From positions 186,001-250,000 of the forward strand of contig NZ_UCOB01000003.1 of assembly GCF_900474295.1 (NCBI RefSeq): DNA of 64,000 nucleotides. Reading direction: 5' to 3'. This DNA comes from Synechococcus sp. UW140 (GTDB taxonomy: Bacteria > Cyanobacteriota > Cyanobacteriia > PCC-6307 > Cyanobiaceae). Positions 1-64,000 of this stretch are shown here, one piece after another. A program made the position numbers and the translations under genes. How positions within the stretch are numbered: the first letter of the stretch is position 1; the number at the start of each line of letters is the position of its first letter. Below the pieces are notes generated by a model. That model worked only from the letters and a program-made list of their open reading frames with translations. It was not told the origin of the DNA and did no database searches.

Positions 1-402
1 TGGACTGGGATGGAGATCAGTTGCCTGCTCAAAGGGTGTTTGGTTCATGTTCTGGCCCTGGGCTTTGAGCATGGCCACCGGGCCTTGCATGTCTACAACC
101 AGGGGGATGCTGCCGTGGGTGTACCACTGCGTGCAGATGCTGTGGTGGATGCCATCCACGCTGCAGGCGGATTGGCGATCCTTGCCCACCCCGCTCGTTA
201 CAGGTTGAGTCACACACTGCTGATCGAGGCAGCAGCGCTCACTGGCATGGATGGTGGGGAGGCTTGGTATGACTATGAAATGCAAGGCCGCTGGCAGCCA
301 ACACCGGTGGTGTGTGAATCGATCGATCAGCACTTGAAAAAACTTGGCCTTTTGCGTACGTGTGGCACAGACACCCACGGGCATGACCTCAAAGGCCGCT
401 AA
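1..402 (+). CDS. PHP-domain metal-dependent phosphoesterase, C-terminal part (5' truncated)
   Basis: The frame is open from the first base of the window, so the gene starts upstream and only about 133 C-terminal residues are seen. The piece carries two signatures of the PHP (polymerase and histidinol phosphatase) superfamily: an Ala-His-Pro-Ala segment after a Gly-Gly-Leu strand and a late GTDTHGHD segment, both of which supply metal ligands in this family. PHP proteins of this size class hydrolyse phosphoesters such as nucleotides or oligonucleotide ends. The substrate cannot be told from the fragment. It is followed 29 bp later by a hypothetical gene on the same strand. Confidence 0.75.
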   Translation, partial: WTGMEISCLLKGCLVHVLALGFEHGHRALHVYNQGDAAVGVPLRADAVVDAIHAAGGLAILAHPARYRLSHTLLIEAAALTGMDGGEAWYDYEMQGRWQPTPVVCESIDQHLKKLGLLRTCGTDTHGHDLKGR

Positions 403-431
403 AATGGTCGACGCACCAGACTGAATCAGGC

Positions 432-992
432 ATGGGCATCTTCGACCGTCTGCGGAAATCGGGCTCTCAAGAGGCCGGCGGCAATTCTGGGGGAAAGCAG
501 AAAGCTGCAAAGAAGGATGATTCCTTCTTCCTTGACAGTGACTCCTCCTCCTCCTTGGGCGACCGTAATTACATGCGTGAGGCCAAGACCATTCGTCGCA
601 CCTTTCCTGGCTCAGCGGACAGCCCAGGCAACAAGGAGCTTGTGACTGAGGTGGATGCCATGGGGCTCAAGGTTGAAGCGATGACGGAAGGATTAGGAGG
701 AAGCACCGTCGAGGACAACGTCACCTCCGTCACAGGCGGAGTGCCTAAGCCTGTCAAGAAGACGTTTGCAGAGGCGATGAGCAAACAGGAGCTTCAACAG
801 CGCTTGAAGGGCAGTGCAATCAATGGAACAAACACCCGTGCCAGTGCAGATGCGGCACCAGCTGCTCGAAAAGCCGAGTTGAAACCAGAAACCACGACCA
901 CGACCACGGCCACAAGCCAAAAGGCGGCCAAGTCGTCCAGGCCTGGTTCGATTGATCCGTTCATGAGCATGGCCCAGAACCTGGATACCTGA
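432..992 (+). CDS. Low-complexity hypothetical protein
   Basis: A 186-residue protein I do not recognise as a named family. It begins MGIFDRLRKSG, has a Ser/Asp-rich patch around residues 37-45, a conserved-looking segment near 48-62 (REAKTIRRTFPGS), and a long Ala/Thr/Lys-rich tail with a run of six threonines. There is no signal peptide or membrane segment. The ATG follows the PHP gene closely, so the two may be co-transcribed. The stop codon lies 1 bp from the convergent cobN stop. The composition suggests a largely disordered, soluble protein. It reads as a true gene because the frame is intact and the N terminus looks globular, but no function can be given. Confidence 0.6.
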   Translation: MGIFDRLRKSGSQEAGGNSGGKQKAAKKDDSFFLDSDSSSSLGDRNYMREAKTIRRTFPGSADSPGNKELVTEVDAMGLKVEAMTEGLGGSTVEDNVTSVTGGVPKPVKKTFAEAMSKQELQQRLKGSAINGTNTRASADAAPAARKAELKPETTTTTTATSQKAAKSSRPGSIDPFMSMAQNLDT

Positions 993-993
993 T

Positions 994-3900
994 TCAACCG
1001 AAGCTGCCGTTCTCCACGGCCGTTTCGGCCTGGAGAACCAGCTTGCGAAGCCTTGCAAGTCTGAGCGGATCGACGCTGCTCCACAATCCACGATTCGCAG
1101 CTTCCAAAAGACGTTCAGCCATATCTCGAAGCGCCCATGGATTGTGTTGCATGAGGAAGTCACGAGCTTCCGACGCATCTAACCAGTGCGTCTGCAGAGC
1201 GTCGTAACACCAATCAGGAATGACTCCAGTCGCAGCATCGTATGCAAACAGGTAGTCGAGGCTTGCCGCCATCTCAAAGGCTCCCTTGTAGCCATGTTTC
1301 TGCATGCCTCTCATCCAGCGAGGATTGAGAAGACGGCTGCGCATCACCTTGTCGATCTCTTGTTCGAGACGGTGGATCCGAAGTCGTTCCTGACGGGAAT
1401 GATCTGCAAACCAAAGGGCCGGGCTCTTGCCATTGATCCGTGTCACAGCCGCAGCAAGTCCGCCATGGAACTGGTAGTAATCATCGGAATCGAGCAGATC
1501 GTGTTCGCGATTGTCCTGGTTATGCAAGACCACTTGCACCCTGGAGAGACTGCGTTCTAAACCGGATCGATCCTTCTGAGGCTCAAGAGATCCGTCGTAG
1601 CTCCATTGGCTCCATTCCAGATAGGCCTCGCCAAGATCACTGCGCTCTTCCCACTGTCCTGAGTCAATCAACGCCTGGAGACCAGCTCCGTATGCACCTG
1701 GTGCCGATCCAAAGATCCGCGGCTGATGTCCCTGGTTACGGGATAGAGCCGCTAAGGGGTTCATGGCTTCCGGTTCATCCAGATTGGCTACGAGAGATTG
1801 GGCGCGACTCACCCACTCAATTAAATGAGGGAAAGCGTCTCGGAATAAGCCTGAAATCCGCAGGGTGACATCCACCCGTGGACGCCCCAACAAACTGAGA
1901 GGAATCAGCTCGAGATCGATCATGCGTCGGGTGGGACCGTCCCACACCGGGCGAACGCCCAACAGCGCCAACAGTTGACCAATATCCTCCCCACCGTTGC
2001 GCATCGTGGCGGTCCCCCAGACGGACAGGGCAAGATGTCGCAGTGGTTCACCTTGCTCCAAGAGATAAAGGTCGAGTAGGCGTTCGGCACTTCTGCGACC
2101 AAGACCCCAGGCCGCCTCTGTGGGCAAACCACGCAGATCGACAGAATAAAAATTTCGGCCAGTCGGGAGGACATCAGGCCGACCACGTGTTGGCGCACCA
2201 GAGGGGCCACTGGCAAGACGGCGGCCCTCGAGAGCACGAAGCAGCGCCTTCTTCTCCTGGCTTGCACAAGCCTGAAGACGGGGGATCAGGTTGTTGCGAA
2301 GGTTGAGCAACACCGGGTCAGTCCCTTCATCCAGCCATCGTTGAACCGCGTGATGCAGGGGAGGCGATGGCTCTTGGTCAGGACGCTTGAGCAAGCAACG
2401 AAACAAGAGTGCGGCTTGAGCTTCCAGCCAGGCCACACCGTCAGCCACCCGTCGATGTCCACTCGCCTTGAGTTGGATCAACAGTGCCTGGTCATCGTCA
2501 CTCAGTGCGTCACCGTCTTCATCGGACCATGGATCGTGATCAAGACCGACGACAGATGCCAGCCGCTGCGTCAAACCAACACCCTGCGCGGTTGGTGCTC
2601 GGCTAATGGCGATGAGGAGCTCTACAAGTGCGTCCGGATCCGGAATGGTGCCAAGACGATGCAAGCCAGTACGAATCTGAGCTTCCTTCAGTTCACAGAG
2701 ATAGGCCTCCACTTGATCCAGACAGTCAGTCCAAGCTGAGCTGGAGAAGAGGTCAGGCTGTGACGATCCAACCAGCAGCTCAGCCGGTAATCCAGGCCAG
2801 TTGAGCGTCTTCAGTAGTGAGAGCAGTTGCCGATTCAGCTCCAAGCCACGGTCTGCATTCAGCTGATTGGCTTCGACATATTCATCAAGCAGAGCTTCCA
2901 GACTTGCCAGAGAGCCATAAGCACCAGCACGTCCAAGTGGAGGTGTGAGGTGATCGAGGATCACGGCATGGCCACGACGCTTGGCTTGAGATCCTTCTCC
3001 TGGGTCGTTAACGATGAATGGATACACGTGGGGGACGGGACCTAGGGCGAGCTGAGGTCCACACCCCTCGCCGAGGCCAACGGATTTACCGGGAAGCCAT
3101 TCCGCACTGCCATGCTTGCCGAGGTGCACAAGCATCTGGGTGCCGTGTACCAGCCGCATCCACAGGTATTGGGCCAAATAACGATGGGGAGGGGGCAGAT
3201 CAGGTGAGTGCAGATCACTGAGTTGATCAGGGTCATAACCGCGACTTGGCTGAACCAGGACGCACACATGTCCAAGCTTCAAGCCATGAATGGGAAACCC
3301 TTCCTCTTCCAGTTCGAGAGCCTGATGGGCTGGGCCCCATCGCGCTTCGATCGTCTCGCGAGCATCAATTGGAAGCGTGGCCCACCAGTTCAGATAGTCA
3401 CTAAGGGGAAGATGGGTGAGCGGTGGAAGATGATGGCTTTCCGGGTCATTGGTACGAGAGGAAAGGAGGCTTGCCATCAGAGCAGTCGACGACTCTGGTA
3501 AGTCCTCCTGGCCAAGCGTGTATCCGGCGTCTTGCATCCAAGTGAGCACATTGAGAAGACTTGCCGGGGTGTCGAGGCCGACCCCATTCGCCAAACGCCC
3601 GTTACGAACCGGGTAATTGGCCAGGACCAAGCCGACGCGCCTTTGCTCGACAGCGGTTTGCTGGAGATTGACCCAGGCTCGAGCATGCTCTGCAAGCCAG
3701 GAGAGCCCGAGCTGATCCGGCACCGTTGTGTGGACAGCTGTGGCAAGGCCTTCATGGGCCAGGTCAACCTCACGAAAACCACCGATTCGGGTGGTGATAC
3801 GCCCATCTAGCTCTGGAAGAACCACCTGCAGAGACAAATCCAGGGGGTCGAGACCACGAGTGGACTTCGACCAGACGCTGCGGGGTTTGCTGCTGCTGAG

Positions 3901-4755
3901 CACCTGAAGCACAGGGCGATCCAGCTGATCCCATAGTGGAGCTCCGAATCCTGCCTGTTCGAACTGCACTGAGGCGAAGGAGGTGGCAGTGATCACCACC
4001 TCAACGTGCTGTTGCTCGAACAGATTCAGCACCCCTTCCTGGACCACAGGATCACGCAGGCTGCTTACCCAGAGGGCTCGAGGCACCAGTCCGCGTTGAC
4101 GGAGAGCCTTGAGCAACGCCTCGGCCATAGCCTCATCGCCTGATCGCGCTAAGGCCCTATACAGCACAACACCCACTCGTGCGCCTGAGGCCTCCTCCCA
4201 CTGCCAAGGTGAGGGGTCTGGCATGCAATGGGGAACGAGCGTTGACGGATCTTGTGTCTTGCCCAGCAAGACGGAATCAAGAGCTTTGAGCAGAGTGATC
4301 AAATTCTGGCCACCGCCTTCTCGCAGCAACACAGCCAGCTGATCACTTAAGACCTTTGGGATCGACCCCAGCGGATGCAACGCATCATCTTGATCTGGGG
4401 TTCCAGCAAGCACGACGAGATGACGATGATCTCGGTCTTGCTGCCATTTCTGCAGTTGATCAAGTCCGTAGGACCAATGGCCGCGACCGCCGAGCAGTCG
4501 CACCACAATCAGCTGGGCATCCTGGGCAGTAACGCTGAGGTAATGATCAATCTGGGCTGGGTGTCCGAGGCTGGCCAAGGGAAGGGCTCGGATCCGATTG
4601 TGCCAAGAGACAGCCTCAGGCCTGGAGAGGCAATGCGCTAATGCTGTGAGGTCGGTGACAGCGCTAGAGAGCAGCAGTACAGGTGCTGGAGGTTGCTCAA
4701 CGAGCGTGATTGCGTCGTCGAAGTCGGCCCCTGGGAGGCTGCTGAGTCGATGCAT
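994..4755 (-). CDS. cobN: Cobaltochelatase subunit CobN
   Basis: A 1253-residue large subunit of the ATP-dependent cobalt chelatase, which inserts Co2+ into hydrogenobyrinic acid a,c-diamide with ATPase partners (in cyanobacteria probably shared with ChlI/ChlD). The central block HLGKHGSAEWLPGK, followed by PHVYPFIVNDPGEG and AKRRGHAVILDHLTPP, is the CobN version of the chelatase motif and differs from the ChlH version. Length is normal for CobN. The ATG at 4755 faces the divergent ilvE start at 4822 across 66 bp, so both promoters must be in or near that gap. Marine Synechococcus are known to make pseudocobalamin. metH, a cobalamin user, lies about 1 kb beyond the cobN start. Confidence 0.93.
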   Translation of the reverse strand: MHRLSSLPGADFDDAITLVEQPPAPVLLLSSAVTDLTALAHCLSRPEAVSWHNRIRALPLASLGHPAQIDHYLSVTAQDAQLIVVRLLGGRGHWSYGLDQLQKWQQDRDHRHLVVLAGTPDQDDALHPLGSIPKVLSDQLAVLLREGGGQNLITLLKALDSVLLGKTQDPSTLVPHCMPDPSPWQWEEASGARVGVVLYRALARSGDEAMAEALLKALRQRGLVPRALWVSSLRDPVVQEGVLNLFEQQHVEVVITATSFASVQFEQAGFGAPLWDQLDRPVLQVLSSSKPRSVWSKSTRGLDPLDLSLQVVLPELDGRITTRIGGFREVDLAHEGLATAVHTTVPDQLGLSWLAEHARAWVNLQQTAVEQRRVGLVLANYPVRNGRLANGVGLDTPASLLNVLTWMQDAGYTLGQEDLPESSTALMASLLSSRTNDPESHHLPPLTHLPLSDYLNWWATLPIDARETIEARWGPAHQALELEEEGFPIHGLKLGHVCVLVQPSRGYDPDQLSDLHSPDLPPPHRYLAQYLWMRLVHGTQMLVHLGKHGSAEWLPGKSVGLGEGCGPQLALGPVPHVYPFIVNDPGEGSQAKRRGHAVILDHLTPPLGRAGAYGSLASLEALLDEYVEANQLNADRGLELNRQLLSLLKTLNWPGLPAELLVGSSQPDLFSSSAWTDCLDQVEAYLCELKEAQIRTGLHRLGTIPDPDALVELLIAISRAPTAQGVGLTQRLASVVGLDHDPWSDEDGDALSDDDQALLIQLKASGHRRVADGVAWLEAQAALLFRCLLKRPDQEPSPPLHHAVQRWLDEGTDPVLLNLRNNLIPRLQACASQEKKALLRALEGRRLASGPSGAPTRGRPDVLPTGRNFYSVDLRGLPTEAAWGLGRRSAERLLDLYLLEQGEPLRHLALSVWGTATMRNGGEDIGQLLALLGVRPVWDGPTRRMIDLELIPLSLLGRPRVDVTLRISGLFRDAFPHLIEWVSRAQSLVANLDEPEAMNPLAALSRNQGHQPRIFGSAPGAYGAGLQALIDSGQWEERSDLGEAYLEWSQWSYDGSLEPQKDRSGLERSLSRVQVVLHNQDNREHDLLDSDDYYQFHGGLAAAVTRINGKSPALWFADHSRQERLRIHRLEQEIDKVMRSRLLNPRWMRGMQKHGYKGAFEMAASLDYLFAYDAATGVIPDWCYDALQTHWLDASEARDFLMQHNPWALRDMAERLLEAANRGLWSSVDPLRLARLRKLVLQAETAVENGSFG

Positions 4756-4821
4756 CTCTCCATTGAAGACTGCAGAGGTGCGGGGGCGGGTGAGAAGATT
4801 TGGCCATCGGCCGTTTCAGCC

Positions 4822-5739
4822 ATGCATCAGTTTCTGCCGTTCGCCTGGTTTGAAGGCCGGTGTGTGCGATTTGAAGACGCGAAAGTTTCGATCGCAACCC
4901 ATGCCCTGCACTACGGCACAGGGGCATTTGGCGGTATGCGCGCCATCCCTGATCCGGTTCGACCTGGGGGGATGTTGCTCTTCCGTGCCGACCGTCACGC
5001 CCGCAGGCTGAGCCAGAGCGCAAAGCTTTTACTGGCTGACCTGAGCGAGACCACGGTGATGGAAGCTCTTGTTGCCGTACTCAGAGCGAACAAACCCACA
5101 ACGCCCATCTACCTGCGGCCTTTTGTTTACACCAGCGATTTAGGCATCGCACCACGTCTGCACAACATCGAGACTGATTTTCTGATTTACGGTTTAGAGC
5201 TCGGCGATTATCTCTCCCCGGAAGGTGTGAGTTGCCGAATCAGTAGTTGGACAAGGCAGGAAGATCGCTCACTTCCTTTGCGTGGCAAGATCAGTGGTGC
5301 ATACATCACAAGCTCACTTGCCAAAACAGAGGCCGTCACCAGCGGCTTCGACGAAGCCCTGCTCATGAATACGCGGGGGAAGGTCAGTGAGGCCAGCGGC
5401 ATGAATCTATTTTTGGTTCGCGATGGTGTCCTGATCACCCCTGGTGTTGATCAAGACATACTGGAGGGAATCACACGCTCCAGCGTGATTGAACTGGCGA
5501 AGCACATGGGATTGGAGGTGATCGAACGCCCCGTTGATAAAACAGAACTCTGCATCGCCGATGAAGTGTTCCTGACAGGAACTGCGGCGAAAATCACTCC
5601 CATTCGTCAACTCGAATCCACAGTTTTACCGACAAACCGACCGGTGATGGATGCTTTAAGACAACGTCTGGTGGCGATTACAGAGGGGAGAGACCCTGAA
5701 TTTGGCCATTGGGTGACCAGGATCGAACTCGAACCCTAG
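4822..5739 (+). CDS. ilvE: Branched-chain amino acid aminotransferase
   Basis: A class IV PLP-dependent aminotransferase of 305 residues, catalysing the last transamination of Ile, Leu and Val synthesis. The N terminus has the family pattern WFEG...FEDAKVSIATHALHYGTGAFGG. The PLP lysine is in the GKISGAYITSSL segment, followed by GFDEALLMN and the EASGMNLFLV phosphate-side loop. The frame is open upstream to an ATG at 4693, but that would overlap the cobN start and add 43 residues unlike the family, so the ATG at 4822 (MHQFLPFAWF) is chosen. metH follows after 57 bp on the same strand. Confidence 0.92.
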   Translation: MHQFLPFAWFEGRCVRFEDAKVSIATHALHYGTGAFGGMRAIPDPVRPGGMLLFRADRHARRLSQSAKLLLADLSETTVMEALVAVLRANKPTTPIYLRPFVYTSDLGIAPRLHNIETDFLIYGLELGDYLSPEGVSCRISSWTRQEDRSLPLRGKISGAYITSSLAKTEAVTSGFDEALLMNTRGKVSEASGMNLFLVRDGVLITPGVDQDILEGITRSSVIELAKHMGLEVIERPVDKTELCIADEVFLTGTAAKITPIRQLESTVLPTNRPVMDALRQRLVAITEGRDPEFGHWVTRIELEP

Positions 5740-5796
5740 GGATCAGTTTTGGCTCAAGTGACGTTCGTAGAATGGCTTGACTGAAGCCAGTGAGCG

Positions 5797-8700
5797 ATGC
5801 AGGCCGTCTCAAAGACACCATCCCTGAACGCTTCCCGCTTTTTAGAACGTCTGCATGATCCGTCGCGTCCCGTCTTGGTGTTTGACGGTGCCACGGGAAC
5901 GTCGCTGCAACAGATGGATCTCGGTCCAGATGACTTCGGCGGTGCGGATCTGGAGGGTTGTAACGAGAATCTTGTGGTCACACGGCCCGATGCCGTGCAG
6001 GAGGTTCATCGCCAGTTCCTTGAGGCGGGCTGCGATGTGATCGAAACCGACACGTTCGGAGCCACCTCTCTGGTGTTGTCTGAATACGACCTTCAGGACC
6101 AGGCCTACGAACTCAATGTTCAGGCGGCGCGATTGGCCAGGGAGATGGCCAATCGCTACAGCACTCCAGAGAAACCCCGCTTTGTAGCGGGATCGATGGG
6201 CCCCACCACGAAGCTGCCGACCCTCGGCCATGTGGGGTTCGATGCGATGCGGGATTCCTTCGCCGAACAGGCCAGAGGCTTGCTGGCAGGGGATGTGGAC
6301 CTCTTCATCATCGAAACCTGTCAGGACCCCCTGCAGATCAAAGCTGCTCTGGCTGGCATTGAACAGGCATGTGAGCTGGCCGGTGAACGTCGGCCAATCA
6401 TGGTTAGCGTCACGATGGAAACCACCGGCACGATGCTCGTCGGCTCCGATATCGCTGCGGTGGTGTCGATCCTTGAGCCATTCCCCATCGATGTTCTCGG
6501 CCTCAACTGCGCCACCGGTCCGGAGCAGATGAAGGAGCATGTCAAATATCTGAGTGAGCACGCCCCCTTCGTGGTGAGCTGCATTCCCAACGCCGGTCTG
6601 CCGGAGAACGTCGGTGGTGTGGCTCACTACCGCTTGACTCCTGTCGAGATGAAGATGGCGATGCACCACTTCATCGAGGACCTCGGCGTTCAGGTGATCG
6701 GTGGCTGCTGCGGCACCACCCCCGCTCACATCGCCGCTCTCTCAGAACTGTCACAGGAGATGCGTCCGGCTGACCGGGACGTACGAACCCCAGTGCTCAG
6801 AAAGGAACGCCCGCTGCTTGGGGCAGAAGCTTCCGTCTCCTCGATCTACGGAACCACGCCCTATCGCCAGGACAATTCATTTCTGATCATCGGTGAACGG
6901 CTCAATGCCAGTGGCTCCAAGAAGGTCAGGGAGCTGCTCAACGCTGAAGACTGGGATGGGCTAGTGGCTGTGGCTCGCGGCCAGGTGAAGGAAAACGCCC
7001 ACGTGCTCGATGTGAACGTCGACTACGTCGGTCGTGATGGCGAAAAGGATATGCATGATCTGGTGAGCCGTTTGGTCACCAATGTCAATTTGCCCCTGAT
7101 GCTCGATTCCACTGAGTGGCAGAAGATGGAAGCCGGCCTCAAGGTCGCCGGCGGCAAATGTCTGCTCAACTCCACCAATTATGAAGACGGCGATGAACGT
7201 TTCTTCAAGGTGTTGGATCTGGCGCGCACCTATGGCGCTGGGGTGGTGATCGGCACCATCGATGAAGACGGCATGGCCAGGACGGCCGAGCGCAAATTCG
7301 CGATTGCCCAGCGCGCCTACAGGGATGCGGTCGAATTCGGGATCCCAGCTCACGAGATCTTCTACGACCCTCTGGCGCTTCCGATTTCAACGGGCATCGA
7401 GGAGGACCGACGCAACGGCTGCGAAACCGTCGAAGCCATCCGGCGAATCACCACGGATTTACCCGGTGTGCATGTGGTGCTTGGCGTGAGCAATATCAGC
7501 TTCGGGCTCTCGCCAGCGGCACGGATCACCCTCAACTCGGTCTTCCTGCATGACTGCTGTGAGGCGGGAATGGATGCGGCGATCGTCAGCCCCGCCAAGA
7601 TTCTTCCGCTGATGAAAATCAGTGAGGACCATCAGCAGGTCTGCCGTGATCTGATCAATGATAAGCGCCGATTTGAAGGCGATATCTGCACCTACGACCC
7701 GCTCACTGAACTGACCACGCTGTTCGAAGGCGTTAGCACGAAGGAGGCCCGAGCATCAGGTCCGTCTCTGGCTGACCTTCCGGTTGAAGAGCGACTGAAG
7801 CAGCACATCATCGATGGCGAGCGCATCGGGCTAGAACCAGCCCTTGACGAGGGTCTGGGGCAGTACAAACCCCTGGAAATCGTGAACACATTCCTGCTCG
7901 ATGGCATGAAGGTGGTGGGTGAACTCTTCGGTTCAGGTCAGATGCAGCTGCCTTTTGTGCTGCAGAGCGCAGAAACCATGAAAAGTGCGGTGGCTTATCT
8001 CGAACCGCATATGGAAAAAACCGAGGGGAAAAGTTCAGCAAAGGCCAAATTCTTGATTGCAACAGTTAAGGGTGATGTTCATGATATTGGCAAGAATCTC
8101 GTGGACATTATCCTCACTAATAATGGCTACGAAGTCGTCAATCTAGGCATCAAACAATCGGTCGATGCAATCATCGAAGCCCAGCAAAAGCATGAAGCTG
8201 ATTGCATCGCCATGAGTGGTCTTTTAGTGAAATCAACCGCCTTCATGAAAGATAACCTGCAGGCCTTCAATGAGGCCGGTATTTCCGTTCCGGTGATTCT
8301 CGGTGGTGCGGCACTCACCCCTCGATTTGTTCAGAAGGACTGCCGTGAGGTCTATGAAGGCCAGGTGATTTATGGGCGAGATGCCTTCGCTGACCTGAGA
8401 TTCATGGACGCTCTGGTGCAGGCCAAAAAAGACGATGAATGGGATAACAAGCAGGGCTTCTTGGGCGCCATTCCCGAAGGCCTGGGGCTCAATGGGGACG
8501 CCAACAGTCATGAGACCGAGGGGGCTGCTGATTCGAGTGCCAAGGCGGAAGAGGCCAAGCCCAAGGCTCCCGTCAGCCGTGAGCGATCGGAGGCTGTGCC
8601 TGACGAGCCTGCTCTGCAGCCACCGTTCTGGGGGACCAACGTGCTTTCAGAAGAGGAGATCGATCTGGAGGAGGTCTTCAGTTATCTCGATCGCAATGCA

Positions 8701-9420
8701 CTCTTCGCTGGCCAATGGCAGATCCGCAAAAGCAAGGAGCAAAGCCGCGAGGAGTACGAACAACAGCTCAAGGACAAGGCTGAGCCCGTCCTGCAGGAAT
8801 GGTTGCAGCGTTCCCTCTCTGAGCAGTTGCTGACCCCGCGAGTGGCCTATGGCTATTTCCCCTGCGGCAGAGATGGCAATGCCGTCGTCGTTTTCGATCC
8901 TGCGAATGCAAGGTCTGAACTTGGTCGCTTCGAACTTCCCAGACAGCGCTCCGGCAACAAATATTGCATTGCTGATTTCTATCGGGATCTCTCGTCAGAG
9001 AGCGGCCCCAGCGATGTCCTGCCCATGCAGGCCGTCACCATGGGCGAGAAGGCCAGTGCCTTTGCTAGAGAGCTATTCCAGGCGGATCGCTACAGCGATT
9101 ATCTCTATTTTCACGGTCTTGGCGTTCAGATGGCCGAAGCGTTGGCGGAGTGGACCCACGCTCGCATCCGCCGTGAACTGGGCTTCAGCGCTGATGAACC
9201 GTCGGCCCTGCGTGATGTGCTGGCCCAGCGCTACCGCGGCAGCCGCTATTCCTTTGGCTATCCCGCCTGCCCGAATGTGGCCGATTCAAGGCCTCAGCTC
9301 GATTGGCTAGGGGCAGACCGAATCGGCCTCTCCATGGACGACAGCGACCAGTTAGAGCCAGAGCAGAGCACGACCGCTTTGGTGGCGCTCCATAGCCAAG
9401 CCCGTTACTTCAGCGCCTGA
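5797..9420 (+). CDS. metH: Cobalamin-dependent methionine synthase
   Basis: A full-length 1207-residue MetH, which moves the methyl group of 5-methyl-THF to homocysteine through methylcobalamin. All modules are present: the homocysteine domain (about 15-330) with zinc ligands Cys304-Cys305 in GGCCGTT and an upstream Cys in the [10 protein letters not shown] segment; the pterin domain (about 350-630); the cap and B12 domain (about 650-890) with DVHDIGKN, where His762 is the expected cobalt ligand; and the AdoMet reactivation domain (about 970-1207) with [15 protein letters not shown] Ser/Glu/Lys-rich linker at about 905-945 separates the B12 and reactivation modules. No room exists upstream for a cobalamin or SAH riboswitch (57 bp gap). 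Confidence 0.97.
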
Positions 9421-9453
9421 CATGCCAGCCTGAGCCGCTGCAGAACAATTCCC

Positions 9454-9726
9454 ATGGCAATCGCAGGACCTGGTGGGGTCGATGAAGCAATCGCAGCGGG
9501 CCTTGACCTCGATGGCACACCCATTCCGGGGCCGATGGTGGAGCTCTACAACGAGGTCATGGACCTGGAAAGCAAGCGCGCACGCAGTGGGGTGAAGAAA
9601 TCAATGCGCAACCGGATCGTGAAGACCGGAGCCAAGCATTTCGACCAACACACACTGAACCAACGGTTGATCGATGCTGGCTGGGATGGTCTGAAAGACA
9701 AGGAGATCGCTTTTTTCTTCAGTTGA
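9454..9726 (+). CDS. Small conserved protein, possibly DUF4090
   Basis: A 90-residue soluble protein beginning MAIAGPGGVDEAIAAGLDLDGTPIP and ending with an aromatic EIAFFFS tail. It is rich in charged helix-forming residues and has no signal peptide or cysteines. The pattern recalls the small cyanobacterial family DUF4090, but this is from memory and not checked. It lies 33 bp after metH on the same strand and could be co-transcribed. It converges on the small gene at 9755-9985. Function unknown. Confidence 0.7.
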   Translation: MAIAGPGGVDEAIAAGLDLDGTPIPGPMVELYNEVMDLESKRARSGVKKSMRNRIVKTGAKHFDQHTLNQRLIDAGWDGLKDKEIAFFFS

Positions 9727-9754
9727 GCGAAACCTTGCTGAGCTCTGTTCAGGA

Positions 9755-9985
9755 TTAGTCCTGGCAGAGCTTCTCCATGGTGTCGATCACCTCTTGCTGG
9801 AACTCATCCAGAGCACTCGACTCACTGAGGTCAATTCCCTCACCGGCCGCGTTCTGGGCAAGATCCTGGAAATGGAACGCCCCTTCGCCATTGGCGAGAA
9901 ACTCGATCGCCGAGGATTCGCCGCTTTCGCGAAAGGCATCGCAAAGCGCCAAAAAAGCGGCGTCTTCAGTGAACTCCCAATCCAT
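9755..9985 (-). CDS. Small acidic hypothetical protein
   Basis: A 76-residue, strongly acidic protein (MDWEFTEDAAF...EKLCQD) with no membrane segment. The acidic composition, with helices around residues 8-30 and 55-76, looks coding. The opposite frame (an open extension of the DUF2237 gene) gives an implausible protein here. The ATG at 9985 faces the DUF2237 gene across a short gap. Not assigned to a family; function unknown. Confidence 0.6.
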   Translation of the reverse strand: MDWEFTEDAAFLALCDAFRESGESSAIEFLANGEGAFHFQDLAQNAAGEGIDLSESSALDEFQQEVIDTMEKLCQD

Positions 9986-10060
9986 CGAGGAGGCATGACT
10001 GATCGACCTTTAACGCCTCGCCCCCGGGATCCGTCAACCACCTTGTCGCGCAATGTGCCA

Positions 10061-10492
10061 ATGATCGGGCAGAATTCCACCGACAAGATCGCTGGGGAAA
10101 ACGTGCAAACTCACTCCGACACAAGCGTTCTCAACGTTTTGGGGGGTCATCTTGAGACCTGTGGCTGTGAACCCATGACCGGTTGGTACAGAGACGGCAC
10201 CTGCAGAACCGATCCCACTGACCTTGGTCAACACAGTGTCTGTTGCGTGATGACCGAGGGCTTCCTGACCTACAGCAAGGCTCAGGGCAATGACTTGTCG
10301 ACCCCTGTTCCTGAATTCGGATTTCCTGGATTGCAGCCAGGTGACCATTGGTGTGTCTGTGCTCCGCGCTGGCAACAGGCCTACAACGACGGCATGGCAC
10401 CACCAGTTCGGCTGAAGGCCACCGAACAGTCTGCTCTGGAAATCATCGCGCTTGATCAGCTCAAGCAACACGCTTACCAAGCAATCGGCTGA
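10061..10492 (+). CDS. DUF2237 family protein
   Basis: A 143-residue protein whose core from about residue 24 matches the DUF2237 pattern: LNVLGGHLETCGCEPMTGWYRDG, GQHSVCCVMTEGFLTYSK, GNDLSTPVPEFGFPGLQPGD, WCVCAPRWQQAY, APPVRLKATEQ. Family proteins are usually near 120-130 residues and the six or so conserved Cys suggest metal or redox chemistry, but no function is established. Start choice is uncertain. The frame is open back to 9794, and ATG 9995 has a GAGGAGG run too close to it to act as a ribosome site. ATG 10061 is used here; GTG 10103 after GGGGAAAAC would give the family-length N terminus. It overlaps the convergent SDR gene by 19 bp. Confidence 0.82.
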   Translation: MIGQNSTDKIAGENVQTHSDTSVLNVLGGHLETCGCEPMTGWYRDGTCRTDPTDLGQHSVCCVMTEGFLTYSKAQGNDLSTPVPEFGFPGLQPGDHWCVCAPRWQQAYNDGMAPPVRLKATEQSALEIIALDQLKQHAYQAIG

Positions 10493-11208
10493 CCATCCCA
10501 GGCCAGGAAGGAGCCTGTCTGTTGCGGCCCTTGGGCCAGCAAGACATCAACCAGACATCGGGCTGCTCGCTCAGGAGCAAACAATGCGTGCGGTGGCACG
10601 AAATCCTGGAAGGGCCTTGAGAGTGCTGTATCGGTGGTGCCTGGATGCAACAAAAGGACTGTGGACAACGGGAAACGCCTCGCCCATTCAATGCTGAGAC
10701 ATCGCAGATACATGTTCTGAGCTGCCTTTGCGCCCCTGTAGGCGTACCAGCCTCCACTTTTGTTGTCGCCGATGCTGCCGACTCGTGCACTCAGGCTGGC
10801 GAAGTGAAAGGGCCGAGATCGGTCTAAACAGGGCTCCACGGCCTGGGCAAGCAATAAAGGCGCCATCGCATTGATCGCATAACTCGCCAGTAGGTGTTCT
10901 GCGTTGACCTGCTTGAGACGTTTCTCAGGCTGCATCCCGGCACCATCAGAGCTGGTTCGGTGCAGCAGTCCAGTGGCGTTGACGACAAGTCGCAGTGGGC
11001 GGGAGTCTGCGAGCAATCGACTCTGAAGGGCCAACAGACTCTCGGGTGATTCAAGATCCACAGGCCATCCCTCTGAGGGCTGAAGGGAGCGTCCACAGAG
11101 GACGACATCCAGCTCAGGGACCGTTGCGGTCAGAGTCGAAACCAGAGCACGGCCGATGCCACCGGCACCAATCACCAGAGCTAGGCCGTTCCAAGGATTG
11201 AGAATCAT
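10474..11208 (-). CDS. Short-chain dehydrogenase/reductase
   Basis: A 244-residue classical SDR. The nucleotide-binding glycine motif is near residues 12-20 (LVIGAGGIGRAL), the NAG-type strand appears as VVNATG, and the catalytic pair is in WYAYRGAKAAQN (Tyr-x3-Lys) after a Ser-bearing FASLSARVG strand. The C-terminal part has the PGTTDTALSRPF segment typical of the cell-cell signalling CsgA-like branch of SDRs. The substrate is unknown. The gene overlaps the DUF2237 stop tail to tail. A 77-bp gap separates its start from the divergent SpoIID-domain gene. Confidence 0.88.
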   Translation of the reverse strand: MILNPWNGLALVIGAGGIGRALVSTLTATVPELDVVLCGRSLQPSEGWPVDLESPESLLALQSRLLADSRPLRLVVNATGLLHRTSSDGAGMQPEKRLKQVNAEHLLASYAINAMAPLLLAQAVEPCLDRSRPFHFASLSARVGSIGDNKSGGWYAYRGAKAAQNMYLRCLSIEWARRFPLSTVLLLHPGTTDTALSRPFQDFVPPHALFAPERAARCLVDVLLAQGPQQTGSFLAWDGQPIAW

Positions 11209-11285
11209 GGATCAATTTCTGAGACGGCGAAACTGGTGTTCAGCCACAAAGAAACCGTCAGCATGGCCATAACAACGATCCAGTC

Positions 11286-12221
11286 GTGATCGAGCGAGGC
11301 CAACTGCAGCGAGCGATCGGGATGCTGGGTCTCGCTGGGGTTCTGTTCTGGAGCCTTGGAGAAGCGTTCCAGAGGGGAATCAGGCCTTGGGATGCTGAAT
11401 CACAGGTTGAACAGGGTGATCTCTTGCTGGAAGCCCTTCTAGAGGCCGATCAGAGTGTTCCTGATCCTGAGACGAATGGCGACGAACGATCGAGGCCACA
11501 ACCCACGCGCCAACAACAGCGTGAGCACACGCTGTTGGGGCCGGAGCTAAGGATTGCCTTATTCAGTCATTTCCCTGTGATGACACTGAGAGCCCAGGGC
11601 AGGGCCCAGTGCTTGAACACAAACGGCAGGCCTTCCAACAGGCAGAACTTGATTCAACTGACTCAGAAAGAGACATGGCGCTGTCGCGCACGAGAGGGTG
11701 GAAGCATTGCGGTGAATGGCGATCCATACCTGGGAAGCATTCAGTTGATCAGACAGGAGAAGGGCTGGCTGGCCATCAATCGTCTGCCTCTCGAAAGCTA
11801 CGTGGCATCCGTCGTCGGCGCTGAAATGCCAAGTGACTGGAACCCGGAAGCACTCAAGGCCCAAGCTGTCGCTGCAAGGTCCTATGCGTTGGTTCACATC
11901 GTGCGTCCGGCATCAACGCAATACAACCTTGGAGATACGACACGATGGCAGGTGTACCGAGGCCTAAACAGCACCACAAGGTCAACGATCCAAGCGACCC
12001 AAACGACCCACAATCAAGTGTTGAAATTCCGCGGAGGCCTGGTGGAAAGTCTTTATGCCTCCACGAACAAGATCAGTGAAGAGGCCCATGGTCACCTCGG
12101 CGCGAGCATGAGTCAAACCGGGGCTCAGGAACTATCGACGCGTGGATACACCTACGACGAGATCCTGAATCGGTACTACAAAGGAGCTGAGTTGGCCCGG
12201 ATCAAGCTCAATGGCGATTGA
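11286..12221 (+). CDS. SpoIID/LytB-domain protein
   Basis: A 311-residue exported or membrane-anchored protein. A hydrophobic stretch (IGMLGLAGVLFWSLGEA, about 11-27) serves as signal or anchor. The SpoIID core is clear at about 165-220: RLPLESYVASVVGAEMPSDW, then ALKAQAVAARSYAL. The family includes SpoIID, a lytic transglycosylase acting on stem-stripped peptidoglycan in sporulation; cyanobacteria do not sporulate, so the role here is probably general wall remodelling. The GTG at 11286 is used, and an ATG at 11322 would begin just before the hydrophobic stretch. The last 11 bp overlap the next gene. Confidence 0.85.
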   Translation: MIERGQLQRAIGMLGLAGVLFWSLGEAFQRGIRPWDAESQVEQGDLLLEALLEADQSVPDPETNGDERSRPQPTRQQQREHTLLGPELRIALFSHFPVMTLRAQGRAQCLNTNGRPSNRQNLIQLTQKETWRCRAREGGSIAVNGDPYLGSIQLIRQEKGWLAINRLPLESYVASVVGAEMPSDWNPEALKAQAVAARSYALVHIVRPASTQYNLGDTTRWQVYRGLNSTTRSTIQATQTTHNQVLKFRGGLVESLYASTNKISEEAHGHLGASMSQTGAQELSTRGYTYDEILNRYYKGAELARIKLNGD

Positions 12222-13092
12222 AAGCTACGAACAACTGGCTTTGGATCGCAGTCAAACAGCCCTTGAGCAGGGTGCATTGCATCCACTGAAAACAACTGTT
12301 TCATTCGTACCATCAGTTGGGTCTGAACCTTTTGAGCTCCGGGAGTTGAACTCTGAACTTCCGAGGCATCTTCGCAAGCAAGGGCCAAAACCGAATCCAT
12401 TTCTTCCCTGGGATCCTCGCCTAGAGGTCTGTCCAATTGGCCAATCGCATGCGCTGATACTGAATAAATATCCAGTTCAGCTAGGCCATATGCTGCTGAT
12501 TAGGAAAGGTTGGGCAGCGCAATCCGACTGGCTGGAGCCCAATGACTGGAATGCAGTGGGGGTGGTTGACGACATCACAACAGGGTTGTGGTTCTTCAAT
12601 AGTGGTCCGAAAGCGGGTGCCAGTCAGCCACACCGCCATATTCAATTGCTGCCTAGGAGCGAGACGGAAAGCAGATGCCCTCGTGAAGGCTGGTTTATAA
12701 ACTTAATCAATCAGACTAAAAAAGATTCACCAGATCGATCGCTAGTGAGGATGGCAACAGCCGTTCGTAGAAGAGAGCGGAAACATAACCATCAGGGCGA
12801 ACACATAACAACGCTTTATTTAGATATGGCAGAGGAACTCTCTCTTGGTTCGCCTGCCTCAGGGCAAAGGCCTGCTGCCCCTTATAACATTCTCCTTACG
12901 CGCGACTGGATGGCAATGGTCAGGCGTAATTGCGATATTAGCCATGGATTTAGCATCAACGCGCTCGGCTTTGCTGGTTATTTACTGGCAACAAGATCAG
13001 CCGAACGATCATGGCTAAAGCAGCACAGCCCCGAACGATTACTGTCCGAAGTCGTTGATCATTCAGTAGTTCCACGGTTGCCAAGACAATAG
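12211..13092 (+). CDS. ATP adenylyltransferase / Ap4A phosphorylase
   Basis: A 293-residue protein of the Apa1/Apa2 branch of the HIT superfamily, which splits diadenosine tetraphosphate with phosphate to ADP and ATP. The histidine triad variant H141-R-H143-I-Q145 sits in SQPHRHIQLLPR, and PWDPRLEV plus LNKYPVQLGHMLLI upstream match the substrate-binding half. The C-terminal region (PYNILLTRDWMAMV, SINALGFAGYLL) is also family-like. The start overlaps the SpoIID-domain gene by 11 bp, indicating translational coupling. Confidence 0.9.
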   Translation: MAIESYEQLALDRSQTALEQGALHPLKTTVSFVPSVGSEPFELRELNSELPRHLRKQGPKPNPFLPWDPRLEVCPIGQSHALILNKYPVQLGHMLLIRKGWAAQSDWLEPNDWNAVGVVDDITTGLWFFNSGPKAGASQPHRHIQLLPRSETESRCPREGWFINLINQTKKDSPDRSLVRMATAVRRRERKHNHQGEHITTLYLDMAEELSLGSPASGQRPAAPYNILLTRDWMAMVRRNCDISHGFSINALGFAGYLLATRSAERSWLKQHSPERLLSEVVDHSVVPRLPRQ

Positions 13093-13150
13093 AATTCATG
13101 AATGGCTGGAGTTAAGGGTCGCAACATCCCTTGCATCACAACCAGTACCC

Positions 13151-13816
13151 ATGGCATCCAAACACAACAAAAATGCACAGTTGGTGATCAATCAACTGTC
13201 GCTGGTGAAACCAATCGCTGCTCACTACGCAAGATCAACTGGACAGGACCAAGACGATCTGATCCAGGTTGGTCGACTAGGGCTGATCAGAGCATCCAAA
13301 CTCTTCATCGAGAGTCAGGGGAATCCATTCACGGCTTTCGCCCGAGTTCATATTCGTGGCGCAATACTCCACTATTTACGAGATAACAGCGGCGTGGTAA
13401 AGCTGCCGAGACGGATTCAAGAACGGGCACAGCGGCTGATCAGTGAATCAGCCAAACCGAGCGCTAGGGCGAACCAACACAAGCCCACACAAGAAGATGA
13501 ATGGATTCTTTCTGCTTACCGCCAACAACGCCAATGGGTGTCGATTGACGACAGCGCCTTAGGAGGAAGAAGCCTTCCACGCGATGAGAGCTGGAGGAGA
13601 ATCAACAACCGAGAGCGTCAGGACAAGCTGACGCTTTGCATGCAGGCCTTACCGAAGCAAGAACGGCAGTGTGTGCAGTTGGTGATTTTGGGCGGGCAAA
13701 GCCTGCGCGTAACGGCACGCCAACTCGGGACAAGCGCAATGACGGTGCAACGTCGTTTGAGGCGGGGTCTCATGCGACTGGCTGAGATGTGCACGGTCCA
13801 AGGGATCAGCGCATAG
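13151..13816 (+). CDS. Alternative sigma-70 family factor, SigF-like
   Basis: A 221-residue sigma factor with region 2 at about 25-80 (QDDLIQVGRLGLIRASKLF, then GNPFTAFARVHIRGAILHYLRD) and region 4 at about 158-212 (LPKQERQCVQLVILGGQSLRVTARQLG and MTVQRRLRRGLMRL as the recognition helix). Region 1.1 is absent and region 3 is short, which fits a group 3 (F-type) factor, not a principal sigma. In cyanobacteria such factors control motility or stress genes; the regulon here is unknown. ATG 13151 (MASKHNKNAQ) is chosen over ORFs in other frames. A small gene converges on it with a 6-bp gap. Confidence 0.88.
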   Translation: MASKHNKNAQLVINQLSLVKPIAAHYARSTGQDQDDLIQVGRLGLIRASKLFIESQGNPFTAFARVHIRGAILHYLRDNSGVVKLPRRIQERAQRLISESAKPSARANQHKPTQEDEWILSAYRQQRQWVSIDDSALGGRSLPRDESWRRINNRERQDKLTLCMQALPKQERQCVQLVILGGQSLRVTARQLGTSAMTVQRRLRRGLMRLAEMCTVQGISA

Positions 13817-13822
13817 GCCGCC

Positions 13823-14005
13823 TTAGATCTCCTGGCTGCTGTCGCGATCCATCTGAGTTTCAAGGGTGCTGATGGCTGCATTGATTGCAGCCAGTTGGCG
13901 CTCAAGGCCGTCTCGCCAAAACCGCAACATCTCCATCTTTCGCGTCTGATGCTGCTGTCGCCACTCCCTGCCGGGAGATGAAGAGCAGAGGAAGGGAGGA
14001 AGCAT
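13823..14005 (-). CDS. Small helical hypothetical protein
   Basis: A short protein of 60 residues or, from an internal ATG at 13936, 37 residues. The C-terminal half MEMLRFWRDGLERQLAAINA continues into an amphipathic helix with heptad spacing (ISTLETQM) and reads like a conserved small protein. The first 23 residues are irregular, so the shorter form is the more likely product. It converges on the sigma factor stop with 6 bp between them. A role as a sigma partner is possible only by position; no motif supports it. Confidence 0.5.
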   Translation of the reverse strand: MLPPFLCSSSPGREWRQQHQTRKMEMLRFWRDGLERQLAAINAAISTLETQMDRDSSQEI

Positions 14006-14105
14006 GAAACTGAGGAAGCCGCGCCAATACTGGCGTATCGAAATCAGATTCGCGAAGACACTTGGCTTCTGCCTGGAGAGTGTTTAAGTTTGAGGGCTGC
14101 GCAGT

Positions 14106-15779
14106 TTGTTCCACGGAACAAGTCATTCAAAACCGCGCAGGGGGTCTCCCTTGTCTCAGCGAATCCCACTTCTGGTCCTGCTTGGCCTCTCGGTTGCGAC
14201 AGCCGAGATTTGCTTAGCGCGTCCAGCGACTGCGTATGTGCCGTTGATGGCCGGCCAACGTGCTCGCGCATTAAACGGAACGTTCAACAACGTTCCGGTC
14301 TTGCATTCCAATCAACCAGAAATCGTTAAAGGGGCAGGGATCCTGGTCAATACCCAGCCAGGGTCAGCCATCGCGAGCGAAACGAACCAACCACTACGCA
14401 ATGCAGCCTTCACATTTAATGGTGAATTTGGCCTGCATATGCACCATAAGTATTACCCCAGCGATTCAAGTCGGATGGGAGGGGCAAGACAGCGCGGACT
14501 GTTGACGATCGCGGCCATTGCGATTAATCCGGGCAGCCAGCCTGTGACGTTGACCTTTAAACGTGGATCTGTCAAAAATAGCTTTGAGGCTCCTTACCAT
14601 CCAAACAAGTTGATGGGGGTGAAACCGCTCGGTCGCAGACCATGGAATACCGGACCAGGAGACGCGACTGCAGTTCAAATGCTGCGTGGGGAATTGGACA
14701 GGAAACTCCCTAATCAAGTAACGATCCCAGCTCACAGCAGGAAGGTGATCATCAGCACAGTCCTTCCAGCTCGAGGAATCGCGAATGGCCTACTGAGGGG
14801 CAGCAGCGACGGACAGTTTCAGTTGGCAGTGGTTGCCGCAGAGGAAACCCAACAAGAATCTGATCTCTTTGCAGTGCTTGATCGCGGCCACCTAGCACCA
14901 GGGCGGATCTATTTGAATCGAATCAGAGAAATTGAGACTGGTCAAGTTTTTTCAAGGGTTGCAGGTGTTGCCTTAGGAGACCGCTATCAAGCATCCATTC
15001 GCCATGACCTGGAACAAGGTTCCCTACACGTGCCACTGACAAGTACTCATAAACATCATTTTGGCACAAGAGAAATCCAGATTAATCCGCTGAGCACAAG
15101 AATGATTGACTCTGCAGTCAATAATGTTGGCACCTACGGAGTTCGATATGATGTTGATTTGAATCTGGCTGGTACCGGAGCTCACGATTTAGTCTTGAGT
15201 CATCCTGTTGCATCAGGCCGTTCGTCATTCACTGCATTTCGTGGATCGATTCGCATTGAAACTGATGAAGGATTTCGCGAAGTTCATGTAGGTTTGCGCT
15301 CTGGACAGAGTCTGCCAATCAGTGAATTACAGCTCAAGCCTGGGCAGAACAATGCTGTGAAAGTAAGCCTTGTTTATCCCGCTGATGCAACACCAGGGCA
15401 TTTACTCAGTGTTGTACCAGTTCAGCAACTCGCAATGATGAGGCGTCGTCAAGAGATGCAGGAAGCAGCACAACGGGCTCTAGCCACTTCAAAAGAACGG
15501 AAGGTCACACCGAGTGTTGCCCCACCATCGCCGACGGCGAAGCCAGCCGTGACACAACAGGTCCATCACAAACCTGTACCTACACCTCGAGCAACTTCAA
15601 CGAGGGTTCCAATCCGTGCCAACAGCGCAACTCCTCCTTACGTTTCTCCAAGGCGTGGAACTAGTGCGATGCCGCCAGCAATGATCATGCCTCAGCAACT
15701 GAGTCCAAGCCTGGAACAGCGATACCGGGACGCAATTCGAGCTCAACAACAGTGGCTTGAGCGCATGCAAGGCCGATAG
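14106..15779 (+). CDS. DUF3370 family secreted protein
   Basis: A 557-residue protein with an N-terminal signal-like segment (IPLLVLLGLSVATAEICLA) followed by the DUF3370 opening: VPLMAGQRARALNGTFNNVPVLHSN, PEIVKGAGILV. The rest is beta-rich with many Thr/Asn, and the last 120 residues are a Pro/Thr/Arg-rich tail with a coiled-coil-like MRRRQEMQEAAQRAL segment. The family is cyanobacterial and of unknown function, probably periplasmic or cell-surface. The start is TTG 14106; a later TTG just before SQRIPLLV would leave a compact signal peptide. Confidence 0.78.
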   Translation: MFHGTSHSKPRRGSPLSQRIPLLVLLGLSVATAEICLARPATAYVPLMAGQRARALNGTFNNVPVLHSNQPEIVKGAGILVNTQPGSAIASETNQPLRNAAFTFNGEFGLHMHHKYYPSDSSRMGGARQRGLLTIAAIAINPGSQPVTLTFKRGSVKNSFEAPYHPNKLMGVKPLGRRPWNTGPGDATAVQMLRGELDRKLPNQVTIPAHSRKVIISTVLPARGIANGLLRGSSDGQFQLAVVAAEETQQESDLFAVLDRGHLAPGRIYLNRIREIETGQVFSRVAGVALGDRYQASIRHDLEQGSLHVPLTSTHKHHFGTREIQINPLSTRMIDSAVNNVGTYGVRYDVDLNLAGTGAHDLVLSHPVASGRSSFTAFRGSIRIETDEGFREVHVGLRSGQSLPISELQLKPGQNNAVKVSLVYPADATPGHLLSVVPVQQLAMMRRRQEMQEAAQRALATSKERKVTPSVAPPSPTAKPAVTQQVHHKPVPTPRATSTRVPIRANSATPPYVSPRRGTSAMPPAMIMPQQLSPSLEQRYRDAIRAQQQWLERMQGR

Positions 15780-15804
15780 GCTTGGCCTGCAAGGTAGGAG
15801 TTGA

Positions 15805-16878
15805 GTGACTGAGTCTGACTCCAACGGTCGACGCAGAATCAGTGTTGAGCTACCAGACTCCCTCGTTCGACGTCTGGATGAACTGAAGAGTGAATGGGGG
15901 CTTCGTGCCAGAGGCGATTGCCTCAGTCGCTTGCTGGAGGAGATCTTCAACACTGACGAGGAATCAGACCCGGATCATCCTGCGAACGACAGCACTGAAC
16001 TCAACCCTGACGAGCTTCATCATCAGTCCAACGCTGAATCGGCATCTGTTGCAAGTACCACCACTCAACCCAGTTACAACGAAGAATGTGCGCTGGTCCT
16101 GATCGGCAGAGGCAGCCTTGAGCTGAGAGACCAACCCAACGACGAGGTCACAGCCCAAAAACGGCCAACTGGCAACAACAGGCCATCAAGCCCTGGAGGC
16201 ATTGATTTACCGGGTTTCGTCAGGAAACGCACCACTCAGATCAGAGAGAGCCTCCATCCCCGCCCCGGAGTGGAGCCGTCTGGTGATGCACCTTTGATGC
16301 CTGCAGCCAACGAACAGGATTTACTCGCCAGTGCCAGTTCTGCTGGTGAGCACTGGCTCAATCTTTATGGCACACCAGCTGGAGAAACAGTGTTGGAAGC
16401 AGCGATGACTTGGCTAGGCAGAGATATCTGGCCCAATGCCGAAGTGAGTGAAGGGCGGACATTCACTTGGACGCAAGCGACCGAAGTGATCAACAACATG
16501 TGTCCAGGCTGGTTGGAACCCACACCGCGTTTTGAGCAAGTGATCGTGGTCGCAGGCCTGCTGGAAGATCCCTTCGCGACCTCGGAGCTCGTTCACAGAA
16601 TTCCAACCCTGATTCGACGTTTCGTGAATCGTTTCAAGAGAAGCCGCAAAGTGACCTCGTTCCAGACACTCGAATCAACCATGACCGTTCATGGAGCGCT
16701 CAAGCTACTCGCACTTCCAACCCAAGCTGGAGCATCACTGACGCTGAAAGTGATTCGCGAAGCATATAAAAAGCAGGCGATGGACGTGCATCCAGATGCT
16801 GGTGGATCAACTGAAGCGATGCGACGCCTTAACGAGGCCTATCAGATGCTGCGCGAGCTGTATCGCCAGAAACTCTAA
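15805..16878 (+). CDS. Ribbon-helix-helix / J-domain fusion protein
   Basis: A 357-residue protein with two recognisable ends. Residues 9-50 (RRRISVELPDSLVRRLDEL, then ARGDCLSRLLEEIF) look like a CopG/Arc ribbon-helix-helix DNA-binding unit. The last 60 residues form a J-domain-like helical hairpin with the HPD tripeptide at 329-331 (DVHPDAGGSTEAMRRLNEAY). The middle (about 55-170) is polar and probably disordered; 180-300 is helical with no family I recognise. The HPD loop is what stimulates the Hsp70 ATPase in known J proteins. GTG 15805 has a good ribosome site (GTAGGAG). It follows the DUF3370 gene by 25 bp. Confidence 0.8.
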   Translation: MTESDSNGRRRISVELPDSLVRRLDELKSEWGLRARGDCLSRLLEEIFNTDEESDPDHPANDSTELNPDELHHQSNAESASVASTTTQPSYNEECALVLIGRGSLELRDQPNDEVTAQKRPTGNNRPSSPGGIDLPGFVRKRTTQIRESLHPRPGVEPSGDAPLMPAANEQDLLASASSAGEHWLNLYGTPAGETVLEAAMTWLGRDIWPNAEVSEGRTFTWTQATEVINNMCPGWLEPTPRFEQVIVVAGLLEDPFATSELVHRIPTLIRRFVNRFKRSRKVTSFQTLESTMTVHGALKLLALPTQAGASLTLKVIREAYKKQAMDVHPDAGGSTEAMRRLNEAYQMLRELYRQKL

Positions 16879-17349
16879 TCTCATGCGTTGCAGATCCGTC
16901 AACTACTGAGACTCATGGTGAGTCACAGTTGGGATATATGAGACACAGAACCGCGCCCATGGCGGTTGACTTGACTGGGCAGCGAGGACGAGGCGGCGAG
17001 ATTGAAGTCCCAGCTCTTCGTTTCCGCCCAGAGTGACAGGGCGACTAGATGGACGATCTCGGGGGAAGACTCAGCCCAGGTCTCAACAGAGACAACAAGT
17101 CAACGATGGGGCTGCTTCCCCTTAGGGCTACCGACTGCTTGGCAGCCGATCAACACGACCAATTCAGAAACTATCAAGAATCAGTTTTTCAATAATTCTA
17201 TTTGTCCACAGTCCTGGGAACTGCGAGATCAATCAATCACGACCGGGAAGAACGATATTGGTCGATCGATGCAGAGAGACGCTGTCCAGAGCTCGTTTGT
17301 GTTGGTCCAGTGGTCCATTCGTTGGCTCAAATCACAAGCAGCACAATGA

Positions 17350-17545
17350 CCTTGAAGGCTGCGTACCTGCTGTAGACACAGGTACGCCGCACAGAATGCC
17401 AGAGCTATCGCCCGCTGAGGGCTTTCGGCGGAGACGAAAAGCGACAGGGCGGGATGAATGAACCGAGCTCGAAGGCGGGACAGCATCCTTGTATCGTCAA
17501 TCTAATCTAAGACGCATCAAGGGTCTTAGATTGCGTCTTTTTCTG
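17350..17545 (+). ncRNA. Candidate structured non-coding RNA ending in a terminator
   Basis: This interval folds by eye into successive hairpins: 17361-17369 with 17379-17387 (GCGTACCTG and its exact complement), 17412-17418 with 17425-17431, possible closing pairs between 17409-17413 and 17447-17451, and a 3' hairpin followed by TTTTT at 17538-17542. A stack of stems ending in a T-run is what an independent small RNA would look like. No family is recognised and the 5' end is a guess. Confidence 0.35.
17504..17542 (+). terminator. Bistable terminator-like hairpin
   Basis: AATCTAAGAC (17504-17513) pairs perfectly with GTCTTAGATT (17523-17532). An overlapping alternative pairs AAGACGC (17509-17515) with GCGTCTT (17533-17539), which runs straight into the T-tract. 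Both could stop transcription on the plus strand, but they cannot form together because they share bases 17509-17513. Confidence 0.65.
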
Positions 17546-17610
17546 TATGCACTAGAAAGCGAAGGTGCGGGCCCGATTGCAGCCCAGAGGTCAACTCTCC
17601 GCTGGGCCGG

Positions 17611-17624
17611 GAGTGGCGCCACTC
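17611..17624. repeat. 14-bp perfect palindrome
   Basis: GAGTGGCGCCACTC reads the same on both strands. It lies about 150 bp beyond the apcD stop, close to another hairpin (GCCCAG at 17582-17587 with CTGGGC at 17602-17607). A dimeric regulator site is possible, but no gene start is near. Confidence 0.4.
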
Positions 17625-17722
17625 AATGACTAATAAGCCAATCTCAGTTCTCTCTGTTTGGTCCCCTTTTGAGTCTTATTCCAAGTCTCATTCGCGCCAT
17701 GGGCAACTTAGTTCTGACCATG

Positions 17723-17746
17723 AAAAAACCGGTGAAATCACCGGCT
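17723..17746 (-). terminator. Rho-independent terminator of apcD
   Basis: Read on the minus strand, AAGCCGGTGA pairs with TCACCGG across a short T loop and is followed by TTTTTT. It lies about 30 bp past the apcD stop and has the standard form. Confidence 0.88.
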
Positions 17747-17777
17747 TGGTTTGAAGATTGAAGAACGCAGGTACTGA

Positions 17778-18272
17778 TCAGGTGGGGGTCTGCATTCCCA
17801 AAATCAGAAAATCGAAGTAGGGGGAAGCGAGTGTCTGCTGGTCATCAGAGAGAAGAGCAAGCGATGCAGCCCGCATCGCTTTCATGGCTTCAACCATGCC
17901 AGGCATCGGAACACCAAGGCTGTTGTACATCTCACGTGCTCCGACCAAGCCGATGTTCTGGATCATCTCAGTGCTGCCAGCTAGAACGCCATACGTCACT
18001 AAGCGCAGGTACCAGCTGTAATCACGCAGGCACTGCGCACGTTGCTTTTGACCATAGGCATTGCCACCAGGTGCCACATATTCAGGCTTTCGGCTGAACA
18101 GTTGTTTAGCCGACTCATCAACGATCTTCTTTTCGTTGTCCGTCAGGGTACGGACAACGGCGAGACGAACGGCACCTTGGTCGAGGAAATCGACCATGGA
18201 GCGCAATTCACCGCTTGTTGGATAGCGGAGATCGTCATCGGCCTGGAGAATCAGATCCCGAACAACGCTCAT
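17778..18272 (-). CDS. apcD: Allophycocyanin-B alpha subunit ApcD
   Basis: A 164-residue phycobiliprotein. The N terminus MSVVRDLILQADDDLRYPTS and the block EYVAPGGNAYG...CLRDYSWYLRLVTYGVLAG match ApcD more closely than ApcA or ApcB; the Cys in CLRDYSW carries phycocyanobilin. ApcD is a terminal emitter of the phycobilisome core and passes energy to photosystem I and II. ATG 18272 gives the family start MSVV; an ATG four codons upstream (18284) is less likely. It stands alone, away from an apcAB operon, with its own terminator and a hairpin in its leader. Confidence 0.95.
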   Translation of the reverse strand: MSVVRDLILQADDDLRYPTSGELRSMVDFLDQGAVRLAVVRTLTDNEKKIVDESAKQLFSRKPEYVAPGGNAYGQKQRAQCLRDYSWYLRLVTYGVLAGSTEMIQNIGLVGAREMYNSLGVPMPGMVEAMKAMRAASLALLSDDQQTLASPYFDFLILGMQTPT

Positions 18273-18304
18273 GACAGCTGGCATGCTGAAGTGAGTTTAG
18301 TGCT

Positions 18305-18337
18305 CCCAAGCCCTGAAACCGCCGATGGCGGCTTGGG
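18305..18337. promoter_or_regulatory. Two-step inverted repeat in the apcD-rlmD divergent gap
   Basis: CCCAAG (18305-18310) pairs with CTTGGG (18332-18337), and inside it CCGCC pairs with GGCGG across GAT. It sits 33-65 bp upstream of the apcD ATG and just before the rlmD ATG at 18353. It could be a leader hairpin of either gene or an operator. Confidence 0.4.
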
Positions 18338-18352
18338 TGTAACGCCTTTGCA

Positions 18353-19741
18353 ATGGCCAACATCAGCTCCAATCCTGTGCCAGGCCTGGTGATTACCATC
18401 ACCGGCGAAGATCTTGACCTGCGCGGCAATGGAATTGCCCGGTGGCAGAACTGGGTGGTCGTGGTGCCATCCCTTTTGCCCGGTGAGGTTGCCCGTGTGC
18501 AGCTCCAGCAACGCAAACGGTCTCATTGGATTGGTCGCCGCACTGAATCCTTACTCGCAGCCAGTGATGCAAGAAAACCTCCATGCATCCTTGCCAGCGA
18601 TTGCGGTGGATGCACCTTGCAACATCTTGAAGACAGCAGCCAAGCAGCATGGAAGCAACGCCAGTTGCAGAAGGCCCTGTTACGACTTGGATCGATCAGT
18701 CATCCAACGGATGCCCTGCTCACGAGCGAAGCCTCCTGTCTTGGGTACCGCAACAGAGCTCTTCTTCCGCTACATCGAGATGTTGAAGGGCGGATGCGCA
18801 TGGGCTACTACCGGCGTGGTTCCCACCGAATCGTCAATCTGAATCACTGCCCTGTGCTTGATCCGCGGTTGGATGAACTTCTCAAGCCATTGAAGCAAGA
18901 CTTGCAGGATTCAGGCTGGCCAGCTGATTCAGACCTGCAAAACGGTCCAGCCCTAAGGCATCTCGGTTTAAGACTTGGCAGTCGTACCGATGACATTCTG
19001 ATCACCCTCGTGAGCAGCACCAATGAACTCAACGGCCTGAAGGAGATGGCCCAGGCATGGTGTCGTCGATGGCCACAAGTTCGTGGTGTCACCTTGAATC
19101 TCCAACCGAAGCGAAGCAACCGTGTGCTGGGTGATAACACCCAGTTGCTGTGTGGATCGGCTCAGATCGAAGAATCGTTCTGTGGCATCTCATTGATGCT
19201 GGGAACGACAACGTTCTTTCAAGTCAACACCCTTCAGGCCGAGGCCGCAGTGGATCGGCTTTGTCAGTGGCTCAAAATGAGAGCCGGCATCACGAGCGTG
19301 ATCGACGCGTACTGCGGGATTGGCACCATTGCCCTACCGCTTGCGTCACAGGGTCACAACGTGCTCGGTCTCGAACTTCATCGTGAATCAGTCGATCAGG
19401 CACGACTGAATGCAGCCAGAAACCATCTCGATAACGTGGACTTCAAAGCTGGTGACGTGAAATCGTTGTTGGCAGAAGCCCTACCTCACCACAAGGCCCT
19501 GGTGGTGGATCCACCCAGGAAAGGCCTCGATACCGAGGTTGTTGATCAGATTCTCTCATCTCCGCCAGCCTGGTTCGCCTATCTCAGTTGCGATCCTGCC
19601 ACGTTATCTCGGGATCTCAAACAACTCGCGGGTCCTGAAGGGCCCTATGCGGTGGAGGCACTTCATCCCGTTGATTTCTTCCCCCAGACCACCCATCTTG
19701 AGTGCCTAGCACTGTTAAGACTGGCAGATCAAGTGGGCTGA
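18353..19741 (+). CDS. rlmD: 23S rRNA (uracil-5-)-methyltransferase, RlmD/RumA type
   Basis: A 462-residue SAM-dependent RNA methyltransferase that makes 5-methyluridine. An N-terminal TRAM domain (about 10-65) is followed by iron-sulfur cysteines C78, C84 and C87 and a fourth in LNHCPVLD. The SAM site is DAYCGIGTIALPLA, the motif DPPRKGLD is present, and the catalytic nucleophile is the Cys of YLSCDPATLSRDL. The exact target uridine in 23S rRNA (or tRNA, as in TrmA-like relatives) is not visible from sequence. It converges on pheT. Confidence 0.93.
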   Translation: MANISSNPVPGLVITITGEDLDLRGNGIARWQNWVVVVPSLLPGEVARVQLQQRKRSHWIGRRTESLLAASDARKPPCILASDCGGCTLQHLEDSSQAAWKQRQLQKALLRLGSISHPTDALLTSEASCLGYRNRALLPLHRDVEGRMRMGYYRRGSHRIVNLNHCPVLDPRLDELLKPLKQDLQDSGWPADSDLQNGPALRHLGLRLGSRTDDILITLVSSTNELNGLKEMAQAWCRRWPQVRGVTLNLQPKRSNRVLGDNTQLLCGSAQIEESFCGISLMLGTTTFFQVNTLQAEAAVDRLCQWLKMRAGITSVIDAYCGIGTIALPLASQGHNVLGLELHRESVDQARLNAARNHLDNVDFKAGDVKSLLAEALPHHKALVVDPPRKGLDTEVVDQILSSPPAWFAYLSCDPATLSRDLKQLAGPEGPYAVEALHPVDFFPQTTHLECLALLRLADQVG

Positions 19742-19778
19742 GCGTTTGGCCAAGCGTTGTTCGGCTTGACAGCTCAGC
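19737..19778. terminator. Inverted repeat spanning the convergent rlmD and pheT stops
   Basis: GCTGAGC (19737-19743, containing the rlmD TGA) pairs with GCTCAGC (19772-19778, containing the complement of the pheT TGA), and CAAGC (19751-19755) pairs with GCTTG (19764-19768) inside. It could end transcription from both sides, though neither side has a T-run. Confidence 0.45.
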
Positions 19779-22245
19779 TGCGTAATTCGGCGTTGAATTG
19801 TTTTACGAGAGACTGGCGAACCTTCTCGTGCACAGGTTGCAACTGTTCATCAGTGAGGGTGCTGTCTTTACCTCGATAGCGAATACGGAAGGCCTGACTG
19901 CATTGGTTCTCACTAAGCTGACCACCCTCAAAACGATCAATCAGTTCAACGCTTTCCAGCAATGGCTTACCCGCCTTGCGGATTGCTTGTAGTAGATCGG
20001 CACAGTGTTGATCACGCTTCACCACCACTGCCAGGTCACGCTCCATTGCCGGCACTGTGCTGAAGGGCTTGAAGGCAGGAGACCAACGGTTGGTACGCGT
20101 CGCGGCTTCAAGCAAGCGAGTGAGTTGAAGATCAAATAAGAACGTGTGATCTGGAAGATCGAACTGTTCACACAGCAGAGGATGGAGTTGGCCAAAGCTG
20201 CCCAGCGCACGCCCTTCCAAGACCAATTCGGCAGCACGACCAGGGTGAAGACGCCCGTCATCCTTGAATGGACGATCGACAACATCCAGCTTTAGGGCCT
20301 GGAAAATTCGTGTAAGCAAGCCCCGCGCTGTGAAATAAGTAAGGGGAATAGGTTTGCCACTATTGGTCCAACGTTCTAGACGTCGTTCGCCGCAGATGAC
20401 TCCACCAAGACGAGCGCTTTGTTGAATCGATTCTCCCTCCAGAGCAAAAACATTGCCAATTTCAAACAGCCAACATCCTGGCTGGGAACTTTGAAGATTG
20501 CGTTGGCAGACCCTTAGGTGTTCTTCCCAAAGATTGGCTCGCAGATGACTTGTTTCGGCGAGTAGAGGATTACTGATTGGTATGCGAATCTCATCGCTCT
20601 CAGCCCCCACCGGCCGGGCCTCCGGATCAGGAGAGGTCAGTGACAAAGCAGTGATCTCTTGAAGACCAGAGGCACAGAACAGCATCCTTAAGCGTCGCTC
20701 CGCCTGTTGTGCTGGGGTCAGATGTCCAGGCTCGAGCGGGTCAGGAAGCAGTGATTCGAAGCGGTCAAATCCAACCAATCTGGCCACTTCTTCAATCAGG
20801 TCGACCTCCCGTAATAGGTCGCAGCTACGGGAGGGAGGAACCTTGACGCTCCAACCCGTCTCAAGAGCTGTCAGCTCACAGCCAAGTGCCGTCAGACACC
20901 GTTCAATCACCCCATCGTCCAGCGTTTCGGGCCCCTCCTCCCCGGCCAAGGCTCCCAACAACTGATGCACCGCTGCACGTCGCAACATGAGAGGGGGCTC
21001 TGCTGTTGCAGGCTCGGAGCAGACGAACGTGCTGCCAGCGGTGGCGCCAAGATGGTCACTGATCAGCAGGATTGCCCGTTGCGCTGCGGCAAGGGTGACC
21101 TCCCGCGGTAATCCTTTCTCGTAACGACTGCTGGCTTCGGTACGTAGTCCGCCACAACGGCTGCTATTGCGGACTGCGGTAGGGCTGAAGAGTGCGGACT
21201 CCAACCAAATACGGGTCGTGGAGGCAGTGACACCGCTTGCTTCACTACCCATTACACCGGCCAAGGCCACGGGCAAATTGCGACAGGTCACGAGCTGTGC
21301 TCTGGCATCAAGGCTGAGTTCCCGTCCATCCAGGCCGGTGAACAATTCAGCGTCTTGGGCCTGACGGAGTCCGAAATCGGCAGCAGTGACAGGACCTCCA
21401 CAGAGACGGTCTAGAGCATCAGCATCGAAGGCATGCAGGGGTTGCCCCTGTTCCAGCATCACCAAATTGGTGAGGTCCACCACAATGTTGACGCTGTTCA
21501 TTCCAGCCCTTTCCAGACGCTGGCGAAGCCAGGTTGGCGAGGGTTTTGCTGCATCGACATCGCACAGCTCTGTGACGCCATAGAGGCCACCAGCACGCAT
21601 CGCTTCCGTACTGACGGGATCGGTCTTGAGAGGGGCGATGGATTGGGGCGGTTGAAGGTCAGGGAGATTGAGAGCTGCACCTGTGAGAGCAGACACTTCA
21701 CGGGCGATTCCCGTCATCGAAAGCCCATCCGGCCGATTCGCCGTAATCGCCAGATCAAGCACTGTGTCGTCCAGTCCCAACAGTGCAGCGACTGGAGTTC
21801 CTGGAACAGGGACTGAGTCCAGCAGATCTTCGAGAATGGCAATGCCATCCACGTCGCTGGACTGGCCCAGTTCCTTGAGGGAACAGATCATTCCCTCACT
21901 GGCAACCCCCCTCAATTCCCCGGACTTGATCTTGAGGTTGACAGCAGGCAACACCGCTCCAACGGTGGCCACCGGCACGTGAATGCCATCACGCACATTC
22001 GCTGCGCCACAGACAATCTGCAACGTCGCTTCGCGACCGACATCAACTTGACAAACACTCAACTTGTCAGCATCCGGATGTTTCACCCGTTCCAAGACGC
22101 GTCCAACAACGACACCCTGAGCCAGGAGTGAGAGATCCTCAATCTCTTCCACCTCAAAACCAGCCATCGACAGGCGTTCCGCCAATTGATCAGCGGGTTC
22201 CTCCACCTGAACGAGATCCTGAAGCCAGGAGAGAGAAACTCGCAT
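19774..22245 (-). CDS. pheT: Phenylalanine-tRNA ligase beta subunit
   Basis: An 823-residue PheT. It has the EMAP-like tRNA-binding domain at about 40-150 ([36 protein letters not shown]), the B3/B4 domain with [11 protein letters not shown], the B5 domain ([24 protein letters not shown]), a catalytic-like core and a C-terminal FDX-ACB domain ([15 protein letters not shown] to the end). PheT partners PheS, which is not in the window. Length and domain order are normal. It diverges from rpmG across a 139-bp gap. Confidence 0.97.
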
Positions 22246-22384
22246 CGAGCCGACGAAGTGGGCTGGGAATCCTACGAAGCTCCCATCCCGCTGGCAGAAC
22301 CGTGAGCATGGCCGATGGACGGTCCGTCTAGAGGGTAAGCTTGGAGGCTGTCACTTCGCTTCGCACCTGCGGTGCAACGTCCTT

Positions 22385-22579
22385 ATGGCTAAGAACAAGG
22401 GCGTCCGGATTGTGGTCACTCTCGAGTGCACCGAATGCCGGTCCGCCACCGACAAGCGTTCTCCAGGCGTGTCTCGTTACACCACTGAGAAGAATCGCCG
22501 GAATACCACTGAACGGTTGGAGCTCATGAAGTTCTGCCCCCAACTCAACAGGATGACTCTCCATCGAGAGATCAAATGA
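22385..22579 (+). CDS. rpmG: 50S ribosomal protein L33
   Basis: A 64-residue L33 of the bacterial and plastid type: [19 protein letters not shown], then [23 protein letters not shown]. The first Cys pair (CTEC) is kept, and of the second pair only one Cys appears ([10 protein letters not shown]), so a four-Cys zinc knuckle is not complete. rpsR follows after 38 bp, the usual L33-S18 pairing in cyanobacteria. Confidence 0.97.
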
Positions 22580-22617
22580 GTTCGCAGATTCGCTGTTCCT
22601 TTCCCCGTTCCTAATTC

Positions 22618-22839
22618 ATGTCGAGCTCATTCTTCAAGAAGCGCCTTTCGCCGATCAAGCCTGGTGATCCCATTGATTACAAGGATGTTGATCTGCTCAA
22701 GAAATTCATTACCGAGCGTGGCAAGATCCTGCCCCGTCGACTCACAGGCTTGACTGCCAAACAGCAACGTGACCTCACCAACGCTGTGAAGCGTGCTCGC
22801 ATCGTGGCAATGCTGCCGTTTGTCAATCCAGAGGGCTGA
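22618..22839 (+). CDS. rpsR: 30S ribosomal protein S18
   Basis: A 73-residue S18 with the family core: [42 protein letters not shown], then IVAMLPFV. Full length and normal. It lies between rpmG and an RNB-family exonuclease (15-bp gap), so ribosomal protein and RNA decay genes probably share a transcript. Confidence 0.98.
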
Positions 22840-22854
22840 TCCCTGACTGCTCAC

Positions 22855-24876
22855 GTGTTTCATGCTGGCGACCTCGTCGGCCTGGTCGAAACACGTGAGC
22901 CAAAGCTAGCTGTTGTCGAATCAGTACAAGGCAGCAAATATCGCATTCGTGTTGGCTTCACAGCCAAGCAGCAGGTTGTTGCTAAGCGACACCTCGAACT
23001 CATCTCCCCTTTGCCCAGTGGTGATGCACCACCCATTCGCCTAGGCCTTGCCCCTTGGTCATTCTCTGAGCCAGAGCTTCATCAAGCTCGTCCCAGCAGA
23101 CGCGAATGGGCCTCAGCCTGGGTCCTGCTCTCGGAATCAGACGAGACACTTGAGCTTGACGCATTCGCGGATCTTGTCTGCGCTGCGGATCGCCCCATCC
23201 ATCGCGTTGTCTGCTGGCTGGCCTTGCATCATTCGCAATGGATGTTTCGCTTCAAGCAAGGTGTGATTGAAGCGCGAAGTAGCGACGAGCTAAAACATCT
23301 TCGTCAGGAAGAACGCCGGCAGAGGCGTAATCAAGCCCGTCGTCAAGCCTGTATTGACCTATTTCGTCAGGGTGACGCCATACAACCTGATTGCCTTGAT
23401 CATCAGCAGGCCCAGTGGATGGAGCAGATCAAGGAGATGGCGACAGGACGCCTTGATTACCGAAAACTAGAAGACGACGTCAAAATAATTCTGAAGGAAC
23501 TTCATCTCGACAATGACACGTTAGATCTCTATCGAATGTTGATCAAGCTTGGACAAATTGATCCCCATCAGTTGCCCGCCATGCAGGCCAGTCGATGGTC
23601 ATCTGGATTCAGTTCAGAGCTCGAAGCATTAGCAAGCCAATTAGTCGATGAAAGTGAGACAAACAAACCAGGTGATGATGAGCGCTTGGATCTGTGTCAT
23701 TTGCACTGCGTCACCATCGATGATGCCGACACACGTGACATCGACGACGGTCTTTCCCTTGAAAGGAAGGATGGAGGCGGTGCTCGAATCTGGATCCATG
23801 TTGCTGATCCCGGGCGTCTGATCGAAGCCGGCTCACCGCTCGATCAGGAAGCCATGGCCCGTGGCAGCAGTCTGTATCTGGCACAGGGAATCCAATCCAT
23901 GTTCCCGTCCTGTCTGGCTACAGGTCCTTTTAGCCTCCGCAGTGGCCGAAGAAACCCAGCGTGGAGTACCTGGGTTGAACTGGATCCAGATGGGGCGATT
24001 GAGGCGTACGGAATCATGCGTAGCTGGGTGAAACCTCTTTACAAACTCAGTTATGACGATGCGGATGAACTGATTGATTTAGCTCCACCAGAAGAAGCGG
24101 ATCTCGCAGAGCTCGATCATCTTCTCAAACGTCGAAAGCAATGGCGTGAAAACAATGGAGCTCTGATGATGGAACTCCCGGAAGGTCGATTTCGCTGTCG
24201 CGACAACCAAGCCTCGCTAGAGATTACGGAGCCCTCCCCCTCCCGGTTGATGGTTGCGGAAGCCATGATCCTGGCGGGTGCTGCAGCTGCTCAGTTCGGC
24301 ATCGACCATGCAGTCGCTATGCCCTTCCGTAGCCAACTGCCTGCGGAGTTGCCCTCGCCAGCCGAATTGCACGAGTTACCCGAGGGTGCTGTGCGCTTTG
24401 CCGCCATCAAGCGATGCTTAAGCAGAGGTTTGATGGGAACGAAACCAGCTGCTCATTTCAGCCTCGGCCTGCCGGCCTATGTACAAGCAACCTCTCCAAT
24501 TCGTCGGTATGGGGATTTGATCGTGCAACGTCAGATGCTTGCCACCCTGAACAATGACCCCCCATTCAGTGAAGACGATCTCCAAAATCTGGTTAATCAA
24601 GTGGATCACGCCACCCGAGAAGGCATCGGAATAAGCCGAGAAGACCAGCGCCACTGGCAGCAGGTGTGGTTTGAATCCCACTGTGAAGACCATTGGCAGG
24701 CCGCTTTTCTGCGTTGGTTGAGACCACAAGACCAACTTGGGCTGATTCGGATTGATTCACTGGCGATTGACCTCCCAGCTGAGTGCCCAGCTGGCTGTTC
24801 GCCTGGTGACGATCTAACAGTGGAGGTGATTGCTGCCGATTCGAGCTGTGATCAACTCAAGTTGAGGGGACGCTGA
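22855..24876 (+). CDS. RNase II/R family 3'-5' exoribonuclease (catalytically intact)
   Basis: A 673-residue RNB enzyme. The four active-site aspartates are all present in VTIDDADTRDIDDG (D289, D295, D297, D298, matching D201, D207, D209 and D210 of E. coli RNase II), followed by RIWIHVADPGRLIEAGSPLD. The RNA-anchoring segment TSPIRRYGDLIVQRQML is also intact. The N terminus is a cyanobacterial or plastid-type leader without a classical cold-shock pair. The C terminus after about 625 is short and only weakly S1-like. Start GTG 22855. A second, degenerate RNB paralogue is at 48026. Confidence 0.93.
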   Translation: MFHAGDLVGLVETREPKLAVVESVQGSKYRIRVGFTAKQQVVAKRHLELISPLPSGDAPPIRLGLAPWSFSEPELHQARPSRREWASAWVLLSESDETLELDAFADLVCAADRPIHRVVCWLALHHSQWMFRFKQGVIEARSSDELKHLRQEERRQRRNQARRQACIDLFRQGDAIQPDCLDHQQAQWMEQIKEMATGRLDYRKLEDDVKIILKELHLDNDTLDLYRMLIKLGQIDPHQLPAMQASRWSSGFSSELEALASQLVDESETNKPGDDERLDLCHLHCVTIDDADTRDIDDGLSLERKDGGGARIWIHVADPGRLIEAGSPLDQEAMARGSSLYLAQGIQSMFPSCLATGPFSLRSGRRNPAWSTWVELDPDGAIEAYGIMRSWVKPLYKLSYDDADELIDLAPPEEADLAELDHLLKRRKQWRENNGALMMELPEGRFRCRDNQASLEITEPSPSRLMVAEAMILAGAAAAQFGIDHAVAMPFRSQLPAELPSPAELHELPEGAVRFAAIKRCLSRGLMGTKPAAHFSLGLPAYVQATSPIRRYGDLIVQRQMLATLNNDPPFSEDDLQNLVNQVDHATREGIGISREDQRHWQQVWFESHCEDHWQAAFLRWLRPQDQLGLIRIDSLAIDLPAECPAGCSPGDDLTVEVIAADSSCDQLKLRGR

Positions 24877-24898
24877 CCCCAACTAGTCCAGCCGCGAA

Positions 24899-26719
24899 CT
24901 AAAGACGTTGGCTAATCCTCAACCAAGGTCCCCAAGGGTTCGCCGTTCCAAGCAAGCAGGTATCGACAGGATGGTCCAGCGTTGTCAACCAGTCGTGGAC
25001 AGACGGCTCAAGGGTGATCACTGGCCAGCTGTTGCCATCGGATTGGTGAAGAATGAATCCACCAGTTTGATCGGGAACGAGTCGCCCAGACCAACGGGTT
25101 GCTCTTGGATGGAGCAAGGGTCTCTTGTTCCTATCGAACCCTGGTGAATCTGAATCGCGAGGCCAAAGATCGCCTTCCAGCATCCGTTGAGGGTCTGCAA
25201 CGACAGCGGACTGGCGTTTGCTCCACTGAGGGTGATGCCAAGGAGTGTCCCAGAGTGGGACCACCGCAGCAGGAGCCTTCGGGTCATGGATCAAAGCATC
25301 CTGCAGAACACGGACAGGTAGATCAGCAGGCGCACAATTCATTTCTACGGCCAGAGCGGCAGCGGCCCCAGCCGCCTGACCAAGATTCAGAATCAGAGGT
25401 TGAAGCCGAGTGGCACCGTTAGCCATATGGCTGGCGCTGAACTGTTTATCGGCTGCCAAGAGATTGTCGACCTCCAGGCTCAGCAGGGCGCCATAGGGAA
25501 TGCAAAACGGTGTACCAGTCCATCGACCTCCCCAACGACAACTTTTAACTGCCAATGGCCAATCCTGGCCGGGGTAATGGTGATCGTTCGCATAATTGCC
25601 AACTGCAATTGACTGCAGTTCTCCAGCATCATTCAAGGGCAATGCTGCTTGCGAAACCCCTTCAGCAATGGGCAAAAGCTCCTGCTCAACCAAGGTATGA
25701 CGACCGATCATCCGACGGCCCTCACGCCAGTACGGCATCGCCGCCAACCAGGGAGCAGGGCTGCCAGCGTCTTTTGGGAAAGCCTTGCCCAGCCTCATCC
25801 AACCTCCACTGGCGTCTTGCATCGATGCAGCAAATCTGAGGCTATGGGCCTGCATGTCTGCATAGAGCTCTTGCTCGGCCTGTTCCCCTCTACTGAAAGC
25901 ACGCTCAAGGTCGTCGTGCCAATCATTGCCGTGTAACGGCCAATTCAGCATCACCAAGCCAGATGGCAAGCGGCCATAAGTCAGGGTTCGTTCCAGCCCG
26001 AATGAATCACAGGCCTTCCGGAAGGGGGCGCTGATGTCAGGTTGAGTAACCGGTTGAATTGTCCCGGTCCGACCGCTTTTGAATCCGTCGCTCTGCAACT
26101 GACCGATGACCACCCATGTGGGTGACTGCACCGGCTGCTCGGCAAAGAAGGGGTCGCTTTCTAGTCGCACTTGTGCAGGGGCACTGGGCTCACCCCACTC
26201 CTCCTGCGCTTCCCATCCGAATCGAAAGGGCACATCCGCCAACGGGAAGAGATCTCCACGATCGCTGCCTTCGATCACCACACGGCATCCCACCCTGCGT
26301 TGTTCACCTCCGTGCTCCACTCGCAACGCCGTAAGCACGGTCCCCTCTCGTTCGAGCTCAGAGACTCGACTGCGCCACCACCACTCAAGATTGGGTTCAG
26401 CCCGCACCCACTGCTGCAGGATCGCTTCGGCTGTTGTGGGGCGATAACCGAAACAGCTCACCCAGTTGTGGTCCAGGCCGTCAGGCTCGGAGTGTTCTAA
26501 GGCTCGAAGGAACGCTCCCCAGAGCCCTGTCTGCCAAGGAGAAAGCTCATTGCCATCAGGGCAGCAGACCCCTGCAGCACTCACCATCCCTCCCAACCAG
26601 GATCCAGGTGTCAATAGCAGGGTGCTCGCTCCAGAACGGGATGCCTGGATCGCTGCAGCCACTCCACCGGTGCCGCCTCCCCAGACGACAACATCAAAAT
26701 TCTGATCGGCAGCAGCCAC
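24899..26719 (-). CDS. FAD-dependent oxidoreductase (FAD_oxidored-type)
   Basis: A 606-residue flavoprotein. The dinucleotide-binding loop is GGGTGGVAAAIQASRSG at residues 14-30, followed by LLLTPGSWLGGMVSAAGV, typical of PF12831-like oxidoreductases. The FAD-closing region (LLAADKQFSASHMANGATRLQPLILNLGQAAGAAAALA, about 410-450) is present. The C-terminal about 130 residues are an extra domain with no recognised motif. There is no signal peptide. The substrate is unknown; relatives are annotated as putative carbohydrate or xanthan-lyase-linked oxidoreductases, which is not evidence of function here. It converges on the RNase gene (22-bp gap). Confidence 0.85.
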   Translation of the reverse strand: MAAADQNFDVVVWGGGTGGVAAAIQASRSGASTLLLTPGSWLGGMVSAAGVCCPDGNELSPWQTGLWGAFLRALEHSEPDGLDHNWVSCFGYRPTTAEAILQQWVRAEPNLEWWWRSRVSELEREGTVLTALRVEHGGEQRRVGCRVVIEGSDRGDLFPLADVPFRFGWEAQEEWGEPSAPAQVRLESDPFFAEQPVQSPTWVVIGQLQSDGFKSGRTGTIQPVTQPDISAPFRKACDSFGLERTLTYGRLPSGLVMLNWPLHGNDWHDDLERAFSRGEQAEQELYADMQAHSLRFAASMQDASGGWMRLGKAFPKDAGSPAPWLAAMPYWREGRRMIGRHTLVEQELLPIAEGVSQAALPLNDAGELQSIAVGNYANDHHYPGQDWPLAVKSCRWGGRWTGTPFCIPYGALLSLEVDNLLAADKQFSASHMANGATRLQPLILNLGQAAGAAAALAVEMNCAPADLPVRVLQDALIHDPKAPAAVVPLWDTPWHHPQWSKRQSAVVADPQRMLEGDLWPRDSDSPGFDRNKRPLLHPRATRWSGRLVPDQTGGFILHQSDGNSWPVITLEPSVHDWLTTLDHPVDTCLLGTANPWGPWLRISQRL

Positions 26720-27219
26720 GATGCGACAACGTCCTTGTTTGTGATTGGTTGTTTCTCGAGTTCAGTACAGGAGCTGAGAGCAGGAAACGCAAGCCCAGGC
26801 ATCAACAACACGTCCGTTGACGGCAAGCGCTGCTCTGCTTGTTCACGCCCCTCACGTTGACCAAACGAACGTTGAGGGGATGGTGTGGGAAGCCTCGACT
26901 TCAAGCATCCATCTTTGGAGACCTGGATCGACCGAACGATCGCTCCTCTCAGAGCGATCACGAAAACGGAAAAGCGGCACAGCCATTCCCCTGGTATCAA
27001 TCAGGTGAGCACGACGCCCCATCTGTCACCATCCCTACGACCCTGAAAGCAGCGGGTGGAGAATCGATCCAGTCACAAACAGAGAGGCGAGCCTGGGGCC
27101 AGAACTCAGCGACAAGGCATTGCGCTGACGGATTCGCGTCAGCGGAGGTCGTTAGGATCCAACGCCACCAGCCCGACCCGCAGAGTGGAGAGGCATTGTC
27201 AGGAGCAGACGTCGGAGAG
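26720..27219. other. 500-bp gap upstream of metG with two hairpins
   Basis: The metG frame stays open here to an ATG at 26839, but the translated extension is unlike any methionyl-tRNA synthetase and is rejected. No other frame looks coding. Two inverted repeats stand out: a bulged 11-bp stem at 26848-26879 and a perfect 7-bp stem at 27124-27143. No T-box or riboswitch core is recognised. Confidence 0.5.
27124..27143 (+). promoter_or_regulatory. Hairpin in the metG leader
   Basis: GCTGACG pairs perfectly with CGTCAGC across a 6-base loop, about 75 bp upstream of the metG ATG. It has no T-run and so is not a standard terminator. Confidence 0.35.
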
Positions 27220-28764
27220 ATGACCTACAGCCTCACGACCCCTCTCTATTACGTCAACGACAAACCTCATCTCGGTAGCGCCTACACAACGCTCGCTTGC
27301 GATGCGCTCGCCCGTTTCCAACGCCTTGAAGGGCGCGATGTGGTTTTTATCACTGGCGTTGATGAGCATGGGCAAAAGATCCAGCGCACAGCTGCAGATC
27401 GCGATGTCAGCCCACAGGAACACTGTGATCGAATCACGCAAAGCTATCGGTCTTTGTGGCATCGCTGGGGCATCAGCAACGATCGATTCGTTCGCACAAC
27501 CGCAGACAGACACTTGCCCTTAGTGCAAGATTTTTTCCGGCGTTGTGAAGCCAACGGTGACATCCGAATCGGCCGCCAGACTGGCTGGTACTGCGTGGGT
27601 TGTGAAGAGTTCAAAGATGATCCTGCTGAAGCCAAAGATCCGATCTGCCCAATTCACCAGAAACCTCTGGAGTGGCGTGATGAGGAGAACCTGTTTTTCC
27701 GTCTCTCCAATTTTCAAGAACGGATCGAACGACTCATCAACGAACCGGACTTCATCGCTCCGGCGAATCGACGCAAGGAGATTCAGAATTTTGTAGCTGG
27801 CGGTCTGCGTGATTTCTCCATATCGCGCGTGAACGTGACATGGGGACTGCCGGTGCCCGGACATTCCGGACATACCTTCTACGTCTGGTTTGATGCATTG
27901 CTCGGCTATCTCACTGCTCTTCTCGACGACGGGGGTGAGATCAATCTGGATCGCCTTACCGATGTCGGATGGCCTGCACAGATGCAGGTCATCGGCAAAG
28001 ACATCCTTCGTTTTCACGCTGTCTACTGGCCTGCGATGCTGATGTCGGCAGGGTTGCCACTACCCAAAAAGGTATTTGGCCATGGTTTTCTCACCCGTGA
28101 AGGCCAGAAAATGGGCAAATCACTCGGCAACGTTCTTGATCCCGAGCTCCTCTTAGAACGTTGTGGTTCCGATGCTGTGCGTTGGTACCTCTTGCGAGAT
28201 ATTCAATTTGGTGATGATGGCGATTTCCAACAACAACGATTCACCGATCTAGTCAATAACGATTTGGCCAACACAATCGGCAATCTTCTCAATCGCACCG
28301 CATCGATGGCTCGAAAGTGGTTCGACGACGCCGTTCCACCTTCAGGCAGCGCTACAAATGCTGACCATCCCTTGCGACTTCAGGCAGAAAAAGCAATTTC
28401 AGAGACACGCGCTGCCATGCCATTAATGGCCTTCCAGCATGCTTCCGAATCAGTTCTTCAGCTTGCGATTCAGGCCAATGGCTATCTGAATGAACGTGCT
28501 CCTTGGAGCCTAATGAAGCAGGAGGGCAATGAATCGGTCGTCGGTTCAGATCTGTATGCCGTCTTGGAATGCTGCCGGATCGTGGGACTCCTGCTAAACC
28601 CTTTAGTGCCTGACCTGAGTCTTCGAATTCTGGATCAGCTCGGCCAGGATGAAATGCCCGAGCATTGGAATGATTCCCTTGTTTGGGGGAAGCTTGCGAG
28701 CCATCAGTCCCTCCCTAAACCAAACCCGGTGATGCAGCGACTCGAACTGGAGACTCCCCTTTGA
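27220..28764 (+). CDS. metG: Methionine-tRNA ligase
   Basis: A 514-residue class I synthetase. The N terminus MTYSLTTPLYYVNDKPHLGSAYTTLACDA contains the HIGH-equivalent HLGS, the KMSKS loop appears as KMGKS in GQKMGKSLGNVLDP, and WGLPVPG and WFDALLGYL are standard. A zinc-knuckle CVGCEEF...CPIH is present. The C-terminal anticodon-binding helices end at ETPL, and no EMAP-type C-terminal extension is present, as expected for this length. The ATG at 27220 is the family start. The stop overlaps the lptC-like TTG start (TTGA). Confidence 0.96.
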   Translation: MTYSLTTPLYYVNDKPHLGSAYTTLACDALARFQRLEGRDVVFITGVDEHGQKIQRTAADRDVSPQEHCDRITQSYRSLWHRWGISNDRFVRTTADRHLPLVQDFFRRCEANGDIRIGRQTGWYCVGCEEFKDDPAEAKDPICPIHQKPLEWRDEENLFFRLSNFQERIERLINEPDFIAPANRRKEIQNFVAGGLRDFSISRVNVTWGLPVPGHSGHTFYVWFDALLGYLTALLDDGGEINLDRLTDVGWPAQMQVIGKDILRFHAVYWPAMLMSAGLPLPKKVFGHGFLTREGQKMGKSLGNVLDPELLLERCGSDAVRWYLLRDIQFGDDGDFQQQRFTDLVNNDLANTIGNLLNRTASMARKWFDDAVPPSGSATNADHPLRLQAEKAISETRAAMPLMAFQHASESVLQLAIQANGYLNERAPWSLMKQEGNESVVGSDLYAVLECCRIVGLLLNPLVPDLSLRILDQLGQDEMPEHWNDSLVWGKLASHQSLPKPNPVMQRLELETPL

Positions 28765-29954
28765 CGCACTGCCGAAACAAACGACTGACGCTCGGCGCTC
28801 TATGCCTTGCCACTGTCCTTTTCGGTTGCGAAGGAGCAGATCGCGCCTCATTACCTGACGCACCGCCCTTTGTGTTTCGATCGCTCGAGTTACGCCAGAA
28901 ACGTTCCAATGGCCAACCCGACTGGGATCTGACCAGTCCTGAGGCTCGTTACGAATTCAGCAGGAGACTCGTACGAGCCAGCCATCCCGAGGGGACTCTC
29001 TACCGTGATGGAAAGGAAACCTTCCGAATCAGCGCTAACCGCGCCACCGTCGTCAATGACGGCGAGATTGTGCTGCTTGAAGGCAATGTGAATCTCCAGC
29101 AGTTACAAGGCCAGAAAGTGTTGATCAAAGGGGATCGCTTGCGCTGGACCCCCGCTGCTTCGTTGCTGGTCATGGAGCAACGCCCTGAGGCGATTGATCC
29201 AATGTCTCGGATCAAGGCCAGCAAAGCCCGCTTGCATCAGCTCACTGAAGACCTCACACTGCTCGGCAACGTCCAACTCGAACGCTGGACAGAGCCCCAG
29301 GGCCAGAGAGCAGGTCGCCATGCCGATGTTGTTGTTCGGAGTGGAGAAGCAGAGTGGAACCTGGCGGATGGGGATCTTCAGGCCCGCGGTCCCGTGCTCG
29401 GTCAACGCCGCGGCGAAGGACACAAGACCCTCCAGCAGCTGCATGCTGAACGTTTAAAAGGCAATACGGTTCAAGGCTTAATCGATCTGATCGGACCGGT
29501 TCGCGTGTTGGCTCCCGATCGTGAAGGCCAACTTGAGGCCGCGACCACCACCTGGGACTTCGCCAAGGACGCTCTAATCAGTCCAAAACCATTCAACGCA
29601 ACCATGAAGGAGTCTCGGCTGCAAGGAGATGGCTTCCGCATCGAGATGGGCAAAACAACTGTGACTGTGCTTGGCGGCTGCCAAATGAAGCAGCCTGGAG
29701 AGACGCTGAATGCAAACCAATGCAGTTGGGACTGGACCTCAAACCGCGTCTCCGCACGAGGCAATGTGGTGCTAGAGCGCCCAAACAATCAACAGATCAC
29801 GCGCAGTGATCGGCTAGACGGCACTGTTGGTAAAAAAGGTGCTGTGATCTTCAGCTCACCCGGTGGCACGGTGCAATCGGAGCTCAACATCCAGGAGGAG
29901 CAGGAGCGTCCGCCTGGACAGGCAAAACGTCGTTCGTCTCCAGTGTCATTCTGA
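28761..29954 (+). CDS. LptC-like LPS export lipoprotein (extended cyanobacterial form)
   Basis: A 397-residue protein with a lipoprotein signal (ALCLATVLFGCEG, lipobox Cys about 23) and then the LptC-type beta strands: LELRQKRSNGQPDWDLTSPEARYE and the ISANRATVVNDGEIVLLEGNVNL fold shared by LptA and LptC. LptC links the inner-membrane LptFG complex to LptA in LPS transport. Bacterial LptC is near 190 residues; here a second run of similar strands (VQLERW, ANQCSWDWTSNRVSARGNVVLERP) doubles the length, suggesting an added LptA-like half. It is coupled to metG by a 4-bp overlap. Its 3' end overlaps the convergent gene by 71 bp. Confidence 0.8.
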   Translation: MTHCRNKRLTLGALCLATVLFGCEGADRASLPDAPPFVFRSLELRQKRSNGQPDWDLTSPEARYEFSRRLVRASHPEGTLYRDGKETFRISANRATVVNDGEIVLLEGNVNLQQLQGQKVLIKGDRLRWTPAASLLVMEQRPEAIDPMSRIKASKARLHQLTEDLTLLGNVQLERWTEPQGQRAGRHADVVVRSGEAEWNLADGDLQARGPVLGQRRGEGHKTLQQLHAERLKGNTVQGLIDLIGPVRVLAPDREGQLEAATTTWDFAKDALISPKPFNATMKESRLQGDGFRIEMGKTTVTVLGGCQMKQPGETLNANQCSWDWTSNRVSARGNVVLERPNNQQITRSDRLDGTVGKKGAVIFSSPGGTVQSELNIQEEQERPPGQAKRRSSPVSF

Positions 29955-30618
29955 GTCGTTCACACCAACCCGAAAACCAGCGTTCATCGGAACGACTGAA
30001 ACAACGTTCCGACCAACCGCCAAGCACAACCCACCCCCGTTCTCCTAGGGGGTGCACCATGACCGCCGGAAGTCCAGGCAAAACCGGATCGAATTCGCTG
30101 CTTCCGGGGTAGAGGGCTGTTTTGACAAGCGACACCAGTTGTCCCTGGCTGCGGGAACGTTCACAAATGGCTCCAGGGCAGAACGTTTCACTCGGTGCGG
30201 ACGACGAGGAGGAATCACCCTCTGGCAACGGCGGCACCAAACCACGGCGGAGCACCACACGTTGATCCCAGGCCACCAAAATTGTGGCCGCGGAGGTGGC
30301 TGTCAGCAGTAAGTGACTTCCCCAGGCGAGCTCGGTGCGGGTCGCATCATTCAATCCCAACTCCATACGCAAACCTTGTGTCCCGCCAAGATCAACCGCA
30401 TCAGGTGCAAGAGGTTGGGCCCTGGTCCACAGCACCGCGACCAGCATTAAGCCAACGGCTGCCATCGCAGCCAGCACCTCCGCCCTCTGCAGACTGGGAT
30501 TAATCGAAGGTGCGCTCAGGCCATTGCCAATGGCGAGCAGAAGTAAAAGCACGCCCGACGAAAGGCTGACACTGGCACCAAAGGGCATGGTGAAGGTGGG
30601 GGTGGCAGATCGAGTCAC
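29884..30618 (-). CDS. CCB2/CCB4-type cofactor assembly protein (cytochrome b6 haem c_i)
   Basis: A 244-residue membrane protein with two N-terminal hydrophobic segments (SLSSGVLLLLLAIGNGL and VLAAMAAVGLMLVAVLWT) and a soluble remainder. The layout and the LNDATRTELAWGSHLLLTATSAATILV region resemble the CCB2/CCB4 family (cofactor assembly of complex C, subunit B), which helps attach haem c_i to cytochrome b6. The assignment rests on overall pattern. It overlaps the lptC 3' end by 71 bp and diverges from the TerB-like gene. Confidence 0.6.
   Translation of the reverse strand: MTRSATPTFTMPFGASVSLSSGVLLLLLAIGNGLSAPSINPSLQRAEVLAAMAAVGLMLVAVLWTRAQPLAPDAVDLGGTQGLRMELGLNDATRTELAWGSHLLLTATSAATILVAWDQRVVLRRGLVPPLPEGDSSSSSAPSETFCPGAICERSRSQGQLVSLVKTALYPGSSEFDPVLPGLPAVMVHPLGERGWVVLGGWSERCFSRSDERWFSGWCERLRMTLETNDVLPVQADAPAPPGC
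29987..30012 (+). terminator. Candidate terminator hairpin after lptC, inside the convergent gene
   Basis: TCGGAACG (29987-29994) and CGTTCCGA (30005-30012) are perfectly complementary with a 10-base loop, 33 bp past the lptC stop. A second stem, CACCCCC/GGGGGTG, lies at 30032-30054. Neither has a T-run. Confidence 0.35.
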
Positions 30619-30652
30619 TCTTGCTCAAATAGTGGTGAATGGACCAGGAACC

Positions 30653-31060
30653 ATGGACTCCGCAGAAGCGTTTGCCGCCGTCGCTCTTGGAGCTGTTGCC
30701 TGTGATGGAGTGCTGGGTAAGGAGGAAGCGCATGCGCTGCGACGTCAGCTCGAGTTCCGCACGCCTTACTGCACCCGTACCGAGGCGGAGATGGGAGATC
30801 TTTTTGACCGTTTGTTGACGCTGTTGCGTCAGGATGGATTGAGCCATTTGGTCAATAAGGCTTTACCGGCGCTGTCCACGAGCCAACAGGAAACAGCCTT
30901 GGCACTAGCAGCTCAACTGGTGCATGCCGACAAGGTTGTTGCAGAGGAAGAAACCACATTCCTTGAGATGCTTTGCACGATGATGACGCTCCCTACCGGT
31001 CGCGCTTACTCGATCGTTGAGGCCATCATGGCTCTCAACCGCGACAGCCTTGCCAGCTAA
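30653..31060 (+). CDS. TerB-like tellurite-resistance domain protein
   Basis: A 135-residue all-helical protein with the TerB pattern: AFAAVALGAVACDGVLGKEEAHAL, then ALALAAQLVHADKVVAEEETTFLEML with the acidic D/E residues that bind metal in the family. The frame is open far upstream, but ATG 30653 with an AGGA before it gives the compact family form and clears the divergent gene. It heads a run of five same-strand genes (31081 psb32-like, 31783 pxcA, 32918 cobU, 33457 trmL) with gaps of 20 bp or less or overlaps. The role in cyanobacteria is not established. Confidence 0.82.
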   Translation: MDSAEAFAAVALGAVACDGVLGKEEAHALRRQLEFRTPYCTRTEAEMGDLFDRLLTLLRQDGLSHLVNKALPALSTSQQETALALAAQLVHADKVVAEEETTFLEMLCTMMTLPTGRAYSIVEAIMALNRDSLAS

Positions 31061-31080
31061 AGGCAGACTGCTCCTAACTC

Positions 31081-31764
31081 TTGCCAAAAACGATGCTGCG
31101 GATTCGATCGATCGTTGCCGGTTTGATGGCAACTTGCCTCAGCCTGATACTGCTTGTGCCGGCCGCGGTCGCAGTCTCGCCGCTCGACTTCTCAGCCGCA
31201 GCTCCGAATGAAAGCGTGATTGATAGCGCTGATGTACTCAGCCGCTCCAGCCGCTCCGATATTGCCGCTCGCCTTGAGCAACTCAACGCCCAGCGGCTCG
31301 ATGCCCGGCTGGTGACGCTCCGCCGTCTCGACTACGGCTTGAGCCTCAATCAATTCGGAGACGAACTGATCACGCGCTGGTCTGACGACGCCAATGCAGT
31401 TCCGCGACTCTTGTTTTTGATTGAAGCGAACAACAAGCAGGCAGCAGTGGTGGCTGATCCACTCCTCTCCGATCGGATTCCGACCGATCTCCTCCGTAGC
31501 ACGGCCCGCACCACGATGAGCCAGCCCCTCAGGGACGGTGATCGTTACCGGCAGGCCAGTCTGGATGCAATCACTCGGCTTGAAATCGTGCTCGCTGGGG
31601 GCGCTGATCCGGGTCCCCCAGTTGAACTGGAGCGCACCACACTACCCACCAATGTCCCAACAGCCGAGGAAACGAAGGAGAGCAATGCTTTCGTTTGGGT
31701 TGTCGTTCTGCTGGTAGTTGGCACCATCATCCCAATGGCCACCTGGTGGGTCTTCTCACGCTGA
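31081..31764 (+). CDS. Psb32-like TPM-domain thylakoid protein
   Basis: A 227-residue protein: signal peptide (SIVAGLMATCLSLILLVPAAVAVS), a TPM domain from about 40 to 170 (VIDSADVLSRSSRSDIAARLEQLN, then LLFLIEANNKQAAVVADPLL), and a C-terminal membrane anchor (FVWVVVLLVVGTIIPMATWWVF). This is the Psb32 layout; Psb32 protects photosystem II from photodamage and speeds repair in Synechocystis. TTG 31081 is the first start, but ATG 31093 (MLRIRSIV) is equally good. It sits 20 bp after the TerB-like gene. Confidence 0.85.
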   Translation: MPKTMLRIRSIVAGLMATCLSLILLVPAAVAVSPLDFSAAAPNESVIDSADVLSRSSRSDIAARLEQLNAQRLDARLVTLRRLDYGLSLNQFGDELITRWSDDANAVPRLLFLIEANNKQAAVVADPLLSDRIPTDLLRSTARTTMSQPLRDGDRYRQASLDAITRLEIVLAGGADPGPPVELERTTLPTNVPTAEETKESNAFVWVVVLLVVGTIIPMATWWVFSR

Positions 31765-31782
31765 TCCACGCTCTACTCGTTC

Positions 31783-32931
31783 ATGCCAATCCGCAACTGG
31801 ATCAACACTTTTGGTCAGGCCAAGTCTCGCGATCTGAACAGCGACCTTGATCGTGGTTATGAGGCGGCCCTGTTGATCCAGAGCCTCGAACTGGAGTACT
31901 ACGGCGATCGACCGATCAGGCCAGACCTTGAGCTTTCAGTACCAACGTCCGTGCAGGCCACGGTTCTGCGCAAATTCCGTGCGGCTCTGAACATCTGCCG
32001 CACCAGCCTGGACCATCTCGAAACCATTCGTGGACAGCTTGATACCCAGGAACTGCGTCAATTGCAGCTGATCGAAGCTGTGGTCAGCCGTTACTCACCC
32101 CGGAGAACGGCCTCAGCGCCCACCATGAGCCGGGAACCGGATCCGTTGCCGCGCTCCTTTCTCGGTGTCTTGGACTCCGTCAGAAGGCAGCTCGATCCCA
32201 CTGCTGAAGCCACTCTTGTGGCTGGATTCCGCAGACGAAGGGACTCCACTTTGATTTCGCTCAAAGTGCTCCTCCTGCTGATTCTTGTGCCGCTTCTGAT
32301 CCAGCAGACCAGCCGGACCTATCTGATCAGCCCAATGGTGGATCGGTTCGCTCCAGACCTGCCATTCCTCAGCTATCCCAAAACCCAACTTGAAGAAGAA
32401 GCGGTTGAGAAGCTACGCGTCTTTAAAGCTGAAATTGAATTTGATGCTCTTCTCAAGGGCAAGGCCATTCCAAGCCAGGAGGAATTGCAGCAGGCACTTT
32501 CTACCAAGGCAGAGGAATTGAAAGAGGAGGCAGACTCTGCCAGTACTCATGCCATCAAGAATGTTCTGTCTGATCTCGCGGCCTTAATGGCGTTTGTGAT
32601 GGTGTGCCTCTTCAGCCGTGAAGAACTGCGTGTTCTCCGTGGCTTTTTCGACGAAGCCGTCTATGGACTCAGCGACTCAGCCAAGGCCTTCGCCATTATT
32701 CTCTTCACCGACATTTTCGTAGGCTTTCACAGCCCAGAAGGCTGGACGGTATTGCTTGATGGGATTGCCAATCATTTTGGTTTTCCAGCCCGAGAAAACT
32801 TTATCCTGCTGTTCATCGCCACATTCCCGGTGATTCTTGCGACCATCTTCAAATACTGGATCTTCCGATATCTCAATCGGGTCAGTCCTTCCTCTGTTGC
32901 AACTCTGCGTGGGATGAATGGTGGTGGCTAA
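31783..32931 (+). CDS. pxcA: Proton extrusion protein PxcA (CemA homologue)
   Basis: A 382-residue protein: a soluble N-terminal half (YEAALLIQSLELEYYGDRPI and helical region to about 120) and four membrane segments from about 170 to the end, with the CemA block FTDIFVGFHSPEGWTVLLDG, HFGFPARENFILLFIATFPVILATIFKYWIFRYLNR. PxcA drives light-dependent Na+-linked proton release and supports inorganic carbon uptake. Length is normal for the cyanobacterial form. The stop overlaps cobU by 14 bp. Confidence 0.94.
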   Translation: MPIRNWINTFGQAKSRDLNSDLDRGYEAALLIQSLELEYYGDRPIRPDLELSVPTSVQATVLRKFRAALNICRTSLDHLETIRGQLDTQELRQLQLIEAVVSRYSPRRTASAPTMSREPDPLPRSFLGVLDSVRRQLDPTAEATLVAGFRRRRDSTLISLKVLLLLILVPLLIQQTSRTYLISPMVDRFAPDLPFLSYPKTQLEEEAVEKLRVFKAEIEFDALLKGKAIPSQEELQQALSTKAEELKEEADSASTHAIKNVLSDLAALMAFVMVCLFSREELRVLRGFFDEAVYGLSDSAKAFAIILFTDIFVGFHSPEGWTVLLDGIANHFGFPARENFILLFIATFPVILATIFKYWIFRYLNRVSPSSVATLRGMNGGG

Positions 32932-33460
32932 GGCAGGTCTTGTCTTGGTCAGCGGTCCAAGTCGTGGTGGCAAAAGTCGTTGGGCCGAGTCATTGCTGAA
33001 ACTGCGGCCCAAGGTCACCTACCTCGCCACAGCCGCCAATCGACCTGACGACCCCTCCTGGCAAGCACGATTGCGGCTACATCGTGAACGCCGTCCTCAG
33101 CAATGGGGACTGCTCGAAACGACCTCTGACCTGCCAGAGACCATTAGCAGGCTTCCCAAGGATGAAGCCCTTCTGGTTGATTCCGTCGGTGGATTCGTGG
33201 CCTGGTGCCTCGACCTCGACCAGGAGCAGTGGGAGCAGCGTTCAACTCAGCTGCTACGGGCAGTTGAACAGCCTGATCGAATGGTCGTGATGGTCATCGA
33301 AGAGACGGGATGGGGGGTCGTTCCGGCAACGCCCATCGGCGGCCTCTTCCGTGATCGCTTAGGACTACTGGCTCAACAGCTAGAGACAAGAAGCCAGCGA
33401 AGTTGGCTGGTTCTTCAGGGGCGAGCCATTGATTTGCATGCGATCGGAGAACCGGTATGA
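32918..33460 (+). CDS. cobU: Adenosylcobinamide kinase / guanylyltransferase CobU
   Basis: A 180-residue bifunctional enzyme that phosphorylates adenosylcobinamide and then adds GMP, in the nucleotide-loop stage of cobalamin synthesis. The P-loop is GPSRGGKSRWAE, followed by YLATAANRPDDPSWQARLRLH with the expected active-site histidine region, the strand LLVDSVGGFVAWCL, and VIEETGWGVVPATPIGGLFRD, which is diagnostic. The start overlaps pxcA by 14 bp and its stop overlaps trmL by 4 bp (ATGA). Confidence 0.93.
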   Translation: MVVAKAGLVLVSGPSRGGKSRWAESLLKLRPKVTYLATAANRPDDPSWQARLRLHRERRPQQWGLLETTSDLPETISRLPKDEALLVDSVGGFVAWCLDLDQEQWEQRSTQLLRAVEQPDRMVVMVIEETGWGVVPATPIGGLFRDRLGLLAQQLETRSQRSWLVLQGRAIDLHAIGEPV

Positions 33461-33933
33461 CCCTGGCTCCATCTCCTCTCAGGATCGCGCTCTTCGAACC
33501 TCGAATCCCACCAAATACAGGCAATATCGCCAGAAGTTGTGCAGCGTTTCAGCTGCCGCTCTCTCTGATTGAACCTCTCGGCTTCAGCATCGATGATCGG
33601 GCGCTTAAAAGGGCTGGACTGGATTACTGGCCCCATGTAGATGTGACAGCACACGAGAATTTCAAGAGCTTTCTGGAGGCTCTGCCGAAGCCATACCGAC
33701 TGATTGGCTGCAGCCGACATGCAGGTCGCTCATTGAGTGAGTTCCACTTTCTTGCAGGCGATGTGCTGCTTTTTGGCCGTGAAGACACCGGCCTTCCAGC
33801 GGATGTCCGCAATCAATGTGATCAGATCTGCACAATCCCAATGCGCGGGCATGAGAATGTCCGAAGCCTCAACCTTTCGGTCTCGTGTGCCCTGGTGAGC
33901 TTCCAGGCAGGGATGCAGCTGGGTTTGTGGTGA
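33457..33933 (+). CDS. trmL: tRNA (cytidine/uridine-2'-O-)-methyltransferase TrmL
   Basis: A 158-residue SpoU-family knotted methyltransferase. The family markers are RIALFEPRIPPNTGNIARSC, LLFGREDTGLP, IPMRGHENVRSLNLSVSCAL. TrmL modifies position 34 of tRNA-Leu isoacceptors in E. coli; the target here is assumed by homology. It is the last gene of the terB-like/psb32-like/pxcA/cobU/trmL run and overlaps cobU by 4 bp. A 108-bp gap precedes the M23 peptidase. Confidence 0.92.
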   Translation: MTLAPSPLRIALFEPRIPPNTGNIARSCAAFQLPLSLIEPLGFSIDDRALKRAGLDYWPHVDVTAHENFKSFLEALPKPYRLIGCSRHAGRSLSEFHFLAGDVLLFGREDTGLPADVRNQCDQICTIPMRGHENVRSLNLSVSCALVSFQAGMQLGLW

Positions 33934-34041
33934 TCGACAACCTGGGCCATGCCCCCTTGCGGGGGCGTGTTCTGGCCGCTACTTTCAGCCGAAATACGGC
34001 TTTAAGCGGTTCATCCGCAGCCGTTCCGCTTGCTCGCTTTG

Positions 34042-35052
34042 ATGAAGCCCCTGCTGACTCTGGCTTTAACCTCCGCACTACCGGTTGTGGGAATTGCAGC
34101 CATTGGCAGCTTGCCAGGTGTTGCTGATGGACAGCACAACGTCTCTGCACAGAACTTTCTGCTCGCATCAGCACCACCTCCGGTCGAAGAAACACGTCTC
34201 TGGGTTCGTTTGATCTCGGATGTGTCTCTCTCCAGTCTTGCCGACGATCTCGACCTCAATGTGGATACATTGGTCGAACTCAATGAGCAGACCGATGAGG
34301 CAATCCTCAAGAAGGGGGCCTGGGTTGTTCTCCCAGAGACCAATCATCGTTTAATCGCTCTCTCGAGTCATCTCAATTCAAGTGAAATTCGCGAGACAGC
34401 TCCTCTAACAGCACCGCCAACGCCCACCGAGATCGTCAAGGTGTCAACAGGCGATTCAATCGTCTCCATCGCCACCGATCATGGCCTCACTCTGTCAGAG
34501 ATTCGCCAACTCAACCCAGGCCTCAATCTCGCCAAACTTGTGATTGGATCCGATGTACGGGTCGCCAATGCTGCACAAGGTTCACTCTTGGCAATACGGC
34601 CTGGTGTTTCCGGTGGCGCCAGTTGGCCGAATCTTCCTTCATTACCTGGAGGCCTCGATCCGTCTCGGATTCAGAGTTTTCTTTGGCCTGCCAAGGGAGT
34701 CTTCACCTCGGGCTATGGATGGCGTTGGGGTCGGATGCACAAGGGTATTGACATCGCCAACAACGTCGGCACACCAATTGTCGCTGCCAAGGACGGTATT
34801 GTTGCTTATTCAGGCTGGAGCAGTGGCTATGGCTATCTAGTGGAACTAAGCCATGGAGATGGTTCCTCCACACGCTATGCCCACAACAGCAGACTGTTAG
34901 TCCGCAAGGGTCAGATAGTTCCTCAGGGCCAAACAATCTCGTTGATGGGTAGCACTGGTCGCAGCACAGGCCCCCATCTCCACTTTGAGATCCGCAAAGC
35001 CGGTGGTGCAGCCGTTGATCCAATGGCGATGTTGCCCAGTCGCCGAGCCTGA
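34042..35052 (+). CDS. LysM / M23-family peptidoglycan endopeptidase
   Basis: A 336-residue exported protein: signal peptide (MKPLLTLALTSALPVVGIAA), two LysM-like modules at about 55-100 and 135-180 (VSTGDSIVSIATDHGLTLSE, IRQLNPGLNLAKLVIGSDV), and a C-terminal M23 (LytM) domain with zinc ligands in MHKGIDIAN and GPHLHFEI, and TSGYGWRWG leading in. The active-site His/Asp pattern is complete, so it should be an active endopeptidase and not a divisome activator. ATG 34042 is chosen; the frame opens at TTG 34030 four codons upstream. Confidence 0.93.
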   Translation: MKPLLTLALTSALPVVGIAAIGSLPGVADGQHNVSAQNFLLASAPPPVEETRLWVRLISDVSLSSLADDLDLNVDTLVELNEQTDEAILKKGAWVVLPETNHRLIALSSHLNSSEIRETAPLTAPPTPTEIVKVSTGDSIVSIATDHGLTLSEIRQLNPGLNLAKLVIGSDVRVANAAQGSLLAIRPGVSGGASWPNLPSLPGGLDPSRIQSFLWPAKGVFTSGYGWRWGRMHKGIDIANNVGTPIVAAKDGIVAYSGWSSGYGYLVELSHGDGSSTRYAHNSRLLVRKGQIVPQGQTISLMGSTGRSTGPHLHFEIRKAGGAAVDPMAMLPSRRA

Positions 35053-35088
35053 TCCGCGTCGGACGATCGTTTAAACTATTTGAGTCAC

Positions 35089-35162
<74 letters not shown>

Positions 35163-35176
35163 CTTAATCTAGAAAG

Positions 35177-35202
35177 CTCACTAACAACTAGTGAGTTTTT
35201 TT
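35177..35202 (+). terminator. Rho-independent terminator after tRNA-Met
   Basis: CTCACTA pairs perfectly with TAGTGAG across ACAAC and is followed by seven T residues. It lies 15 bp past the tRNA. Confidence 0.93.
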
Positions 35203-35234
35203 AATGCTTTAGCCATTAAGATTGATGGGTGTTT

Positions 35235-35528
35235 TTAACGCATTTCGATAGCATTAAGACGATCTCGGAATGACTGAGGTGCCATGGCAGCTTGTTCAGG
35301 TAGAAGGCTGTCGCCACTATGGTTTTCCAGGGCATTGGGGCGACGCTGGGCGCGAACAGACTGGCCTTTCCTCGGCTTCACCTGAAGTGTGAGAGCACGG
35401 GTCTGAGGGTCACGAACAAGGGGTTGAGCCCTGAGCTCACTACGGACCTGGTTGAGAAGTCGAAAATGACCGGTACTACTGAATTTCCTAAGAAGAGCCT
35501 GATCCCAGGCCATGGAACGTTTGATCAT
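35235..35528 (-). CDS. Small conserved cyanobacterial protein
   Basis: A 97-residue basic protein. The core MAWDQALLRKFSSTGHFRLL, then NQVRSELRAQPLVR, reads as a well-formed conserved segment, while the C-terminal 40 residues are low-complexity. ATG 35510 (MAWDQAL) may be the true start, six codons inside. Not assigned to a family. It converges on the tRNA terminator and diverges from the peroxiredoxin gene. Function unknown; the high Arg content would allow nucleic-acid contact. Confidence 0.68.
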   Translation of the reverse strand: MIKRSMAWDQALLRKFSSTGHFRLLNQVRSELRAQPLVRDPQTRALTLQVKPRKGQSVRAQRRPNALENHSGDSLLPEQAAMAPQSFRDRLNAIEMR

Positions 35529-35687
35529 GCAGCCATCTTAGAGCCGCACCTGTTGCAGCTCAAAGTGACCCGACAAGGGATCCGTTGACGCAACAACCGT
35601 GATAAATTGACAAAAGCAAGTGGTAGTGGGATCGACTTCGCCTTAGCGATCGATTGACCACCACAGCTGAACCATCGCTCTTCCATC

Positions 35688-36290
35688 ATGACTGCCACCG
35701 GCTGTCTGCGAGTGGGTCAACAGGCCCCTGATTTCACCGCCACCGCAGTGGTTGACCAGGAATTCAAAGAGATCTCGCTGTCTCAGTATCGCGGCAAGTA
35801 CGTGGTGCTGTTTTTCTACCCACTAGATTTCACCTTCGTATGCCCCACGGAGATCACCGCATTTAGCGATCGCTATGCGGACTTCTCCAGCAAGAACACC
35901 GAAGTTCTGGGCGTATCTGTTGACAGCCAGTTCAGCCACCTTGCCTGGATCCAGAGTCCCCGCAATCAAGGCGGACTTGGCGATATTGCCTATCCCCTCG
36001 TTGCTGATCTCAAGAAAGAGATCGCATCCGCCTACAACGTGCTTGACGAGGATGCAGGGGTGGCTCTTCGCGGCCTATTCATCATCGACCCCGATGGGGT
36101 GATCATGCACGCCACAATCAACAACCTGCCAGTTGGTAGGAACGTTGATGAAACACTTCGCGTTCTCCAAGCCTTCCAGTACGTGCAGTCCCATCCCGAT
36201 GAAGTCTGTCCTGCTAACTGGACCCCAGGCGAAAAGACCATGAAGCCTGATCCAGTGGGCAGCAAAGAATTCTTTGCTGCAGTCAACTGA
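35688..36290 (+). CDS. 2-Cys peroxiredoxin
   Basis: A 200-residue typical 2-Cys peroxiredoxin of the AhpC/Prx1 class. The peroxidatic Cys is in [14 protein letters not shown] and the resolving Cys in DEVCPANW near the C terminus. The [13 protein letters not shown] segment matches the GGLG motif of sensitive forms, but the C-terminal YF motif is absent (tail ends SKEFFAAVN). It reduces H2O2 and organic peroxides using thioredoxin. Terminator directly downstream. Confidence 0.95.
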
Positions 36291-36311
36291 TCATTTCATT
36301 GATCGTATTCT

Positions 36312-36335
36312 GCCGCCCCTAAGGGCGGCTTTTTT
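36312..36335 (+). terminator. Rho-independent terminator of the peroxiredoxin gene
   Basis: GCCGCCC pairs with GGGCGGC across CTAA and is followed by TTTTTT, 21 bp after the stop. The convergent UPF0182 gene ends at its edge; read on the minus strand there is no T-run. Confidence 0.95.
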
Positions 36336-39217
36336 CATGGCAACGCGGATTGTGGAGGTTCCTGCGTGGCATGTAGATCCTGAACAACAGCTGTGGCGGA
36401 ATGCTTACCAAGCAAAGCTTTTAATGCATCCATCAGATTCACATCCATCGCAACTCGACTTCCATCACTAACAACTACCCGAGTCAGCGTTGGCAGCCCC
36501 CCTCGTTGTGCACGGAGATAAACAGGTTCAACGTATAGAAGGGCATTGCCAAGGGGAAGAACCAATAGATTTCCCTGAACCACTTCAGAACCTGCTCGGT
36601 CCCAAAGTCCGAATTGCTGACTAATCACTGGGTTCTGATTGATCAAGGCTTGGATTTGCTCCGGACCGAAAATGGGTAGATCGGGAGGGAAACGGATTAA
36701 GACCAATTCCCCATAATGAGGACTATCGCTACGTGCGGCGAGCCAGGCAGACAGGTTCGGGCGGGCCAGCGGCGTGAGTGGTTGAAGCAATAGAAACTCC
36801 GAACGTTGTGCTGGTGTGAGCTGTGCAGTGATGTGATACGGGGCGACTGGAATTTGACGCTGACCGTAAAGCTCTAAGGGGACTTGCCAAACATCATCAC
36901 CGCTATAAAAGATACGTGGGTCGGTGACGTGGTATCTGAGTAATTGTTGTACCTGGAGTTGAAACAAATGGCTGGGTACCATCAGATGATCACGCAACTG
37001 CGTTGGCATCGCATCTAACGGCTGAAAAAGCTCCGGAAAGAGCTTCTTCCATCCACTAATGATCGGATCATCCGGCTCACTCACATAGAGATGAACATTG
37101 CCGTTGTATGCATCAACAACAGCTTTCACGGAATTCCGCACATAGCGCATTGAAGTGCCTTCTGGCAGATCGGCAGCATAGGGATAGGTACTGGAGCTGG
37201 TATAGCCGTCAACGATCCAGTACTGATTCTGAGCTGTGTCATAACCCGGTTGTTCGCCTTCAATCGGCACTGAAACGAGGTAGGGATCGCCATCAAGTGA
37301 GAGGAAGGGCGCCAGTGCTTTGACTCTCTTACGAACATCTCGGCGCAGTAGAAGCTTGGAACTTGGCTGCAGTGATCCCGTATTCAGCAAGCGTGGCTCA
37401 TTGAGGTAAACCGCTGCTGCCAGGCGTTGCCATGGATTTGATAAAGGCACACCTGCTTTACCAGAATAGTGGTTGTAAGTGTTCTCATCTCCTTCAGGAA
37501 AGTCAAACTCCTGAACGCTTGTAGGAGCAATCGCATAAGGCGATGGCAACATGCCAAAGTACAAAGCAGCACGCCCAATTGGCACACGATTTTCTACATC
37601 TTCACGAGTGATGTCTAACGAGGTATTTCCTTGAATACGAGTGGCTTTACCCAAGTCGCTAATGAAGTATTCAGGCAACCCATCAACGGCACGTGTGTTC
37701 ACAGGGCTCAGGGTGAAGCCGTAACCGTGCGTAAAGACAAAATGACGATTGAGCCAGGTTCGAGAGCGATCGGGGAGTGCAGCCTGATCCAGTTCCCTTG
37801 CCGTGATGATCACCTGCTGTCGCTGACCTGGATCGGCTGTAATTTGATATCGGTCAACGGCAGCATTGGAAAAGCGGTAGTAAACGCGCAGCTGTTGCAA
37901 TTGGCGATTTGTGGCCAACAACGGCTGACTATCCCAGAGTCGAACATTGTCCAATGTGCTGGCACCTTCGACGAGATCCTCTGGATGGAGCCTTGACGTT
38001 GGATTGAGCGACCTGGTCGTGATTGCATCGAGTTGAAATGCTCGTCTGGTGGCCGCAATCGCATGGGTGAGATAGGGACGTTCGAGCTTCAGTTCACGGG
38101 GCCGCACCACGAGCCAATCGAGCGATGGTGTGAGCACGAGTTCAGCCAAAAGTGCTGCGAACAGGAGTGATGTGGCCCAGGTGCGCCATTGGCGACGATG
38201 CAGCGCCCACGGCAAAGGCAGCACCAGTACAGCCAGCGCCAACATCGCCAACGCCTGCATCTGGCGCAATGGCAAGACCAAATGCACATCCAGCCATCCA
38301 GCGCCTGCCACAACACCGTCCTGAGTCCACAGCAATTGATGACGAGAGAGCCAAAGCAATGCGGCAAGCAAAGCAAAAATCAAGGCCAGGAATGGACGAA
38401 GTCGCTGCCGTTCAATCGGCAAGAGCCCAGGGAATGACCAGTTAGAAACATCCGATGGACGGCTGAACCGGCGCAGTAGCGCTGTCGCGACTGTCAGGAC
38501 AAGCTGTGCCAGCAGCAACTGCAACAGCAGTGCGATGGCAGAGAAACGCCCTAAGCCGAAGCTCACATCGGCACCAAAAAGAGGCTCAACCTCCCCCGTT
38601 GAAGGAATATTCAGGGCCAGTGCCCACAATCCCCAGGCACGGGCAGCCGTGAAACAGGTGCACAAGCTGCCAAAAATGAACAATGGTGCCGTTCGAAACC
38701 GGCGCGATCGTCCAATGAGTGCAACCGCGATCAAGAGGAGAAGGGTGCAAGCAATCGATGGGTTCCCTGTAATCGGTTGTTCCCACCAATGGCCAAGGCT
38801 GAACGGGTTGGTGCATGCAAGCCAGGCCAAACGCATCAAGACGGCCAGAGCACCAACGACCACCCCCGCGGTGAGCAACAGCATCAAGCCATAACGCCAT
38901 CCGCTCAGCGCAAAGCGATGGGAGTCATCGGATGAAACTGAGGGCTGATTGTCAGAGAGCTGCAGCCAACCCCTTCGCCAAAAGGCTCCAATGGAAGCGA
39001 CAATGAAAGCGAGAAAGGCCGCAAAAATCTCGAACGTCCAGCGCTTAACAAGAACCGTCTGGAGAGAGAACTGCTCGAACCAGAGCCACTCAACCTGGAG
39101 ACGGCAGAGCAAGACAATGGCCAGGATAAGAATGGCCGAACCAAACCAGAATTGACGCCGTCGCCACGGTCGACAGTCCGGCTGGCGATGACTCCTATCT
39201 CGATTGGGACGACTCAA
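36335..39217 (-). CDS. UPF0182 family membrane protein
   Basis: A 960-residue protein of the UPF0182 family, found across actinobacteria, cyanobacteria and some others. The first 330 residues have about seven or eight hydrophobic segments (FWFGSAILILAIVLLCRLQV and others) and the rest is a large soluble domain probably outside the cytoplasm, with the family blocks VVRPRELKLERPYLTHAI, YFISDLGKATRIQGN, YIVNDPIISGW-like VSEPDDPIISGWKK. No enzymatic motif. It follows ftsH downstream (25-bp gap) on the same strand. Confidence 0.9.
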   Translation of the reverse strand: MSRPNRDRSHRQPDCRPWRRRQFWFGSAILILAIVLLCRLQVEWLWFEQFSLQTVLVKRWTFEIFAAFLAFIVASIGAFWRRGWLQLSDNQPSVSSDDSHRFALSGWRYGLMLLLTAGVVVGALAVLMRLAWLACTNPFSLGHWWEQPITGNPSIACTLLLLIAVALIGRSRRFRTAPLFIFGSLCTCFTAARAWGLWALALNIPSTGEVEPLFGADVSFGLGRFSAIALLLQLLLAQLVLTVATALLRRFSRPSDVSNWSFPGLLPIERQRLRPFLALIFALLAALLWLSRHQLLWTQDGVVAGAGWLDVHLVLPLRQMQALAMLALAVLVLPLPWALHRRQWRTWATSLLFAALLAELVLTPSLDWLVVRPRELKLERPYLTHAIAATRRAFQLDAITTRSLNPTSRLHPEDLVEGASTLDNVRLWDSQPLLATNRQLQQLRVYYRFSNAAVDRYQITADPGQRQQVIITARELDQAALPDRSRTWLNRHFVFTHGYGFTLSPVNTRAVDGLPEYFISDLGKATRIQGNTSLDITREDVENRVPIGRAALYFGMLPSPYAIAPTSVQEFDFPEGDENTYNHYSGKAGVPLSNPWQRLAAAVYLNEPRLLNTGSLQPSSKLLLRRDVRKRVKALAPFLSLDGDPYLVSVPIEGEQPGYDTAQNQYWIVDGYTSSSTYPYAADLPEGTSMRYVRNSVKAVVDAYNGNVHLYVSEPDDPIISGWKKLFPELFQPLDAMPTQLRDHLMVPSHLFQLQVQQLLRYHVTDPRIFYSGDDVWQVPLELYGQRQIPVAPYHITAQLTPAQRSEFLLLQPLTPLARPNLSAWLAARSDSPHYGELVLIRFPPDLPIFGPEQIQALINQNPVISQQFGLWDRAGSEVVQGNLLVLPLGNALLYVEPVYLRAQRGGLPTLTRVVVSDGSRVAMDVNLMDALKALLGKHSATAVVQDLHATQEPPQSALP

Positions 39218-39241
39218 TCCCTGGCGATCAGCTAACCCAAA

Positions 39242-41032
39242 TTACTGGCTAATGATCGAAAGGCCGGCGAGTTGCATGAAACGCTCCGTATGCAGTGTTT
39301 CTTCAGCAATCAGTGATTCGACAAGGCGATCCATGATGTCGCGACGCGGCTCAAGCAGGGCAATCGCCTCAGACAGGGCGTCTTTCGCAAGGGAGCGAAT
39401 CTGTTCATCGATCTCGCGACCTGTGCTTTCGGCATAGGAGGGGCGCGTATGAATCAGGTCTCGACCCAGAAAGACCTCATTGCTTGCGGCCTCGAGAGCC
39501 ACTGGGCCCAACTGGGAGAAACCAAAGCGGGTCACCATTTCCCTTGCAAGTTGGCTGACCATTTGCAAATCACCGCTAGCACCCTGGGTCACCTCCCCAG
39601 AACCAAAGACGACGATTTCCGCGGCTCGGCCTCCTAACGCCACAACCAACCTGGCCCGCAGCGCTGCCCGGGTAATCAGACCGGAATCGATCACCTCATC
39701 GTCTGGCCAGAACCGGGTGAAACCGCCAACGCCGCCACTTCGAGGTAAGAGCGTGACCTTGTCGACCGTCCCAGCCTTTGGCGTCAGCGCTGCCACCAAG
39801 GCATGGCCAATTTCGTGATAGGCGATCAGTCGTTTTTTAGCGTTGTCCTGAAGAGGAGCTGCAGTTAACCCCATCGTGATTCGTTCGAGCGCGCACTCAA
39901 CCTGCTCATCACCGATGGCATTGGCGTTTTGACGTGCTGTGAGGATCGCTGCTTCATTGAGCAGATTGGCCAGATCAGCACCTGAAAAACCTGGTGTGCG
40001 TTTTGCCCATTCAGCCAGATCCACACGGTCATCGAGAGGCCGCGTCCGGGCATGCACAGCAAGAATGGCCTCACGACCACGACGGTCGGGCAAATCCACA
40101 TGGATACGGCGATCAAAACGGCCTGGCCTCATCAAGGCGGTATCCAAGACATCAACGCGATTCGTTGCCGCCAACAGAATCACGCCCGAATTGTCAGCAA
40201 AACCATCCATTTCGGTGAGCAGTTGATTCAGGGTCTGCTCACGTTCATCGTTTCCACCACCAATGCCCGCACCGCGCTGACGACCCACTGCATCAATCTC
40301 GTCAATGAAAACAATGCAGGGAGACTTTTCCTTCGCCTGCCGAAACAGATCTCGCACACGAGAGGCTCCGACACCCACAAATAATTCAACAAATTCGGAG
40401 GCCGCCATTGAGAAAAAAGGCACACCTGCCTCGCCAGCAATTGCTTTGGCAAGGAGAGTTTTTCCTGTTCCAGGAGGGCCAACAAGCAAAACACCACGTG
40501 GAATCTTGGCGCCAAGTCGAATAAAACTCTCAGGTTCTCTCAAGAAGGTGACCACCTCCTGCAGTTCATCCTTCGCTTCGCTGATGCCAGCGACATCTTC
40601 AAAGCGAACGTTGAGGTCGTCCTGTGGTTTCACCCTCGGCTGGCTGCGGCCGAAACCCATCGCACGATTAGCAACCTGTGCAGAACGTCGCAGCAGGAAG
40701 GAAAGACCAACAACAATCAACAGAATCAGGCCAAAGTTGCCCACGACCCCCGCAACAGCCTGTTCCTGGCGTAAGTCCTTAACCGTGAGGGGAACCCCGG
40801 CAGATTCAGCTGTCCGTAAAACCTGTTGATCGTTGGCAAGGATCGAGACGGTTGCCTTGCGACCATCCGAATACTCCACCAAGACCTCACGACGCTGTGG
40901 AATCAACGTCAATTCCTTGACGTCGCCCGATCGGATCTCGCGGAGTAATTCGCTGTAGATCGGTTTGGATTCCGACTTGGGACGAGCCAGGGTGTCAGGG
41001 CTCTGGGGGCGGTCCGAAGGGCCTGAACTCAC
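39242..41032 (-). CDS. ftsH: FtsH-family ATP-dependent zinc metalloprotease with a single membrane helix
   Basis: A 596-residue AAA+ protease. Walker A GPPGTGKT (185-192), Walker B IVFIDEID, the SRH ([18 protein letters not shown]) and the zinc site HEIGH are all intact, so it should be active on membrane proteins such as photodamaged D1. Only one membrane segment is seen (about 94-114, [20 protein letters not shown]). The usual N-terminal helix is absent: the start is GTG 41032 and an in-frame TGA lies just two codons upstream, so the truncation is real in this sequence. The periplasmic-like segment 24-90 would then be on a different side or peripheral. Confidence 0.93.
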
Positions 41033-41119
41033 AGCGTTTCAGCGTTGATAAAAGCCTAGCGATTTGACGAGAGGACTCTCGACAGGGGAAGATCATCGTT
41101 TGGCTGAAGTTCGCCGGCA

Positions 41120-41296
41120 ATGGCTGTACCCAAGAAGAAAACCTCCAAGGGCAAGCGCAATCAGCGCCATGCTGTCTGGAAGGCCAAGGCGGCCACAGCT
41201 GCGCAACGCGCCATGTCACTGGGAAAGTCAGTGCTGAGCGGTCGTGCCCAGGGATTTGTCTATCCGGTCTCCGAGGTTGACGACAGCGAAAGCTGA
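41120..41296 (+). CDS. rpmF: 50S ribosomal protein L32
   Basis: A 58-residue gene: [20 protein letters not shown], then [17 protein letters not shown], ending in an acidic tail DDSES. This is the cyanobacterial L32, lacking the zinc-binding Cys pairs seen in other L32s. ATG 41120 diverges from ftsH by 87 bp. Its stop is 3 bp from the convergent glyK stop. Confidence 0.95.
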
Positions 41297-41299
41297 GAG

Positions 41300-42256
41300 T
41301 TAACGCAGCTCACGGATGACGCGCTCATCCGTGAGCTCGACCACCACATCAGCTTGATTGATCGACTGAAGAGACTCTTGCGGAAGAGCCGTCTCAATCA
41401 TGCGAATAAAACCTTCTAGCTCTTGAGTCGTCAGACGCACACCCGTTCTGGACTCCATGCTTTGTTCCTGTTGCTGTTTCCAGACTCGGCTGGCAAACAC
41501 ACCCGGTGCCCGCAGATGCCAGAGCTGATCGAGTGATTGCCACAGCCATTGGTAATCGACAAGCTTGGTCAACGCCTGCTGGCGGTAGCTCAGCTCTTGG
41601 GCCGTCAGCTCAGGGTCAAGGCTTGGATCCGCTTGCGGCGACGCCCCCAAGAACCAACCCTCCAATAACAGAACATCTGAATTGGAGTGCTGCCAACCAC
41701 AACGATCGCCTCGGCCACCGCGCAGAGATTTATCAAATTGAGGGGTGTGCAACTCGCCGGTTTGGCGCCATCTGGCCAAACATTCCTGCATCAGAACCAG
41801 ATCATGACTGCCAGGCAGAGCGCGGGGAACTGACCAGGGATTGCCCCTCATCGCCTGGTCCATCTCGGATGCGGGCCAGTAGAAATCATCGAGAGACACC
41901 ACCGAAACGGACAGGCCCAGCTCAGATGCAGCCACCTCAATCCATTGGGCAAGACTGCTTTTTCCGCAGCCAGGCAAACCGCTCAGACCGATCAACTGGC
42001 GCGGCAAGCGTCCGCAACAGCTCTCGAGTGTTGTTAGGAGAGGAAAACCAACACACCACAACCAATCCGCTGCCACTGGAAATGGCCAGGCCGCCAAGGC
42101 CAGTGAGGTTCCACCTCGTTGCTGCCAGTGATCGACCCAGGTCTGGGGTTCCGACCATCCAAGCCGCTCAAGAAGATCGACATGGCCTGGAACGGAAGAA
42201 GACAGGTCAAAAAGACGTTCAGGAACCAAGTTTGTAGGCCTCAAGAACGACTGCAT
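41300..42256 (-). CDS. D-glycerate 3-kinase
   Basis: A 318-residue P-loop kinase (GLPGCGKSSLAQWI near residue 92, then VVSLDDFYW) of the GLYK family, which phosphorylates D-glycerate to 3-phosphoglycerate in the last step of the photorespiratory glycolate cycle. The PRALPGSHDLVLMQE and FDKSLRGGRGDR blocks and GWFLG match the plant and cyanobacterial enzyme. ATG 42256 (MQSFLRPTN) is used; the frame begins at a GTG at 42268. It overlaps the ycf20-like stop, so it is coupled to the upstream pair. Confidence 0.9.
   Translation of the reverse strand: MQSFLRPTNLVPERLFDLSSSVPGHVDLLERLGWSEPQTWVDHWQQRGGTSLALAAWPFPVAADWLWCVGFPLLTTLESCCGRLPRQLIGLSGLPGCGKSSLAQWIEVAASELGLSVSVVSLDDFYWPASEMDQAMRGNPWSVPRALPGSHDLVLMQECLARWRQTGELHTPQFDKSLRGGRGDRCGWQHSNSDVLLLEGWFLGASPQADPSLDPELTAQELSYRQQALTKLVDYQWLWQSLDQLWHLRAPGVFASRVWKQQQEQSMESRTGVRLTTQELEGFIRMIETALPQESLQSINQADVVVELTDERVIRELR
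41307..41337. terminator. 13-bp perfect inverted repeat inside the 3' end of the glycerate kinase gene
   Basis: AGCTCACGGATGA (41307-41319) and TCATCCGTGAGCT (41325-41337) are exact complements with a 5-base loop. It begins 11 bp past the rpmF stop and lies in the last 13 codons of the convergent kinase gene. It could terminate rpmF transcripts or protect the 3' ends of both; no T-run follows. Confidence 0.5.
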
Positions 42257-42554
42257 ACACAACACCAATTCTGAGATTGTCGAGAGCTAACCACGACATC
42301 GGCCAAGGGTCCGCCGCGACTTTCGTGCGCAACCGAATCATCAATTCAACAAGCAACACCAACACCAACACCACCAGGGGGCGCTGACCAATCTTCTGGA
42401 GGTAATAGGTGGTGAAATTGCTGCCCAGGAAAAAACCGATCAACAGGGCCAAGACCCCGATGCTGCGGCGCTTCCACGGTCCGAGGAAGGCAGGGCGAAG
42501 CTGTTGGCCAAGTTGGCGCTGAAGACGTGCATAGCGGGTGAGCTGGAGCGCCAT
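42219..42554 (-). CDS. Ycf20-like DUF565 membrane protein
   Basis: A 111-residue protein with two or three hydrophobic stretches (SIGVLALLIGFFLGSNFTTYYL and PLVVLVLVLLVELMIRL), matching the DUF565/Ycf20 pattern of a small thylakoid protein. In Chlamydomonas, a Ycf20 relative affects non-photochemical quenching; no mechanism is known. The start overlaps the HAD gene stop by a TGATG-type junction and its stop region overlaps the glycerate kinase start. Confidence 0.85.
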   Translation of the reverse strand: MALQLTRYARLQRQLGQQLRPAFLGPWKRRSIGVLALLIGFFLGSNFTTYYLQKIGQRPLVVLVLVLLVELMIRLRTKVAADPWPMSWLALDNLRIGVVYAVVLEAYKLGS

Positions 42555-43309
42555 CAGCAGCTTGAATCAAAAAGAGATTGCAAATACTCCAGCGTGACCA
42601 AGCCTTTCGCACAAGGGGGGCCTGACGTTTGAAGATGCGGGCGAGTCGCCTCGCCGAGGTGATTAAAGACGGCACAAGCGCGATGTAACTCTTTTGGTAA
42701 CTGCAGGTCCCAGAGAGAAGGCGTAACCAAACAAGACAAGGAAGCCTCGTGAGCAGCAATCAGACCAGCTGCAGAATCCTCAATCGCAAGCGATCCATCA
42801 AGGTCTGAACCACTGCGCTCCAGCGCACAGAGATAAGGGTCTGGATAGGGCTTGTGACGCTCCACATCGTTGGCACTCACAACGCCATCGAAGGGAACCT
42901 CTCCATCAGCGAACAGTCCTTCCAACAGTGCTTCGACCGAGGCGCGACCACTGCTGGTGACAATCCACTGCTGAAGTCCTGCGTGGACAAACTGATTGAG
43001 CAGCCGACTAACTCCAGGACGAAATTTCACAGCGCCGCCACGGATGCGATTGAGATAGTGATGCTGTTTGCAACGACGCAAGTCTTCGAGCTGGGTGGCG
43101 TCGAGTACCTCTCCCCGTTCGATGGCGTATTGGGCAACCCTTTGGGTCCCTCCCGGTATGGCCAACAAACGTTGGTACTCATCACGATTCCATTGCCAGC
43201 CCCATCCCAAATCAGTAAAGGCTTGGTTGAAGGCCGGGCGATGGCCATCCATCTCCGTATCGGCAAGGGTTCCATCCACGTCCCAGAAGACCGCTTGCAA
43301 TCGGGGCAT
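42554..43309 (-). CDS. HAD-superfamily phosphatase, CbbY-like
   Basis: A 251-residue HAD hydrolase. Motif I is FWDVDGTLADTEMDGHRPAFN (nucleophile Asp in DxD), motif II a Thr/Ser in WIVTSSGRAS, motif III Lys in ERHKPYPDPYL, and motif IV LAIEDSAAGLIAA. The helical cap after motif I is that of the CbbY/beta-phosphoglucomutase class. CbbY clears xylulose-1,5-bisphosphate, a Rubisco inhibitor; phosphoglycolate or sugar-phosphate substrates are also possible. It is the first gene of an overlapping trio with the Ycf20-like and glycerate kinase genes. Confidence 0.88.
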   Translation of the reverse strand: MPRLQAVFWDVDGTLADTEMDGHRPAFNQAFTDLGWGWQWNRDEYQRLLAIPGGTQRVAQYAIERGEVLDATQLEDLRRCKQHHYLNRIRGGAVKFRPGVSRLLNQFVHAGLQQWIVTSSGRASVEALLEGLFADGEVPFDGVVSANDVERHKPYPDPYLCALERSGSDLDGSLAIEDSAAGLIAAHEASLSCLVTPSLWDLQLPKELHRACAVFNHLGEATRPHLQTSGPPCAKGLVTLEYLQSLFDSSC

Positions 43310-43380
43310 GAATCCTCACTGCCAAGGGTTCAACCAGCTTGGATCAGCCCCACAATGCAGAGACTTGATGCTTCATCTCT

Positions 43381-45276
43381 TTGCCCACAGCCGTTCTCCC
43401 ACAGGTCTGGCAACTGCCCCGTCCCGCAGGGAGAAATCCTCTCTCCGGTGTCGCCCTGCCGATTGCGCTGCGTGCTGTGCTGGCAAGGAGAGGCACCGAA
43501 ACGGTTGAGAGCGCTGAAGCCTGGCTTCAGCCTCCGGATCTGCCCCCTGCCGACGGCCACTTCCCCGATCTCAAGATTGCTCTGGCTCGTCTTGTCACCG
43601 CCTGTGAGCAACAGGAACGTGTCGCGATCTGCGGTGATTACGACGCTGATGGCATGACCAGCACAGCGTTGTTGATCCGAGCGCTTCAAGCCCTTCGGGC
43701 CCAGCCCATTGCCGCCATCCCCAGTCGCATGGACGATGGGTATGGACTCAACTCACGCATGGTTGAGGAGCTCCACGCTGACGGAGTCAATCTGCTTGTG
43801 ACCGTCGATAACGGTGTGGCAGCAGCAGAAGCACTCTGCACCGCCAGAGCTCTCGGAGTGGAAGTGATCATCACTGATCACCACACCATCCCGAACCCAC
43901 CACCACAGGTTCTGGCCTTGGTGCACCCTGCCACCACACCTGAACATTCTCCGTATCGAGGATTGGCGGGGGTGGGACTGGCCTTCGTGCTGGCACGCTG
44001 TCTAGCAGAGGCTCTCAATCAACCTGACGCGATCAGTAGTGCAAGGGACCTGTTCTGTATCGGTACGATCGCTGACATGGCACCCCTCACCGGGGCGAAC
44101 CGAATCTGGTTGCAAGAAGGACTTCGCAGTCTTCACAGAACAAATTGCGCTGGATTAAAGGCGTTGCAACAGCTCAGTGGACTCGAAGAACGACCTTTGA
44201 GAGCTGACGATATTGGCTTTCAAATCGCGCCACGGATCAATGCGGTGGGTCGGCTTGGTGAGCCACGACTGGTGGTGGATCTGCTCACTGAAGACAACGC
44301 CGACACAGCAGTGCAACTTGCACGACAGTGTGATGGATTGAATCGCCAGAGACGCGAACTGTGTGACGCGATCGAGGCGGAAGCGATGGCCCTTGTCGAG
44401 GCAGACGCGCAACCTCTGCCTCCATTTCTGCTCCTCGCTCAAGGGCATTGGCACCACGGTGTGATTGGCATCGTCGCAGCAAGACTGATGGATCACTACC
44501 AACGTCCAGCCGCGTTGCTGGCAGCAGAAGGTAATGGACTGATGCGGGCCTCAGTCCGCGCACCAGAAGGCTTTGCTGTCGACCAAGCCCTGCACGCCTG
44601 TGCCAAGCACCTTGAGCGTTTTGGAGGACACCCTGCCGCCGGTGGTTTCACCGTGCAGCCCGAGCGGGTTGCGGCACTGCATGAGCAGCTGAATGACGTC
44701 GCTGCTGAATGGATGACGTCGCGCCATCAGGGAGTTGTTGTGCAACCAGAGGCTCTACTGCAATTCGATCAGATCGACAGAGGCCTGTGGTTGTCGTTGC
44801 AGAAACTCGAACCTTTTGGAATTGGCAATCCAACTCCATTGTTCTGGGCACGTGATTGTGAGGTGATTGATCAGCGTCAGCTGCGGGGAGGTCATCTGCG
44901 CTTACGCCTGAGGCAGGGAGAAACACTGCATGACGGCATCGCCTGGCGATGGAAAGGAGGAGCCTCCACTCCAGAGCGGATTGACCTTGCCTTCAGGCTC
45001 TCTCTGAATCGATGGCAAGGTGAGGAACGTCTACAGCTGGAGATCCAGGCCATTCGTGCCCATCACCCAACCATCGTGCTGCAACGTCACGGCCAGGAGT
45101 ATCAGTGCGACCAAGTGAAGCCTGGGACGATCGTCCTCTCCAATGCTTCCGGCCAGAAGCTCGTGATTGATTACCGCGATGACGGCCTACATCAGTGCGA
45201 CGACAACAGGGCCTCGCACCCCTACGTTGCAGCCCTGATCGAAGAGGCCGCGATCGGCCTCGGACTGCAGCCATGA
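43381..45276 (+). CDS. recJ: Single-stranded-DNA exonuclease RecJ
   Basis: A 631-residue RecJ. DHH motifs are clear: VAICGDYDADGMTSTALLIRAL, VTVDNGV, VIITDHHTIP and the DHHA1 block with FGGHPAAGGFTV. It degrades ssDNA 5' to 3' in recombination and mismatch repair. The C-terminal OB region (RHGQEYQCDQVKPG) follows. The start is TTG 43381, the first available; a later GTG or ATG is not excluded. The stop overlaps the ClC gene by ATGA. Confidence 0.93.
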   Translation: MPTAVLPQVWQLPRPAGRNPLSGVALPIALRAVLARRGTETVESAEAWLQPPDLPPADGHFPDLKIALARLVTACEQQERVAICGDYDADGMTSTALLIRALQALRAQPIAAIPSRMDDGYGLNSRMVEELHADGVNLLVTVDNGVAAAEALCTARALGVEVIITDHHTIPNPPPQVLALVHPATTPEHSPYRGLAGVGLAFVLARCLAEALNQPDAISSARDLFCIGTIADMAPLTGANRIWLQEGLRSLHRTNCAGLKALQQLSGLEERPLRADDIGFQIAPRINAVGRLGEPRLVVDLLTEDNADTAVQLARQCDGLNRQRRELCDAIEAEAMALVEADAQPLPPFLLLAQGHWHHGVIGIVAARLMDHYQRPAALLAAEGNGLMRASVRAPEGFAVDQALHACAKHLERFGGHPAAGGFTVQPERVAALHEQLNDVAAEWMTSRHQGVVVQPEALLQFDQIDRGLWLSLQKLEPFGIGNPTPLFWARDCEVIDQRQLRGGHLRLRLRQGETLHDGIAWRWKGGASTPERIDLAFRLSLNRWQGEERLQLEIQAIRAHHPTIVLQRHGQEYQCDQVKPGTIVLSNASGQKLVIDYRDDGLHQCDDNRASHPYVAALIEEAAIGLGLQP

Positions 45277-46637
45277 GTTTGGATCCGAGGCACCGCCATC
45301 ACCTCTTCCCAGAACTACTTGATCGCAAATACTCATCACTGCGCAGCCTGGTGCCTCATTTCATCGGCCTATTGGTGGTCGGTATCGCCATTGGCTTGGC
45401 CTGTTGGCCTCTGAACATTGTCGACCGTTTACAAGACAAACTGTTCGACTTGCTTCCAACCGAAGCCGGTGAATGGTCAGCCCCAGGCCTGCTGATCTGT
45501 CTGATGCCGTTAGCGGTGATGCCAATCCTGCTTTTGCTTCAGCGTGGTCCCTGGAAAGCTGGTGCAGGCTCAGGCATCCCCTCCACCATGAATGCGCTAG
45601 AGGATCCGGCGCTGATGGCGGGTGCAATGGCGGCACCGGGAACAATTCAACGTGGTGTGCTCTGGTCCATTGCCACAACGGCAATGCTTCCGCTCGGAAG
45701 GGAGGGTCCAGTTGTCCAAGTAGGAGCCGCTGTCGCCAGAGCTCTGCAACGACGCTGCGGAGAGTGGCTTCCCAGCCTGAATGAACGACAACTGGTGGCG
45801 ATCGGTGGTGGAGCAGGCCTGGCAGGCGGATTCAATACTCCAGTGCTAGGCGCGGTGTTCATGCTTGAGGAGCTCACCACCGATTACGCCATCACAACGA
45901 TCTGGCCGGCCCTTGTCGTCAGCGTTGCCGCAGCCGGTTTTAGCAACTTTGGTGGAGTGCCTCTGTTCGGTCTCGGTGTCATCAATGTGATGACACCTGA
46001 ATCTGAGCAACTTCTGTTGGCGATCCCCATCGGTCTTGCCGGTGGAGTGGTGGGTGGATTGTTCAACAGAGGACTGGTCTGGAGCAGTGGTTGGATCGCG
46101 CCTTTTGTTCAGCGCTTCCCAATTCGAACCGGCCTCTGTCTGGGCGGTGCACTCACAATCCTGGCGCTTGCGAGCTGGGGCACGAGCACATCTGATGGTG
46201 AGGCCCTGATCCGACAATTGATCAGAGAGGGCATGCCCAACGCTGATCCGAATGGGGGAAATCTGTCTGCAGGCCTGACAAGTTTGTGGATCACGCTGGT
46301 CAGGGTGATCGGTCCGATGCTCGCCCTTGCCCCAGGGGTGCCCGGAGGATTGATCGATCCATCCCTCACCTTTGGGGCACTGCTTGGATACACCATCTGC
46401 GCTGTGATGGGGGTGAGCCAACACCTTGGGATCGCTCTAGGACTTTCTGCAGGCTTATCGGGGGCGACACAGCTGCCGCTCGTCTCGATCGTTTTTGCCT
46501 GGCGCCTGGCTGGAGATCAGCAGTTATTTGCCGGAGTGGTGATGGCCGCTGTGATAGCCGCGTACACAGGCCGTCTGATTGCAAGAAAGCCTGTGTATCA
46601 CGCCTTAAGCCTGCTTCAAAGAGCGCCGCGACGGTAA
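45273..46637 (+). CDS. ClC-family chloride channel or H+/Cl- exchanger
   Basis: A 454-residue, about ten-helix membrane protein. Chloride-site motifs: GSGIP at 99-103, GREGP at 142-146 with gating glutamate E144, and GGFNTP near 185-190, followed by VFMLEEL, where E199 matches the proton glutamate of the E. coli exchanger. This favours an exchanger over a channel, by family knowledge. The track opens 26 codons upstream, but ATG 45273 overlaps the recJ stop (ATGA) and gives the normal start. Its 3' end overlaps psb30 tail to tail by 22 bp. Confidence 0.9.
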
Positions 46638-46723
46638 AACAAGATGAAGATCACTGCCGGCCCAGCAAGAGCAATCAGCGCGAGTGCCGCGAAGTTCGAA
46701 ATCAGATGGAAGTCAATACCCAT
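46616..46723 (-). CDS. psb30: Photosystem II subunit Psb30 (Ycf12)
   Basis: A 35-residue single-helix protein, too short for most gene-calling cut-offs: [17 protein letters not shown], then [18 protein letters not shown]. The LAGPAVIF and RRGAL ends match Psb30/Ycf12, a peripheral subunit of the photosystem II core. ATG 46723 has a clear reading of 36 codons to TGA. It overlaps the end of the ClC gene by 22 bp and diverges from the YkgJ-type gene. Confidence 0.9.
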
Positions 46724-46806
46724 GGAGATTGTGCGGTGATCCGACGCAATGATCTCATTAGGCTACGGAAGATGTCACTCGATTCCAGGCACCATTCCCT
46801 GCCACT

Positions 46807-47208
46807 GTGATACAGCGTCACAGCAGAGAGGCCATGGCAAGAGGAAAACCCTCTTGGAGCTGTATCAGTCAATGCGGTGCCTGCTGTCGTCTAGCTCCTG
46901 ACGAACGACCGGAGGCACTCGAAGTGCTTAACGATGAACAACGCGAGATCTATCTTGGTTTGGTCGGTGTCGACGGTTGGTGCAGGCATTACGACAGTGG
47001 TGGGCGGCGCTGTCGGATTTATGACGATCGGCCTGATTTTTGCCGGGTGACCAGCCTCGCGAGCTTGTTTGAGGTTCCGCCAGACCAAGCCGACAGCTTT
47101 GCGATCTCCTGCTGTCATCAACAGATCCGGTCTGTATACGGAGGCCGGAGTCGGGAACTGCGTAGGTTCAATCAGATTGTTTCGGGATCAAGGAAGGGCG
47201 ATGCCTGA
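46807..47208 (+). CDS. YkgJ-type CxxCxxCC metal-binding protein
   Basis: A 133-residue protein with the YkgJ signature CISQCGACCRL near the N terminus, DGWCRHYDSGGRRCRIYDDRPDFCR in the middle, and CC in ISCCHQQ. These cysteines bind zinc or iron in the family (PF03692). GTG 46807 is the first start; ATG 46834 (MARGKPSW) is more likely. Function unknown. It overlaps the first GDT1 gene by 8 bp and so may share its metal context. Confidence 0.88.
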   Translation: MIQRHSREAMARGKPSWSCISQCGACCRLAPDERPEALEVLNDEQREIYLGLVGVDGWCRHYDSGGRRCRIYDDRPDFCRVTSLASLFEVPPDQADSFAISCCHQQIRSVYGGRSRELRRFNQIVSGSRKGDA

Positions 47209-47575
47209 GATCGAAACCCCCAACACTGGTGTGGTGAATCCAGTACCAGCTGAGGACGATCAATCGAAGCCGGGGATGGGCTTCACGGCGGTTTTGCTCA
47301 GCACCTTCACCACTGTCTTCGTGGCAGAACTAGGTGACAAAACCCAGCTCGCCACCCTTCTCCTATCCGCCCAGTCAGGTGAACCATGGTTGGTGTTTGT
47401 TGGGGCAGCGTTCGCTCTGATCTGTTCCAGCTTGGTTGGCGTGCTGGTAGGGCGTTGGCTCTCCACAATTCTCCCCCCAGAGCGTTTGGAACAGATGGCG
47501 GGAGTGCTGATGGTGGGATTGGGTCTCTGGCTTGGATTGCAAGCCCTGCAATCCATCACTCAATTTTCACTTTGA
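47201..47575 (+). CDS. GDT1/UPF0016 half-size membrane protein, copy 1
   Basis: A 124-residue, three-helix protein with one ELGDKTQLAT motif (FVAELGDKTQLATLLLS), the cation site of the UPF0016/GDT1 (TMEM165) family. GDT1 proteins export Mn2+ or Ca2+; the cyanobacterial Mnx/PAM71 relatives move Mn2+. Full-length members carry two such motifs in two halves; here each half is a separate gene. It has an N-terminal Pro/Asp/Glu tail before the first helix. ATG 47201 overlaps the YkgJ-type stop; the second copy begins 13 bp after this stop. Confidence 0.9.
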   Translation: MPEIETPNTGVVNPVPAEDDQSKPGMGFTAVLLSTFTTVFVAELGDKTQLATLLLSAQSGEPWLVFVGAAFALICSSLVGVLVGRWLSTILPPERLEQMAGVLMVGLGLWLGLQALQSITQFSL

Positions 47576-47588
47576 CGCCTTAGATCAG

Positions 47589-47897
47589 ATGGATTTCCCA
47601 CTGCTTGCCTCCACCTTCGTCACTGTGTTTCTTGCCGAACTGGGTGACAAGACTCAGCTGGCGACCGTGGCGATCAGCGGCACATCCAACCGACCACTGG
47701 CGGTGTTCATTGGGTCGTCAAGCGCTCTTGTGCTGGCCAGCCTGATCGGGGCAATCGCAGGAGGATCCATGGCCAGCGTTGTGCCCGCTGACCTGCTCCA
47801 GCTTCTGGCCTCTGCTGGCTTCCTTTTGATCGGCATCCGTTTGCTCTGGCCGATGTTGTCGTCTTCAAAAGGGTTGAAAAGCGCAGAAGAAGACTGA
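47589..47897 (+). CDS. GDT1/UPF0016 half-size membrane protein, copy 2
   Basis: A 102-residue partner of the preceding gene with FLAELGDKTQLATVAISGTS, three helices (FIGSSSALVLASLIGAIAGG, LLQLLASAGFLLIGIRLLWPML) and a short charged tail. The start is ATG 47589 (MDFPLLAST); the frame upstream to 47532 is discarded because it overlaps the first gene and reads as no family sequence. The two proteins probably assemble as an antiparallel heterodimer. Confidence 0.9.
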   Translation: MDFPLLASTFVTVFLAELGDKTQLATVAISGTSNRPLAVFIGSSSALVLASLIGAIAGGSMASVVPADLLQLLASAGFLLIGIRLLWPMLSSSKGLKSAEED

Positions 47898-47991
47898 TTC
47901 GGGTCTGCACCTAAAATTAATCAACACCTGGACATCCTCTGCGTGGTTCTTGAGCTCCGGTTCAAGGGCCTGTCCAAGGTGATCCCCGCCC

Positions 47992-48008
47992 CCGGCCCTG
48001 TAGGCCGG
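47992..48008 (+). promoter_or_regulatory. Small hairpin upstream of the second RNB gene
   Basis: CCGGCC and GGCCGG pair across CTGTA, 17 bp before the ATG at 48026. Close enough to affect ribosome access; RNB genes in other bacteria regulate their own messages, but no such evidence exists here. Confidence 0.35.
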
Positions 48009-48025
48009 CCAGCTCACACCCAACG

Positions 48026-50359
48026 ATGAAGTTCTCGGTCGCCGATCTCCTCGACCATCTCCCCCTAACCGGATCTCTGGAAACGGGGAAACTCGAAAAG
48101 ATTTTGCGGCTCAGTAACCGCGCTGAAAAGCAGCATCTAACTCTGGCGCTGCAAAGCCTGGCGAAACTTGGAGTGCTCGAGCTCGCTGGAGAAGAAGAGG
48201 TCAGCCGTTGCCAAGACGAAGGCCTGATTGAGGCGCGGTTGCGTTGCAGCAGCAAAGGCTTCTGCTTTGCCATCCGCGAAGACGGAGGTGAAGATATCTA
48301 CGTTCGAGATCACCAGCTCAATCACGCCTGGAACGGTGACCGCGTGCTTGTGCGAATCACACGGGAGGGTGGTCGTCGACGATCACCCGAAGGGGGGGTG
48401 CAATGCATTCTTGAACGCAGTACCACCAGCCTTCTCGCCCAGCTCGAAAAGCAGGACGAACGCCTGATGGCCTTGCCGCTCGATGATCGCGTGCTCGCGA
48501 CCATCGAACTGCCCGAGGCGGATGTCTGTCATCTGACTGAAATCGACGAACCCTCAGTCGTCGAAGTGGAGGTCGACCGATATCCGGTGGCTCAGTTTTC
48601 AGCCCGCGGCCACGTCGCACGACCGCTGCCCCTCGATGCAGGGCCTGCCGGTGATCGTGAGCTGCTACTCACCAAAGCCCACCTGCACAAAAGGCCCCCA
48701 GCTCCTCGAGCCAGTAGTAAGTCCCCTTCAACCAAAAAAAGAGTCGATCTCACCGATCAACCTTCGCTGTTACTACGGTCATGGGCTGGCCTTCAGGCTC
48801 CATGTCTGCCGGCAGTTCATGTGGAACCCCATGAAGGCGGCAGCCGTCTCTGGCTCCATGCTCCATCGATTGCTGAAAGGATCAACCCCGCTAGCAGCAT
48901 GGATCATTGGTTGCAAGATCAAGGAGAAGCTCTCTGTTTAGGAGAGTCCTGGCAGCCTTTACTGAACTCGACACTGACGCAGGCGAGCCGCTTCGAGGAA
49001 AATGCAAGCCAAGACGCCATCTCGCTGCGTCTTGATATCAGCGCCGACGGAACCATTGGCGAGTGGGAGTTTCAACTGAGCACGGTGCGACCGGTCGCCA
49101 CCGTGACGGCTAAAGCCTTAGCCGCCTTGGCGACCCGCAAGCCCAAGGCACGCACGGTACCGGTGGCGCTCAAGCCTCTCAAGGACCAGCTCGGTCAGAT
49201 CGAGACCTTGCTCTTCTGTGCCCGCAGTTTGCATGACCAGGCCTGCAGTCGTGGGGGCATTGAACTGGACCTGCCTGCTCCAGCCCTAGAAAATCTTGGG
49301 GATCTGCGCTGTGCCTCGCCTGATTCATGTCGCCATCAATGGCTGGCACCCCTCAATCAAGAGGATCCGAATTCAATCCTTGCTGTTCTGATCAGAGCAG
49401 CTGACCAATGCTGGGCCAGACACGCCTCGGATCTCAATCTTCCATTCCTTGTGCTTGAAGCAGTGGAGCCAGACCCATCAACGCTCAATGATGTGGCCAA
49501 AACAGCCATCGGGCTTGACCTGCCCTTGGAACTGGATGATGAGGGAACTCCCTCAGCGGTAGATCTGGTTCGAGCCTTCAAGGACAGTCCTTTGCGGAGA
49601 ATGCTTGACCTTCAGATGCGCCAGGCGCTCCCTGATCCAATGGTGCGATCGATCAGCGCACGAGCACTCACCAACGAAGATGCCGAGCATGACGATGGAG
49701 ACAATCCGCTACCGAACACCGAATCGATCCCATCAGCCCAACCTGGAGCTCCCTGGTGTTGTCCAACCCTGCATGCGACAGACCTGATTAACCAGCATGT
49801 TCTTGCCGCATTGCTCAACGAAGGCAAAGATCGCCCCACCGTGCGTCATAAGGAAAAGGTGAATCTGGGTCGAAGCGGCGCAGGTGGTGGCGTCCGTTGG
49901 CCTCTGCTGACGGCCAGTCAGGAGCAGAAACTGCTCGAAGCATTCCAACAACGTCAGCTTGTGCGTCTGAACAGCCGACGCAGACAGCAGACAGAGCTGG
50001 AAAAGGATCTGATCGCCATGGCCCAGGCTCGCAGTGCGGAACCCATGGTTGAACAGGAACACAAGGGCCGTATCAGCGGTGTCCAGAGTTATGGCTTCTT
50101 TGTCGAACTCCCGCCTTCAGGGGTAGAAGGCATGGTGCACGTCAGCTCCCTGAACGACGATTGGTACGAATACCGATCACGCCAGAACCGCCTCGTGGGG
50201 AGGCGTAACCGTCGCGTTTATCAACTGGGTGACGAAGTCGTCGTCAAGGTCACCAAGGTGGATGTGCTCCGTAATCAAATCGATCTCGACATTGTTGAAA
50301 CTGAACCTGAATCGAGCCATGGGAAGGAGTCGCTTCCCGTCGCAGTGAGCGACCAGTAA
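48026..50359 (+). CDS. RNase R-like RNB protein lacking the catalytic residues
   Basis: A 777-residue protein with the RNase R architecture: N-terminal winged helix (about 1-55), cold-shock domain (GFCFAIREDGGEDIYVRD and following), RNB region, and C-terminal S1 domain (HKGRISGVQSYGFFVELPPS, GMVHVSSL). The RNB segment still aligns (GGSRLWLHAPSIAERINPAS with GGARIWIHVADPGRLIEAGS of the intact paralogue), but the stretch carrying all four catalytic aspartates is replaced by a shorter CLPAVHVEPHE, and the SPIRRY anchor is changed to CPTLHATD. It should bind RNA but not cut it. Same strand as ubiX, 16 bp apart. Confidence 0.88.
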   Translation: MKFSVADLLDHLPLTGSLETGKLEKILRLSNRAEKQHLTLALQSLAKLGVLELAGEEEVSRCQDEGLIEARLRCSSKGFCFAIREDGGEDIYVRDHQLNHAWNGDRVLVRITREGGRRRSPEGGVQCILERSTTSLLAQLEKQDERLMALPLDDRVLATIELPEADVCHLTEIDEPSVVEVEVDRYPVAQFSARGHVARPLPLDAGPAGDRELLLTKAHLHKRPPAPRASSKSPSTKKRVDLTDQPSLLLRSWAGLQAPCLPAVHVEPHEGGSRLWLHAPSIAERINPASSMDHWLQDQGEALCLGESWQPLLNSTLTQASRFEENASQDAISLRLDISADGTIGEWEFQLSTVRPVATVTAKALAALATRKPKARTVPVALKPLKDQLGQIETLLFCARSLHDQACSRGGIELDLPAPALENLGDLRCASPDSCRHQWLAPLNQEDPNSILAVLIRAADQCWARHASDLNLPFLVLEAVEPDPSTLNDVAKTAIGLDLPLELDDEGTPSAVDLVRAFKDSPLRRMLDLQMRQALPDPMVRSISARALTNEDAEHDDGDNPLPNTESIPSAQPGAPWCCPTLHATDLINQHVLAALLNEGKDRPTVRHKEKVNLGRSGAGGGVRWPLLTASQEQKLLEAFQQRQLVRLNSRRRQQTELEKDLIAMAQARSAEPMVEQEHKGRISGVQSYGFFVELPPSGVEGMVHVSSLNDDWYEYRSRQNRLVGRRNRRVYQLGDEVVVKVTKVDVLRNQIDLDIVETEPESSHGKESLPVAVSDQ

Positions 50360-50375
50360 GCCAAGCGCCGCAACT

Positions 50376-51014
50376 GTGAGTCATTCAAATCAGAACGATC
50401 AAGCATTGCTGCCCTACGTCCTGGCGGTCACTGGAGCCTCGGCCCAACAGTTGGCCGAGCGCTCGCTTGAGCTGCTCTTGCAGAACAATCGCCATGTTCA
50501 CCTCGTTCTCAGCAGGGGGGCCCATGAGGTCTGGAAAGCCGAAATGGGAGTGAATGTTCCAGTCGACCCTCAAACACAGGAAGGCTTCTGGAGAGAACGA
50601 CTCCGATGCGATCAAGGAGTCCTCCACTGCCACCGCTGGAATGATCAGGCGGCAACGATTGCCAGCGGTAGTACTCGCACCCGCGCCATGGTGATTGTGC
50701 CCTGCAGCATGGGCAGTGTTGGCAGAATCGCTGCAGGTGTCGCCACCGACTTGGTTGAACGTTGCGCTGATGTTCACCTCAAGGAAGGACGCCCGCTTGT
50801 GATAGCGCCCAGGGAAATGCCCTGGAACCTCATCCACCTGCGCAATTTGACCAGCTTGGCAGAAGCTGGGGCAAGGATTGCTCCACCGATCCCAGCCTGG
50901 TACACCCAACCAAGAAGTCTCGAAGACATGGTTGATTTTCTGGTGGTGCGCCTATTCGACGGGCTAGGTGAATCGCTCACACCGATTCAACGCTGGCGAG
51001 AAGAAAAGGCATGA
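50376..51014 (+). CDS. ubiX: Flavin prenyltransferase UbiX
   Basis: A 212-residue flavoprotein that prenylates FMN to make the cofactor of UbiD-type decarboxylases. Family markers: VLAVTGASAQQLAERSLELL, the CSMGSVGRIAAG segment, DVHLKEGRPLVIAPREMPW, and IHLRNLTSLAEAGARIAPPIPAWY. In cyanobacteria UbiX serves the plastoquinone path together with UbiD. GTG 50376 is the start; the stop overlaps the next gene (ATGA). Confidence 0.93.
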   Translation: MSHSNQNDQALLPYVLAVTGASAQQLAERSLELLLQNNRHVHLVLSRGAHEVWKAEMGVNVPVDPQTQEGFWRERLRCDQGVLHCHRWNDQAATIASGSTRTRAMVIVPCSMGSVGRIAAGVATDLVERCADVHLKEGRPLVIAPREMPWNLIHLRNLTSLAEAGARIAPPIPAWYTQPRSLEDMVDFLVVRLFDGLGESLTPIQRWREEKA

Positions 51015-51577
51015 CCAAGCTCCAGAAGCTTCTCTTGGTGCCCAGCCTCAGCCCCCTGGTGGCAGCCATGGTTGTGGCCAGTCTCAATCTGCGCCAACCC
51101 ACGTCCTTGAAGCTACTCACTTGGCGCAGCCCAGCAATTCCGATCGGAGCCTGGGTTGCTGTCGCCGCAGGAGGCGCTGGTCTGTTTAGTTTTCTGGCGG
51201 CTTATGGGGCATCCGCTGCCAGTGCTCCTCTACGCAGGCAGGTACATCGTCCCTTGGGCTGGGACAAGCCTGAAGATGAGTTCTGGTCACCCCCTGTAGA
51301 GCAACAACCTTTCACACCGCATCAACAGACAACAGAGAGCAACCAACAAGCCACAGTGCAATGGCCTGAAAGGGATGTGCGCGATCCCGCTCCAACCGTG
51401 GCTGTCCCATTCAGGGTCATCCAGTGGGGAAACAAGGGACACTCAGAGCCTGCACAAGCCCAGAACGTTTCAAGGGCAGGAACTGCAGCGGCAACACCAG
51501 CACAACCAAAAACGACCACTGAGGACATCACAAGCCTCGATGACGACTGGGATCGTCCCCTGCCGGATGACTGGTGA
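51011..51577 (+). CDS. Two-helix membrane hypothetical protein
   Basis: A 188-residue protein with two hydrophobic segments near the N terminus (LLLVPSLSPLVAAMVVASL and IPIGAWVAVAAGGAGLFSFLAA) followed by a polar Gln/Thr/Pro-rich tail ending in an acidic DDDWDRPLPDDW. The tail is low-complexity and likely disordered. No family recognised. Overlap of 4 bp with ubiX suggests coupled expression. Possibly a small membrane protein of the plastoquinone or chlorophyll cluster, by position only. Confidence 0.65.
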   Translation: MTKLQKLLLVPSLSPLVAAMVVASLNLRQPTSLKLLTWRSPAIPIGAWVAVAAGGAGLFSFLAAYGASAASAPLRRQVHRPLGWDKPEDEFWSPPVEQQPFTPHQQTTESNQQATVQWPERDVRDPAPTVAVPFRVIQWGNKGHSEPAQAQNVSRAGTAAATPAQPKTTTEDITSLDDDWDRPLPDDW

Positions 51578-51630
51578 GCGCTGGTGACTGCTTGCCTGCG
51601 CTGACTAAAGTTGCGCCAGTGAAGGCCATC

Positions 51631-52071
51631 ATGGTGAGCGAAACTCCTGCTGCAGCAACTCCTGCACCTTCTGACAAGCCAAAGAAGGCAGAAAAAGTCG
51701 CTAAGCCGCCGAAGCCTGAAGACAAGCCGTTCGAGGCTTTCATTCATGAAGAACTGATTCCCGCCTTGCGCAAGGGATTACAAGATCACAACATCACCCC
51801 AGCCGTCCTTGATCTCAGGCAAGGCGAACGGCCTGTTGTTGGTGGCACATGCTGGATGGTGCATGGCGAACTGCCCCCTGGCCGACGGTTCTGGCTGTGC
51901 TTCTCAGAGGCTTCGATCACCTCCTCCAAAACCATTGCACTTGCTGATCCGGGCACGGATGCGAGCCTGCTCGAGTCGTTTCTGATCGACGAAAAGCGCA
52001 TGACGCTGGCCCTGCTGCAATCCCGTCTGTTGCAAAGACTCAATGGCCAGAAATGGTTGGGTGGCAACTGA
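51631..52071 (+). CDS. DUF2996 family protein
   Basis: A 146-residue protein with a Lys/Pro/Ala-rich N-terminal leader (about 1-35) and the DUF2996 core: EDKPFEAFIHEELIPALRKGL, PVVGGTCWMVHGELPPGRRFWLCF, ESFLIDEKRMTLALLQSRLLQRLNGQKWL. The family occurs in cyanobacteria and chloroplasts and has no established function. ATG 51631 is chosen over GTG 51574, which overlaps the previous gene and adds 19 residues unlike the family. acsF follows 68 bp later. Confidence 0.85.
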   Translation: MVSETPAAATPAPSDKPKKAEKVAKPPKPEDKPFEAFIHEELIPALRKGLQDHNITPAVLDLRQGERPVVGGTCWMVHGELPPGRRFWLCFSEASITSSKTIALADPGTDASLLESFLIDEKRMTLALLQSRLLQRLNGQKWLGGN

Positions 52072-52139
52072 GGCTTAACACGATCCACCTTGATCAGCGG
52101 TGCTCCGCCTACATTGGTTGCCACTGAAGCTCAGATTCG

Positions 52140-53222
52140 ATGGTGCCCCCAACCGCCGTCAGTGAAGCCGCAGCAGCGGATTCAGCCGTTTCCATCAAGG
52201 ACCCGGTCAAGGACACGATCCTGACGCCCCGCTTCTACACAACCGACTTCGATGCGATGGCGGCGATGGACCTCCGCCCCAATGAGGCGGAACTAGAAGC
52301 CATTTGCGAAGAGTTCCGCAAGGATTACAACCGCCACCATTTTGTCCGTAACGGTGAATTCGACGGCGCCGCCGAGAAGCTCGACCCCAAAACACGAGAA
52401 GTTTTTGTTGAATTTCTTGAGCAGAGCTGCACCTCAGAATTCTCGGGATTTCTGCTTTACAAAGAACTGAGTCGCCGAATCAAGACGCGTAATCCTCTCC
52501 TTGCTGAGTGTTTCGCTCACATGGCACGAGACGAGGCCCGCCACGCTGGATTCCTCAATAAATCAATGAGCGACTTTGGCTTGCAGCTTGACCTAGGTTT
52601 TTTGACAGCCAATAAAAAGTATACATTTTTCAAGCCTAAATATATCTTCTATGCCACCTATCTCTCAGAGAAGATTGGCTATTGGCGCTATATCGCCATC
52701 TTCCGTCACTTGGAGAAGAACCCAGACAGCAAGATCTTTCCAATCTTCAACTTCTTCGAGAACTGGTGTCAGGACGAGAACCGCCACGGTGATTTCTTTG
52801 ATGCTCTGATGAAAGCCCAACCAGACACCGTTCGCGGCTTTCGCGCTCGTTTGTTCTGTCGTTTCTTCCTTTTGGCCGTTTTCGCGACCATGTATGTGCG
52901 TGATGTGGCTCGGAAGGAGTTTTATGAAGCCCTGGGTCTCGACGCTCGCGAGTACGACCGGATGGTGATTGACAAGACCAACGAGACATCGGCACGTGTC
53001 TTCCCTGTTGTGCTCGATGTCAAGAATCCCAAGTTCTGGGATGGGCTTGAAAATCTTGTTAACAACAATGCTGCCCTGGCTGCAGCTGATGCCAGCAGCG
53101 CACCTGCTCCATTGAAGCTGGTGCGCAAATTGCCCCACTGGCTGGCCAACGGAGTGCAGATGGCATCCCTCTTCCTGATGTCGCCTGTGCGCAGTGACGA
53201 ATATCAGCCAGCCGTCCGCTAG
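52140..53222 (+). CDS. acsF: Mg-protoporphyrin IX monomethyl ester oxidative cyclase
   Basis: A 360-residue diiron protein, the aerobic cyclase that forms ring E of chlorophyll. Diiron ligands sit in [28 protein letters not shown] and [16 protein letters not shown]; the FYTTDFDAM start and [11 protein letters not shown] segment match the AcsF/CHL27 family. The N-terminal about 25 residues are poorly conserved and Ala/Ser-rich. It is O2-dependent. A terminator-like hairpin lies about 50 bp after the stop. Confidence 0.97.
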
Positions 53223-53272
53223 GCCATCGGGAACGACTCGCCGTCGGCCAGATCTCACAACATGCATCTGTC

Positions 53273-53291
53273 AATGCCTGGCGTAAGCCGG
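53273..53291 (+). terminator. Terminator-like hairpin after acsF
   Basis: ATGCCTGGC (53273 on) pairs with GCCGGGCAT across GTAA with one G-T pair, then TTGTTGTG. The tail is only partly T. The first two ATGs of the tldD frame lie in or just before it. Confidence 0.45.
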
Positions 53292-53342
53292 GCATTGTTG
53301 TGTGCAGTTCTCCATAATCAGAGCTTGACGCATTCGGGCGGT

Positions 53343-54788
53343 TTGGTTGCATCCCATCCAACGGAACGCCAAGACCATGGGCTCGATCCGGCCCAGACGG
53401 CTTGGCAGCAACGGCTCGAAGCCTTGCTCGGAGAAGGATGTCGGGCCGGCGCAGACCTCGTGGAGGTATTTCTCGAACGCACGGACCACATCGGTGTCCT
53501 GGCTGAACAGGACACGATCACGAGCGTCAGTCCTGCATTTGCGATGGGAGCCGGAATTCGTGTTTTCAGCAATCAACGCGATGGCTTTGTCAGCACGAAC
53601 GATCTGAGCGACGCCGGGCTGCTCAGGGCCCTTGATCAGGCGCTTGGCATGCTCAATCTGGAACGTCACTCCGCAGCAAGCCTGCGCAGCTTCGATGGCC
53701 TACGGCCGTTGCGCGATTTTGGATTAGAGAAACAGGGATGGCTGGTTCAGGCACCAGACCTCTCCTCAAGCACGGCCTTGTTGCTTCAGGGAACCGATCT
53801 GTTGCAGCGACATGGACAACACCTCGACGTCAGACGTGGTAGCTATTCCCGTGACTGGCAGGAGGTGCTTGTCGCCGCAAGTGACGGGACTTTTGCTCGC
53901 GACATTCGTTTGCATCAATCCTGTGGCTTGAGTGTGCTCGCTGCCGATGGTGAGCACCGGGCCAGCATCGGACGGCGCTATGGCTCCACCGATAGGCCTG
54001 ACGATCTCAAGACCTGGGATGTGGATGCCTCTGCGGCAGAGGTCTGTGCGAGCGCAGCCACCATGCTCTACGCCGACTATGTGGATGGAGGCCAGATGCC
54101 CGTGGTGTTGGCCAATCGTTTCGGTGGTGTGATCTTCCACGAGGCCTGTGGCCATTTGCTGGAAACCACCCAACTGGAACGAGGCACCTCTCCCTTCGCC
54201 GGCATGGTTGACCAGACCATTGCCAATCCTGCGGTCACGGCCATTGATGAAGGCCTCAGTGCCGGTGCGTTTGGCTCAATTGCCATGGATGATGAAGGAA
54301 TGGAATCGCAAAGAACCGTTTTGATTGAGAACGGGGTGCTGAAACGATTCCTCAGCGATCGGGCAGGTGAGATGCGAACAGGCCATCAGCGCACAGGCAG
54401 TGGCCGGCGACAAAACCACGGTTTCGCAGCAGCCAGTCGCATGCGCAACACCTACATCGCTGCCGGTCCCCATCGACCAGAAGAGCTGATCAGCTCAATC
54501 GACCGAGGTCTGTATTGCAAATCGATGGGGGGTGGAAGTGTTGGAGCGACAGGCCAATTCAACTTCTCAGTTGAGGAGGCCTATCTGATTGAGAACGGTC
54601 AATTGGGTCAGGCCGTGAAAGGAGCCACCTTGATCGGCGAAGCCAAGGAGGTGATGCCCCGCATCTCGATGTGCGCTGATGACCTAGATCTTGCAGCCGG
54701 ATACTGCGGTTCTGTCAGCGGCAGCATCTTTGTCACCGTGGGGCAACCTCACATCAAGGTCGATTCGATCACCGTGGGAGGCCGCTGA
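53343..54788 (+). CDS. tldD: Metalloprotease TldD
   Basis: A TldD-type subunit of the TldD/TldE zinc protease that degrades small peptides and matures microcin B17 in E. coli. The zinc motif HEACGH is in GGVIFHEACGHLLETTQL, with RTGSGRRQNHGFAAASRMRN and GGGSVGATGQFNF conserved blocks after it. The N-terminal core EALLGEGCRAGADLVEVFLERTDH is the cyanobacterial form. Start choice is uncertain: TTG 53343 places about 20 residues before this core as in relatives; the frame is open to ATG 53262, which would lie ahead of the acsF terminator hairpin. TldE follows 2 bp after the stop. Confidence 0.88.
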   Translation: MVASHPTERQDHGLDPAQTAWQQRLEALLGEGCRAGADLVEVFLERTDHIGVLAEQDTITSVSPAFAMGAGIRVFSNQRDGFVSTNDLSDAGLLRALDQALGMLNLERHSAASLRSFDGLRPLRDFGLEKQGWLVQAPDLSSSTALLLQGTDLLQRHGQHLDVRRGSYSRDWQEVLVAASDGTFARDIRLHQSCGLSVLAADGEHRASIGRRYGSTDRPDDLKTWDVDASAAEVCASAATMLYADYVDGGQMPVVLANRFGGVIFHEACGHLLETTQLERGTSPFAGMVDQTIANPAVTAIDEGLSAGAFGSIAMDDEGMESQRTVLIENGVLKRFLSDRAGEMRTGHQRTGSGRRQNHGFAAASRMRNTYIAAGPHRPEELISSIDRGLYCKSMGGGSVGATGQFNFSVEEAYLIENGQLGQAVKGATLIGEAKEVMPRISMCADDLDLAAGYCGSVSGSIFVTVGQPHIKVDSITVGGR

Positions 54789-54790
54789 TC

Positions 54791-56176
54791 ATGTCAGGCA
54801 CCAATAGCACTGCACCTCAAGCGCTCAACGTTTCAGACCTTCGTGACCAGCTCGATGGAATGGCCCATCGTGAAGGGATCCACAAATGGGATCTAGGCGC
54901 AAGCCGCAGTAGCAATGCCACGGTTCAGGTTGACCGTGGTGAAGCCAAACAGCTGAAAGCCTCCCAGCGCAGTTCCATCACCGTGCGTGTTTGGAACGAT
55001 GCAGGCTTGGTGGGGATCACAAGTACAACCGATCTCTCGCCATCAGGCCTTGAGCGAGCACTGATCGGGGCGAGAGATGCCAGTCAATTTGGGAACGCCA
55101 ACGATATTCCCGGGTTCTCACCGCTTGCCATGGCACCGACACCGGAACTGAACCGCCCGCTGCAACCAGCCTTGGGGATTCAGAAACTGCTCAGCACCCT
55201 TAAACAGGCTGAGAAGGATCTGCTTGGCCAGCATCAAGCGATTGAAACCGTGCCCTACAACGGTCTCAGTGAGGGCAGCAGCGAGCGGATCTACCTGAAT
55301 AGCGACGGTGCTGTGAGGCAGGTGCAACGCACACAAGCCAGTCTTTATCTCTACGCCAGGGCCGAAGAGATGGGACGCAAGCCCCGCAGTGGCGGCGCGA
55401 TACGTGTCGCACTCGGAAGTGAGGGACTCGATGTACAGGGCTGCGTTGATGAGGCTGCCCAACGCACGCTCAGTCATCTCAATTACCAACCGATCGATAC
55501 CGGTCGTTATCTGGTCTGTTTCACTCCAGAAGCTTTCCTCGACCTTCTTGGCGCCTTCAGCAGCTTGATGAATGCCCGGGCCATTCTTGATGGGGTCAGC
55601 CTCAGTGACGCTGATTCCATCGGCTCGCGCCTGGCTGTGCCGTTTTTGTCGCTCCACGACAATGGACTGCATCCTGGCCATGTGGGAGCAGCACCCTTCG
55701 ATGGGGAGGGGACGCCGACACAACGCCTGCGCCTGATCCACAACGGCCAGTTGGAAAGTTTCCTGCATTCGGAAGCAACAGCGCGTCATTTCGGCGTGAA
55801 GCCAACCGGCCATGCCGGACTGGGAGCCAAGGTCTCGGTCGGTCCTGACTGGTTTGAAGTGAGTACGAGCGAGGGAACAACGAGTGGCACAACCCATCTC
55901 CATCATTCGACCAGCCTTGACACCTTTGTTCTGATCGAGAGCCTCAACGCCCTTCATGCAGGAGTGAAGGCAAGTCAGGGTTCCTTTTCGCTGCCATTTG
56001 ATGGCTGGCTGGTGCGTGATGGTGAAAAATTATCGGTCGAGTCGGCAACGGTGGCTGGTGATATCCGCCAGGTCCTCAGCGGCATCGTGCATCTCGAACC
56101 TGACGCCAAGGTGACCCATCAGGGAGTCTCTCCCCACGTCTGGGTTGATGGTCTCGCGATCACTGGCGAAGCCTGA
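54791..56176 (+). CDS. TldE/PmbA-family protein
   Basis: A 461-residue non-catalytic partner of TldD. It shares the fold but has no HExxxH zinc motif, as expected for TldE/PmbA. Markers include RGEAKQLKASQRSSITVRVW, VPFLSLHDNGLHPGHVGAAPFDGEGTPTQR, and SQGSFSLPFDGWLVRDGEKLS. It lies 2 bp after tldD and so is co-translated. A 21-bp gap leads to fmt. Confidence 0.9.
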   Translation: MSGTNSTAPQALNVSDLRDQLDGMAHREGIHKWDLGASRSSNATVQVDRGEAKQLKASQRSSITVRVWNDAGLVGITSTTDLSPSGLERALIGARDASQFGNANDIPGFSPLAMAPTPELNRPLQPALGIQKLLSTLKQAEKDLLGQHQAIETVPYNGLSEGSSERIYLNSDGAVRQVQRTQASLYLYARAEEMGRKPRSGGAIRVALGSEGLDVQGCVDEAAQRTLSHLNYQPIDTGRYLVCFTPEAFLDLLGAFSSLMNARAILDGVSLSDADSIGSRLAVPFLSLHDNGLHPGHVGAAPFDGEGTPTQRLRLIHNGQLESFLHSEATARHFGVKPTGHAGLGAKVSVGPDWFEVSTSEGTTSGTTHLHHSTSLDTFVLIESLNALHAGVKASQGSFSLPFDGWLVRDGEKLSVESATVAGDIRQVLSGIVHLEPDAKVTHQGVSPHVWVDGLAITGEA

Positions 56177-56197
56177 GTTACTGAGAGATCGACTGTC

Positions 56198-57232
56198 GTG
56201 AAGATCCTCTTCTGGGGCACACCTGCCTACGCGGTTCCCACTCTGCAGGCCCTGATCAAGGCCGGTCACACTGTGGTTGGCGTCGTCAGCCAGCCCGACC
56301 GCAGGCGCGGACGCGGCAAACAACTGATGCCCTCGGCCGTCAAAGACGCAGCCCTGTCTCTCGATCTACCTGTGTACACACCGGAAAGGATCAAACAGGA
56401 TGAGGCCTGCGTCTGCCAACTGGCATCCCTTGGTGCCGATGTCTCTGTCGTCGTCGCTTTCGGGCAGATCCTTCCTAGGAATGTGCTGGAGATGACGCCG
56501 CTTGGCAGCTGGAATGGCCACGGTTCTCTCCTACCCAGATGGCGTGGGGCCGGTCCGATTCAATGGGCACTACTCGAAGGAGACTCCAAAACCGGTGTCG
56601 GCATCATGGCGATGGAGGAAGGTCTCGATACTGGACCTGTTCTGCTTGAGGAAAAGGTGGCGATTGGTCTACACGACAACGCCTCCGTTCTGAGTGAACG
56701 CCTCAGCCAACTCACCGCCGAATTGATGGTGAAATCGATGCCACTGATCGAGGCCGCCGGACGTGGCCCTGAACCAGAACGGTTGCGAAGGTTAGGCGTC
56801 AGTCTCCAAGGCGATGGCAGCAGTTATGCCCGAATGCTTCAGAAAGCCGACTTCCAGATCGACTGGAATCAATCGGCCCTAACCATTCATCGCAAGGTGA
56901 TGGGCTTGTACCCAGCCGCCACAACCCGATGGAACGGGAAGCGCCTCAAAATCTTTAGGACAGAACCGTTAATCAGACGGCTGAGTGATCAACTATCCAC
57001 AGCGGCGACCACCCTCACAGAGCGCTGGGGACTGGAAGGGGGGATCCCTTCGACTCAGTCGATTGCACCTGGAACAGTGCTGGAAGTGGTGCCCGAGCAT
57101 GGCCTGGTGGTGGCTTCGAAAGGATGTCCTCTTCTGATCAGAGAGGCCCAGTTAGAGGGAAAGAAGAGAAGCTCTGGTGCTCAGTTAGTGCAACAACTTC
57201 AGGCAGCAACGGGAGACCAACTAGGCAACTAA
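56198..57232 (+). CDS. fmt: Methionyl-tRNA formyltransferase
   Basis: A 344-residue Fmt: N-terminal Rossmann domain (KILFWGTPAYAVPTLQAL, VVGVVSQPDRRRGRG), formyl-THF catalytic segment WNGHGSLLPRWRGAGPIQWALLEGD, and the C-terminal tRNA-binding OB domain (DWNQSALTIHRKVMGLYPAA). It formylates initiator Met-tRNA. Start GTG 56198. It overlaps the convergent J-domain gene by 12 bp. Confidence 0.96.
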   Translation: MKILFWGTPAYAVPTLQALIKAGHTVVGVVSQPDRRRGRGKQLMPSAVKDAALSLDLPVYTPERIKQDEACVCQLASLGADVSVVVAFGQILPRNVLEMTPLGSWNGHGSLLPRWRGAGPIQWALLEGDSKTGVGIMAMEEGLDTGPVLLEEKVAIGLHDNASVLSERLSQLTAELMVKSMPLIEAAGRGPEPERLRRLGVSLQGDGSSYARMLQKADFQIDWNQSALTIHRKVMGLYPAATTRWNGKRLKIFRTEPLIRRLSDQLSTAATTLTERWGLEGGIPSTQSIAPGTVLEVVPEHGLVVASKGCPLLIREAQLEGKKRSSGAQLVQQLQAATGDQLGN

Positions 57233-58072
57233 GTGTTGATAGGCGGCATTGACCCGGTGAAAGTCCGAGGCAGATCCGCCCACATCGGGATGATGCTTTT
57301 TAACTAAGCGACGGTGGGCCTGTTTGATCTGATCACGCGATGCTCCCCAACGCAGTCCGAGCACCTGTAAACACTCCACTATCCGAGGATCAGCCCAACG
57401 TGGTGCTCCAGTTGAGTTGTTGGTGTCGCGGCTTGCGTGTCGGGTCTTGCCGTTGGCTTGTTTGGCGCCCTGGTAAGAACTTGCACGATGACTGGCACGG
57501 TCAGAGTGCCTCTGATCGGTACGCGTTCGTCGCCCACTCGTGGTACGAGCCATTTTTTGGCATAAGTCTTGGACAACACGACGAGGGTCTTCATCGAGCC
57601 ACTCACGCGTGCGGACCCCATACAAGGCGAAGGCAGCAAGAACGGCCCATCGTTTCTTATTCATCCCTCCATCAAGGGCCTTGAGAAGATCCTGGCCGAG
57701 ACCTGGCAATAAACGATCTAGACGTTGCTGCAAGGTCAGGTTTGGGTGAAAACTCTGACGATTCAGGCTGTCCACCAGAGTCTCAAGCCCCTGGGCGCGC
57801 AGTGTGCTCCAGCCAGACTGCTGAGCGAGAGCCTGCCCCCAGGATTCCACTTGCGAGGCGGTGACATGAACGCGTCCCCCAGAGGGTGCGTGTTTTGACT
57901 GTTGGTGATGCCGTGGAGATGACTCAGACCGCTGTTCAAGAAGCTCTAGGCGGTGTTGAAGCTGACGCAACTGCCTTCTCAGCGCATCATTCTCAGCCAA
58001 CAAAGCGTCCACATTGCTGGTGACTTGTCGAGCACGAGGATCAGCTGACCTACGTCGTGGATCGAAGCCCAT
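57221..58072 (-). CDS. J-domain protein with an N-terminal coiled coil
   Basis: A 283-residue protein. Residues 20-48 form a coiled coil (ALLAENDALRRQLRQLQHRLELLEQR), the middle is helical around WAVLAAFALYGVRTREWL, then a polar basic stretch, and the C terminus is a J domain with HPD at 261-263 (KKHHPDVGGSASDFHRVNAAY). No Gly/Phe or zinc-finger region, so it is a class C type J protein. It probably recruits an Hsp70 (DnaK) to some substrate; that substrate is unknown. It lies 14 bp downstream of the DEAD-box helicase, same strand. Confidence 0.85.
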   Translation of the reverse strand: MGFDPRRRSADPRARQVTSNVDALLAENDALRRQLRQLQHRLELLEQRSESSPRHHQQSKHAPSGGRVHVTASQVESWGQALAQQSGWSTLRAQGLETLVDSLNRQSFHPNLTLQQRLDRLLPGLGQDLLKALDGGMNKKRWAVLAAFALYGVRTREWLDEDPRRVVQDLCQKMARTTSGRRTRTDQRHSDRASHRASSYQGAKQANGKTRHASRDTNNSTGAPRWADPRIVECLQVLGLRWGASRDQIKQAHRRLVKKHHPDVGGSASDFHRVNAAYQHLVA

Positions 58073-58086
58073 AGGGGTCGCTCAGC

Positions 58087-59439
58087 TCAACGCTGCGACG
58101 TCCGTCCGGAACGTCTTGGGCGCGCGGATGATTTGGAACGAGGCTTATCGGCCCGGCCACGATCATGGCGTGTCGCTGATCCACTTCCGGAGCGAGGGGT
58201 CCGACGACCGCGGCCTCCGCTGAGGTCGATGGGTGGGGCTTCGAGAACGGTGGGCTCAAAACCAGGGATCAAGACCTTCTCTAACGATTCACGAGTTGTG
58301 CGCTCAATCGCCTTGAGAAGAAGGGATTCCTCAGCCGCAACGAGAGAAATCGCATGACCACATTCGCCGGCTCGCCCTGTACGACCGATGCGATGGACAT
58401 AGTCCTCCGCCACGTTGGGTAGATCGAGATTGACCACGTGCGGCAACTGCTGGATATCGATCCCACGTGCTGCGATATCGGTGGCCACCAGCACTCGCAC
58501 CGATCCATCCTTGAAGCCCTGAAGAGCTCGGGTACGTGCCCCCTGACTTTTATTGCCGTGAATGGCAGCGGCTGAAAGCCCTTCCTTGCTCAGGCGCTCA
58601 GCAACGCGATTGGCCCCATGTTTTGTACGAGAGAACACCAAAACTTGCTGCCAATTATTGGTTCGAATCAGATGACTGAGCAGCTCAGGTTTGCGCTTCA
58701 TGTCACAGGGATGGACCAACTGCTGAACGGTGCGGGCCGTTTGATTCGGCGGAGTGATTTGAATCTGCAACGGATCATGGAGCAGCCCTGTAGCCAACTT
58801 GCGGATCGATGGATTGAAGGTGGCCGAAAACAACAGGTTTTGACGTCGCTCCGGTAACTTTGAAAGGATGCGCCGAATGTCGTGAATGAAGCCCATATCA
58901 AGCATGCGATCGGCTTCATCAAGCACAAGAAATTCAACTCGCTCAAAGCGTATGGCGCCCTGCTGATACAAATCGAGCAAACGCCCAGGAGTGGCGACCA
59001 GTAAATCCACACCCTGTTGCAGCCTTTGAATCTGGGGATTGACCTTGACCCCACCAAACACCACATCACTGCGAAGGCGTAAGTGGCGGCTGTAAACCCG
59101 CACATTGTCAAGAATCTGCGCAGCAAGTTCACGGGTAGGAGTGAGCACCAAAGCACGGATCTGGCAACGTCCAGAACGGGCTCCGTGGCTGAGCCTCTCC
59201 AACATGGGCAGGGTGAATCCAGCGGTTTTGCCCGTGCCTGTCTGAGCCGCCGCCATCAAGTCACGGCCGCTGAGCACAGCCGGAATGGCCTGCTCCTGAA
59301 TCGGCGATGGTGTGCTGTAACCCTTCTCGCTCAGTGCCTTCAGAAGGGGTGCACTAAGACCCAGGTCATCAAAATTTGATGAGGACTCTGACGAGGGGGC
59401 GGCAGTAGCGGTGATGACCTGCAAGCGATGATTCATCAC
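58087..59439 (-). CDS. DEAD-box ATP-dependent RNA helicase (RhlE-like)
   Basis: A 450-residue helicase with motif Q ([28 protein letters not shown]), motif [13 protein letters not shown], Ia [14 protein letters not shown] in [33 protein letters not shown] and [14 protein letters not shown]. The C terminus is a basic Arg/Gly/Ser-rich tail (about 405-450). It matches the RhlE class more than CsdA. In cyanobacteria a related helicase, CrhR, is redox and cold regulated; no such control is visible here. Confidence 0.94.
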
Positions 59440-59499
59440 CCTAGAAGCAAGGCATAGGAAGGACCGGGCAAAGGACTCCCTGGCTCTGGAGGCAGAAGA

Positions 59500-59718
59500 T
59501 CACCAACAGAACTGTGAGAACAGTCGCCAGGGCAACAGGTTCTGTCCGCCAAGACGTTTCCGGCGGTAATCCTCAAGCTCAATATCCTCACGCTTGATCA
59601 CATATCCCTGTTCAACTGACCACTGAATCGGATCAAGACCCGATTCGAGGACATCCTGATGCAGGCAAGGCTCTTGGTTCATCCTGTCCATGAGGGCTTT
59701 CAGCTGCTGCCTACTCAT
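59500..59718 (-). CDS. Small Nif11-like protein
   Basis: A 72-residue protein from ATG 59718: MSRQQLKALMDRMNQEPCLH, then QDVLESGLDPIQWSVEQGYVI. The helix plus the GYVIKREDIEL turn resembles the Nif11 leader-like domain. The C-terminal tail (GGQNLLPWRLFSQFCW) has no Gly-Gly cleavage motif with a Cys-rich core, so a prochlorosin-type peptide is unlikely. The frame extends upstream to 59796, overlapping the next gene, but this looks like a read-back. Function unknown. Confidence 0.6.
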   Translation of the reverse strand: MSRQQLKALMDRMNQEPCLHQDVLESGLDPIQWSVEQGYVIKREDIELEDYRRKRLGGQNLLPWRLFSQFCW

Positions 59719-59786
59719 CTGATCCGATCCAGCTAGGCACGCTCTAGCAACGCTTGCGCCGAAGCAATCGGAGCTTCCAAGAAGCC

Positions 59787-60020
59787 TTAGTGGCATCCAT
59801 AGAGGTCATAGGCCTGGTTCCAGACCTGTTCGAGAACGGTATCGCTAAGCAAAAGCGCTTGCGGGAATAGAGCCTTCAACCAACGACGACGTTCTTCCGC
59901 GGAGGCATGTTCAAAAAATGTCTCTTCAGCTGCCAAGACTCGAAACTTCAGGAACTCCAGCAACGCGGCTCTCAGCCTGATCAGCTCGGCTCCCTCAAGT
60001 TGATCCACCATGCCCTGCAA
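59787..60020 (-). CDS. Small helical hypothetical protein
   Basis: A 77-residue soluble protein: MVDQLEGAELIRLRAALLEF, then LKFRVLAAEETFFEHASAEERRRW, ending AYDLYGCH. Charged and helical with no recognised family. ATG 60020 (MQGMVDQ) or ATG 60011 may start it. It precedes the Nif11-like gene on the same strand by 68 bp. Confidence 0.58.
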   Translation of the reverse strand: MQGMVDQLEGAELIRLRAALLEFLKFRVLAAEETFFEHASAEERRRWLKALFPQALLLSDTVLEQVWNQAYDLYGCH

Positions 60021-60422
60021 GGATTCTCGAAGGCTGAGTCTAAAAAACTTAGCCCGGCCAGTTACGGCTTGCGTGAAGTGAGATCAGCACAAAACCGCTG
60101 ATACAGAAATATTGCAGATTTGTCCACAACTACCTTTGAACAGATGAGATCGTTCAAAGCCGATCATTGGAAGATGACGATACTCGATCATGTTTCATCA
60201 TCCAAGCAGTATTACACAGGCCACACCTTGAGCTTTTAGATGCTTTGGCAAGACCAGAAATAGACAATAAATTCACTCAAAATTGAGAATACATGCAGTG
60301 CGGAATAGCTGACTCAGCTTAAACAAAGTCTCATAACGAAGAGGTTAACTTGATCGCACATAGGTCGGTTCACTTACCCTAAGGACTGATCAAATATGCA
60401 GACTCGACAGTGATCCGACTGC
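60021..60422. other. AT-rich 400-bp gap with no gene
   Basis: No open frame longer than about 60 codons looks coding, and I see no strong hairpin or RNA motif. The stretch is clearly richer in A and T than its neighbours and separates the small-gene pair on the left from the terC operon end on the right. It may hold the promoter of the 59787 gene. Confidence 0.5.
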
Positions 60423-60926
60423 TTATGCTGCACCTTGATCAGCAAGCACTGAGATGCGCTCTGGATCTACACCAATTTCCAACTGAGCATGTGGCAAAAG
60501 ACCATCAATCCAGGGAGCCAAGACCTCTATCACCCCAGGCGGCTGCCAGTGCATGGCCTTCGTTTCTGGGTGAGGGAAATAAATAAGAGCAGGATAGGAA
60601 CGAGATTGAGAGCAACAGCGCAATTGTATCCACCAGAAGGAAAATGTTTCTGGTGGATGAAGATCGGTCCAATACAGGCCAGGAAAATGAAAGTCCGGAC
60701 TGCTTAATGAGAATTTTAACGGCTCCACTGAGAGGTTGAGAGTGCCTGGCCACATCGCAGTCAAATCAAGACCAGCTTTCTCAAAGAAGGGAGTTTGCAT
60801 GGCTATCGTGCCACTTGGATAAGGAGAATCCTCGCGACTAGGATCAATGTTGGCGTCACCAGACGCCACTCCATGACCAGCGAGAAGCCTGCAACAATGC
60901 CAGTTCAATAACGGGTGTTGTGTCAC
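60423..60926 (-). CDS. Unassigned protein, weakly like CTP-dependent riboflavin kinases
   Basis: A 167-residue protein if started at GTG 60926, which overlaps the upstream DUF6464-like stop (GTGA). The region GHGVASGDANIDPSRED, then LTAMWPGTLNLSVEPL, and IEVLAPWIDGLLPHAQLEIGV recalls the PGTLN and C-terminal IEI segments of the archaeal cradle-loop riboflavin kinases. This is a remote likeness, not an assignment. Many His, Trp and Cys residues are present. Third gene of a tight minus-strand group: terC (61998), the DUF6464-like gene (61267), then this. Confidence 0.55.
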   Translation of the reverse strand: MTQHPLLNWHCCRLLAGHGVASGDANIDPSREDSPYPSGTIAMQTPFFEKAGLDLTAMWPGTLNLSVEPLKFSLSSPDFHFPGLYWTDLHPPETFSFWWIQLRCCSQSRSYPALIYFPHPETKAMHWQPPGVIEVLAPWIDGLLPHAQLEIGVDPERISVLADQGAA

Positions 60927-61267
60927 GACTTGCGTGGTTGATGATGCGAACAAGCCTGACAAGGACCATCGGGCAGAACAGCGCAACGCAACAGCGGACT
61001 AAGAGCATTGAAACGACAGCTTGGATCTCCGATCACCCAACCATGCCGATAACGTCGTGCATCGAGAGGTTGCCGTTGTTGCTTGACAAGCAACACCACC
61101 GAAACGAGCTGATAGCGACCGAGGCGCAAGGCGTAGCGGTGTCGACGCTGCAAGACCAGATAGCTATCAGCATTGTGCTCAAACCAACGTCCAGGATGGG
61201 GAGAATCAACAAGATCAAGCCGATCAATCAATCTCTCGCTGCCTGACTGTCGTAACTCAACAAGCAT
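60923..61267 (-). CDS. Small protein, probably DUF6464
   Basis: A 114-residue protein with GRWFEHNADSYLVLQRRHRYALRLGRYQLVSVVL, GHWVIGDPSCRFNA-like HGWVIGDPSCRFNA, and LLRCAVLPDGPCQAC near the end, which matches my memory of the cyanobacterial DUF6464 family. The last third has several Cys (RCAVLPDGPCQACSHH). It begins 2 bp after the terC stop and overlaps the next gene by 4 bp. Function unknown. Confidence 0.7.
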   Translation of the reverse strand: MLVELRQSGSERLIDRLDLVDSPHPGRWFEHNADSYLVLQRRHRYALRLGRYQLVSVVLLVKQQRQPLDARRYRHGWVIGDPSCRFNALSPLLRCAVLPDGPCQACSHHQPRKS

Positions 61268-61269
61268 GA

Positions 61270-61998
61270 TTAAGTCTCCTTTGCAATGGGAAGAGACTTT
61301 TCAGAGAAACCCCAGACGAGCAATACAATCACTGTGGCAAGGGTGAACCATTCAGGCACCCGTAGGCTTAACCAGATCAGGGTGACCAAAAGCTTGATAC
61401 CGACAAAAGCAACAGCGAGAAATCCTGCCGTTTCAAGTCGTGGAAAGATCGCAAGCCAGCGAACGAACAGCCCTGAAGTGAAGCGCAGAGCAATCACCCC
61501 AATGAGAGCACCAGTGACCACAAGAATGAGCTGATCGCTGATCGCAACTGCGGCGGCAACACTATCGATTGAAAAAGCAAGATCGGTGAAGGCAAGAGCC
61601 ATCACCGTGCGCAGGAAGGATCCAGACGCAGAATCATGAGCGCCTTGATCTTGCAGTTCAGTTCCAACACCCAGCCATTTCTCATGAAGGTGCTGATAGA
61701 CAAGCCAAAGCAGGTAGGCAGAGGCCAACAGCTGAATCGGACGAAAGGCAAGCACCCATTGCGCCATCAGGATTAAACCAATGCGTAAGACAAACGCCAT
61801 GGCGATACCCACATTGAGGGCCTGACGTTCACGCTCAGGGTCCTTCTGGGAGCGGGCGATAGCCGCTAAGGCAATGGCATTGTCGGCCGACAGGATCAGT
61901 TCCAGCGAAACCAACACCGGAAGCAAGGGCAAGAGCTCTCCCCAACGGTCGACACCATCGAGCAAAGGGATCAGGGAGGGCAATGCTGCTGAATCCAT
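61270..61998 (-). CDS. TerC-family integral membrane protein
   Basis: A 242-residue, about seven-helix protein. The TerC signature LELILSADNAIALAAIAR contains the conserved acidic D near the membrane and the second half repeats it as LAFTDLAFSIDSVAAAVAI. TerC relatives include Mn2+ exporters in bacteria and a thylakoid-assembly protein in plants. The frame extends to 62100, but ATG 61998 (MDSAALPSL) is the natural start and clears the divergent gene. Heads a group with the DUF6464-like and riboflavin-kinase-like genes. Confidence 0.88.
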   Translation of the reverse strand: MDSAALPSLIPLLDGVDRWGELLPLLPVLVSLELILSADNAIALAAIARSQKDPERERQALNVGIAMAFVLRIGLILMAQWVLAFRPIQLLASAYLLWLVYQHLHEKWLGVGTELQDQGAHDSASGSFLRTVMALAFTDLAFSIDSVAAAVAISDQLILVVTGALIGVIALRFTSGLFVRWLAIFPRLETAGFLAVAFVGIKLLVTLIWLSLRVPEWFTLATVIVLLVWGFSEKSLPIAKET

Positions 61999-62036
61999 GC
62001 TGATCAGCCTAGAAATAGGCAGCTCATGGATGCGGA

Positions 62037-62891
62037 ATGCACACCCAGGCCCTGCTTTGCCACATCGATCACGAACGCTGCGTGGTGCTTGTGACTGCAT
62101 TCGAACAAGAGAAGGCCCTAGGCAGTGCTTTGGGGGAAGGAGCCAGCGCAGAGGCAGCAGAGGATCGAGCCCTGGAGAGACTGCGAAGTCGAATGCAAGC
62201 TGAACTGCAAACCGAGGTCATTGCGGCTTCAGACGCCAGCACACCACCAATCCAGCGATCACCACAGTCGACGCCACCTGCGCCTCGGCCTGAAGGGATG
62301 AAGGAACAGACGCCACCAACAAGACCATCGTCACCGACACCGAACACGATCAGACGGACATCTGTGACGGGGGATTCAAGTGAGCATGGCCACTTGCCTG
62401 CGAAAGACAAACCACCCATCGCTGTCGGCCAGGCCGAAGCTCCGCCAAGTGAAGCGCCGACTGATCCAGACGACTGGAGTGACGAATTAGCCGCCGTGGA
62501 TCTCGAGATGCAGCGCATCGGCTGGGATCGCGAGCAGGAACGGAGTTATCTGGAACGCGCCTTCGGACACAGCAGCCGCCACAAACTGACGCGCTACAGC
62601 GACCTGATTGCCTATTTAAAACGCCTGAACGCCTTAGAACCAGGAACCCCTGTCGACGTCGCACCGGTCCCCCTACGCAGGGGTGATCTGATCACACAAG
62701 GAGACCAGATGCTTGAAAAGCTGCAATGGAGTGGAGAACAGGCACGCTCATACCTTCAACTCAAACTTGGAGCAAGTAGTCGACAAGCACTGAGTGACGA
62801 ACAACTGCTAAATTTCAATATGTTGCTCGAAAATGAGCTTGTTGGTTCAATAGGAACCCAGCAAGCTCGAAAGGCCGAGTTGCCAAGTTGA
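62037..62891 (+). CDS. Hypothetical protein with two tandem WxxEQxRSYL repeats
   Basis: A 284-residue protein of unknown function. The N-terminal about 65 residues (LCHIDHERCVVLVTAFEQEKALG, then AEAAEDRALERLRSRM) look folded. A Pro/Ser/Thr-rich linker (about 66-140) follows. The last 120 residues hold two similar units of about 45 residues: IGWDREQERSYLERAFGHSS and LQWSGEQARSYLQLKLGASS, each ending in an LL-type helix (LIAYLKRLNAL; LLNFNMLLENEL). It diverges from terC by 38 bp. Confidence 0.68.
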   Translation: MHTQALLCHIDHERCVVLVTAFEQEKALGSALGEGASAEAAEDRALERLRSRMQAELQTEVIAASDASTPPIQRSPQSTPPAPRPEGMKEQTPPTRPSSPTPNTIRRTSVTGDSSEHGHLPAKDKPPIAVGQAEAPPSEAPTDPDDWSDELAAVDLEMQRIGWDREQERSYLERAFGHSSRHKLTRYSDLIAYLKRLNALEPGTPVDVAPVPLRRGDLITQGDQMLEKLQWSGEQARSYLQLKLGASSRQALSDEQLLNFNMLLENELVGSIGTQQARKAELPS

Positions 62892-62937
62892 ACTAGCAAC
62901 TCACACGTGATTGCATCGATCTATGTAGACCGTCTAT

Positions 62938-63333
62938 TTATGTATTAGTTGAAGATGACTGCTTCTCTAAAACCTCAGTAAGGCGGGTCATCGCAGACGC
63001 CAATTGAGCCTGCGGGTCAGGCTGAGAGGCCTCGATGGACTCCTTTTTTCGCTTGGTCACCTCAACAGCCTTAACAAGAATAAAGCAAACCAATGCTATG
63101 ACAATAAAATTAATCAGTGCGACAAGAACCTCTCCTGCTGGCAATTGAGCAAGTGATTCAACATTGGCCTCTTTCAGCGCTGGCTCCAAGATATTGGTCA
63201 TCAACAGTGTGACCACAGAATTGACAACCTTGCTAAATGCGCCCGCCATAATCACGGCAATGCCTAAATCAACAACATTTCCCTTGCTGATGAAGGCTTG
63301 AAAGGCAGATAGAAAGACAGGTACTCGAGGCAC
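62938..63333 (-). CDS. mscL: Large-conductance mechanosensitive channel MscL
   Basis: A 131-residue MscL. The first helix GNVVDLGIAVIMAGAFSKVV matches the family's GNVVDLAVGVI core, followed by a short periplasmic loop and the second helix ALINFIVIALVCFILVKAVE, and the C-terminal helix. It opens under high membrane tension to release solutes on hypo-osmotic shock. The C-terminal bundle is slightly extended with Ser/Gln. Normal length. Confidence 0.94.
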   Translation of the reverse strand: MPRVPVFLSAFQAFISKGNVVDLGIAVIMAGAFSKVVNSVVTLLMTNILEPALKEANVESLAQLPAGEVLVALINFIVIALVCFILVKAVEVTKRKKESIEASQPDPQAQLASAMTRLTEVLEKQSSSTNT

Positions 63334-63554
63334 AGCTAAACAAGAACTCTTGGTCGTTCTAGCTGCTCAGTGGCAACAAGACAACAGATGATCTACACGA
63401 TGCGCTGAGTTCTGCCATCCACTTCCCAACAAAGTAATCGTGAATGCCAACACGAGTGCTGATAGGGCTCAGAACCTTCTCACCAAGCACAGGACAGTTG
63501 CTCATGCAGTTGAAGATGCCTTGATGAACATTAAATACATGGACGAGGATACAA

Positions 63555-63824
63555 ATGACAACTCTGACTTGCCTTTCGATCGATGAGACCAAAATGTTTA
63601 TCGATACCATGGTTGAAGAAGGACACCCAACGACCACAAAACATCATCACAATCTCGGCAAGGCCGAGATTTGGAATTTCACCCTCTCCAATGGCGACCA
63701 CTTTCATCTCTGGGAAAGGAACCGTGCCTTTGAGACAGTCTATTCCTATTACAGAAAAGGAATTGGTTCCAGGCAGTACAAGACTCTAGAAGCTGCCGTG
63801 AAATCAATTAGGGACTTCTTCTAA
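63555..63824 (+). CDS. Small hypothetical protein
   Basis: An 89-residue protein MTTLTCLSIDETKMFIDTMV, then IWNFTLSNGDHFHLWERNRAFETV, ending with a helix AAVKSIRDFF. It is rich in His and aromatic residues and has no recognised family. The frame looks coding, unlike the overlapping minus-strand frame at 63359-63637. The remaining 176 bp to the window edge hold no gene I can support. Confidence 0.6.
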   Translation: MTTLTCLSIDETKMFIDTMVEEGHPTTTKHHHNLGKAEIWNFTLSNGDHFHLWERNRAFETVYSYYRKGIGSRQYKTLEAAVKSIRDFF

Positions 63825-64000
63825 GAACAGATGATGAACCAGTCGCAAAGTAAACACAGAGGAGTTTCTCAAACGCAACGAGGGGCTCAAGTGGGTTAAC
63901 AACATGTGGAACAGTGGAAGAACGTATTGACCGGTCATCCAAAGAACCAGCCATAAACGAAAGGACATGTCGTTACAGGGGTTGTGGGCTCATTAAAAAC

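Follow-up and report, generated by a model that had tools for sequence, protein, structure and literature searches.

Why would a cyanobacterium keep, at full length, a ribonuclease-like protein that has lost its catalytic residues? The question is raised by a gene in the 64,000-nucleotide stretch of the Synechococcus sp. UW140 genome analyzed here (the window), which an earlier note, made from the sequence alone, had described as encoding a full-length, 777-aa RNase R-like protein without its catalytic aspartates. Exactly two RNB proteins were found in the source genome at E <= 0.001, and the window holds both the degenerate one and an intact paralogue, Rnb. Matched on published features rather than by alignment with the named Zam sequences, the degenerate protein is almost certainly the picocyanobacterial orthologue of Zam, and a degenerate RNase II/R protein is thus already known in kind (PMC9145284). 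What is new here is a refinement of that published finding: in picocyanobacteria, the loss of the site is complete and its replacement is fixed.

The reading frame is present as described, and its four Pfam matches (OB_RNB 71-126, CSD2 89-130, RNB 239-598, and S1 672-755) all score above the curated cut-offs, with RNB at 118.8 bits. The winged-helix, cold-shock, and S1 domains that the note had listed as kept are likewise there, the latter two by Pfam; the Pfam search of the protein returned no winged-helix match at the N-terminus, where the AlphaFold model places three helices and a hairpin, a winged helix, at residues 5-61. That AlphaFold2 model, built from 65 sequences, has a pLDDT of 86.5 and a pTM of 0.84 and is of low confidence only at residues 547-570 and in the tail. 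In a Foldseek search, its top PDB matches were the RNase R enzymes of Bacillus subtilis and Escherichia coli (TM 0.67-0.68 by query), followed by further enzymes of the RNB group and by Ssd1 (7am1), a pseudonuclease. The predicted fold of Zam in the window is therefore that of RNase R. With the bacterial enzymes (E. coli 5xgu, B. subtilis 8cdu), the protein shares not only this fold but also the order of its cold-shock, RNB, and S1 domains, the N-terminal winged helix, and the S1 region; it lacks their catalytic Asp and Arg, and at 176.6 bits it does not reach the NCBIfam RNase_R equivalog cut-off of 597.85.

Positions in the window of zam, its domains and altered motifs, the paralogue, and the neighboring genes
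Feature	Positions	Strand	Basis
zam orthologue, 777-aa degenerate RNase R-type protein	48026..50359	+	ATG start, ORF and domain searches
CSD1, residues 67-130, part conserved most	48224..48415	+	closest-pair dN = 0; family 84%, class 68% identity
Cys pair C74 and C80 (CSSKGFC)	48245..48265	+	aligned Zam rows; PMC9145284
Degenerate RNB domain, residues 239-598	48740..49819	+	Pfam; class mean identity 21%
Former motif I, residues 251-262	48776..48811	+	alignment: Asp columns R251, P259, L261, P262
Former TSPIRRYGD anchor, now CCPTLHATD, residues 578-586	49757..49783	+	alignment: Arg column L582
S1 domain, residues 672-755, conserved	50039..50290	+	Pfam; 73% identity in family
Intact paralogue Rnb, RNase II type, comparison gene	22855..24876	+	protein search, Pfam, alignment
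GDT1 cation antiporter half, conserved upstream neighbor	47201..47575	+	Pfam, loci comparison; start assumed ATG 47201
Second GDT1 half, immediately upstream of zam	47532..47897	+	Pfam, loci comparison
Flavoprotein, ubiX-like, 16 bases downstream of zam	50376..51014	+	Pfam, loci comparison

We compared the active sites of the two proteins within one alignment. Its columns for the four catalytic Asp residues, which we take to be D201, D207, D209, and D210 of E. coli RNase II, assigned by pattern, read D/D/D/D in the paralogue and R251, P259, L261, and P262 in Zam, and the column of the catalytic Arg holds L582. The paralogue keeps both DDADTRDIDDG and TSPIRRYGD intact; in Zam the latter anchor is altered, as the earlier note had it, and reads CCPTLHATD. 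The claim about the four-Asp segment was half right: the aspartates are lost, but the segment between shared anchors is about two residues longer in Zam (LLRSWAGLQAPCLPAVHVE versus TIDDADTRDIDDGLSLE), so that the motif has been substituted at roughly equal length rather than deleted. The loss is also specific and no product of chance, since none of 78 distinct family sequences is acidic at columns D2, D3, or D4. A misreading or frameshift is ruled out by the same replacement, common to all 78, and by a frame that is open in nearly all relatives. Judged by these residues, the protein of the window very probably does not hydrolyze RNA.

According to Thomas et al. (2022, PMC9145284), Zam forms a clade of RNB proteins that spans the cyanobacteria and whose active site is extremely degenerate. 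Zam of Synechocystis (Sll1910) and of Synechococcus PCC 7002 (A1543) resembles our protein in several respects: there are two RNB proteins per genome, one of them degenerate; cold-shock, RNB, and S1 domains are shared, as are the degenerate site and a C-x5-C pair in CSD1; and conservation is centered on the OB folds of a protein that is near-universal in cyanobacteria. Deletion of zam in PCC 7002 and PCC 6803 alters pigments, growth, and acetazolamide tolerance, and among the phenotypes are changes in phycocyanin and in the PSI:PSII ratio. The purified PCC 7002 protein, which aggregated, showed neither nuclease activity nor RNA binding with the substrates tried (PMC9145284). Anabaena Alr1240, which PMC9145284 identifies as Zam, is reported to bind and stimulate RNase E. 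A review (PMC10989914) counts the same Alr1240 among active RNase II-like enzymes, degrading unstructured RNA and stimulating RNase E, and the two sources thus conflict on whether the protein is active or is an inactive Zam. For Prochlorococcus, our searches of the literature on Zam or RNase R turned up nothing specific.

How far has the site decayed in relatives of the window genome? Among the 78 distinct sequences of the picocyanobacterial family, 73 have Pro at D2, 75 have Leu at D3, and 71 have Pro at D4; in these alignments the loss is complete and the replacement is fixed as P-x-L-P, which is not random decay. Elsewhere, many Zam rows retain isolated acidic residues, or the Arg, that the family has wholly lost: of the 57 rows outside the family, 46 have an acidic residue at D3, 19 have Asp at D4, and 32 still carry the Arg. 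Because these residues are partly kept outside the family and all gone inside it, the loss of the active site, read from the aligned rows, is graded across the class. Two Zam rows from f7 genomes (L120 and L121) have EN where DD stood. A further row outside the family (L104, from G405) fits D-x5-D-x-DD at an offset of three residues and still has TSPLRRYSD; the column-based count did not score it as intact, and this Zam might be active or recently inactivated. In Rnb, all 17 rows have the four acidic residues and the Arg. The cyanobacterial Rnb type (Sll1290; 22855-24876 in the window) has the RNB superfamily in common with Zam but differs in its intact site, its other N-terminal domains (HTH_RNase_II), and its separate branch of the tree. 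Zam rows lie on one side and Rnb rows on the other of a branch with an SH-aLRT of 99, in a tree made by a quick method without bootstrap, with motif I left out, several long branches, and an uncertain root. The fixed replacement could also be read as the mark of a separate, derived subtype whose former catalytic pocket was not simply given up but remodeled around P-x-L-P into a new binding site for a ligand or partner, a reading that we consider decidedly doubtful. A virus-borne form of Zam was dropped, as the search for viral relatives found none.

Retention of the gene is close to complete. Our protein search found Zam orthologues in 134 of 151 family genomes, including 94 of the 95 with a completeness of 90% or more, as well as in 24/24 near-complete genomes of the genus and 172/174 of the class; among relatives with a name, Synechococcus sp. 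UW105 is the nearest (95% identity). Nearly all copies of zam are open end to end, and the short ones sit at contig ends; in the fragmented assembly of G097 the gene appears in two pieces. Against its nearest relative (G159), the zam of the window genome has a dN/dS of 0.113 and its rnb one of 0.164 (Nei-Gojobori), and 40 close zam pairs, which are not independent of one another, mostly fall between 0.06 and 0.2; dS is saturated beyond close relatives. Judged from substitution rates, zam is under purifying selection. Selected retention of a noncatalytic form, as the earlier note proposed, is thus borne out by its presence in near-complete genomes, its low dN/dS, and its RNase R fold, and the comparison across relatives that the note had called for finds dN/dS near 0.1 with the degenerate form conserved, open, and syntenic.

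The conserved gene order is a CxxCxxCC domain, two GDT1 halves, zam, and ubiX. Each GDT1 half occurs in 77 of 80 family loci and ubiX in 78, and several of the loci stop short of the neighbor; outside the family, zam and ubiX are adjacent in 6 of 9 loci (1.5-kb flanks). Small genomes of genus g18 keep zam with no ubiX beside it. In the window, the cluster at 46807-53222 comprises the CxxCxxCC protein, two overlapping short GDT1 ORFs, zam, ubiX, a DUF2996 gene, and then a 360-aa protein that, by eye, we take to resemble the Mg-protoporphyrin cyclase AcsF. A 188-aa ORF at 51011-51577 is without a Pfam match and occurs in only 16 of the 80 loci.

If the protein does not cut RNA, which of its parts does selection hold? 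Relative to G159, CSD1 has no nonsynonymous change (dN/dS of 0), S1 has a dN/dS of 0.048, and the RNB domain 0.129. Mean identity to Zam of the window falls in the same order, from 84% in the family and 68% in the class for CSD1, through 73% and 58% for S1, to 46% and 21% for the RNB domain, the lowest of the domains. In the Rnb group, RNB is instead the best-conserved part, with a mean class identity of 46% versus 21% in Zam. These alignments reproduce, with other genomes, the conservation pattern reported in PMC9145284. Since conservation is concentrated in the OB-fold domains, an RNA-binding, noncatalytic role for Zam is plausible.

Within CSD1, Cys fills the C74 column in 129 of the 135 Zam rows and the C80 column in 133, and the C-x5-C pair is not kept in Rnb. 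We know of no C-x5-C redox pair in Ssd1. In Zam of PCC 7002, the matching cysteines by domain and spacing are C73 and C79, which are redox active, and C-to-S mutants phenocopy the deletion (PMC9145284). Five rows (L061 to L064, from the genus g9 genomes G008, G063, G091, and G133, and L073, from G065) have Ser at the C74 position, in RSSSKGFCF or similar. A two-cysteine disulfide switch therefore cannot be universal, and this natural Ser, the counterpart of the C73S change in PCC 7002, weakens the published model, as does the disagreement over Alr1240.

We consider that the best explanation, and probably the right one, is that Zam is a pseudonuclease that acts as a redox-gated, noncatalytic regulator. 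The mechanism that we propose for picocyanobacteria, to which we give about an even chance, is that Zam would regulate RNA turnover by binding RNA or RNase E, with its redox state gating the protein and the cysteine pair as the switch. Among the noncatalytic roles offered in the earlier note, RNA binding remains credible and regulation of the paralogue is unsupported, the published partner being RNase E.

The strongest alternative is that Zam associates with ribosomes or mRNAs and, without cleaving RNA, governs translation or the turnover of ribosomes. Its best match in structure and sequence is RNase R on a 30S intermediate (8cdu), S1 and CSD1 are its conserved parts, and the search also matched Ssd1 (7am1), a pseudonuclease with an outer-surface RNA site. 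Yeast Ssd1, which is proposed to repress the translation of mRNAs that it binds, is likewise a nonenzymatic RNB-family protein with conserved cold-shock domains, but it belongs to the eukaryotic Dis3L2 lineage, lost activity independently, and has a channel obstructed by fixed loops and by an S1 insertion (PMC8934651). The 8cdu match, however, reflects overall RNase R homology rather than ribosome binding, and we regard a ribosomal role as rather unlikely. Less likely still is that Zam blocks RNA 3' ends or directly regulates Rnb: the two genes occur together in nearly all genomes searched, but two near-universal genes are expected to coexist, and we found no report of a Zam-Rnb interaction in the literature. 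In one genome (G157), rnb is split into two frames beside a full-length zam, which also speaks against this role, although the split may be a sequencing error as well as a pseudogene.

Could other acidic residues in the fold have taken over catalysis? Within the RNB domain, the family does conserve several such residues (D241, E284, D293, D426, and others), yet they form no D-x5-D/E-x-DD motif, none being conserved elsewhere in Zam in the family alignment; the catalytic Arg is lost too, and the inactivity of purified PCC 7002 Zam, with the caveat of aggregation, points the same way (PMC9145284), making a cryptic nuclease very improbable. That zam is a decaying gene heading for loss, as its poorly conserved RNB domain might suggest, has next to no chance of being right and is rejected by dN/dS and retention, given a gene that is open in nearly all relatives, a ratio of about 0.1 in many pairs, a place in small streamlined genomes, and a P-x-L-P replacement that is itself conserved.

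We return to Zam as a probable redox-gated, noncatalytic regulator. The comparison exposes a conflict in the literature over the activity of a protein called Zam (Alr1240), and it offers natural tests in lineages where the site is erased or half kept and in one genus with Ser for a Cys reported to be essential. Zam is proposed as a link between RNA turnover and photosynthetic redox state in cyanobacteria.
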